From: a virus
DNA: 31,745 bases
Direction: 5' to 3' (one strand)
Virus record (IMG/VR): IMGVR_UViG_3300036832_000320
Span: 1-31,745 of that record
The notes beneath the pieces are model-generated. The model made no database searches. It worked only from the letters and a program-made list of their open reading frames with translations, and was not told the origin of the DNA. The position numbers and the translations under genes are program-made. The stretch's first letter is position 1, and the number at the start of each line of letters is the position of its first letter. This document shows, in pieces, positions 1-31,745 of this stretch.

Positions 1-95
1 TAGCGCCCGGCTAGGTGCAGATAGGCGGTATAACCCATGCGGCCGGGACGCCACCAACCGCCGTGCTCGAACGACCAGATCACGTACGCATCCAT
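1..95 (-). CDS. Partial copy (N-terminus) of the WSFEHGGWW protein gene
   Basis: This is the 5' part of the gene at 31713-31420, seen again because of the 127-base contig overlap. The start codon is at 95-93 and the frame runs off the left end of the window. On the circular molecule there is only one copy, continuing from base 1 to 31618. It should not be counted as a second gene. Confidence 0.9.
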   Translation of the reverse strand, partial: MDAYVIWSFEHGGWWRPGRMGYTAYLHLAGR

Positions 96-127
96 TTTCA
101 GTTCAACTGGAACAGATCCTTTGTCTC
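1..127. repeat. Terminal direct repeat, left copy
   Basis: Bases 1-127 are identical to 31619-31745. The repeat carries the first 32 codons of the minus-strand gene at 31713-31420 and part of its upstream region. A length of exactly 127 bp matches a common de Bruijn k-mer size, so it is best explained as the overlap of a circular contig. A true direct terminal repeat would normally be of a different, arbitrary length and would not usually cut a gene in half. Confidence 0.95.
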
Positions 128-269
128 AGCTATCACGCCGCTCGCGGTGTTCGCGCCGCTGGCGTCGGCGGATCAGATCGCGCTTCACATGCAGGTCTCA
201 GCTACGACGCCGCTGAGCAGGCGCGGCGAACAGATCCGGGTCTCAGGTATCACGCCCCTGAGCAGGCGC
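110..269. repeat. Three imperfect direct repeats (GAACAGATCC/GTCTCAG units)
   Basis: Unit 1 (110-142) and unit 3 (228-259) share GAACAGATCC, then GTCTCAG, then TATCACGCC, with only a few changes. Unit 2 (195-222) shares GTCTCAGC and CGACGCCGCT and, with unit 3, a following GAGCAGGCGC. They fill the roughly 150-bp gap between two minus-strand genes and run into the stop codon of the upstream one. They could be binding sites, a remnant of local duplication, or regulatory elements for the downstream minus-strand genes. No protein-coding explanation is convincing. Confidence 0.65.
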
Positions 270-464
270 TCCCCGACTCTTTTTCGGGGGCGCGTCCTTC
301 GTGCCCCAGCACTTCAGGCAGAGGTGCACCTCATCGCCCGCCAACAAATGAAAGCGTTTTTTGCACCGGTGGCAGATGGCGACGGTCATGAGGGCTGGGT
401 CCAGCGTGTATTCCAGATGGCATATGCTAACAGGCTTTCGGGGCTGGCCGAAAACATTCGACAA
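243..464 (-). CDS. Small zinc-ribbon-like protein
   Basis: A 73-residue reading frame with two CxxC pairs (CHRC near residue 31 and CLKC near 49) spaced like a compact zinc ribbon, followed by a Lys/Arg-rich tail. Such small four-cysteine proteins are common among phage accessory genes. Its role is unknown; nucleic-acid or protein binding is the usual guess. The start is uncertain: the full frame begins with TTG at 464, and the first in-frame ATG is at 389 (48 residues, keeping all four cysteines). Neither has a clear Shine-Dalgarno. It is the first gene of a minus-strand operon that crosses the circle junction into 31713-30970. Confidence 0.6.
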   Translation of the reverse strand: MSNVFGQPRKPVSICHLEYTLDPALMTVAICHRCKKRFHLLAGDEVHLCLKCWGTKDAPPKKSRGAPAQGRDT

Positions 465-536
465 ACACGCGTGGCCGCCCTACCCTACCCGCATCTACCA
501 TCGGCGTAAATCCCCGTTGATATATTCGGGTCCGAC
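465..536. promoter_or_regulatory. Divergent intergenic region upstream of the 537 regulator
   Basis: This 72-bp gap separates the minus-strand zinc-ribbon gene from the plus-strand XRE gene. On the plus strand TATATT (521-526) is a good -10 hexamer, ten bases before the ATG at 537, with no Shine-Dalgarno between. The transcript would begin within a few bases of the ATG, so translation is probably leaderless. No good -35 is visible. TATATTCG (521-528) differs by one base from the TATATCCG half-site of the ci/cro palindrome. TCGG-GT-CCGA (526-535) is a short inverted repeat. Confidence 0.4.
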
Positions 537-956
537 ATGTCGCCGCTGGAGTGGCCGCAGATTCGAGCGCGCCTGGAGGTGTTGCTCGAGGCGCAATTTC
601 GGCAGGGCATCACCCAACAGGCCATCGCCAAAAAAAGCGACCTGCCGGGCCAACCGGCCATCTCGCAACTCCTCCGCCAAAGCGGCCGCCGCGGGCCGGC
701 CTTGATGCGGGTGCTCAAACTTCTGCACGGGCTGGACGTCCGGCCGTCGACGTTTTTCCGGGCGCTCGAGGAACCGTCCGCGGCCGAGGCCCCGCCGGTT
801 CCGCTCGAGCAGCCCCTTGCGATCGATGCCATCACGCCGCGGGAACGCGCGATCGCGCGCCATGCGGTCCAGTTGGTCGAGTTGGTGGTCGGCAAGGAGC
901 CGGGAGTGATCGATCGGCGCCGCCGGGGCGCACGGCCGCCGCGGGTGCGGCGCTAA
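537..956 (+). CDS. XRE-family DNA-binding regulator (second repressor-like protein)
   Basis: This 139-residue protein has a helix-turn-helix at about residues 24-60 (GITQQAIAKK, then GQPAISQLL, then a GP...L.K.L.GL block). It aligns by eye over its first 75 residues with the CI-like repressor at 2866-2393: both share W..IR, G.TQ..IA, L.GQ..IS..L, GP and GL....FF..LE. There is no S24 peptidase domain; the C-terminus is Arg-rich. The start is ATG 537, with a -10-like TATATT just upstream and no Shine-Dalgarno. It faces integrase across attP and ends about 150 bp before the attP core. It could be a second immunity repressor or a regulator of int/attP; the target is unknown. Confidence 0.75.
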   Translation: MSPLEWPQIRARLEVLLEAQFRQGITQQAIAKKSDLPGQPAISQLLRQSGRRGPALMRVLKLLHGLDVRPSTFFRALEEPSAAEAPPVPLEQPLAIDAITPRERAIARHAVQLVELVVGKEPGVIDRRRRGARPPRVRR

Positions 957-970
957 CGGGGCTCCCCTTT

Positions 971-1220
971 GCTAACTTGGACGCTAACTTTGCCCCTTTC
1001 AACGGGCTACAATTAGCCGAAACCGACCTCTTCCAGCCAACGGCCGATTCAGGTGAATCAGACGTTTTTCGAGCATTTTTGCTAATGTTTTGGGGATTTT
1101 GAGGGGGAGCGGGCTACGGGAATCGAACCCGTGTCCAAGGCTTGGGAAGCCCTACGCACGCTCAACTAACTTGATGATACGTCGCGACTTACGGGTTTTG
1201 CTAACTGGCGCCGCTAACTT
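971..1220. other. attP: attP region with arm-type integrase repeats
   Basis: CTAACT repeats flank the tRNA-like core: GCTAACTT at 971-978 and 983-990, AACTAACTTG at 1164-1173, GCTAACTGG at 1200-1208 and GCTAACTT at 1213-1220. A weaker GCTAATGTT lies at 1081-1089 and an inverted GGCTAATTG at 1018-1010. The outer copies form two pairs with 12- and 13-bp periods, about 160 bp on one side of the core and 60 bp on the other. This is the layout expected for P and P' arm sites of a lambda-type integrase. The right-hand pair lies inside the 3' end of the integrase gene. The gap 957-1105 has no gene. Confidence 0.75.
1106..1153 (-). other. attP: attP core: 3' half of a tRNA-Gly (anticodon CCC)
   Basis: Read on the minus strand from 1153, the sequence forms a tRNA 3' half. 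It has an anticodon stem AGGGC/GCCTT, loop TTCCCAA (anticodon CCC at 1146-1144), a 4-nt variable region and a T-arm ACGGG-TTCGATT-CCCGT (1132-1116). Acceptor strand AGCCCGC, discriminator T (1108) and CC follow. There is no D-arm or 5' acceptor strand, so it is not a whole tRNA gene. The match to bacterial tRNA-Gly(CCC) 3' halves is strong. In temperate phages such a half-tRNA next to int is the identity segment that restores the host tRNA after integration. The integrase stop codon (1154-1152) overlaps the first bases of the segment. Confidence 0.88.
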
Positions 1221-2336
1221 ATTCGCCGGCGGATCGGGCCGCGCGGCATCCAGTTTCGCGACGGCGGCGGCATCGACGTCGTCGTTGGCGCCTTGCGCGT
1301 AGCGGGCGGTGATCGTCGATCCGGGCGCATGCAGGCCGAGGCGCCCGACCGTCGCGAGGTCGTGCGTGGCGCGATAGAGATCCGTCAAGAACGAATGGCG
1401 CAGGTCATAGAGGCGCACCCGCTTGGCATCCAGACCGGCCCGGCGCGCGGCACGTTTGAACGACCGATTCAACGCGGCGATCGCGAACACGCCATAGGCA
1501 TTCGCGGCATGGAACGCTTGCAACGCCACACGGCCCTTCTCAGTTAACGGGATGAGCCGAGCGGCGATGCCGCCGCCTTTCTTCCGCCGCGGCACGCGGA
1601 CCGACGCCGGCGTGGACAGGATTAAATCTGTCGGACGGATCTGTTGCAGCAGGCCCGGCGGAATGCCGGTGGCCGCCATCACGGCGACGCGCAGGCGCCC
1701 GAGATTCAGACGGCGGATCGCGCCGGGTTTCGTGTCTTGCCATTCTGGCATCGCGGCAATGATGCGATCGATGACGAGGCGATCGATGTCGCGGGGCTCC
1801 GGTTTCGGTTCCGGCGGGACCGTCGCGCTGCGCGCCGGATTCGCGCCGCCTTTCCCATTCATCAAATTGAAGAACGATTGCAGGCTTGTCTTCCGCCGTC
1901 GGACCGTCCCCGGCGCCAGGGCCGCGCGCCGGCTCGGGCGCGGGCCCCGCGCGCCCGGCGGGATGACCCCGTCCAATTGCCAGCGTTGAATGACCGCGTC
2001 GATCTCGGCGGTCGTGATGCTGGACCGCGGGCGATCGCGCCCGAGCTCCTGCGCCCAGACCTCGAGGTGCGCGGCCCGTTGTCCGATGCTGGGCATGGCG
2101 GCGACGCGCACGAGATAGGCCTCGATATCCGCCGCGAAGGATCCCGTCGCGTTCGGGACGTGCGTGGCGCCGTAGCGATGGATCTGCGCGACGCGCCAGG
2201 CCTGCATCGTTTCAAACGGCGTCTCAAGCGGAAAGGTGTCCGTGTAGAGGTGTCCGTTGACGCGCACGGTCACGAACCACGAGGGCCCGCGGCGCTTAAT
2301 CCCGACCAGTTCCCGTTGTCGTCCTCGACTTGCCAT
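1152..2336 (-). CDS. int: Tyrosine site-specific integrase
   Basis: This 394-residue phage integrase would recombine attP with a host attB. An N-terminal arm-binding-type region (about 1-60) precedes a SAM-like core-binding domain (about 65-170). The catalytic domain (about 185-365) has K253 in PRRKKGGG, the box-II motif Y310-DLR313-H314, H336, and the nucleophile Y346 (TARYAQ). Box I is odd: where most family members have TGxRxGE, this protein has TGIPPG (223-228), with Pro where the catalytic Arg is expected. ATG 2336 is chosen because AGGAG lies about 11 bases upstream; an ATG at 2432 would overlap the repressor gene. It lies 56 bp downstream of the repressor on the same strand and its stop touches the attP core. 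Confidence 0.93.
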   Translation of the reverse strand: MASRGRQRELVGIKRRGPSWFVTVRVNGHLYTDTFPLETPFETMQAWRVAQIHRYGATHVPNATGSFAADIEAYLVRVAAMPSIGQRAAHLEVWAQELGRDRPRSSITTAEIDAVIQRWQLDGVIPPGARGPRPSRRAALAPGTVRRRKTSLQSFFNLMNGKGGANPARSATVPPEPKPEPRDIDRLVIDRIIAAMPEWQDTKPGAIRRLNLGRLRVAVMAATGIPPGLLQQIRPTDLILSTPASVRVPRRKKGGGIAARLIPLTEKGRVALQAFHAANAYGVFAIAALNRSFKRAARRAGLDAKRVRLYDLRHSFLTDLYRATHDLATVGRLGLHAPGSTITARYAQGANDDVDAAAVAKLDAARPDPPANKLAAPVSKTRKSRRIIKLVERA

Positions 2337-2392
2337 GTCTGCTGCGCTCCTGCGGGGTGAGATGGCGTCCGCGTTCGTAGCGGATCGCCTGG

Positions 2393-2866
2393 TTAAGAAA
2401 TCTTGCGAGGCTGGCGATGAGCGGGCGGGCAATCTCCGGGTGCCGGCACAGAAACCGTTCCACGACGCGCGACATGCGGCGCCAGGCCTTGCAGCTCGCG
2501 GATGAACTGGGCGAAGAGGCTCGTGAGCTCTTGTGGTGAAAAGGGATCAGCGACGCCATAATGAACAGGCTCCCTGCTTGGCGTCGACGGGCCGGCGGTG
2601 GGGCGTGTCGGCGACGACGCGACAACGACGGGCGGTACGCGCCTTTCCAGTTCCGCGAAAAACTCCGCGACGGAGATCCCGAGGCCCTCGATCGCCTTGA
2701 TCAGCGTCTCCACGGTCGGCCCGTCCTTGTCGTTGGCGAGCATCCGCGAAATCAGGTTTTGCCCCGAGAGGCCGCCCCGATCCGCAATCTCTTTCTGCGT
2801 CACGCCGGCTGCGCGCGCTGCGGCAAACAGTTCAGCGTAGTAGGTGCGGATATCGGTCCAGTCCAT
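2393..2866 (-). CDS. CI-like XRE-family repressor
   Basis: This 157-residue protein has an N-terminal XRE helix-turn-helix (about 18-62: GVTQKEIADRGGLSGQNLIS, then GPTVETLIKAIEGLGI). A Pro/Ser-rich linker (about 80-105) and a C-terminal helical segment follow, the latter probably for dimerisation. There is no S24/LexA-type peptidase, so induction by RecA-driven self-cleavage is not expected. It is divergent from the Cro-like gene across the 2867-2982 operator region and is followed by int, the classic arrangement of a lysogeny repressor. A TATAGT hexamer ends six bases before the ATG, with no Shine-Dalgarno, so the mRNA may start at the ATG, as lambda cI does from PRM. Confidence 0.8.
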   Translation of the reverse strand: MDWTDIRTYYAELFAAARAAGVTQKEIADRGGLSGQNLISRMLANDKDGPTVETLIKAIEGLGISVAEFFAELERRVPPVVVASSPTRPTAGPSTPSREPVHYGVADPFSPQELTSLFAQFIRELQGLAPHVARRGTVSVPAPGDCPPAHRQPRKIS

Positions 2867-2982
2867 ACCGATACTATATCCGATTACGGATATATAACCG
2901 CCTCATGCACGGAATATTTCAAATCCTTAAGAAATATGCGCGTGCTTGACAGATATGCGATGCGGCATTTACGGTGTGGCGC
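2867..2982. promoter_or_regulatory. Divergent repressor/Cro operator-promoter region
   Basis: A 20-bp palindrome, arms TATATCCG/CGGATATA with ATTA in the middle, occupies 2875-2894. It overlaps the leftward -10 candidate (TATAGT on the minus strand, 2878-2873). A second inverted repeat, ATATTTC and GAAATAT separated by 10 bases, spans 2914-2937. For the rightward gene, TTGACA (2946-2951) is a perfect -35, followed after 18 bases by TACGGT (2970-2975) as a weak -10. Transcription would then start at about 2982, next to the GTG at 2983. Both divergent genes thus look leaderless. The palindromes are the obvious repressor/Cro binding sites. Confidence 0.75.
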
Positions 2983-3243
2983 GTGGCCCATTACTACTAC
3001 CTCCGGACCCTGCGGCAACGCCGCGGCCTGACACAAGCGCAACTCGCCCACCGGAGCGACCTCGCCCAGAATTCGATCTCGCGGCTCGAGCGCGGCCTCT
3101 ATCAGCGGCCGAGTTTCCGGACGGCGCAAGCCCTGGCCGCCGCGCTCGATGTCCCGGTCCAGTTCCTCCGCTTCGGCCAGGATCCGAAGCGGGCGGATCA
3201 GCCGACCGACCTGCGGCGCCGGCCGGCGGAGGTGCGGGCATGA
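2983..3243 (+). CDS. Cro-like XRE-family regulator
   Basis: An 86-residue protein that is almost entirely one helix-turn-helix domain (LRQRRGLTQAQLAHRSDLAQ, then SISRLERG at about residues 7-40), followed by a short charged tail. By position, as first gene of the rightward operon divergent from the repressor, it is the Cro-equivalent. The start is GTG 2983: the predicted promoter would initiate there and the protein then begins like other XRE proteins. GTG 2974 is the in-frame alternative and would add three residues. There is no Shine-Dalgarno. Its stop overlaps the start of the next gene (ATGA, 3240-3243). Confidence 0.8.
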   Translation: MAHYYYLRTLRQRRGLTQAQLAHRSDLAQNSISRLERGLYQRPSFRTAQALAAALDVPVQFLRFGQDPKRADQPTDLRRRPAEVRA

Positions 3244-3467
3244 GTGGCGCGGCGCGCTGCTATACCCTGCCCGACATCCTCGAGAAGCTGCAGATGCCGA
3301 AAAGCACGTTCACGACACTGCGGCGCGCGGGGAAACTCCCCTTTCTCGAGGAGCTCAAACCCCGCCTTGGCAAGCGCGTGCGCTACCGGGCCGATCTCGT
3401 CGATCGGTATCTCGCGGGCGAGTGGGGCCGGCCGACGGCGTTCGCGGCCGCGCGCCGGTTTCGGTGA
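3240..3467 (+). CDS. Excisionase-like small HTH protein
   Basis: A 75-residue protein with a winged helix-turn-helix of the MerR/excisionase (HTH_17) type: CYTLPDILEKLQMPKSTFTT, then LRRAGKLPF and a basic segment GKRVRYRADLVDRYLAGEW. The YT..DI...L..SK/ST.....R.GKLP....G...R....V..YL pattern is typical of helix_turn_helix_17 proteins. Translationally coupled to the Cro-like gene, it may be the recombination directionality factor for the integrase or an early regulator. No direct evidence separates these. Confidence 0.7.
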   Translation: MSGAARCYTLPDILEKLQMPKSTFTTLRRAGKLPFLEELKPRLGKRVRYRADLVDRYLAGEWGRPTAFAAARRFR

Positions 3468-3476
3468 GGCCGCGTG

Positions 3477-3689
3477 ATGACGCCGCTCCTGCTGCTCGGG
3501 ATCGTGGGCGTGCTCATCCTGGCCGCCGGCCTCGTCGTCGGCGCCGTGGTGCTGCTGCGGCCCGATCCGCCGCCGCCCCTGCCGGATCCGCCGCCGCCCT
3601 CGCCCGTGTGGCAGGCGGGCGAGGCGCTCGACGACCTGCCGCCCGGCGTCGCCCGCCGCGGCCCGGCCCGCCATTCGAGGAGGGTGTGA
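3477..3689 (+). CDS. Small single-pass membrane protein with Pro-rich tail
   Basis: A 70-residue protein. Residues 2-27 are a strong hydrophobic segment (PLLLLGIVGVLILAAGLVVG), followed by a Pro-rich stretch (PPPPLPDPPPPSP) and a basic C-terminus. It is probably an inner-membrane anchor protein of unknown function. A holin role is possible but it lies in the early, not late, region. GAGG lies about seven bases before ATG 3477; GTG 3474 is an alternative. Confidence 0.55.
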   Translation: MTPLLLLGIVGVLILAAGLVVGAVVLLRPDPPPPLPDPPPPSPVWQAGEALDDLPPGVARRGPARHSRRV

Positions 3690-3691
3690 CG

Positions 3692-3973
3692 ATGCCGCCT
3701 GAAACCCGCTCGCAGTACGAATACGGCGATCCGACGATGGACGCCATCGCCGCCGAGGAACGCGCCGACCACCGCCAGGCCACGGTCCGCGGCCTGGAGC
3801 TGCGCGAGAAGAGTATCGCCCTCGTCGCCGGGCTCGTCGGCGAGGGGCAGTTGCGCGGCGACCCCGCGGACGCGCGGATCACGCTCTTTCACATCCTCGC
3901 AGAGCTCGACTATCCCAACCAGGCGATCGACATTCCCGAGCTGCGCCACCTCGATGAAAGGACCACGCCATGA
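3692..3973 (+). CDS. Hypothetical protein, 93 aa
   Basis: An acidic, largely helical protein, not recognised. GAGGAGG lies about ten bases upstream of ATG 3692, a good ribosome site. The start lies two bases after the preceding stop, and the stop overlaps the next start (ATGA, 3970-3973). It is part of the early operon leading to the recombination nuclease. No motif suggests a function. Confidence 0.65.
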   Translation: MPPETRSQYEYGDPTMDAIAAEERADHRQATVRGLELREKSIALVAGLVGEGQLRGDPADARITLFHILAELDYPNQAIDIPELRHLDERTTP

Positions 3974-4155
3974 GCGCGCGCGATTGCATCGCGACCTCGC
4001 ATGAGTGGCCGCAAGAATGGCAGGACGGCGACACCTGCAACTGTGGCCAGTTCTCCCTCACCACGGACGATGAAGGCGGCGTGCGGATCGACGAGGCCGC
4101 CGAGCCCGACGAGGACGACACCGAAACGCCGACGGCAGTGGACGGTGGCGCATGA
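3970..4155 (+). CDS. Small acidic protein with CxC motif
   Basis: A 61-residue, strongly acidic protein with WPQEWQDGDTCNCG near the N-terminus and an Asp/Glu-rich tail. It is coupled to both neighbours by 4-base ATGA overlaps. The CNCG element might bind a metal, but there are too few cysteines to call a zinc finger. Function unknown; possibly a DNA-mimic-like or accessory protein of the adjacent nuclease, which is only inference. Confidence 0.55.
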   Translation: MSARDCIATSHEWPQEWQDGDTCNCGQFSLTTDDEGGVRIDEAAEPDEDDTETPTAVDGGA

Positions 4156-5042
4156 TCGACACGATCACCGCCCCGATCACCAAGCCCGGGGTCTACGAGA
4201 TCCCCGCGGCGCAGTACCACCGCGATCCCTGTCCCGAGCCCTCGCTCTCGAGCTCGATCGCCAAAAAGCTCTGCCTCGCCTCGCCGGCGCACGCCGCGTA
4301 CGCCCATCCGCGCCTCACGGCCGACGCCGTTGAGGAGGAGGCCGAGGCCCTCGACGTGGGCACGGCCGCGCACGCGATCCTCCTCGAGGGGGTCCGCAAC
4401 GTCGTCATCATCGACGCGAAGGACTACCGGACCAACGCGGCCAAGGAGGCGCGCGACGCGGCCCGTCTGGCTGGCAAGACGCCGCTCCTGGCCGCGCGCT
4501 GGCGCGACGTCGAGAACATGATCGCCGCGGCCCGGCTGCAGCTCGATCACCACGTCGATGGCGCCGCGATGTTCACGCACGGCGAACCGGAACAAACCCT
4601 GATCTGGGTCGAGCGGCTCGACGACGATCCGGCCACCGATGTCTGGTGCCGCGCCCGGCTCGACTGGCTGCGCGACGGCGCGATCGACGACTACAAGACG
4701 ACGAGCGCGACCGCGAACCCGGAGACCTGGACGCGCACAATGTTCAGCGCCGGGCACGATATTCAAGCGGCGTGGTATCTCCGCGGCCTGCGCGCGATCG
4801 CTGGCCTCGATGACGCGATCTTCCGGTTCGCCGTGCAGGAGATGTATCCGCCGTATGTGCTCTCGGTGATCGGGCTCGGTCCGGACGCCTTGCTGCTGGC
4901 TGAGAAAAAGTGCCTCTACGCCCTCGAGGTGTGGCGCGAGTCGCGCGCGCGCGGCGAGTGGATCGGCTATCCGCGGCGCACGTGTTACGCGTCGCTGCCG
5001 ATGGCGCACGAGGCCTGGTGGTTGGAGCGGGAGTCGCGATGA
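4152..5042 (+). CDS. RecE-type PD-(D/E)XK exonuclease (DUF3799-like)
   Basis: This 296-residue protein matches the phage RecE/exodeoxyribonuclease VIII C-terminal nuclease family, which resects dsDNA ends for single-strand annealing. Diagnostic features are SSSIAKKLCLASPAHA near the N-terminus and GTAAHAILLEG (70-80). The metal centre is RARLDW (D171), then IDDYKTT (D180, K182), followed by Q205..WYLRGL. Length and motif order fit the family. It starts inside an ATGA overlap with the preceding gene. With the AAA ATPase at 6788 and RusA at 10214 it forms a plausible recombination set. No separate annealing protein such as RecT or Erf was recognised. Confidence 0.85.
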   Translation: MIDTITAPITKPGVYEIPAAQYHRDPCPEPSLSSSIAKKLCLASPAHAAYAHPRLTADAVEEEAEALDVGTAAHAILLEGVRNVVIIDAKDYRTNAAKEARDAARLAGKTPLLAARWRDVENMIAAARLQLDHHVDGAAMFTHGEPEQTLIWVERLDDDPATDVWCRARLDWLRDGAIDDYKTTSATANPETWTRTMFSAGHDIQAAWYLRGLRAIAGLDDAIFRFAVQEMYPPYVLSVIGLGPDALLLAEKKCLYALEVWRESRARGEWIGYPRRTCYASLPMAHEAWWLERESR

Positions 5043-5048
5043 GGCGTG

Positions 5049-5849
5049 ATGGCTGTCATTGATCTGGCCCGCGCGAATCGGATGACGCCAGCCGCGTACC
5101 GTCTCGAACGGGCGCGGATCCGTGACACCTACGGCGACACCGCGAAAGAGCGGCTCGGGGCCTACGAGCAATCGTTAGCCATGCTCTATCAGCAGTCGGG
5201 GTGGACGCAGGAGGAACTCGCTGCCGAGGAAGGGAAGACGCGGAAATGGATCGAGTATCGAATACGCTTCGGCCGCTTTCTAGCGCATGGAACAACTGTT
5301 CCAATTCCTAAAACCTTCGCCGAGGGACGCTTTCGTGGCTATTGGAATCGCACGACCGGCGAGAACGAACGACAGCGGTTCGACGCCGTCGCCCGCTTGA
5401 TCGAGGAGGAACTCACGCTCTCAAAGGATCGATCGCCGACGCGCAATGCGCCGATCGCGAAAGCCATCCTCGCCGCCTATGCCGACGGCGCCTATCACCG
5501 CCTCGCGACGATCGTGACCGGGACGGGCTTTCCGGAAACCGACGTGATTGCGGTGCTCGAACAAATGCGGACACGGCATACCCATCAGACCTTCTGCGAG
5601 CGACGGAAAGGAGGCACGTCCTGGAGTTATCGCATCGTCCGAGGACGCGGACGACAGATCGACGTCGAGATTCTCATGCATGAAGTGGGTCCGATCGTTC
5701 AGGCATTCAAAGCCGAAGGCCGTAAACACGTCGCCCGATGGTCCCCTGGCACCATCTCGACCTTGGCCGCCCGTCTTGAAGCCACACTCGAACGCCTGAC
5801 CCACGCCACCGCGCCGCCACCAGGCGCAGAAAGTGACGAATCACCATGA
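5049..5849 (+). CDS. HTH protein, first gene of a two-gene cassette
   Basis: A 266-residue protein. A helix-turn-helix lies at about residues 46-75 (SGWTQEELAAEEGKTRKWIE, then YRIRFGRFLAH). A second, winged-helix-like region lies at about 135-200 (IAKAILAAYADGAYHRLATI..., then WSYRIVRGR). A C-terminal helical segment follows. The pattern recalls bacterial HTH proteins of mobile elements, but no function is established to my knowledge. Base composition looks lower in GC than the flanks. The stop overlaps the start of the next gene (ATGA, 5846-5849), so the two are coupled. ATG 5049 is preferred to GTG 5046. Confidence 0.7.
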   Translation: MAVIDLARANRMTPAAYRLERARIRDTYGDTAKERLGAYEQSLAMLYQQSGWTQEELAAEEGKTRKWIEYRIRFGRFLAHGTTVPIPKTFAEGRFRGYWNRTTGENERQRFDAVARLIEEELTLSKDRSPTRNAPIAKAILAAYADGAYHRLATIVTGTGFPETDVIAVLEQMRTRHTHQTFCERRKGGTSWSYRIVRGRGRQIDVEILMHEVGPIVQAFKAEGRKHVARWSPGTISTLAARLEATLERLTHATAPPPGAESDESP

Positions 5850-6724
5850 CTAGTCAGACCGGCTATCAACTCGTCCAGGCAGAAGTGTTGCCCTTAACGC
5901 CCGAACTCGCCCGCGAATTTCGGGATCTCCCTGGTTCACCGACTGAGCGGGATCTCAACGGCAATCGTCTACAACATCTCCGGCGCAAGGCGGAAAAAGG
6001 GCAACTCGTCACGTTCCATTGGGCGAAGGCGCAACTTGAGGATTTGTGGATGCGCGTCAACGGGCAGCACAGTTCCACGATGCTCTGTGAACTGAATGGC
6101 GGGTTTCCGGAGGGCATCTTTGTTCACGTCGATTCGTACCGCGTGGATGATGCGGATGGCCTCGCCCTCCTCTTCCGGCAACTGGACGACCGGAAGTCTG
6201 GGCGATCCGCAGCGGATGTTGCGGGGGCCTATCAGAACCTAGAGGACGAGCTTCGCGGCCGGCTCGCTAAGCCGGTCGGGAAACTGGGCATCGAAGCGGT
6301 GACGTGGTATCGGCGCTTGATCGATGGCGTCCAGGTGAAGATCGGCGACGAGCAATATCACCTCTTCCATGAATCGGCGCTCCATCAATTCCTACTCTGG
6401 CTGAATGAAATCTTCAGCATCAAGACGCCGGAACTGCGTCGCGTGCCGGTCGTGGCGGCGATGTATGGCACCTTTGAAAAAAATGAAGAGGAAGCCCGGC
6501 GCTTCTGGGACCAGGTCGCCCGGGGCGGGGAGCAATTCGAGGACAGCGCGCCGTCGACCGTCTTGGATGAATGGTTGAAAACAGTCAAGGAAGAACGCAG
6601 CAGCATCAAGCCCGGCGAGTATTACCGCGGCTGCATTTATGCGTGGAATGCCTTCCGCGAAAACAAGCAACTGAAAGACATTCGGTGTGATATGCGGAAG
6701 GCCGCACAGATCATTTCCGACTGA
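5846..6724 (+). CDS. NGQH-motif protein (possible ParB/Srx- or DGQHR-like fold)
   Basis: A 292-residue protein. The segment VTFHWAKAQLEDLWMRVNGQ (about 55-74) followed by HSSTML resembles the DGHHR/DGQHR active loop of the ParB/sulfiredoxin superfamily, with NGQHS at 72-76. A conserved-looking block FRQLDDRKSGRS...DVAGAY follows at about 110-127. The rest is helical with an aromatic-rich middle. In ParB-type proteins this loop binds nucleotide, and in DndB/DpdB-like proteins it defines the DGQHR domain; neither activity is shown here. It is coupled to the HTH gene upstream and followed by a long hairpin. Candidate roles are partition, regulation or an anti-host/defence function. Confidence 0.6.
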   Translation: MTSQTGYQLVQAEVLPLTPELAREFRDLPGSPTERDLNGNRLQHLRRKAEKGQLVTFHWAKAQLEDLWMRVNGQHSSTMLCELNGGFPEGIFVHVDSYRVDDADGLALLFRQLDDRKSGRSAADVAGAYQNLEDELRGRLAKPVGKLGIEAVTWYRRLIDGVQVKIGDEQYHLFHESALHQFLLWLNEIFSIKTPELRRVPVVAAMYGTFEKNEEEARRFWDQVARGGEQFEDSAPSTVLDEWLKTVKEERSSIKPGEYYRGCIYAWNAFRENKQLKDIRCDMRKAAQIISD

Positions 6725-6733
6725 CGACTGAGC

Positions 6734-6779
6734 CCCTGGGTCAACTTCGGAATTTCCGAAGTTGATTCCAGGGCCCAGG
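6734..6779 (+). promoter_or_regulatory. Long palindrome/stem-loop before the AAA ATPase gene
   Basis: Two 12-base arms, TCAACTTCGGAA (6741-6752) and TTCCGAAGTTGA (6754-6765), are perfectly complementary around one T. They are extended outside by CCCTGG (6734-6739) and CCAGGG (6768-6773), giving an 18-bp stem with small bulges. A competing pair, CCTGGG (6735-6740) with CCCAGG (6774-6779), would hide the AGG that serves as ribosome site for ATG 6788. It is not a standard terminator because no U-tract follows directly. It could be an operator for a dimeric regulator or an RNA switch on expression of the next gene. Confidence 0.75.
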
Positions 6780-6787
6780 TGCATTTT

Positions 6788-7768
6788 ATGGCTTTCAGCT
6801 TCCGGCCTGCCGTGCGCGAGAACGTCGGCCTCCTGATCGGGCTGTCGGGGAGCTCCGGATCCGGCAAGACGTACAGCGCCTTCCGGCTCGCGAAAGGGAT
6901 CGCGGGTGACCAGGCCTTCGCGGTGATCGACACCGAAGCCGGCCGCGCGCAGCACTATGCCGATCAGTTCCGCTTCGACCACGGCGATCTGAAACCTCCG
7001 TTTCGCCCCGACGCCTACGCCGACGCGATCGCCGCGGCCGATGCCGCGCACTATCCGGTGATCATCGTCGACTCGATGTCGCACGAGTGGGCCGGGGAAG
7101 GCGGCATCCTCGACTGGCAGGAAGACGAGCTCGATCGGATGGCCGGCACCGACTGGAAGAAACGCGAAGCCGTCAAGATGGCCGCGTGGATCAAACCGAA
7201 GATGGCGCACAAGCAGCTAGTGCAGCGCCTGCTTCAGATCCGCGCGCACCTGATCCTCTGCTTCCGGGCCGAGGCCAAGATCGAGATGGTCCGCAACGCC
7301 GACGGCAAGATGGAGATCGTCGAAAAGAAATCGCTCACCGGGCTGCACGGCTGGATCCCGATCACCGAAAAGAATCTGCCGTACGAGCTCACGGCCTCCT
7401 TCCTGCTGATGGCGGATCGGCCCGGCGTGCCGCTGCCCATCAAACTCCAGGAGCAACACAAGGCGCTGTTCCCGCTCGACGTGCCGATCACCGAAGAGAG
7501 CGGCGGGCGGCTCGCGGCCTGGGCTGGGGGCGCCAGCGCTGCGCCCGCGCCCGCGATCGACTGGGTCGGCCGGATGACGGCGGCCACGACGAAAACTGCC
7601 CTGGCGGCCGTGGGACGCGCCCTGAAGGCCGTCTCGGGCCCGATGCCGGCCGACGAGCTCGCGACCCTGCGGGCCGCGTACGATGCGCGCCTGCAGGCGA
7701 TCACGGCGCCGATCGCGGCGACCGACATTGCCTGGACGCCGCCCGTGGACAAAGCGCCTGAGCCCTAA
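6788..7768 (+). CDS. RecA-like AAA ATPase (phage recombination type)
   Basis: A 326-residue P-loop ATPase. Walker A is GSSGSGKT (21-28) and Walker B is VIIVDS (91-96). The arrangement GLSGSSGSGKT...VIDTE matches the phage AAA_24/Sak4-like RecA-core proteins that assist ssDNA annealing or replication. The C-terminal quarter (about 250-326) is Ala-rich and resembles a linker plus a small helical domain. ATG 6788 is preferred to GTG 6779; CAGGTG lies about eight bases upstream, inside the hairpin region. Together with the RecE-like nuclease it probably replaces a classic exonuclease/annealase pair. Confidence 0.82.
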   Translation: MAFSFRPAVRENVGLLIGLSGSSGSGKTYSAFRLAKGIAGDQAFAVIDTEAGRAQHYADQFRFDHGDLKPPFRPDAYADAIAAADAAHYPVIIVDSMSHEWAGEGGILDWQEDELDRMAGTDWKKREAVKMAAWIKPKMAHKQLVQRLLQIRAHLILCFRAEAKIEMVRNADGKMEIVEKKSLTGLHGWIPITEKNLPYELTASFLLMADRPGVPLPIKLQEQHKALFPLDVPITEESGGRLAAWAGGASAAPAPAIDWVGRMTAATTKTALAAVGRALKAVSGPMPADELATLRAAYDARLQAITAPIAATDIAWTPPVDKAPEP

Positions 7769-7782
7769 AAAGGAGCGCTGGT

Positions 7783-7938
7783 ATGCGACAGACGACGACC
7801 GATAAAATCATCGCCGAATTGCAAGCGGAAATTGACGCGCGCCAACTCGCGATCGTGAAACTGAAAGTGGTGCAGAGTCAGGAACGCAGCAAGAAACTCG
7901 TGAAGCCGCGGCCCGTGCCGGCGAAGGAAAGCGCCTAG
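7783..7938 (+). CDS. Small coiled-coil protein, 51 aa
   Basis: A short basic/helical protein (MRQTTTDKIIAELQAEIDAR followed by another heptad-like stretch and a Lys/Pro tail). AAAAAGGAG lies about eight bases before ATG 7783, a very good ribosome site. It sits between the ATPase and the replication genes in the same operon. The heptad pattern suggests an oligomerising coiled coil. Function unknown. Confidence 0.6.
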   Translation: MRQTTTDKIIAELQAEIDARQLAIVKLKVVQSQERSKKLVKPRPVPAKESA

Positions 7939-7940
7939 TG

Positions 7941-8108
7941 ATGGCGCGCAAGACGCCTCAGGATGCCGCGGTTGAAGCGGTCGCGCAGTTCATGCAAACG
8001 GCGCCGCTCGATGAGGCGCAGATCCTGATCGCGATCCTCGCCGGCATCGTGGCGCGGCGCGAAGCGGTCGAAGTGATCCCGGTGACACACGAGGACGTCG
8101 GCGCATGA
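7941..8108 (+). CDS. Small hypothetical protein, 55 aa
   Basis: It starts two bases after the preceding stop and ends in an ATGA overlap with the DUF1376 gene (8105-8108), so it is translationally coupled to replication. Residues 10-45 form an amphipathic helical region (AVEAVAQFMQTAPLDEAQIL, then IAILAGIVARRE). No recognised family. Confidence 0.55.
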   Translation: MARKTPQDAAVEAVAQFMQTAPLDEAQILIAILAGIVARREAVEVIPVTHEDVGA

Positions 8109-8446
8109 ATGGGTTGATGTGGTGGATCGATCGCTGGCGCAAGAGCACGGCGTATACGGCGATGACGGTGGAACAGCAAGGGGCGTATCGCAATCTCCTC
8201 GACGAGGCGTGCCTGCGCGGCGGCGCCTTGCCGAATGATCAGACCCTGCTCGCGAAGGCGTGCGGCGATCCGCGGATCTGGAAACGGGTGGGGCCGGTCG
8301 TGATGGCGCGGTTTCGACTCGGGCCGGACGGGTGGCGCAATGACACGCTCGACCAAGTGCTGGCGCGGGCGACCGAGCTCACGGATGTGAGAACCGCGGC
8401 CGGCCGGCGCGGCGCCGCGGTGCGATGGGGGGGGCGAAAGTCGTAA
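8105..8446 (+). CDS. DUF1376 (YdaU-like) replication protein, short form
   Basis: A 113-residue DUF1376 domain. It shows WWIDRWRKSTAYTAMTVEQQ, then GAYRNLLDEACLRGGALPND, then W..V...V..RF and the closing AGRRGAAVRW. DUF1376 proteins are phage replication-initiation proteins; longer members carry a low-complexity linker and a C-terminal domain. Here the frame ends just after AGRRGAAVRW, within a run of eight G (8427-8434) and a TAA. The following DNA still reads as IATIANTMANTMANTM in the same frame past the stop. This looks like a truncated or frameshifted end, or a gene end merged with an iteron origin. Confidence 0.8.
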   Translation: MNGLMWWIDRWRKSTAYTAMTVEQQGAYRNLLDEACLRGGALPNDQTLLAKACGDPRIWKRVGPVVMARFRLGPDGWRNDTLDQVLARATELTDVRTAAGRRGAAVRWGGRKS

Positions 8447-8490
8447 CGGCGCGCGCATAGCAAGTGCTATTGGCAATTGCTAATAGCAAC

Positions 8491-8573
8491 CATAGCAAAC
8501 ACCATGGCAAACACCATGGCAAACACTATGGCAAACCGATAGCAAACACTATGGCAAACACCATGGCAAAACG
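8491..8573. repeat. Tandem 12-bp iterons, consensus CATGGCAAACAC
   Basis: Seven units lie head to tail: 8491-8502, 8503-8514, 8515-8526, 8527-8537 (11 bp), 8538-8549, 8550-8561 and 8562-8573. The constant part is AT(A/G)GCAAA. Two looser copies, TTGGCAATT and AATAGCAAC, lie just upstream inside the palindrome. All units have the same orientation, there are no spacers and the unit is short, so this is not a CRISPR. A role as initiator-binding iterons is inferred. Confidence 0.85.
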
Positions 8574-8614
8574 ATGCCATCTAAGAATTTAGACTAGAAC
8601 CAGTTAATTAGAGA

Positions 8615-8644
8615 AGCCGGTGCCCCTTTAGGGGCTAACCGGCT
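8615..8644 (+). other. Stem-loop downstream of the iterons
   Basis: AGCCGGT (8615-8621) and GCCCC (8622-8626) pair with GGGGC (8631-8635) and ACCGGCT (8638-8644) around a TTTA loop, with a two-base bulge. No U-tract follows, so a simple rho-independent terminator is unlikely. It may belong to the origin or act on transcription of the next gene. Confidence 0.7.
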
Positions 8645-8726
8645 GAACGGACGTCACTTAGTACATGAATTGTTAGTCACAAAGATCGCGACATCCGACG
8701 CCAAGTTCAGGCAGAAATCACCGCCG

Positions 8727-9311
8727 ATGAATGAGCCCGACCACGCCGCCTTCGAGAGCGCTTTTCAGCGCCTCTCAGGCGTCTTTCAATGGCGCGGGAA
8801 GCCGTCTGATTTCAAGGCGAAACTGTCTGAATATTACGACGCGCTGCGGCCGTTCCCGATCGACCAGGTGCTGGCGGCCGGGCAGGTCTGTCGCGACACG
8901 GGGAAGCGCTTCCCGACGATCGCCGACTGGCGCGCGGCGCTGCCGAAAGCGACCCCGACGAAGCCCGCCGACGCGCGGTGGATGCGCGCCGACGAAGCGG
9001 CCGAGTTCGTCCGGGCCGAACGGCTGCGCTACAGCGACGAGCCCTGCGGCTGTCTGGACTGCCAGGCCGCTGGCGTCACGGATCGGCCGCTGCGGTATGT
9101 GCCGGACTTCACCGACGACGATCGCGAAGACACGGCTTGGTGTCCCCTGCAACACAAGCTCGTGGTCGCCGGACACTGGGCGCACGGCGCCGAGCTCGCC
9201 CGGTACTATGCGGCGCGCGATCGGTTCTTCACGCGGGCCAAACCCAGTCGCACCTGGTTCACCGTGGCGCTGCGGCTGGCCGGGGCGCGCGAGCCCGGCG
9301 AGGAGGGCTGA
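8727..9311 (+). CDS. Putative replication accessory protein
   Basis: A 194-residue protein. The N-terminal 75 residues (AFESAFQRLSGVF..., then L..Y...L..FPIDQVLAA, then GKRFPTIADWRAALP) follow the pattern of phage helicase-loader-type proteins, where a helical domain ends in a P.I.E/DWR segment. Residues about 105-145 hold cysteines (CGCLDC, later CPLQH) that could bind zinc. The assignment is tentative. ATG 8727 is preferred because TTG 8670 would run the frame into the origin region; neither has a Shine-Dalgarno. Its stop is followed directly by the methyltransferase remnant. Confidence 0.6.
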   Translation: MNEPDHAAFESAFQRLSGVFQWRGKPSDFKAKLSEYYDALRPFPIDQVLAAGQVCRDTGKRFPTIADWRAALPKATPTKPADARWMRADEAAEFVRAERLRYSDEPCGCLDCQAAGVTDRPLRYVPDFTDDDREDTAWCPLQHKLVVAGHWAHGAELARYYAARDRFFTRAKPSRTWFTVALRLAGAREPGEEG

Positions 9312-9312
9312 G

Positions 9313-9596
9313 GTGCGGTTATTGGACCTGTATTGTCGGGCGTGCGTCGCCACCGGCTGTTCGAAAGTGATCATCTCTTCGCGTTGCTGCCATCGTGTGA
9401 TCACTCGAAACCCATCGCGGGCGTGTATGGACATCCGCACGGGCGACATGGGGCGTGGGCCGGGATGCTGCCGAGCACGGCTGAGACGTGGGCCGCGGCG
9501 ATGGGGATTGATTGGATGACACCGGGCGAGTTGTCGCAAGCGATTCCACCGGCCTATACCGAATTCATTGGCCGGCAGTTATTGCAATGCCTGTAA
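9313..9596 (+). pseudogene. C5 cytosine methyltransferase remnant (internal deletion)
   Basis: GTG 9313 has a strong AGGAGG seven bases upstream and encodes VRLLDLYC, the opening of a C5 methyltransferase just before the SAM-binding FxGxG loop. After these eight codons the sequence jumps, in another frame, to a methyltransferase C-terminus: RHRLFESDHLF, SCDHSKPIAGVYGH, AMGIDWMTPGELSQAIPPAY, TEFIGRQLL (9338-9590). The catalytic PC motif, the target-recognition region and most of the SAM site are gone. A large deletion with a frame change explains this. The surviving 3' frame could only be read from TTG 9333. Confidence 0.8.
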
Positions 9597-9823
9597 CGCC
9601 CGATCGCCTCGACGCCTACGCCGCGCTGCTGCGGCAACCCGACCCGCCCGAGCTGCCGCCGCGCCGGCATCACCTGACCTATGCCGGGCGCCCCGACCGC
9701 CTCGAGACGCTCGTCGTCCCGCTCCTGATCAAGGCCGCGGTGTGGCGGGCCGAGGATCTCAGCGGCCGGCTGGTTCAGGAATCTTCAAGTCTCGACAGAT
9801 TTTGTGGGCGAGAATCGTGTTGA
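9587..9823 (+). CDS. Hypothetical protein, possibly cut short by the hicBA insert
   Basis: A 78-residue frame beginning inside the end of the methyltransferase remnant. The first 62 residues (DRLDAYAALLRQPDPPELPP, RHHLTYAGRPDRLETLVVPL) read like a genuine protein. The last 16 (after about 9780) are antisense to the 3' end of hicA and have unrelated composition. The simplest reading is a gene whose 3' end was replaced when the toxin-antitoxin pair entered. No function recognised; no Shine-Dalgarno seen. Confidence 0.45.
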   Translation: MPVTPDRLDAYAALLRQPDPPELPPRRHHLTYAGRPDRLETLVVPLLIKAAVWRAEDLSGRLVQESSSLDRFCGRESC

Positions 9824-9953
9824 TCTCAGTGTGGCGCGGCACCGTCGAAAACGTCCGCTGGCCGTCGTGGCGATACACCGAGTGATGCGCGCCTTCTCGC
9901 CACAACGTGCAGCCGTGCGCGAGCAGATGGCGGATCAGCGCGCGTCGCTTCAC
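9759..9953 (-). CDS. hicA: HicA-type toxin (mRNA interferase)
   Basis: A 64-residue protein with the compact dsRNA-binding-like HicA fold: MKRRALIRHLLAHGC, then REGAHHSVYRH with the catalytic His in GAHH, then STVPRHTEINTILAHKICRD and LKIP. HicA cleaves mRNA and arrests growth when free of HicB. All core motifs are present, so it is probably active. It starts in an ATGA overlap with hicB (9950-9953), which precedes it. It is transcribed against the surrounding early operon, as expected for a prophage-expressed gene. Confidence 0.9.
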   Translation of the reverse strand: MKRRALIRHLLAHGCTLWREGAHHSVYRHDGQRTFSTVPRHTEINTILAHKICRDLKIPEPAGR

Positions 9954-10165
9954 GAGGCGACGGTCAACGGTTCGCGAATGACGTCGCCGAGGGCGGCGGC
10001 CTGCGCGGCCTGGCGGTTCGCCTCGAGAATGAGCGCGACGGCGTCCTGTAGATTCGCGCGGGTGTCGTCGAGGGTGTCGCCTTGGGTGTTGGCGCCGGGG
10101 AGTTCTTCGACGAACCCGATGAACCCTTCGGGCACTTTCTGGTATACGGCGGTGAACTGCAACAT
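9950..10165 (-). CDS. hicB: HicB-type antitoxin
   Basis: A 71-residue protein with the HicB pattern: FTAVYQKVPEGFIGFVEELP, then GANTQGDTLDDTRANLQDAV. It would bind and neutralise HicA. The usual C-terminal HTH or RHH DNA-binding domain is absent or minimal, so autoregulation may depend on another protein. ATG 10165 is chosen: a perfect TATAAT on the minus strand (10178-10173) ends seven bases before it, implying a leaderless mRNA. TTG 10183 would put the start upstream of the promoter element. The order hicB-hicA is the reverse of the common hicA-hicB. Confidence 0.88.
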   Translation of the reverse strand: MLQFTAVYQKVPEGFIGFVEELPGANTQGDTLDDTRANLQDAVALILEANRQAAQAAALGDVIREPLTVAS

Positions 10166-10213
10166 CTTGGAAATTATATCCAATCCGTATATCCGGCCGT
10201 GGCTGAGCTGGGC
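10166..10213 (-). promoter_or_regulatory. hicBA promoter with TATATCC boxes
   Basis: On the minus strand TATAAT (10178-10173) is a consensus -10 element. No good -35 is seen 17 bases upstream. Two direct repeats, TATATCC at 10175-10181 and TATATCCG at 10188-10195 on the plus strand, lie 13 bp apart. The first overlaps the -10 element. TATATCCG is exactly the half-site of the ci/cro palindrome at 2875-2894, so the phage repressor may bind here. The gap also serves as the leader of rusA on the plus strand. Confidence 0.6.
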
Positions 10214-10729
10214 ATGATCCTGGCGTTTCGCGTCTACGGCGTGGCGAGCGGGATGGGGTCGAAACGCGCCTTCGTGCCGCGCGGCTGGACGCGCCCGATT
10301 GTGACGGATAGCAACCGGAACCTGAAGACGTGGCAGACCCTCGTCGCCGATGCCGCGAGTCTGGCGTTGTCAGAGGTGCCGGCGGCTGATCGCCAGGTGC
10401 TGACCGGCCCGGTACGCCTCACGATCGCGTTCTATTTGCCGCGGCCGAAGTCGCTGCCGAAGCGCGTGCAGGCGTGTACGAAAGCGCCGGACACGAGCAA
10501 GCTGGTGCGGGCGCTCGAGGACGCGCTGACGCGGATCGTCTATCACGATGACGCGCAGGTGGTCGAGCTCGTCGCCGGGAAGTTCTACGCCGCGGCGGGC
10601 GCCGTGCCGCATATCGACGTGCGGGTCGAACCGACGGCGGGCGACGTGCCGCTACGCGTGCCGGCGGCGCCGCTGCCGTTGTTCAGTGAGGTGTGCCTCG
10701 AACCGACCGCGGGGATTCTGGCGCGATGA
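10214..10729 (+). CDS. rusA: RusA-family Holliday junction resolvase
   Basis: A 171-residue protein of the RusA endodeoxyribonuclease family. The signature is IAFYLPRPKSLPK, then KAPDTSKLVRALEDALTRIV and YHDDAQVVEL. The acidic residues D93, D103 and D112/D113 match the metal-binding aspartates of RusA. It resolves branched DNA in phage replication and recombination. An N-terminal segment of about 60 residues precedes the core strand, and the C-terminus (about 130-171) is an extra Pro/Ala-rich tail. Its stop overlaps the next start (ATGA, 10726-10729). Confidence 0.88.
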   Translation: MILAFRVYGVASGMGSKRAFVPRGWTRPIVTDSNRNLKTWQTLVADAASLALSEVPAADRQVLTGPVRLTIAFYLPRPKSLPKRVQACTKAPDTSKLVRALEDALTRIVYHDDAQVVELVAGKFYAAAGAVPHIDVRVEPTAGDVPLRVPAAPLPLFSEVCLEPTAGILAR

Positions 10730-10932
10730 AGCTGGAACCGTGGATGCACCCGGCCTACGTCGCGCTGCGCGGCAGCGGCAAGGAGCAACTCTACCTGCTG
10801 ATCGGCGCCGACGAAGCCGAAGCGCTCGCGGCCGGCGTCGTGCTCGCCCGCACGGCGTCGCAGGCGCAGGCGATGCTCGAAACGATCGACGCGCAGTGTG
10901 CGCGGCACGCGGCCGCCCGGGCGGCGCGATGA
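10726..10932 (+). CDS. Hypothetical protein, 68 aa
   Basis: A small Ala-rich helical protein (KLEPWMHPAYVALRGSGKEQ, then LYLLIGADEAEALAAGVVLA). It is coupled to rusA and to the next gene by ATGA overlaps. No family is recognised. Its composition and tight packing support real coding. Confidence 0.6.
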   Translation: MKLEPWMHPAYVALRGSGKEQLYLLIGADEAEALAAGVVLARTASQAQAMLETIDAQCARHAAARAAR

Positions 10933-11072
10933 TGGTCGAGGCCGGCCTGGTCGGGCTGATCGCGCTGGCCTTCCTGGCGGTGGTGCGCCTGGCGCAGATT
11001 TATCACACGGCCGAGGCCGTGCACGCGGCGCTCGAGCGGATCGCCGTCGCGCTCGAGAAGAAACGCTACTGA
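10929..11072 (+). CDS. Very small membrane protein, 47 aa
   Basis: A single predicted membrane segment, VEAGLVGLIALAFLAVVRLA (3-22), followed by an amphipathic helix (AEAVHAALERIAVALEKKRY). This N-terminal anchor plus short coiled coil is common among small phage proteins of unknown role. A regulatory or holin-like function cannot be excluded. It starts in an ATGA overlap. Confidence 0.55.
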   Translation: MMVEAGLVGLIALAFLAVVRLAQIYHTAEAVHAALERIAVALEKKRY

Positions 11073-11091
11073 CGGGAACTGCCGCGGGCTC

Positions 11092-11286
11092 ATGCCGGTC
11101 GGCGGCGCGGTGTGCCTGTTCGTCTGCGGCCGGCGCCGGCCGTCGTCGCGCGTGCCGGCGGTCGTCGAGGCGTTCGTGCAGTACCTGCGGATGGTGCCGC
11201 TCGCGGAGGCGCAGATCCTGCGGGTGCTGGAGGACTTGGTGGCGCTGGGGACCACGCGTGAGGCGACCAGAGAGCAGGCGCAATGA
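11092..11286 (+). CDS. Hypothetical protein, 64 aa
   Basis: A short protein with an N-terminal hydrophobic stretch GGAVCLFVCG, a basic patch, then a helical region (VVEAFVQYLRMVPLAEAQIL). A methionine codon at 11283 overlaps its stop. It is not recognised. The start ATG 11092 has a CGGGAACTGCCGCGGG leader without a clear Shine-Dalgarno. Confidence 0.45.
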   Translation: MPVGGAVCLFVCGRRRPSSRVPAVVEAFVQYLRMVPLAEAQILRVLEDLVALGTTREATREQAQ

Positions 11287-11318
11287 CGAAGCTGATGGTG
11301 ATGAAAGGACGGATCGTG

Positions 11319-11540
11319 ATGACTGAGCAGAAACCGAGTATCGGGCGGATTGTGATCTATCACCATCCAGGGAGTGCCGATGGCAAGTATCCGCCGCAGC
11401 AATCGCCCGCCATCATTCAAAACGTCGCACCGGACGGCACGGTCCGCCTCTTTGTCTTTGGGCCGAAGGGGCAGCACATGGACGAGGGGCTGACCCAAGG
11501 CGATGGGCCAACCCAATGGAACTGGCCCGCGCGGGTCTGA
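11319..11540 (+). CDS. Conserved phage protein, 73 aa (EQKPSIGRIVIYHH type)
   Basis: The sequence EQKPSIGRIVIYHHPGS, then PAIIQNVAPDGTVRLFVF and GDGPTQWNWPARV follows a small conserved family found in many phages near the terminase side of the early operon. Its function is unknown; the pattern suggests a small beta-barrel. Start 11319 has AAAGGA about nine bases upstream and matches where family members begin. ATG 11283 is possible and would couple it to the previous gene with 12 extra residues. Confidence 0.7.
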   Translation: MTEQKPSIGRIVIYHHPGSADGKYPPQQSPAIIQNVAPDGTVRLFVFGPKGQHMDEGLTQGDGPTQWNWPARV

Positions 11541-11579
11541 TCACGCGCCAGATCGCAGGACGACGCGAGGGTGCGGCGT

Positions 11580-11605
11580 ATGCATGGCTTGATGTGGTGG
11601 ATCGA
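11580..11605 (+). pseudogene. Duplicated start of the DUF1376 gene
   Basis: The 26 bases from ATG 11580 match the first 26 bases of the DUF1376 gene (8105-8130) at 24 positions, encoding MHGLMWWIE against MNGLMWWID. Similarity stops there. This looks like a leftover of recombination between phages or a short duplication rather than a working gene. The frame continues to 11789 but overlaps a better small gene. Confidence 0.5.
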
Positions 11606-11619
11606 AGAAAGGCAGGCGC

Positions 11620-11760
11620 ATGATGGTGCCGTTACGCTTCGTGCTGCTGGTCTTCAGCTTCGTGTGCTTCGTCCTGGGCGCGCTCAACGTGCCGTCGCCG
11701 CGCGTCAACCTCGTCGCCGCCGGCCTCGCGTGCTGGGTCGCGTCGTTGTTCCTGATTTGA
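11620..11760 (+). CDS. Two-helix membrane protein, 46 aa
   Basis: Almost the whole protein is hydrophobic: VPLRFVLLVFSFVCFVLGAL (3-22), a short polar turn NVPSPR, then a second segment (VNLVAAGLACWVASLFLI). AAAGG lies about nine bases before ATG 11620. A hairpin of two membrane helices is compatible with a small holin or regulator, but the position ahead of the terminase genes and the lack of a neighbouring endolysin leave this open. Confidence 0.55.
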   Translation: MMVPLRFVLLVFSFVCFVLGALNVPSPRVNLVAAGLACWVASLFLI

Positions 11761-11769
11761 GGCTTACCG

Positions 11770-11946
11770 ATGATCCGACCGTCCGATGACGTCGAACTGC
11801 TGGACTACTTCGCCGGCCTCGCGTTGCAGGCGCTGCTCGACGATCGCGATGTGTCGTTGCTGAAGCCCGAAGCGATCCGCCTGATGGCGGAGCAGGCGTA
11901 CGCGATCGCCGAGGCCATGCTACAGGCGCGGGAACAGGGGCAGTGA
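11770..11946 (+). CDS. Conserved small phage protein, 58 aa
   Basis: The sequence SDDVELLDYFAGLALQALLD, then MAEQAYAIAEAMLQAREQ follows a common phage pattern (D.LDYFA..ALQ.LL....AYDIAEAML) found near the end of early operons. It is probably an all-helical protein. Function unknown. It ends two bases before the stop of the convergent minus-strand gene. Confidence 0.65.
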   Translation: MIRPSDDVELLDYFAGLALQALLDDRDVSLLKPEAIRLMAEQAYAIAEAMLQAREQGQ

Positions 11947-11948
11947 CG

Positions 11949-12212
11949 CTAATGCGCGCGAGTCATCCAGGCGACGATCAGCGCGAACAGGCCGGTCATG
12001 CTGACCATGGCGCCGATGATGAGTCCACCAATCTTCCACGCAAGCTGCCGCTCCAGATCGATGATCTGCTTTTGCAGATCGGTCGTGGCGAGCAGGAGAT
12101 CCTGTTTCGTGGCCAGCGCCGACAGATCGACGGCGACAGCGGCTTCGGCATCGGCTTCGCTCGCCCCGAACTTCACGAGCAGGCGATACAACGTGAGATT
12201 GGTGCTGGTCAT
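11949..12212 (-). CDS. DUF1640-like coiled-coil membrane protein
   Basis: An 87-residue protein. An N-terminal helical part (LVKFGASEADAEAAVAVDLS) leads to a heptad region LATKQDLLLATTDLQKQIID. A C-terminal membrane helix IGGLIIGAMVSMTGLFALIV follows, with a short basic end. The ATK.DL...T.DL...I..LE pattern before one C-terminal helix is that of DUF1640/CCDC90-type proteins. It is transcribed against the early operon, like hicBA, so it may be made in the lysogen, for example in superinfection exclusion (inference). Start 12212 is chosen: a -10-like TACAAT lies 14 bases upstream. A longer frame to 12290 would swallow the promoter. Confidence 0.7.
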   Translation of the reverse strand: MTSTNLTLYRLLVKFGASEADAEAAVAVDLSALATKQDLLLATTDLQKQIIDLERQLAWKIGGLIIGAMVSMTGLFALIVAWMTRAH

Positions 12213-12253
12213 GCGGGCGCGTTCCAATTGTATCCACTTTCTGGATATCCACG
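12213..12253 (-). promoter_or_regulatory. Promoter/operator of the DUF1640-like gene
   Basis: On the minus strand TACAAT (12232-12227) is a plausible -10. The inverted repeat TATCCA (12231-12236) / TGGATA (12242-12247), spaced by five bases, covers it, and TGGATATCCA (12242-12251) is a perfect 10-bp palindrome. The TATCC elements resemble those at the ci/cro and hicBA promoters. No consensus -35 is visible. Confidence 0.5.
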
Positions 12254-12592
12254 ATGCCGACAGCGCCACCTCGACCATGTCCAGTTCCACACTGTGGCCG
12301 GCTGGGCTGCACGGTGCATCCGCGCACGGCCTGGCGTCCGATGGACCGGCCCCCGCCAGCCCGCATCCGTGGCCGTGCGCTGCAACGCCTGCGTGGTGAC
12401 CTGTTCGCGCGCTCGCCGTGGTGTGTGGTGTGTCTCACGCACGGCCGCCAGATCCGGGCCACCATTCGTGACCACGTCATCCCACTCGCCGAAGGTGGCC
12501 GTGATGATGCGACGAATGAGCAGGCGCTGTGTGCGCGATGCTCGGATGTCAAAACCCAGGCCGAATCCGCGCGTGGCGTGCGACGCCGGTAG
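12254..12592 (+). CDS. HNH endonuclease (terminase-associated)
   Basis: A 112-residue HNH protein in its usual place just before the terminase genes. Zinc ligands are C57/C60 (WCVVC) and C93/C96 (LCARC). The catalytic core is RDHVIPLAEGG (D73-H74) with N88. The last metal-binding His, usually in CHxxK after the second zinc pair, is replaced by Ser97 (CSDVKT). Terminase-adjacent HNH proteins assist cos cleavage in HK97-type phages. The N-terminus has extra CxxxCG...CTVH residues. The Ser change could weaken nicking; activity is uncertain. Confidence 0.82.
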   Translation: MPTAPPRPCPVPHCGRLGCTVHPRTAWRPMDRPPPARIRGRALQRLRGDLFARSPWCVVCLTHGRQIRATIRDHVIPLAEGGRDDATNEQALCARCSDVKTQAESARGVRRR

Positions 12593-12741
12593 ATCCGCGC
12601 GAGACCCGCGCGCGGCACGAGACCGCCAGACCCGGGGGGGCGTCGAGATGTTGGGCCGCGGCGACCCGGGAAACCGCCTGGCAGCTTCAAAATCGAAAAT
12701 GCGAAAAATCGGGCGCCTTCGCGCGCGGGTGACGAACCGAA
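12593..12741. other. Gap between HNH and terminase; possible cos region
   Basis: No convincing gene lies here, although phages with this layout normally have a small terminase gene at this point. It contains a run of seven G within CCCGGGGGGGCG (about 12631-12642), a GC-rich element of the sort often found at cohesive ends. An A-rich patch (AAAATCGAAAATGCGAAAAA, about 12690-12710) just before the terminase resembles a bent or protein-binding segment. A cos site here is only inferred from position and composition. Confidence 0.3.
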
Positions 12742-14601
12742 ATGGCAGGCAAACCAGGGCGCAGCGGGCGCCGCAGTAAATCCCTCGAGGAGTTGCGCCT
12801 AGCGGGCACGTTGAATGCCGCGCGGCACCTGGTGCGACCGCCCGCCGCTGAGGATGGCGCGGCGCTCGAGAAAAGCTGGCAGCGGTTTCAGCGGGCCCTC
12901 GATCGAGCGCGGGCCAAAGCCGGCTGGAATCCGCTCGATCGCTACGCCGCCGCGGTCGTCGCGGGCAGGATTCCGGCCGGCCGGTATCACCGGCTCGCCT
13001 GCGACCGGCATCGCCGCGACCGGCAGCGGGAAGCGACGGCGGCCTTCCCGTATCGGCTGGATCTCGACCGCGTGGCGCGGTTGCTGGTGTTCGTGCGCGA
13101 GTTGCGGCACTACAAGGGGAAGTGGGCCGGTCAGCGCATCGTGTTGCAGCCCTACCAGGTGTTCCGGCTCGGGTCGATGGTGGGGTGGGTCCACGTCACG
13201 ACGGGGTTGCGCCGGTTTCGACGGGCCTATCACGAGGTGCCGCGCAAGAACGGCAAGTCGCTCGAAGCGGCGCTGGTCGCGTTGTATCTCACGTTCTTCG
13301 ATGGCGAAGGCGGCGCCGAGGGCTATTGCGCGGCGACGAAGAAAGACCAGGCCAAGATCGTCTGGGGCGACGCGCAGCAGCTCGTGAAGACGTCGATCCT
13401 GCGCGTCGGCATCACGATCTACGCGCGCAACCTGCACGATGCGACCACGATGTCGAAGCTCGAGCCGCTGGGCAGCGACTCGGATTCGACCGATGGCTTG
13501 AACCCGCACCTGATCATCCAAGATGAATTCCACGCCTACAAAGACCGCAAGATGATCGACGTGCTCGAGACGGCGACCGGGGCGCGGGAACAGTCGATGG
13601 ACATGCGGATCACGACCGCGGGTGATGATCCGGTCTCGCCCGGCGGGGACGAGCATGCGTATGCCTGCCAGATCCTCGACCAGGTGCTCGAGGACGAGGC
13701 GTACTTCGCGTTTCTCGCGCATGCGGATCCCGAGGACGACTGGCAGGCGGACGCGACGTGGCGGAAGGCGAACCCGAATTACGGCGTCTCGGTATATCCC
13801 GACGACTTGCGGACGCTGGCCGCGAAGGCGCAGCACATGCCGGCGGCGGCGGCGGCCTTCAAACAGAAGCGGTTGAATCTGTGGGTCAACGCGGCGACGC
13901 CGTGGCTGTCGCTCGAGGGCTGGCGCCGCGGACAAAGCCAGTGGACGGCCGAGGCGATGCACGGTGAGCGGTGCTGGATCGGCATCGATATGAGCTCGAA
14001 GATCGATCTCACCGCGGTCGTGGTGGTGTTCCCGCCGACGGCGACCCGCGCGTCGTGGCGGCTGCTGGCCCACTGCGTGACGCCGGCCGACACGCTCGAG
14101 GAGCGGGCGCATCGGGATCGCGTGCCGTACCAGCGGTACATCGAGGGCGGGTATCTGCAGACCAATCCGGGCAATCGCATCGACCAGGGGCAGATCCGCA
14201 CGCTGGTGCAGGACGCCTGCGCGGCGTATGACGTCCAGCAGATCGGGATCGACCCGTGGAACGCCGGCAACCTGATGCACGAGCTCGCGGACGACGACGG
14301 GTTCCAGGTGGTGGAGATCCCGCAGACCTTGCAGCAGATGTCGCAGCCGGCGAAAGACTTTGAAGCGGACGTGCTTGACGGCCTAGTCGATGCCGGCGGC
14401 AATCCGCTGGTCGAGTGGTGCGTGTCGAATGCCGTCGTCCAGCGCGACGGGAAAGACAACATCTACCCGGTGAAGAAACGGAGCCGCGGGCGCATCGACC
14501 CGGTGATGGCGGCCTTGATGGCGCGGAAGCTGGCGACGCACGACGCCCTCGTCAAGGCGCCGAGCTACCAGATGTTTATGCTCGGAGCCCCGGCGTCATG
14601 A
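12742..14601 (+). CDS. terL: Terminase large subunit (HK97-type) with small-subunit-like N-terminus
   Basis: A 619-residue packaging motor. The ATPase domain has a deviant Walker A, VPRKNGKS (166-173), and Walker B LIIQDE with D261-E262. The nuclease domain shows acidic residues in GIDMSSKIDLT (D416), GIDPWNAGN (D504) and RIDPVMAAL (D586). Large-subunit similarity starts near residue 66 (DRYAAAVVAGRIPAGRYHRL). Residues 1-55 instead read like the N-terminus of a P27-type small subunit (GRSGRRSKSLEELRLAGT, then ARH). No separate terS gene was found. It is followed by an ATGA-coupled small gene. Confidence 0.93.
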   Translation: MAGKPGRSGRRSKSLEELRLAGTLNAARHLVRPPAAEDGAALEKSWQRFQRALDRARAKAGWNPLDRYAAAVVAGRIPAGRYHRLACDRHRRDRQREATAAFPYRLDLDRVARLLVFVRELRHYKGKWAGQRIVLQPYQVFRLGSMVGWVHVTTGLRRFRRAYHEVPRKNGKSLEAALVALYLTFFDGEGGAEGYCAATKKDQAKIVWGDAQQLVKTSILRVGITIYARNLHDATTMSKLEPLGSDSDSTDGLNPHLIIQDEFHAYKDRKMIDVLETATGAREQSMDMRITTAGDDPVSPGGDEHAYACQILDQVLEDEAYFAFLAHADPEDDWQADATWRKANPNYGVSVYPDDLRTLAAKAQHMPAAAAAFKQKRLNLWVNAATPWLSLEGWRRGQSQWTAEAMHGERCWIGIDMSSKIDLTAVVVVFPPTATRASWRLLAHCVTPADTLEERAHRDRVPYQRYIEGGYLQTNPGNRIDQGQIRTLVQDACAAYDVQQIGIDPWNAGNLMHELADDDGFQVVEIPQTLQQMSQPAKDFEADVLDGLVDAGGNPLVEWCVSNAVVQRDGKDNIYPVKKRSRGRIDPVMAALMARKLATHDALVKAPSYQMFMLGAPAS

Positions 14602-14789
14602 GCGATCCGCCGCGCGAGGAACCGGCCAGTAAGCGCACGGGGCGCCCGCGTGCGGAACAACCCCGGAGCACGGTGGCCGCGACGAGGCTCACGGCCCCCG
14701 AATATGACGCCTTGATTCGCGTGGCGACGCGCCGCGAAATCTCCGTCTCGACCCTGATCCGCCAGGCCTTGGTCCGGAGGTTTTCGTAA
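14598..14789 (+). CDS. Ribbon-helix-helix DNA-binding protein
   Basis: A 63-residue protein with a basic, disordered start (about 1-28) and a CopG-type ribbon-helix-helix: STVAATRLTAPEYDALIRVA, then ISVSTLIRQALVRR. RHH proteins bind DNA as dimers and usually repress. Translationally coupled to terL (ATGA, 14598-14601), it may regulate late genes or act in packaging. Which is not shown. Confidence 0.7.
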   Translation: MSDPPREEPASKRTGRPRAEQPRSTVAATRLTAPEYDALIRVATRREISVSTLIRQALVRRFS

Positions 14790-14812
14790 ACAACAACTCG
14801 CCGCGGCCGTGA

Positions 14813-14835
14813 ATGGCCCCATGCTCAGGGGCCAT
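14813..14835 (+). other. Stem-loop overlapping the start of the next gene
   Basis: ATGGCCCC (14813-14820) and GGGGCCAT (14828-14835) are perfect complements around a 7-base loop. The second arm contains the AGGGG-like ribosome site and the AT of the ATG at 14834. The hairpin could limit translation of the small gene or act as a weak transcription pause between terminase and capsid genes. Confidence 0.6.
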
Positions 14836-15007
14836 GATCCCGAGCCTGACGTCGATTGTCTTGCCGGTCGAGGTCCGCGCCCTCACCTATCACACGATCG
14901 ATCACGTCGCCGTCTACGCGGAAGGCGACGAGTACGCCGTCACGGACCTGGCGCTGCTCGAAACCCTGCTCGCGATCGGATTCGTCGAGTACATCCCGGC
15001 GACGTAG
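14834..15007 (+). CDS. Small hypothetical protein, 57 aa
   Basis: The sequence VLPVEVRALTYHTIDHVAVY, then EYAVTDLALLETLLAIGF has the look of a small alpha/beta protein. It lies between the terminase unit and the capsid gene and ends three bases before the next start. ATG 14834 is preferred to ATG 14813, since both arms of the hairpin lie between them. Family not recognised. Confidence 0.5.
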   Translation: MIPSLTSIVLPVEVRALTYHTIDHVAVYAEGDEYAVTDLALLETLLAIGFVEYIPAT

Positions 15008-15010
15008 GCG

Positions 15011-16924
15011 ATGGCTCCCTTGCAGCGTGCTTGGTCGACGCTCGAGGTGAAAGCCGCCGAGGACGCCTCGCGGACGATCACCGGCATCGCCTCGACGCCC
15101 ACGCCCGACGGCGGCGGCCATGTCATGGATCCCCTGGGCGCGCAGTTCACGCTGCCGATGCCGCTGCTCTGGCATCACAACCAGAAAGAACCGATCGGCG
15201 AGGTCGTCGCGGCGACCGTGACGCCGGCCGGGATTCAGATCAAGGCGCAGATTTCCACCGTCACCGAACCCGGCCGCCTCAAGGACCGCCTCGACGAGGC
15301 CTGGCAGTCGCTGAAGGCGACGCCGCCGCTGATTCGCGGCCTGTCGATTGGCTGGTCGCCGCTCGAGCCGCCGACCAAAGTCAAGGGCACCGACTTCAAG
15401 CGGTTCGGCAAATGGTTCTGGGGCGAAACGAGCGCCGTCACGATTCCGATGAACGCCGAGGCGACGATCCTCGCCGTCAAGTCACACGATCTGGCCGCGT
15501 CAGGCCGCCATCTGCCCGGCGTTACGGGCCTTCCCGTTGTTCGCGCGGACCAGGCCGCGCCCACTATGACGATTCAAGACCAGATCACGCAGTTTGAGAA
15601 GACCCGCACGACCAAAGACGCCCGCATGACCGAGCTCATGACGTCGGCCGCGGCCGGCAACGTGACGCTCGACGCCGCGCAGACCGAGGAGTACGACACG
15701 CTCGCGCTGGAAGTGAAAGCGGTCGACGCGCACCTCGTGCGGCTCCGCGACCTCGAACGCACCAATACCACGCGGGCGATCCCCATCAACCCCGTGACCA
15801 GCACCGCCGGTGCGGCGGAACTCCGCGGCGGCTCCACGTCGACGACGCCCGTGATTCAGGTAAAGTCGCTGCTGCCGAAGGGCACCGCGTTTGTGCGCTA
15901 CTGCCAGGCGATCGCCTACGGCCGCGGCGACACGATGCGCTCGCTCGAATTCGCGAAGCAGTGGAAAGACACCACGCCGGAAGTTGAGCTCGTGCTCAAG
16001 GCCGCGGTGGCCCCAGGAACAAGCACAGACGCGACATGGGCCGGGCCGCTCGCCCCGATCCAGCCGCTGGCGACGGAGTTCCTCGAGCTCCTGCGGCCGT
16101 CGACGATCCTCGGCAAGGTCGACGGGTTCATCCGCGTCCCGTTCAACGTGTCGGTCCCGTCGCAGACCGGCGGCGGCACGTATGGGTGGGTCGGGCAAGG
16201 GGCCCCGAAACCGGTGACCAAGCTGACGTTCGGGACGATCACGATCAGCATCACCAAGTGCGCCGGCATCGTCGTCATCACCGAGGAACTGGCGCGCAAC
16301 TCGACGCCGTCGGCGGAAGCGATCATCCGGCAGGACATGATCATGGGGATCGCGCAGTTCCTCGATACCCAGTTCATCGATCCGACCCAGGCCCCGGTCG
16401 CGGGCACGTCGCCGGGCAGTGTCACCAACGGCGTGACGCCGATCACCTCGGCGGGCACCACGCCGGCCAATGCGCGCACCGACGTCATCGCGATGATGAA
16501 CGCCTTGACGGCGCAGAACATTCCGATCTCGAGCGCCGTGCTGATCATGTCCGAGGCAAACGCCCTGGCGCTCTCGGCCGCGCTCAATCCCCTGGGCCAG
16601 CCGCTCTTCCCTGAGCTGAGCCTCACCGGCGGCAAGGGCCCGCTCGGCATCAACGTGATCACGAGTCAGGTCGCGGGGGCGAACGTGATCCTGCTCTCGC
16701 CGCCCTGCATCCTCTACGCGGATGATGGCGGCGTCACGATCGACATCAGCCGCGAGGCCTCGGTGCAAATGGATAGCGCACCGGATAACCCGGCCCTCGC
16801 GACGACCGTCTTGACGTCGCTCTGGCAAAACAACTTGGTCGGCCTCCGGGCGGAACGGTTCATCAACTGGAAGAAAGCGCGCACGGGCTGCGTGCAGTAC
16901 ACCGTCCAGACGTACGCCGGGTAA
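15011..16924 (+). CDS. Fused prohead protease and HK97-type major capsid protein
   Basis: A 637-residue fusion. Residues 1-160 are an S78/HK97-type prohead protease: WHHN with H55/H56, RGLSIGW with the nucleophile S112, and an acidic residue in IPMNAE (E150). A linker and a scaffold-like helical delta segment (about 185-265) follow. The rest (about 285-637) is the HK97-fold capsid protein (ITEELARNSTPSAEAIIRQD, then NPLGQPLFPELS, and a typical C-terminal LRAERFINWKKAR). Such fusions occur in several phage groups. Self-cleavage would release the mature capsid protein. Confidence 0.9.
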   Translation: MAPLQRAWSTLEVKAAEDASRTITGIASTPTPDGGGHVMDPLGAQFTLPMPLLWHHNQKEPIGEVVAATVTPAGIQIKAQISTVTEPGRLKDRLDEAWQSLKATPPLIRGLSIGWSPLEPPTKVKGTDFKRFGKWFWGETSAVTIPMNAEATILAVKSHDLAASGRHLPGVTGLPVVRADQAAPTMTIQDQITQFEKTRTTKDARMTELMTSAAAGNVTLDAAQTEEYDTLALEVKAVDAHLVRLRDLERTNTTRAIPINPVTSTAGAAELRGGSTSTTPVIQVKSLLPKGTAFVRYCQAIAYGRGDTMRSLEFAKQWKDTTPEVELVLKAAVAPGTSTDATWAGPLAPIQPLATEFLELLRPSTILGKVDGFIRVPFNVSVPSQTGGGTYGWVGQGAPKPVTKLTFGTITISITKCAGIVVITEELARNSTPSAEAIIRQDMIMGIAQFLDTQFIDPTQAPVAGTSPGSVTNGVTPITSAGTTPANARTDVIAMMNALTAQNIPISSAVLIMSEANALALSAALNPLGQPLFPELSLTGGKGPLGINVITSQVAGANVILLSPPCILYADDGGVTIDISREASVQMDSAPDNPALATTVLTSLWQNNLVGLRAERFINWKKARTGCVQYTVQTYAG

Positions 16925-16927
16925 CCC

Positions 16928-17188
16928 ATGCGCCTGATCACGACCGTTCGGCACACGTACGACGGCCGCACCTATGACGTCGGCGACACCTACGAGGTCG
17001 CCGACGCCGTCGTGGCCGACACGATCATCGGCAATGGGATGGCGCGCGAGGCGACGGCCGGCGTCGGCGTGGCGCCCGATCCGACGCCTGGCCCGCCGGG
17101 GCCGGCGCCATCCCCATCCCCGTCGCCGCCGCCACCGCCACTACCAGCCCCGCCGGTCCACCACGCCCCAAAGAAACACAAGCCGTGA
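16928..17188 (+). CDS. Small head-region protein with Pro-rich tail
   Basis: An 86-residue protein. Residues 1-40 (MRLITTVRHTYDGRTYDVGD, TYEVADAVVADTIIGNGMA) resemble small beta proteins often encoded next to phage capsid genes. The remainder is a low-complexity Pro/Ser stretch ending in a basic tip (PKKHKP). A role in head decoration or completion is possible. It is coupled to the portal gene by a 4-base overlap. Confidence 0.6.
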   Translation: MRLITTVRHTYDGRTYDVGDTYEVADAVVADTIIGNGMAREATAGVGVAPDPTPGPPGPAPSPSPSPPPPPLPAPPVHHAPKKHKP

Positions 17189-18606
17189 AACTGTTCGGCT
17201 ACGACATTTCGATCACGCGCGTCAAGACGGCGCCGATGCAGCCGCCGACGATGGGCGTCGGGGGCGGCTGGTGGCCGGTCGTCCGCGAGTCGTTCGCCGG
17301 GGCGTGGCAGCAGAACGTCGACATCACGCCCGACAACGTCCTCGCCTACTTCGCGGTGTTCGCCTGCATCACGCTCATTGCCTCCGACATCGGCAAGCTC
17401 TGTCTGCGCCTGGTCGAGAAATCCGACGACGGCATCTGGACCGAGACGTCGGCGCCGGCCTTCTCGCCGGTCCTGCGGAAGCCGAACCGCTACCAGACGA
17501 TCAACAAGTTCATCGAGCAATGGATCGTCAGCAAGTTAATCAACGGCAACGCCTACATCCTGAAAGAACGCGACCGCCGCGGGGTCGTGTCGGCGCTCTA
17601 CGTGCTGAACCCGATGCGGGTGATGCCGCTCGTCGCGCCCGATGGGTCGGTGTATTACAACCTCGGGAGCGATTACCTCTCGGATCTGCCGTTCGGCCTG
17701 CCCGCCGCGCCGGCCAGCGAAATCATTCACGACACGATGGTCTCGCTCTTTCATCCGCTCGTCGGGGTGACGCCGATCTATGCCTGTGGGCTCGCCGCGA
17801 CGCAAGGCCTCCAGATTCAGAGCAACTCGGCGAAGTTTTTTGCGAACAACAGCCAGCCCGGCGGGGTGCTGACGGCGCCCGGCGCGATCAGCGACACCAC
17901 GGCGCAGCGGCTGAAAGACACCTGGACGACCAACTACAGCGGCGACAACTACGGCAAGGTCGCGGTGCTCGGCGACGGCCTGAAGTACGAAGCGATGGCC
18001 GTGACCGCGCACGATGCCCAGTTGATCGAGCAGTTGAAGTGGACCGCGGAAACGGTCTGCTCCTGCTACCACGTCCCGCCCTACATGATCGGCGTCGGGC
18101 CGCCGCCGCCCTACGCGAACATCGAGCCGCTGCTGCAGCAGTACTACTCGCAGTGCATTCAAAGTCTGCTGACGAACCTCGAGGCCTGCCTCGATGACGG
18201 GCTCGGCATCGCCGAGACGATCAACGGCACGCAGTACGGCACCGAATTCGACATCGATGACCTGATCTGGATGGACACCGCCACGAAGACGGCGGCGGCC
18301 AAAGACGGCATCTCGGCCGGCGCGCTGTCGCCGGATGAAGCGCGGAAAAAGTATTTCGGCCTCGGCCCCGTCGAAGGCGGCGACACGCCGTACATGCAGC
18401 AGCAGATGTTTTCGTTGCGGGCGCTGGCCGAACGCGACGACAACGATCCCTTTGCCAAGCCGGCGCCCGCCCAGCCGGCGACGCCGGCCGGCGCCGCCGC
18501 GCCCGAACCGGACGAGGGCGCCGCCGCCGCGATGAAGGCCTTCGACCTCGGGCACTTCCACGTCCTTTTGCAGCAGCAGATCGCGGAGGGCCAGGATGCC
18601 GCCTGA
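17185..18606 (+). CDS. HK97-family portal protein
   Basis: A 473-residue portal. Family signs are VFACITLIASDIGKLCLRLV near residue 50-70, FIEQWIVSKLINGNAYILKE at about 112-131, LNPMRVMPLV, FFANNSQPGGVL, and the helix ETVCSCYHVPPYMIGVG. The C-terminal 60 residues are Pro/Ala-rich and disordered. The portal forms the dodecameric DNA gate of the head. Its place after the capsid gene departs from the usual terL-portal-protease-capsid order. Confidence 0.92.
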   Translation: MKLFGYDISITRVKTAPMQPPTMGVGGGWWPVVRESFAGAWQQNVDITPDNVLAYFAVFACITLIASDIGKLCLRLVEKSDDGIWTETSAPAFSPVLRKPNRYQTINKFIEQWIVSKLINGNAYILKERDRRGVVSALYVLNPMRVMPLVAPDGSVYYNLGSDYLSDLPFGLPAAPASEIIHDTMVSLFHPLVGVTPIYACGLAATQGLQIQSNSAKFFANNSQPGGVLTAPGAISDTTAQRLKDTWTTNYSGDNYGKVAVLGDGLKYEAMAVTAHDAQLIEQLKWTAETVCSCYHVPPYMIGVGPPPPYANIEPLLQQYYSQCIQSLLTNLEACLDDGLGIAETINGTQYGTEFDIDDLIWMDTATKTAAAKDGISAGALSPDEARKKYFGLGPVEGGDTPYMQQQMFSLRALAERDDNDPFAKPAPAQPATPAGAAAPEPDEGAAAAMKAFDLGHFHVLLQQQIAEGQDAA

Positions 18607-19042
18607 GCGGGCCCTCGAGACCGCCCTGGCGGCCTCTGTGGCGACGACGATCAAAGCGGTGGTCACGCCCCTAGTGGCGCGCATCGGGGCCTTAGAAGGC
18701 CAGCTCGCGGCCTTCCTGGGGCTGCTCGCCGAACTCGGGGAGCTCCGGAAGGACGCCGCCGGCCTCCGTGAACGGGTGGCGGTCGTGGAAGTCAAAGCGA
18801 TGCAGCCCGGCCCGCCGGGCCCGCCCGGCAAAGATGGTCTTGACGGGAAGGACGGCCTGCCCGGCCTCCACTACGACGACATTTACACGGAGGGCAAGAC
18901 CTACCAGCGGGGGGCGGTCGTGACGTGGGCTGGTTCGGCGTGGCATTGCCACGCCGCCACCACGACCGCCAAACCCGGCGAGGGCGCCACCGACTGGCGG
19001 CTGATGGTCAAGCGGGGGCGCGACGGGAAGGACGTGCGATGA
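18596..19042 (+). CDS. Head-region protein with coiled coil, collagen-like and carbohydrate-binding-like parts
   Basis: A 148-residue modular protein. Residues 20-68 form a long helix with heptads (LEGQLAAFLGLLAELGELRK). Residues 71-91 are Gly-X-Y triplets, with PGPPGPPGKDG followed by LDGKDGLPG. Residues 95-140 resemble a small carbohydrate-binding module of the CBM5/12 type (YTEGKTYQRGAVVTWAGSAW, with later W134). It probably forms a trimeric stalk with a sugar-binding tip on the virion. It overlaps the portal gene by 11 bases. Confidence 0.75.
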   Translation: MPPERALETALAASVATTIKAVVTPLVARIGALEGQLAAFLGLLAELGELRKDAAGLRERVAVVEVKAMQPGPPGPPGKDGLDGKDGLPGLHYDDIYTEGKTYQRGAVVTWAGSAWHCHAATTTAKPGEGATDWRLMVKRGRDGKDVR

Positions 19043-19758
19043 CCGTCCTCGAATTCGCCTACAGCTTTTCGAATGCGACGACGGCCCCGCCGACGAGCAA
19101 CCAGGTGCGGATCGATGCGGTCGCGCCCTACACGGCCGCGTCGAAGGTCTGGGCCACGGCCCTCACCACCGATGGGCATGATGTCGTCATCGCCCTGCTG
19201 CACATCCCGATCGGCGCCACGCTCTACATTCAGGACAAGAACGATCACACCGTCTATGTCTCGTTCACGACCACCGCCGCGCCGGTCGATCAGACGACCT
19301 ACGTCGAATTCGCGGTGACCTGGCAGGCCAACGGGACCGCCCTCAATAACAACCAGGCCATCGACGTCTACGCCTTCGATCGCCCGCTGCCGGGTGGCGG
19401 CCCCGGCCCACCCGCCGCGCAACTCGTCACGTTGCAGCAGGCGAAGGATCACCTGAACATCACGACGCCGGCCGGCGATCCCGATGACGCGGATTTGACG
19501 CTGAAGCTCGCGGCCGCCGAGGCCCTCGTGCTCGACTACTGCGGCAGCACCGCCTACTGGCGCGACATTACCGCGACGTGGACCTCGGCCACGGTCCCGA
19601 TGCAGGTCCAGGCGGCCATCCTGTTCCAGTGCGCCGACCTGTTCCGCTTCCGCGGCGATGACACCCGGACGGATCAACCCGATCGCACGGACGGCTACGA
19701 CCTCTCGCAAGCCGTGCGCGATCTGCTGCGCCGGCTGCGCGATCCCGTGGTGGCGTGA
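19039..19758 (+). CDS. Head-tail connector fused to an N-terminal phage beta domain
   Basis: A 239-residue protein. Residues about 129-239 are a gp6-like head-tail connector (LVTLQQAKDHLNI, DDADLTLKLAAAEALVLDYC, then a helical C-terminus). Residues 1-115 (NQVRIDAVAPYTAASKVWAT, TLYIQDKNDHTVYVSF, YVEFAVTWQANGTALNNNQA) match a beta-rich protein that other phages commonly encode as a separate gene just before the connector. A Gly/Pro linker (PGGGPGPP) joins the two. Confidence 0.78.
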   Translation: MTVLEFAYSFSNATTAPPTSNQVRIDAVAPYTAASKVWATALTTDGHDVVIALLHIPIGATLYIQDKNDHTVYVSFTTTAAPVDQTTYVEFAVTWQANGTALNNNQAIDVYAFDRPLPGGGPGPPAAQLVTLQQAKDHLNITTPAGDPDDADLTLKLAAAEALVLDYCGSTAYWRDITATWTSATVPMQVQAAILFQCADLFRFRGDDTRTDQPDRTDGYDLSQAVRDLLRRLRDPVVA

Positions 19759-20132
19759 TGCCGACGCTCACGCAACTCCTCTCGCGCAGTCCGATCGCTT
19801 CCGGGCGCCGCGGCTGGCATCGGGTGACCGTCCAAAACAGTACGCAGGGCCCCGATGGCGACGGCGGGTACACCGAGACGTGGACCGATGCGAGCCCGGC
19901 GACGTGGAAGGTGGAAGTGACGCCCGCGCCGGCCCGCGATCTCGAGCGCCTGACCGGGGGCACGACCATCTCGACGTCCACACATCTCGTGACCGGACCC
20001 TACCGCGCCGACGTGACGACCAAAACGCGGCTGCTGCTGACGGCGACGCGCATCTTGCAAGTCGATGTGCGGCGGGATCCCGACGAGCGCCATGTGGAGC
20101 TCGTCCTGACGTGTACGGAGCTGGCCCCATGA
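19758..20132 (+). CDS. Head closure / head-tail adaptor protein
   Basis: A 124-residue protein in the position of the SPP1 gp16/HK97-type adaptor. WHRVTVQNSTQGPDGDGGYT, then a W..A..ATWKVEV strand and ILQVDVRRDPDERHVELVLT near the C-terminus fit the small beta-barrel of this family. ATG 19758 overlaps the preceding stop by one base. It would seal the connector before tail joining. Confidence 0.75.
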   Translation: MPTLTQLLSRSPIASGRRGWHRVTVQNSTQGPDGDGGYTETWTDASPATWKVEVTPAPARDLERLTGGTTISTSTHLVTGPYRADVTTKTRLLLTATRILQVDVRRDPDERHVELVLTCTELAP

Positions 20133-20548
20133 GCACCGTCACGTGGAGCGGCCTCGACGAACTGAAAGTGGCGTTAGCGCTGATGCCCGCGGCCCTCACC
20201 GACGAGGCGATCCCGATCATCACCGACACCGCCGACCGCGCCCTCGCCGACATGCAGAGCGAGTATCCCGAGGGCGAACTCACGCAGATGCTTACGCAGG
20301 CGCCGATCGCCGCGGGGCCGTTCTTTGGCGGGGTCCGCGTCCGCAACGGGTCGGGCTTCGCGTGGATGTGGGACCACGGCACGCAAGAACGGCACTGGGC
20401 GCGCGGGAAGGGCACCGGCGCGGAGTGGGGCAAGACGCACCCGCCGCACACGTTTGCGCGCGTCATGGCGCAACAGCGCCGCCAGATGTACGAGCAGTTA
20501 AAAGCGATGCTCGAGCGTGCGGGCCTCGTGGTGAGCGGTGATGCCTGA
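20129..20548 (+). CDS. HK97 gp10-like neck protein
   Basis: A 139-residue protein of the HK97-gp10/tail-component group. It has VTWSGLDELKVALALMPAAL, a region rich in turns with FAWMWDHGTQERHW, and the closing HTFARVMAQQRRQMYEQLKA helix. The motif (F.E.GT..R) typical of gp10 proteins is present as WDHGTQER. Gene position between adaptor and tail terminator agrees. The start lies in an ATGA overlap. Confidence 0.8.
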   Translation: MSTVTWSGLDELKVALALMPAALTDEAIPIITDTADRALADMQSEYPEGELTQMLTQAPIAAGPFFGGVRVRNGSGFAWMWDHGTQERHWARGKGTGAEWGKTHPPHTFARVMAQQRRQMYEQLKAMLERAGLVVSGDA

Positions 20549-20972
20549 TTCGAGCGACATCGACAACGCCGTCGTGGCGCTGCTCGGCGCCGATGCCACG
20601 TTGCTCGGCCTCTGTCCGAACGGCGTGTATTGGGATCTCGCGCCCGAGCAGGCGACGCGCTTTGTCCTCGTGTCGCTGGTCCACGCCGAGGATGTCCCGA
20701 GCTACGACCAGGGCACGGCGGCCGAAGCGATCGTCTATGCCGTCAAGGCCGTGATGCTCAAGAGTGCGAACGGCGATACGAAGGCCGCGGCGGCGCGCAT
20801 TCAAAGCCTTCTCCACGATCAACCGTTGACGGTCGCGGGCTATACGTGGGCGACCATGCATCGCGACGAAGCCGATCCCCGCATTCGCTACACCGAACGC
20901 GACGACAAGGATCCCGCGGTCCTCTGGTATCACCGCGGCGGCAACTATCGGGTGGAAATGGCAGTCATCTAA
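20541..20972 (+). CDS. Tail terminator / tail completion protein (DUF3168-like)
   Basis: A 143-residue protein. It shows NAVVALLGADATLLGLCPNG, VYWDLAPEQATRFVLVSLV, AIVYAVKAVMLKSANGDTKA and AAARIQSLLHDQPLTVAGYT, as in DUF3168/gp17-type terminators that cap the tail tube. It overlaps the end of the gp10-like gene by eight bases. ATG 20541 is preferred to GTG 20538. Confidence 0.8.
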   Translation: MPDSSDIDNAVVALLGADATLLGLCPNGVYWDLAPEQATRFVLVSLVHAEDVPSYDQGTAAEAIVYAVKAVMLKSANGDTKAAAARIQSLLHDQPLTVAGYTWATMHRDEADPRIRYTERDDKDPAVLWYHRGGNYRVEMAVI

Positions 20973-20984
20973 GGAGACGAACAC

Positions 20985-21389
20985 ATGGCGATCAAAAGCG
21001 GGCGGTACGGGCAGGTCCTCTATGCCGCGGGCGGCGTGGCGCCGACGACGGAAATCGTGTCGCTGAATACGTGGAAACTGTCGCAGAAGACGAACAAGGA
21101 AGACGTCAGTTGTTACGGCGACACCAACCGCATCTATGTGCCCGGCCTGATGGATACGCAGGGCACGCTCGGCGGGTTCTGGAACTCGACGGATATCACG
21201 CTCTGGGATGCGGCGTCGGCCGCGACGCCGGGGCTGCTGCAACTCGTCCCGAACTCGACCGAAGCGACCTTCGGCTGGTCGGGCCTCGCCTATATGGACG
21301 CCGACATCGATTGCACGCTGGCCGCGCCGAAGGTGACCGGCACATGGGTCGCCGCGGGCCTGTGGACCGGCCCGGCCGGCTTCTCATAA
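20985..21389 (+). CDS. Major tail tube protein
   Basis: A 134-residue compact beta protein with a strong AAGGAG about ten bases before ATG 20985, the best ribosome site in the tail cluster, as expected for an abundant protein. The sequence KSGRYGQVLYAAGGVAPTTE, WKLSQKTNKEDVSCYGDTN, GLMDTQGTLGGFWNSTD and a Thr/Gly-rich end fit small tail tube proteins of siphoviruses. Position between terminator and chaperone agrees. Confidence 0.85.
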   Translation: MAIKSGRYGQVLYAAGGVAPTTEIVSLNTWKLSQKTNKEDVSCYGDTNRIYVPGLMDTQGTLGGFWNSTDITLWDAASAATPGLLQLVPNSTEATFGWSGLAYMDADIDCTLAAPKVTGTWVAAGLWTGPAGFS

Positions 21390-21402
21390 CCCGGCGGCGA
21401 CC

Positions 21403-21690
21403 GTGTTCGAGTCCATCACCCTGCGCGGGGTCGGTGGGTCGATTGCGTACGGGCATCTCACGGCGGCCGACGTGCAGGTCTGGACGATCACGCATCATCG
21501 CCCCGACCTCAAGCACGATGAACGCTGGACGCTGACGGCCACGTTCACCCGCCCGAACCGCTTTCATCTCAGCCGGCGCCCGCTCGTGTTTGAATCGCGG
21601 ACGATTGGGGCCTGGCCGCTCAAGAACGAGTCGATCCAGATTGGCGAGCGCCAGTTAATGGCGACCTTGCATGCGCCGGAGAAACGCTGA
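21403..21690 (+). CDS. Hypothetical tail-region protein, 95 aa
   Basis: It starts at GTG 21403 and ends sharing one base with the next start. The sequence is beta-rich (ITLRGVGGSIAYGHLTAADV, RWTLTATFTRPNRFHLSRRP). It lies between tail tube and tail chaperone genes, a place often held by a small tail protein. Family not recognised. Confidence 0.6.
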   Translation: MFESITLRGVGGSIAYGHLTAADVQVWTITHHRPDLKHDERWTLTATFTRPNRFHLSRRPLVFESRTIGAWPLKNESIQIGERQLMATLHAPEKR

Positions 21691-22100
21691 TGATTGCCTT
21701 TGCGAAGGGCGACACGCGCACGCTCACGCTGCCCAGCGGCGAGCGCCTGATCGTGCGCTATGAACTGTCAGCCGGCCAGTCCCGCGCCCACTATGGGCGC
21801 CTCTATGTCCCGAATGGCGCGGGCCTGCGGGTCGACCCGATGCAGATCGGCTTATCGTTGATCACGGCGTACCTGGTCGACTGGACGGTCTGTGATGAGA
21901 CCGGGGCGCCGGTGCCGATTCGCGGCCTGTCCGTCGACGAACTCGGCGACGTGCTCAACGCGCTGACCGCTGCGTCCTTTGCCGAGATTCGCGAGGCGAT
22001 CGAAGCACACGAGCAGACGGTGCTGGCCGAGCGGCTCGAAAAAAAAACCGACCCGGCTACCGCGAACGCGCCCGCCGCGACTTCTATCTCTGCCAGGTGA
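21690..22100 (+). CDS. Tail assembly chaperone, short form (gpG-like)
   Basis: A 136-residue protein in the position of lambda gpG, directly before the tape measure gene. The helical part PIRGLSVDELGDVLNALTAA precedes FAEIREAIEAHEQ. Near the end is a run of nine A (22039-22047) in which tRNAs can slip. In the zero frame translation ends at TGA 22098-22100 after a low-complexity tail (TDPATANAPAATSISAR). A -1 slip gives the longer product. Confidence 0.85.
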   Translation: MIAFAKGDTRTLTLPSGERLIVRYELSAGQSRAHYGRLYVPNGAGLRVDPMQIGLSLITAYLVDWTVCDETGAPVPIRGLSVDELGDVLNALTAASFAEIREAIEAHEQTVLAERLEKKTDPATANAPAATSISAR

Positions 22101-22195
22101 TGCACTGGTCCTATGACGAGTTACTGGCGCTGCCACAAGACCTCTACGAGGAACTCGTGACCTGGGTCGCGGAAGCCCAGCAGACGCAGGAGTGA
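22040..22195 (+). CDS. -1 frameshift extension of the tail chaperone (gpGT-like)
   Basis: After a -1 slip on the A run (GAA AAA AAA ACC, 22038-22049), the frame reads KKNRPGYRERARRDFYLCQV followed by MHWSYDELLALPQDLYEELV and TWVAEAQQTQE, ending at TGA 22193-22195. The DFYLC.VM.WSYDEL..LP.D.Y.EL pattern is the conserved second domain of phage tail chaperones. A methionine at 22100 could alternatively start an independent short peptide. The frameshifted fusion is the standard architecture in siphoviruses. Confidence 0.85.
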   Translation, partial: KKNRPGYRERARRDFYLCQVMHWSYDELLALPQDLYEELVTWVAEAQQTQE

Positions 22196-22198
22196 CGG

Positions 22199-24352
22199 AT
22201 GGCGATCACCGGCACCTTTACTGCCGACTTCACCATGTTTCAGGCGCAGGTCGCCCTCGCGACCACAGCCCTCGATGGGTTTGAAGCCGACACCAAGAAC
22301 GTCGCGGCCGAACTCACGAAAATGGAGAACTCCATTTCCGGCACGGCGATTGTGCAGGCCGCGACGATCGCCGCGCAAGCCGTCGAGAACCTCGGGGGCG
22401 TCTCGAAGCTGACGTATGACGAACTGCAACGGCTGGGCGGCACGGCGCAGGACGCGGTCGAGAAACTGACCGCGCTCGGGCAGCGGGTGCCGGTCGGCAT
22501 TCAGGATCTGGCCAATGCAGCCCAGCATGCCGCGACCGACATGCAGGCCCTTGCAGCCCAGACGGAGGCCACCGCGAGCGCGACGTCGACGCTGAGCGGG
22601 GCGTGGAGTACGGCGCAGGGCGTGCTCGGGGCGCTCGGGATCCAGACCGGCATCAGCGCGATCGTGGCATTCGGTAAATCGGTGTTTGACACGGGCGCGC
22701 AGATCCATGACATGAGCGAACGGCTGGGCATTTCGGCGGAGGCCGTGCAAGGGTTCAAGTTTGCCGCCGAACAGGGGGGGTCGTCGATGGACGCCGTGGG
22801 ATCGGCGATCACACGGATGAACAAGAACCTGACCGAGGGCAAGGCGAGCACGGTCGGGGCCCTGCAAGATGTCGGCTTGGAACTGACGGACCTCCGGAGC
22901 CTGAAGCCCGACGAAGCCTTCCTGGCGATTGCCGATGCCATTGCCCAGATCCCCGACCCGATGGAACAGAGCGATGTCGCCCTGCGGCTGTTCGGGAAAA
23001 GCGCGGCGGAATTGTTGCCGGCGATTAAGAATCACTTTCGCCAGGTCGCCGAGAGTGCCGACAAGATGTCCACGGCGACCGTCAACTCCTTGGACGAGGC
23101 ACAGAAGGCGATCGACAAATTCGAGAACCAACTCAAGATCGCAGCGGGCGGGACGCTGAAATTCGTGATGGACAATTTTGGCGTCGTCGATGATCGGGCG
23201 TCGACGCTGACGAAAACGCTGGAAGACATGGCCGCCAGGGTGGAGAAAACCGCCCCGAAAATGCAGTTGCCTGATCCCATCGTCCCGCCGAAGCTCCCGG
23301 CCGATCTGGACAATATCAACCGGCTCTTTAAAGAACAGGAAGAGGGCGTCAACAAGGCGGCCGCGGCGCAGAAAAAGTATCAAGACGCCGTGGCGAACCT
23401 CGCGAGCGTGGGCAAGACGTGGCAGCAGACCCTCGAGGACATCAACCCGTGGATCCTCGAGGATATCAGCAATTCGATCAAAGCCGGCGCCTCGCTGAAG
23501 GATCTGGCGATCTTCTACGGGCTCACGGAGCCGCAAGGCCGCGCCGTCACCGCGATGATGAAAGAGCAAGGCGCGGTGATGAAAGAGCTCGCCAAGATCG
23601 AAGGCGACACCACGAAACAACGAGCGGAAGGCATCCTCGGGCTCGATAAGCTTGCCCAGGAATCCTCACAAAAACGGTTCAAGGCCGAATCCGAGGGCAT
23701 CACGCAGATCGAGAAAGTTAGCGCCGAACTGAAGGACTTCCAGATGAAACAGTCGATGGATACCACCACCTATCAGGTGATGAAAATCTGGGAGAAAGCA
23801 GACGCCGAAGTTAAAGCCTTTAAGGGGACGGCCGAGCAGAGCAAGCAATATTCGGATCTGGTCTATCAGCAAGCGCAGACCATGCAAGACCAGATTTACT
23901 CGACGATGAAAGACGCCACGGACGTGCTGCTCGTCGATGTGGTCGCCGCCGCGAACAAGATTAAGGGCATTACCGACGACGTCACCAAGCAGGTCAAAGA
24001 CGCCCACGATCAACTGCAAAGTTATGCGGGCGGGGTCAAGATGCCGGGCTGGACGACGCAAGTGGTCGGGGGGCAGAGCTATCTGACCGGCCCGAACGGC
24101 CAGATGATCCAGCTCGGGCCGCATGGCGAACTCCCGGATAACATCGATGCGGTCATGGCGGGCTCGGCGGCGGCGGCGCCGCAACTGTATAACCAACCGC
24201 GGATCGGCACCGGGTTCGGCAGCGCCATCGGCGGCGGCATCAACATCTACAACACCATCACGCAACCGCTCGGCACGCCGCAGGCGATTGCCAGCGCCGT
24301 CGGCGATGCGCTCATGAATCAGCTCCGCTCGCAAGGAGTCCGCACGCCGTGA
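22199..24352 (+). CDS. Tape measure protein
   Basis: A 717-residue, mostly helical protein that would set tail length and line the tail tube. It has long Ala/Gln-rich helices, a TP901-type core (MSERLGISAEAVQGFKFAAE, then ALQDVGLELTDLRSLKPDEA and VALRLFGKSAAELLPAIKN), and a Gly-rich C-terminus. At about 1.5 angstrom per residue the tail would be near 100 nm. AGGAG lies seven to eight bases before ATG 22199. GC is somewhat lower than in the flanks. Confidence 0.93.
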   Translation: MAITGTFTADFTMFQAQVALATTALDGFEADTKNVAAELTKMENSISGTAIVQAATIAAQAVENLGGVSKLTYDELQRLGGTAQDAVEKLTALGQRVPVGIQDLANAAQHAATDMQALAAQTEATASATSTLSGAWSTAQGVLGALGIQTGISAIVAFGKSVFDTGAQIHDMSERLGISAEAVQGFKFAAEQGGSSMDAVGSAITRMNKNLTEGKASTVGALQDVGLELTDLRSLKPDEAFLAIADAIAQIPDPMEQSDVALRLFGKSAAELLPAIKNHFRQVAESADKMSTATVNSLDEAQKAIDKFENQLKIAAGGTLKFVMDNFGVVDDRASTLTKTLEDMAARVEKTAPKMQLPDPIVPPKLPADLDNINRLFKEQEEGVNKAAAAQKKYQDAVANLASVGKTWQQTLEDINPWILEDISNSIKAGASLKDLAIFYGLTEPQGRAVTAMMKEQGAVMKELAKIEGDTTKQRAEGILGLDKLAQESSQKRFKAESEGITQIEKVSAELKDFQMKQSMDTTTYQVMKIWEKADAEVKAFKGTAEQSKQYSDLVYQQAQTMQDQIYSTMKDATDVLLVDVVAAANKIKGITDDVTKQVKDAHDQLQSYAGGVKMPGWTTQVVGGQSYLTGPNGQMIQLGPHGELPDNIDAVMAGSAAAAPQLYNQPRIGTGFGSAIGGGINIYNTITQPLGTPQAIASAVGDALMNQLRSQGVRTP

Positions 24353-27300
24353 CGTTGACGCACGCCCGGTCCGGGCTCGCCCGGTCTGGGGCGACGCGCT
24401 CGGGGTATCCCGTGTCGCAAGGCGCGGTCCTGCCGCGGTATGCGTTGTCGAACGTCGCGCGCAGCGGCGCGAGCCGGAGTAATCACACGTCGCCCGCGGT
24501 CTTTATCTCGATCGGCGGCGTGCACTACGGCGTCGGCCGGGCAGGAAGCCCAGGCGTGCTCGCCGAGTCGCTCACGATTACCGATCAATTGAACGAGATC
24601 CCAAATACGGCGACGTGCACGACCGTGGGGTTTATCCCGGTCGAAGGGCAAGAGGTGCTCGTTACGATCGGCTCGAAAAACAACGGGCGCCGCGAGTTCG
24701 CAGGCACGATCCTGTCCACGCGCCAGTCGTACGTCGAGACGCCGCGGAACTACCGCCACGACCTGAACCTGATCGATTACACGTGGGGCCTGAACACGAA
24801 GAAGGTGCGCGGGCGCTACACGAGCACGACCGTCGCGGCGATTGCCGCCGACCTGCTCGCGACGTATACGAGCGGCTATACGCTCCGCGTCGATTCCGAC
24901 ATCGCCATCGCGGCGATCGACGAGATTACGTTCACCGAGCAGGACGTGACCGACTGTCTGACGGCGCTCGTGACGCGCGTCGGCGGCGTCTGGCAGTGCA
25001 CCTATTCCAAGGTCGTGCGGCTCTACTTTGTCGATACCGCCGACACGCCGCCGACGCTCATCAACGCGGTGCATCCCACGCTGAGCGCGTTTGAGAAGAC
25101 CCGCGACCTGTCGCAAACCATTTCCCGCATGTATGTCGAGGGCGGCGGCTCGAACGCCGCGGCTGATGTCCCGGTCGGGGAAACGATCCTGCCGGTGACC
25201 GCGGGCGAGTGGTATGAGGCGGCGGGCGGGGAGGTCGTCAGTGGGCCGCAGCGCATCACGTATACGTCGCGCATCCTCGGCGGCACGGGCGGGCTCGTCG
25301 GACCGGGCGCCGCGCCGTCGGCCGCGCCGGTCGTCGCGCTGGCGTCGGGGAGCGGTATCCAGACGGGCGCACATAACTACGCGGTGTCGTTCAAGACCGC
25401 CTCGGGCGAATCGTTACCGGGGCCGGTGGCGGCACTGACGGTCGGACCCCTGGCCGCGCCACCGTCGGCGCCCGTGCCCGGCGCGCCGCAAGCGGGCAGC
25501 GGTCCCGATCCAGGCAGTCACGATTATGCGGTGACGTTTGTCACGGCCTCCGGGGAAACCACGCCCGGCCCGCGCGTCACCGCTGCGACCGGCCTCACGC
25601 CGCCGCCGACCGATGCGCCGCAACCGACCGTGCAAGCGGGGACCGGGCCCGATCCGGGGAGTCACGATTACACCGTCACGTTCGGCACGGCGAGCGGGGA
25701 GACCACGCCCGGGCCCATCGGCGGGCAGGTCACGACGTCGATGGTCCCGGGCTACACCGTGAACCCGCCGACCGATCCGACCACCGCGCAATCTGTCAAT
25801 TTGAATGCCTCCGACCTCGCGGTGGGCGACCACGTCTACTACGGGTTCACCTATCTCACCGCGGCCGGCGAGACGACGGTCGGATCGATCTCGAACACGA
25901 TCACGATTGCGATGGGGCCGACCGTGCCGAACGGGGGCAAGATTGCCGCGTGCCCGGGCCATGTGACGGGCGCCACGGCGCTGAAGTGTTATCGCAATCG
26001 GAACGGCGCCTGGGATAAACGCATTGTGAGCGCCGATTTCGGGATGACGGTGCTCGACAACGGGTTGAACAATCAGGCGGGGTCACCGCCGAGCACCAAT
26101 ACCGCCACCGTGCCGCCCGTCTATACGGAACAAGTCGCCGTTTCACTGCCGCTCAGTCCCGACGCCTCCGTGACGGCTCGAAAGCTCTATCGCCGCTCGG
26201 CGGGGGCCGGGCCGCGCCTCGTGGCGACGATTACCGACAACACGACGACGAGCTTCGTCGACACGGTGGTCAACGCGAGCCTCGGTGTGGCGCCGCCCGC
26301 GAGCAATACCGCTGTGCTCAGGCAACTCCTGCTGAGCAGCGTGGCGACCGGCGGCTCGCTGGTGACGAGCCGCCGGATCTATCGCACGGCCGCGAATGCC
26401 TCGCCGCTCAAGCTCCTCACCACGGTGGCCGACAACGCCACGACGACCTTTCTCGACACGCTGGCCGACGCGAGTCTCGGCGCGGCGCCGCCCGCCTCGC
26501 CGACGGCGTTCGCCAATCAAGTGCAGATGAGCGGCATTCCCGTCGGTGCCGCTGCGGTGATCGCCCGCGTGCTCTATCGCTCCATCGCCAATGGCTCGGC
26601 GCTCAAGCTCCTCGCGACGCTCAGCGACAACACGACCACGAGCTACCTCGATGCCGTGAGCGACGCGAGTCTCGGCGCGGCGCCACCCGTCAGCGATACC
26701 TCGGGCCTGACGCAGCCAGGCTCGGTGCAAGTGCCGCCGGGCTCCACGTCCTTACCCGTCGCGAACATTGGTGCGTTCCAGAGCGGTGGCGGTTGGGCGG
26801 TGATCGGGAACGGCGATCAGATCATCCGGTATCACGGCATCTCGGTCTCGACGCTCACGGGGATTCCGGCGAGCGGCTCCGGCGCGATCGTCGCGGCGAT
26901 CTCGTGGAATTCGACGGTCACCGCGGCGGCGGCGCTGCTCGGGATTCCGGCGAGCGGCACCGGGTCGATTCGCGTCGCGCTGATTAAAGGCGACGAGGTC
27001 AACCTCTTCGTGCAAGTCGACGACCTGGCGGCCCGCGCGGCGATCGCGTCGTTGCTCGGCACCGACGGCATTATTGAAGACTACATCCAAGATCGCCGAC
27101 TCTCGCATCGCGAGGCGCTCGCGCGGGGCACGGCGCAACTCGCGACCAAAAATCAAGTCCGCGTGGAGCTCCGGTATACGACGCGCGATCTGAACATGCG
27201 GACGGGGCGGATGCAGCAAGTGAACCTCGGCGCCCCGTTTACGCTCGTCGGCGCCTTCCTCGTGCAGTCGGTGAGCGAGCGCCCGCACGCGAACACGCTC

Positions 27301-27384
27301 ATGCCGACGTTTGATGCGATCGCCTCGAACTCGATCTTTACGTTCGATGAATTTCTCCGGCTGATACACGACGAGGTGACCTAG
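24349..27384 (+). CDS. Tail hub/tip protein with inserted repeat domains
   Basis: A 1011-residue protein after the tape measure gene. Residues about 45-290 look like a baseplate-hub domain (VFISIGGVHYGVG, TITDQLNEIPNTATCTTVGF, YRHDLNLIDYTWGLNTKKVR), and 900-1011 like its C-terminal part (QVRVELRYTTRDLNMRTGRM). Between them lie beta-sandwich-like repeats: three or four copies of Y.V.F.TASGETTPGP (about 324-517) and three copies of R.LYR...A...KLLAT..DNTTTSYLD...DASLGAAPP (about 604-780). Then come two GIPASGSG elements (837-875). AAGGAG lies upstream of GTG 24349. Confidence 0.78.
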   Translation: MTLTHARSGLARSGATRSGYPVSQGAVLPRYALSNVARSGASRSNHTSPAVFISIGGVHYGVGRAGSPGVLAESLTITDQLNEIPNTATCTTVGFIPVEGQEVLVTIGSKNNGRREFAGTILSTRQSYVETPRNYRHDLNLIDYTWGLNTKKVRGRYTSTTVAAIAADLLATYTSGYTLRVDSDIAIAAIDEITFTEQDVTDCLTALVTRVGGVWQCTYSKVVRLYFVDTADTPPTLINAVHPTLSAFEKTRDLSQTISRMYVEGGGSNAAADVPVGETILPVTAGEWYEAAGGEVVSGPQRITYTSRILGGTGGLVGPGAAPSAAPVVALASGSGIQTGAHNYAVSFKTASGESLPGPVAALTVGPLAAPPSAPVPGAPQAGSGPDPGSHDYAVTFVTASGETTPGPRVTAATGLTPPPTDAPQPTVQAGTGPDPGSHDYTVTFGTASGETTPGPIGGQVTTSMVPGYTVNPPTDPTTAQSVNLNASDLAVGDHVYYGFTYLTAAGETTVGSISNTITIAMGPTVPNGGKIAACPGHVTGATALKCYRNRNGAWDKRIVSADFGMTVLDNGLNNQAGSPPSTNTATVPPVYTEQVAVSLPLSPDASVTARKLYRRSAGAGPRLVATITDNTTTSFVDTVVNASLGVAPPASNTAVLRQLLLSSVATGGSLVTSRRIYRTAANASPLKLLTTVADNATTTFLDTLADASLGAAPPASPTAFANQVQMSGIPVGAAAVIARVLYRSIANGSALKLLATLSDNTTTSYLDAVSDASLGAAPPVSDTSGLTQPGSVQVPPGSTSLPVANIGAFQSGGGWAVIGNGDQIIRYHGISVSTLTGIPASGSGAIVAAISWNSTVTAAAALLGIPASGTGSIRVALIKGDEVNLFVQVDDLAARAAIASLLGTDGIIEDYIQDRRLSHREALARGTAQLATKNQVRVELRYTTRDLNMRTGRMQQVNLGAPFTLVGAFLVQSVSERPHANTLMPTFDAIASNSIFTFDEFLRLIHDEVT

Positions 27385-27386
27385 CG

Positions 27387-28355
27387 ATGGCGATCACGAT
27401 TCACCGCACGCCCTGGATTGACGACGACGGCAGCGGCACGTCCGGCACCGTGCTGAACAACGCGATGAAGACGGGGCTGTATGACGAGATCGACGGCGCG
27501 CTCGGGCAGGGGCCGTCACTGAGCGCGCCGAACACGTTCACCGGGAACCCGCAAACCCTCCAAGCGGCGACCCCACAACTGGTCTTGATTGACACGTCGC
27601 GGCCCGCGGATAGCAAAGTGTTTCGCGTGCTGAATGGCAATGGACAGTTCGTGGTCGATGTGCTGAACGATGCCCAGTCGGTGCAACAAGCGGTGCTCAT
27701 GGTATTGGATCGAACGGGCAATGCGACTTTTGGCGGGCAAATCACCATGACCGGGCGGATTCTGGAGGTCGCGGCCGCGTCGCCGCTCGTGGACTTGTTT
27801 GATACGTCGCAACCGGTGGATAGCCGCACGTTCATTATGATGAACGCGAATCAGACGCTGACCGTGCAGGCCTTTAACGACGCCTTAAGCGTCGCCGGTG
27901 GTCCGCCGGCGCTGACGCTCACACGGCCAGGCGATACCAAGATCGGCCGCGACGTCTACGAAAAAGGCCGCACGACGCCGATGGGGCACTGGATCGCGGT
28001 GCCCTACAGCGCGGCGAATTTCACCGGGGGCTCGGGCATGACGTGGACCGTGGCGGCCGGCGATCAACAGTTGTATCGCTATACCTTGATCGGGAAAACC
28101 ATGACGGTGGCATTTAGCATCGGGGGCGTGATTGGCGGCACCCCGGCCGGAGATTTACATATCGTCCTCCCCGCCGGGTTGGCATCGGCCAATTCCGCCA
28201 CCGTCAATCCGTTTTGGTTTTACAACGGCGCCTTTGGCGTCGGCTACGCCCAAGTGAACGGTCCATCGATCCAGTTGAATAAACCCACGCAAGCGGCCTG
28301 GGCCGCGGGGTCCGGGAACGTGTTTGCGGGGCAGATCACGTTTGAGCTGACGTAA
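27387..28355 (+). CDS. Tail fibre-like protein with internal duplication
   Basis: A 322-residue distal tail protein. A segment at 61-109 (VLIDTSRPADSKVFRVLNGN...) is repeated at 130-179 (VDLFDTSQPVDSRTFIMMNA...). The C-terminal third (about 200-322) is beta-rich and Gly-rich, ending in GNVFAGQITFEL, like a receptor-binding tip. The opening HRTPWIDDDGSGTSGTVLNN is a typical phage fibre N-terminus that attaches to the tail. The 3' end overlaps a minus-strand gene by 20 bases. Confidence 0.7.
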   Translation: MAITIHRTPWIDDDGSGTSGTVLNNAMKTGLYDEIDGALGQGPSLSAPNTFTGNPQTLQAATPQLVLIDTSRPADSKVFRVLNGNGQFVVDVLNDAQSVQQAVLMVLDRTGNATFGGQITMTGRILEVAAASPLVDLFDTSQPVDSRTFIMMNANQTLTVQAFNDALSVAGGPPALTLTRPGDTKIGRDVYEKGRTTPMGHWIAVPYSAANFTGGSGMTWTVAAGDQQLYRYTLIGKTMTVAFSIGGVIGGTPAGDLHIVLPAGLASANSATVNPFWFYNGAFGVGYAQVNGPSIQLNKPTQAAWAAGSGNVFAGQITFELT

Positions 28356-28587
28356 CGTGCGAGCCCGACGAGTCGGCGCCGATGAGCGGCGCCATCGCCT
28401 GTCGCAGCGTGGCCTCGTCGGGCGCATACGTGAGCCAGATCATCACATCTCCGAGCGGGCCGGTGCAGCCCAGATCCCGGAGCCACACGCGCTGCGGCTG
28501 GCCCGCCTGCAACTGCGCCACCGTGTCTGCGGTCAGGCCGAGGCCGATCCCGGTGACGGGCTCAGCGTGAAAGGTAAACGTGATCAT
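28336..28587 (-). CDS. Small conserved-looking protein on the opposite strand, 83 aa
   Basis: The sequence ITFTFHAEPVTGIGLGLTAD, TVAQLQAGQPQRVWLRDLGC, TGPLGDVMIWLTYAPDEAT fits a small bacterial/phage family with a LGL..D.V..L.AGQP..V.LR.LG pattern, function unknown. TACACT on the minus strand ends seven bases before ATG 28587 with no Shine-Dalgarno, so a leaderless prophage transcript is likely. It is a typical moron position between tail genes. A longer start at 28614 would cover the promoter. Confidence 0.6.
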   Translation of the reverse strand: MITFTFHAEPVTGIGLGLTADTVAQLQAGQPQRVWLRDLGCTGPLGDVMIWLTYAPDEATLRQAMAPLIGADSSGSHVTSAQT

Positions 28588-28643
28588 TGGGGTAAGTGTA
28601 GCGGACGGCACCAAACGGCCTCCTGATTCGGAGAGGATGCACT

Positions 28644-29372
28644 ATGCGAATTGCCTTGCGCTCGTGCTCGAACAACAAAGTCGTCAGCGCGCAGGACCAG
28701 GTCGCCGGGACGCCGACGCCCGATCGGCCGCTCGTGGCGAATACCGACGCCGTCGGGGCCTGGGAGCAGTTCGATGTGCTCGTGCAGGACGCAAGCGGCG
28801 CGTGGATCCCCTATGACCCGGCGCCGGCACCTGGCCCTGTGCCGCCCGATCCGACGCCGCCCGATCCGGGCCCGCAGCCGCCGACCGGGCTCGATGCGTT
28901 TGACCTGCGTGCGGCGGTGGTCGCCAGTGCCGACTGCCCGTGGATCGCGGACCTGCCGATCCTGGCGCGGATGGACACGATCACGTTGACGCACGCCGAG
29001 CAGGGCTACGCGCACGCCTTTCCGGGCCGGGACACCTGGCCGGGGGTCGTGCCGCCCGGCTGGGACGGCCCGATCAATCACACGTTGTGGATTGCGGAAC
29101 TGATCGCCGGGATCTGGTACATCCTGCCGATCAAGGAAGCGCTCGGCGAGTACTGCACGCTCGGGCCGATCCTCACACCGGGTCAGATCCCGCAGAATCT
29201 CACCTACTACGCGACCGGGCCGATGCACGGCTATCAGCCGCGTGCCGGGGAGCAGATCGGGTTCTTCTCCACGACGGGCGATACCCGGCGGATGAACCTG
29301 CAGCCGCCCGCAGGCGCCGGCCGCACGAATGTGGTCACGGTGCCATTCCTGGCGGGCACGTATCGCTGGTGA
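28644..29372 (+). CDS. Distal tail protein with beta-trefoil-like N-terminus
   Basis: A 242-residue protein with GGAGAGGA upstream of ATG 28644. Residues 1-50 (RIALRSCSNNKVVSAQDQVA, then PLVANTDAVGAWEQFDVLVQ) follow the fascin/ricin-like trefoil pattern VAL...NG.YV.A....PL.AN...IG.WE.F. A Pro-rich linker (57-80) leads to a C-terminal domain of unknown type with several Trp and a single Cys pair. It may bind host surface sugars. Confidence 0.6.
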   Translation: MRIALRSCSNNKVVSAQDQVAGTPTPDRPLVANTDAVGAWEQFDVLVQDASGAWIPYDPAPAPGPVPPDPTPPDPGPQPPTGLDAFDLRAAVVASADCPWIADLPILARMDTITLTHAEQGYAHAFPGRDTWPGVVPPGWDGPINHTLWIAELIAGIWYILPIKEALGEYCTLGPILTPGQIPQNLTYYATGPMHGYQPRAGEQIGFFSTTGDTRRMNLQPPAGAGRTNVVTVPFLAGTYRW

Positions 29373-29377
29373 CGCCG

Positions 29378-29581
29378 ATGCCCGAGCCCGATTCGGCGAA
29401 GCCGCCGCCCGATTGCGACCACGGGTTTCACGGTGACCTCGTCGAAGCCGCGCCCCTCGAAGCCGACGGCGTCGTCGAGGTCCATCATGTGTGCGCGGCC
29501 TGCGGCGCGATTGAATACACCGTGAGCTATACGCGGGCGGCCTGGCGTCGCCGGCAGGGAAAGGATCCCGATGGCGAGTAA
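29378..29581 (+). CDS. Small Cys/His protein, 67 aa
   Basis: The sequence PPPDCDHGFHGDLVEAAPLE, then VVEVHHVCAACGAIEYTVSY contains CDHGFH and CAACG, a possible zinc ribbon. It sits between two tail genes and overlaps the next start by 11 bases. Similar small zinc-ribbon proteins occur in phage tail regions. Function unknown. Confidence 0.55.
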   Translation: MPEPDSAKPPPDCDHGFHGDLVEAAPLEADGVVEVHHVCAACGAIEYTVSYTRAAWRRRQGKDPDGE

Positions 29582-30968
29582 ACCCACGAGCGCCGACGAT
29601 CTCTGGAACACGATCTACGAACAGTGCTCGTACATCAACTGGAGGGCGGACGAGATCAAGGCGGCGCAGGTCCAGATCGAGCTCGCGGCGCGCGAACTGC
29701 AAGGCACGACGCCGCCGATTGATCCGCCGATTGACCCGCCCATCGATCCGGTCGAGCCGCCCATCGACCCGCCGGGCAACATCTCGGATGCGATCAAGCT
29801 CGGCCCCGCGAATCTCCAGTACCTCGGCGCGTTCCGCCTCCCGCATGGCGTGCCGCCGGGCTGCGCCTACGGCTTTGACTACGCGCTGACCGGCGTCGCG
29901 TTCAACCCGCAACACCATTCGCTGTTCCTCAATAATCACGTCTACGAACAGAAGACCGCGGAGGTCACGATTCCGACGCCGAGCGCCGACATGGCCGCGT
30001 TGCCGGTCGCGGAATATCTCCAGCACCCGGTGGACATTTGCGAGGGCCAGCGCAATAACCTCCTCGCGGGCGGGGCGCCGTATTGGGACGCCTGCCAGAT
30101 TGGCGACCTGCTCGTCTACGGGGACAAGATCATCGCGACGTCCTACATTTTCTACGACGGCGGCAACCAGGCCGTGCTCTCGCATTGCTATAGCAACCGT
30201 CTCGTGTCGGAGCAGGGCGACCTGCGCGGCTTTTTCGACGTGGGGCAGATCGGCGCGGGCTTCGTCGCGGGGTGGATGTGTCACGTCCCGCCCGAGTGGC
30301 AAGCACTGCTCGGCGGCCCGGCGCTGACCGGGCAGGGCTGTCTCAGCATCATCTCGCGCACGTCCTACGGCCCGAGCGCGTTTGTGTTCGACCCGCAGCA
30401 TTTGCCGAGTGCGAGCGGCACGGTCGCCGCCACGCCGCTCGTGTACTACGACCAGGCGCACCCGACGCTCGGGATGTGGGAGCAGCAGGATCACGTCAAC
30501 GACGTCTTCAACATGGCGACCAAGATCAATGGCCTCGTCTTCCCGACGGGGAGCCGCACCGTGTTGTTTTTCGGCCGGCAAGGGCTCGGGATCCCGTGCT
30601 ACGGCGACGTCGTCAGCTACGGCGGGCACTGCAACGATCCCGCGGACTACAACAAGGGCTGTCACGCCTATCCCTACAAGGTCTGGGTGTGGGCCTATGA
30701 CGCCAACGATCTCGTGGCCGTGAAGGACGGGCACAAACAACCCTGGGATGTGGTCCCCTATCAGGTGTGGGGCCTCGACCTGCCGATCGAGACGCCGAAG
30801 AACGAAATTCAAGGCGTGGCGTATGACCCCGCGACGCAGCGGATTTATCTCTCGCAGACCGATGCCGCGTATCTCGCGCCGGGGCAGAACCCGTACGACA
30901 AGTCGCCGATCATTCACACGTTTCAGTTGGTCGGATCGACGGGGCGGGGGCGGTTGCCGCGCCGCTGA
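29571..30968 (+). CDS. Putative tail spike or receptor-binding protein, 465 aa
   Basis: AAGGAT lies upstream of ATG 29571. Residues 1-45 are a helical attachment-like part, and 46-70 a tandem PPID linker. The rest is beta-rich, with repeated strand-turn patterns that suggest a propeller (YLGAFRLPHGVPPGC, GVAFNPQHHSLFLNNHVYEQ, GLVFPTGSRTVLFFGRQGLG, GVAYDPATQRIYLSQTDAAY). No catalytic motif of a known lyase or lysozyme was seen. As the last plus-strand gene of the tail cluster it is the best candidate for host recognition. Confidence 0.6.
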   Translation: MASKPTSADDLWNTIYEQCSYINWRADEIKAAQVQIELAARELQGTTPPIDPPIDPPIDPVEPPIDPPGNISDAIKLGPANLQYLGAFRLPHGVPPGCAYGFDYALTGVAFNPQHHSLFLNNHVYEQKTAEVTIPTPSADMAALPVAEYLQHPVDICEGQRNNLLAGGAPYWDACQIGDLLVYGDKIIATSYIFYDGGNQAVLSHCYSNRLVSEQGDLRGFFDVGQIGAGFVAGWMCHVPPEWQALLGGPALTGQGCLSIISRTSYGPSAFVFDPQHLPSASGTVAATPLVYYDQAHPTLGMWEQQDHVNDVFNMATKINGLVFPTGSRTVLFFGRQGLGIPCYGDVVSYGGHCNDPADYNKGCHAYPYKVWVWAYDANDLVAVKDGHKQPWDVVPYQVWGLDLPIETPKNEIQGVAYDPATQRIYLSQTDAAYLAPGQNPYDKSPIIHTFQLVGSTGRGRLPRR

Positions 30969-30969
30969 G

Positions 30970-31233
30970 TTAGACCTTCAGGCCGAGCGCCCGCAGGCTG
31001 CGCCGATAGCCTCGGAGCGCGTCACGCATGGCCTCGTACGTCGCCAAGGACGGCGGCCCGAGTACGGGCGCGAGCACGTCGCCGGTCCGTGTGTCGTGAA
31101 GCACACAAAACAGCAATTCACACGCGGGGTCGGTCAGCGCCGCATCCACCTTAGCGCGCACTTCGTCGCTCGTCAGTGGCAGGCGATGCCCGTCCGTCGA
31201 GAAGGCCATCGAGTCATTCGGCGTCTTGGTCAT
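30970..31233 (-). CDS. Hypothetical protein, 87 aa (end of minus operon)
   Basis: The sequence TKTPNDSMAFSTDGHRLPLT, SDEVRAKVDAALTDPACELL, FCVLHDTRTGDVLAPVLGPP ends in a basic helix. ATG 31233 is the likely start, with AAGG about 12 bases upstream. The same frame continues upstream to 31374 and carries the lost C-terminus of the preceding gene (WEAFAALVHGRIEILPEDKA). A single-base shift would therefore fuse the two. It converges on the tail spike gene with one base between stops. Confidence 0.6.
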   Translation of the reverse strand: MTKTPNDSMAFSTDGHRLPLTSDEVRAKVDAALTDPACELLFCVLHDTRTGDVLAPVLGPPSLATYEAMRDALRGYRRSLRALGLKV

Positions 31234-31423
31234 GTTTGGGTCTGCCTTGTCCTCTGGCAGGATCTCGATGCGCCCGTGGACGAGCGCCGCGAACGCCTCC
31301 CAGCCGGGGCTCGTCGAACACAAGCTCCCCGTTCTTCTGCCAGGTGCGCCCCGGGGCCGTCGTCTGAAACACACGGGCGTGAATGTGCCCGCCGCGCTGT
31401 TCGAATCGGATTCTGAATATCAT
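31214..31423 (-). CDS. MIFRIR-type small phage protein, probably frameshifted
   Basis: It starts MIFRIRFEQRGGHIHARVFQ and continues APGRTWQKNGELVFDEP, a pattern shared by small phage proteins of about 70 residues that go on with a W..F...L....I...E segment. Here the zero frame turns into Arg-rich nonsense after DEP (69 residues total). Skipping one C of the CCCC run (plus-strand GGGG, 31306-31309) gives PGWEAFAALVHGRIEILPED in the next frame. Either a real one-base insertion, an assembly error or a +1 frameshift explains it. It overlaps the preceding gene by ATGA (31420-31423). Confidence 0.6.
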   Translation of the reverse strand: MIFRIRFEQRGGHIHARVFQTTAPGRTWQKNGELVFDEPRLGGVRGARPRAHRDPARGQGRPKHDQDAE

Positions 31424-31713
31424 CGGTCGTCCCAGCCGTGACAATGGCCGCAGTAGCGCTCGGCGATGTCGTGGAGGTTGTAGCTGCGCCAGCCGCAGAT
31501 CGGGCAGGTGTAGGACGGCTGACTCTCGCCGGCCACGGCCTCGGGCACCGCGACCTCTTTCAGCGTCCGACTGTAACGGTTCGCCTTGAACACGATCTTC
31601 TCGGCCTCGTACTTGGTATAGCGCCCGGCTAGGTGCAGATAGGCGGTATAACCCATGCGGCCGGGACGCCACCAACCGCCGTGCTCGAACGACCAGATCA
31701 CGTACGCATCCAT
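31420..31713 (-). CDS. WSFEHGGWW protein with C-terminal zinc ribbon, 97 aa
   Basis: The N-terminal half (VIWSFEHGGWWRPGRMGYTA, then AGRYTKYEAEKIVFKANRYS) follows a small family common in phages (IWS.EH.AWW.P...GYT....AG.Y...EA). The C-terminal half adds a zinc ribbon, CPICGW (about 70-75) and CGHCHGW (about 88-94). Function unknown. The gene crosses the circle junction, and its first 32 codons recur at 95-1. It follows the zinc-ribbon gene at 464-243 across the direct-repeat gap, and is coupled to the MIFRIR gene. Confidence 0.75.
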   Translation of the reverse strand: MDAYVIWSFEHGGWWRPGRMGYTAYLHLAGRYTKYEAEKIVFKANRYSRTLKEVAVPEAVAGESQPSYTCPICGWRSYNLHDIAERYCGHCHGWDDR

Positions 31714-31745
31714 TTTCAGTTCAACTGGAACAGATCCTTTGTCTC
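31619..31745. repeat. Terminal direct repeat, right copy
   Basis: Identical to bases 1-127; see the left copy. Joining the two gives a circle of 31,618 bp with a continuous minus-strand gene at the junction. Confidence 0.95.

Follow-up and report, generated by a model that had tools for sequence, protein, structure and literature searches.

The fold shared by ParB and sulfiredoxin (ParB/Srx) and its DGQHR/DGQQR signature have been described previously (PMC4619093), as has the range of NTPs bound by this fold (PMC12704722). Among the ParB-family CTP clamps (KorB, Noc, Spo0J), KorB is a ParB-like clamp that is loaded at a short operator and exerts silencing at a distance (PMC11790492). A DGQHR/DGQQR-type loop on the same fold is found in DndB (TIGR03187) and GmrS (DUF262), and ParB/Srx proteins are present in the Dnd and GmrSD defence systems (PMC4619093). 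In phages, the DGQHR motif occurs in the PHROG5931 family (e.g. NVP1131O_04, DeadP gp52 and PFR1 Orf31), the cultured members of which are mostly annotated as hypothetical. For a reader protein whose gene contains its cognate DNA element, there are two phage precedents. In BstA-aba, the variant-specific aba element overlaps the start of the bstA gene and acts as DNA (PMC8585504). In lambda, the O gene contains ori, whose iterons are bound by the N-terminal half of O (PMC4488673).

The locus compared here with these systems consists of two genes, A and B, in a stretch of 31,745 nucleotides that was analysed as a whole and is called the window below (IMG/VR virus record IMGVR_UViG_3300036832_000320, positions 1 to 31,745; Table 1). 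The plus strand carries, in order, a Cro-like gene, the DUF3799 nuclease, A, B, the AAA_24 ATPase, DUF1376 and RusA, and the minus strand carries an integrase and an XRE repressor; this arrangement is that of a lambda-like early region in a temperate phage. An earlier note on this DNA had described two genes that overlap in ATGA, have a lower GC content than the neighboring genes, separate a RecE-like nuclease from an AAA ATPase and end at a long hairpin. All of this was confirmed by coordinates (overlap at 5846-5849), GC content (0.57-0.62 across the pair versus 0.66-0.73 in most flanking intervals), profile matches and an inverted repeat. From the computational evidence assembled here, we consider it probable that A and B form a ParB-like nucleoprotein module of temperate phages, made of two proteins and one site. 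Most of the information is carried by two features that the earlier note had missed, a palindrome inside gene A and exchangeable heads of its product.

Table 1. Features of the A-B locus and its flanks in the window.
Feature	Position	Strand	Description
RecE-like PD-(D/E)XK nuclease (DUF3799)	4152..5042	+	Flanking gene upstream of gene A; E = 3e-13
Gene A	5049..5849	+	ATG 5049 to TGA 5849; 266 aa; N-terminal HTH, central winged helix, C-terminal helical tail
ParB/KorB-like HTH	5172..5288	+	Codons 42-80 of gene A; ends in presumed recognition helix, residues 65-80 (...TRKWIEYRIRFGRFLA)
Intragenic palindrome	5288..5303	+	TGGAACAACTGTTCCA, arms TGGAACA and TGTTCCA around AC; overlaps codons 80-85; presumed operator or parS-like site of A
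C-terminal tail of A	5655..5807	+	Codons 203-253; present in every B partner; presumably docks B or mediates dimerisation
Gene B	5846..6724	+	ATG 5846; 292 aa; ParB/Srx-like fold and helical C-terminal half; PHROG5931 family
SPTER motif of B	5936..5950	+	Counterpart of N-x-N-R in DGQHR relatives; T33, E34 and R35 invariant in 27 sequences
RVNGQHSS motif of B	6053..6076	+	Counterpart of DGQHR (D to N, R to S); VNGQHSS part at 6056-6076
Long hairpin	6731..6777	+	3' of gene B; probably terminator or 3' end structure; perfect 12-bp inverted repeat at 6741-6765
AAA_24 ATPase (Sak4-like by resemblance)	6779..7768	+	Flanking gene downstream of gene B; E = 5e-10

Searches of Pfam, NCBIfam and PADLOC with the window proteins alone gave nothing usable, and B alone matched a single PHROG family, PHROG5931 (E = 1e-8), over its C-terminal part. 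The same family was matched by all 27 relatives of B; those in the 27-sequence alignment come from three viral-contig scans. One weak tblastn match was to Vibrio phage 1.131.O; its protein NVP1131O_04 has the sequence VDGQHRL and belongs fully to PHROG5931 (E = 2e-61). Only through this match were distant cultured relatives reached, in 94 records of cultured phages. HHalign aligned the B family with 11 cultured-phage DGQHR proteins over 254 columns (probability 98, E = 1e-13); in this alignment NGQHS coincides with DGQHR, and the AWNA...I..I ends also correspond. The similarity to the cultured proteins thus comprises the full length, the motif order and this C-terminal end, and several of them likewise have an upstream HTH or ParB-like partner. 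In contrast to them, B and its relatives in viral contigs have NGxHS at the place of DGQHR; B has SPTER for N-x-N-R and is always paired. Judged by its sequence, B is a member of the phage DGQHR family PHROG5931, and because NGxHS replaces DGQHR we assign it to a diverged subfamily. R70, which lies two residues upstream of N72, is invariant in the alignment, as are N72, H75 and S76. Since the latter three are invariant in 27 relatives, the VNGQHSS match to the ParB/Srx and DGQHR loop, which the earlier note had pointed out, is not due to chance.

The structure model of B (pLDDT 85, pTM 0.83) retrieved Noc, ParB-N and sulfiredoxin first in a Foldseek search of the PDB (E weak at 0.02, probability up to 0.94, with low TM-scores), and phage ParB-like, DndB-like and GmrS-like proteins in a viral library (E down to 1e-5). 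By this model, the N-terminal half of B likely resembles the ParB/sulfiredoxin fold; neither profile nor structure comparison of the product of 5846-6724 brought up an unrelated fold. Unlike DndB and GmrS, B has no curated-profile match to PF14072 or TIGR03187 (its cultured relatives have sub-threshold matches only), and no sulfur-modification or HNH partner was seen in the pair. TIGR00180, which describes ParB/RepB/Spo0J proteins with the CTPase domain and the HTH in one chain, matched neither A nor B. An enzyme-like role of B, proposed in the earlier note, is unproven: its subfamily has lost D and R of the DGQHR motif, and without these residues B may no longer bind nucleotide.

Several distant relatives of B occur in other settings. 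The Vibrio phage 1.131.O homolog (L043 3995-4804) is solitary, lies on the opposite strand between structural genes and is moron-like. By eye, an HTH is fused to the DGQHR protein of Brevundimonas phage Domovoi (L053 2054-3355), and a NUMOD-like, DNA-binding-like N-terminus to that of Vibrio phage eugene (L044 2231-3298), where a ParB gene then follows. In the mycobacteriophages Jolie2, Bipper and Lemuria (L056, L059, L061), a DGQHR gene lies directly upstream of RecE/RecT-type recombination genes. The toxicity reported for gp52 of mycobacteriophage Girr (PMC11075535) was not applied to B; Girr is absent among the DGQHR matches listed.

The DNA-binding partner proposed in the earlier note can be strongly inferred for A. 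Its HTH_ParB match is sub-threshold; among its relatives HTH_ParB and KorB matches are also sub-threshold, and HTH_23 scores above the cut-off in one of them. In the structure model (pLDDT 81, pTM 0.46, so that domain placement is uncertain), helices span residues 54-61 and 65-80, and the central winged helix matches MarR/ArsR folds.

In each of the 28 distinct records whose upstream side is intact, the window among them, the gene immediately before B encodes the partner, in agreement with the predicted co-occurrence of the two genes. In four records the head of the partner is unrelated to the HTH type: it is ParB-like and contains a DGRSR/DGKTR loop of its own in the partners from L029 and L040 (the former partner matching TIGR00180 at E = 3e-7, below the curated cut-off), DUF3102-like in L041 (by eye) and of another kind in L035. 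A 51-residue tail profile, built from 24 HTH-type partners with the swapped-head partners left out, was searched against 3454 ORFs and retrieved exactly the partners in L040, L035, L029 and L041 (E = 2e-12, 1e-10, 5e-7 and 4e-4; next match 0.79). Cultured phages repeat this pattern: DeadP gp51 with a DUF3102-like head and Ecliptus gp58 with a ParB-like head have a common tail, and the B proteins behind them are 82% identical. HHalign between the tails of the window-type and cultured-phage groups was not significant, and a DNA-binding partner is missing next to roughly half of the cultured PHROG5931 genes examined. In L029, L040, Ecliptus, eugene and phiAH14a, B adjoins ParB-like proteins that keep their own ParB/Srx domain, so that describing B as the lost half of a split ParB would be too simple. 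On the most economical reading, the effector B is constant and docks on the tail, and the head reads the DNA.

In different phages the pair adjoins recombination genes, repressors or capsid genes, as expected of the transferable unit suggested in the earlier note. In L011 (772-4707), it directly precedes scaffold-like and capsid-like genes and not early genes. We considered A-B as part of a recombination cassette and rejected this: the neighbors vary, and the YqaJ/ERF genes present in many records are often kilobases away or on the opposite strand. A survey outside phages gave no plasmid match for the pair and none in GTDB genomes with the few peptide patterns used; by tblastn and peptide patterns, no close relatives were found in cultured phages, plasmids or GTDB genomes.

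A scan for inverted repeats revealed that a near-perfect palindrome is often present inside gene A. In the window it directly follows the recognition-helix codons; taken alone it has p = 0.046, and significance comes through the relatives. When the entire gene is searched for its best perfect palindrome, this falls within one 30-nt interval in 18 of 23 HTH-type A genes; 12 of these 18 share an identical center, located 27.5 nt beyond the first base of the FGRFL codons. Randomisation of synonymous codons yields a combined p of 2e-21, a value that overstates the strength as the genes are related; gene starts were chosen by frame and the records are fragments. No palindromes of this kind occur in B genes, where arms do not exceed 7. 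Of the 16 contigs matched in the scan, 15 contain the site just once. The 79-kb contig of L027 has its 20-bp site TTTATGCCCATGGGCATAAA twice, in gene A and far away, just after a major-capsid-like gene (L084 3718).

The sequence of the palindrome varies among phages (in L007 it is TTTACGCCAACTGGCGTAAA). Its outer TTT...AAA is mostly kept, which explains the local dip in GC at the site, and the inner bases vary with compensation. The covariation score of the half-sites is 0.72 versus 0.16 in shuffles, none of 500 of which reach it, and 94% of the cells are paired in register versus at most 44% when the halves are slid. The distance between recognition helices tracks the distance between half-sites over and above the rest of the protein (partial r = 0.40, p = 2e-4); helices reading KKQQWI and KGQQWI, for instance, are accompanied by TTTACGCC half-sites. 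Palindromes with 9-15-bp arms lie inside the partner gene in six of eight cultured-phage partners. Arm lengths in partners are 14 bp in L041, 15 in R1 gp05, 13 in PFR1 Orf30, 12 in DeadP gp51 and in eugene ParB, 11 in Ecliptus gp58 and 9 in phiAH14a ParB; synonymous shuffles reach them in 0 of 400 cases, except for phiAH14a ParB (4 of 400). L019, L029, GD43A-5 and Mvi have no clear palindrome. PFR1 Orf30 has a second palindrome with 11-bp arms in the tail codons (L045 2291-2319).

The hairpin downstream of B has a folding energy 4.0 s.d. below dinucleotide shuffles in the window, where it lacks a T run. A strong hairpin lies within tens of bases of the B stop codon in most records, in some with a T run; examples besides the window are L004, L007, L011, L014, L021, L022, L025, L028, L030, L031, L033, L035, L040 and L041. 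As a candidate site of A this hairpin was rejected: it is in terminator position, its form varies among records, and the window holds no second copy.

We propose that a dimer of A would bind, via the N-terminal HTH, the single palindrome embedded in its own gene, that the C-terminal tail would recruit B to this site, and that B, with its ParB/Srx nucleotide-binding fold, would act there as a nucleotide-gated switch. DNA binding by A is strongly suggested by the helix and site data; the A-B contact through the tail and nucleotide binding by B are likewise predictions, which we infer from the constant tail and from the fold. The probable outcome would be an NTP-gated complex assembled at a single position of the phage's own genome, within the early operon, just as KorB and Noc build complexes from their sites. 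Exchange of the head would carry the site along, because reader and site share one gene segment. The locus resembles KorB, Noc and Spo0J in the ParB/Srx-like fold, the ParB/KorB-like HTH and a predicted palindromic site; with its outer TTT...AAA and variable inner bases, the site presumably is similar to the KorB operator. In contrast to these clamps, the site reader and the nucleotide-fold protein are separate, the site is usually single-copy and inside the reader gene, and ParA is missing.

This last feature bears on partition, one of the roles suggested in the earlier note. A ParBS system of a prophage-plasmid would account for the ParB-like parts and for the single candidate parS-like site in gene A. 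A ParABS-type system is unlikely, however, because no ParA-family ATPase (PF13614) was matched in 22 records, some of which may be fragments; the integrase in the window also means that the prophage need not be a plasmid, and we regard partition as highly improbable. Equally remote is an RNA hairpin in the A mRNA, acting by riboregulation or translational coupling in place of a DNA site. Inverted repeats can also form RNA hairpins, but loops of 0-2 nt and the correlation with the recognition helix argue against this, and no G-T (in RNA, G-U) pairs occur at the variable positions 5-7 in spite of three to four pair types, which therefore indicates a double-stranded DNA site. That A is a simple autorepressor, which binds an operator in its own gene and blocks its own transcription with B as a co-factor, fits the operator-like site in the first gene of the pair, the early-operon position and the hairpin closing the unit. 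It leaves unexplained the constant presence of B, a tail of about 50 residues kept while heads change, and a site fixed to one codon position, and we find it distinctly unlikely.

Two further explanations build on the precedents above. If A-B were a prophage defence with self-immunity, it would block replication of incoming phages, the element in gene A would be the self mark, and each variant would answer only to its own element. As with aba, the element is intragenic, single-copy and variant-specific and overlaps the gene that encodes a DNA-binding phage protein; exchange of heads would suit an escape from cross-immunity, and both the solitary, opposite-strand Vibrio phage homolog among structural genes and the ParB/Srx proteins of GmrSD and Dnd are compatible with defence. 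On the other hand, the defining features of aba are direct repeats, terminal and located at the start of the gene, and not a palindrome after an HTH, BstA is a KilA-N protein without a partner whereas Pfam scans found no KilA-N in A or ten of its relatives, PADLOC gave no real match for the pair, and a frequent position in an early lytic operon beside recombination genes is less usual for defence genes. We hold this explanation to be unlikely. A replication module of the lambda O-P type, with A as an initiator that has its origin inside its own gene and a constant C-terminus recruiting B as a loader-like protein, seems more unlikely still. The C-terminal half of lambda O contacts P, and the exchangeable reader head, the cognate site in the gene, the constant tail for a partner and the locally AT-rich site follow the same logic. 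Yet the several iterons and the AT-rich unwinding region of an origin are replaced by one palindrome with a GC dip due to TTT/AAA, and B resembles ParB/Srx and not an AAA+ or P-type loader. Replication genes are also present elsewhere (DUF1376 in the window, annotated replication initiation genes in PFR1 and R1), and in L011 the pair lies beside structural genes.

For the ParB-like module that we prefer, the most likely purpose is, in our view, to control or organise the early operon and its DNA transactions locally (autoregulation, replication or recombination); self-marking for defence comes second and partition last. Self-marking would mean that the exchangeable reader and its own site are one specificity cassette, with the constant tail delivering a ParB-fold NTP switch that marks the phage genome as self. 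We regard this version as unlikely, and nothing speaks directly for the counter-defence role considered in the earlier note. If true, the module would be a ParB-derived self-recognition or counter-defence system that has not yet been described and is widespread in phages.

Genes of the B family, annotated as "hypothetical" or "ParB-like nuclease" and with no known role, are present in many phage genomes. The anatomy described here, an exchangeable reader with an embedded cognate site, a constant dock and a ParB-fold partner, turns them into a testable system in which the site is predicted for each phage to within a base pair. The locus also offers some twenty natural pairs of helix and site from which DNA selection by ParB/KorB-type HTHs could be read, and it bears on the role of the many ParB-fold proteins of mobile elements that lack ParA.
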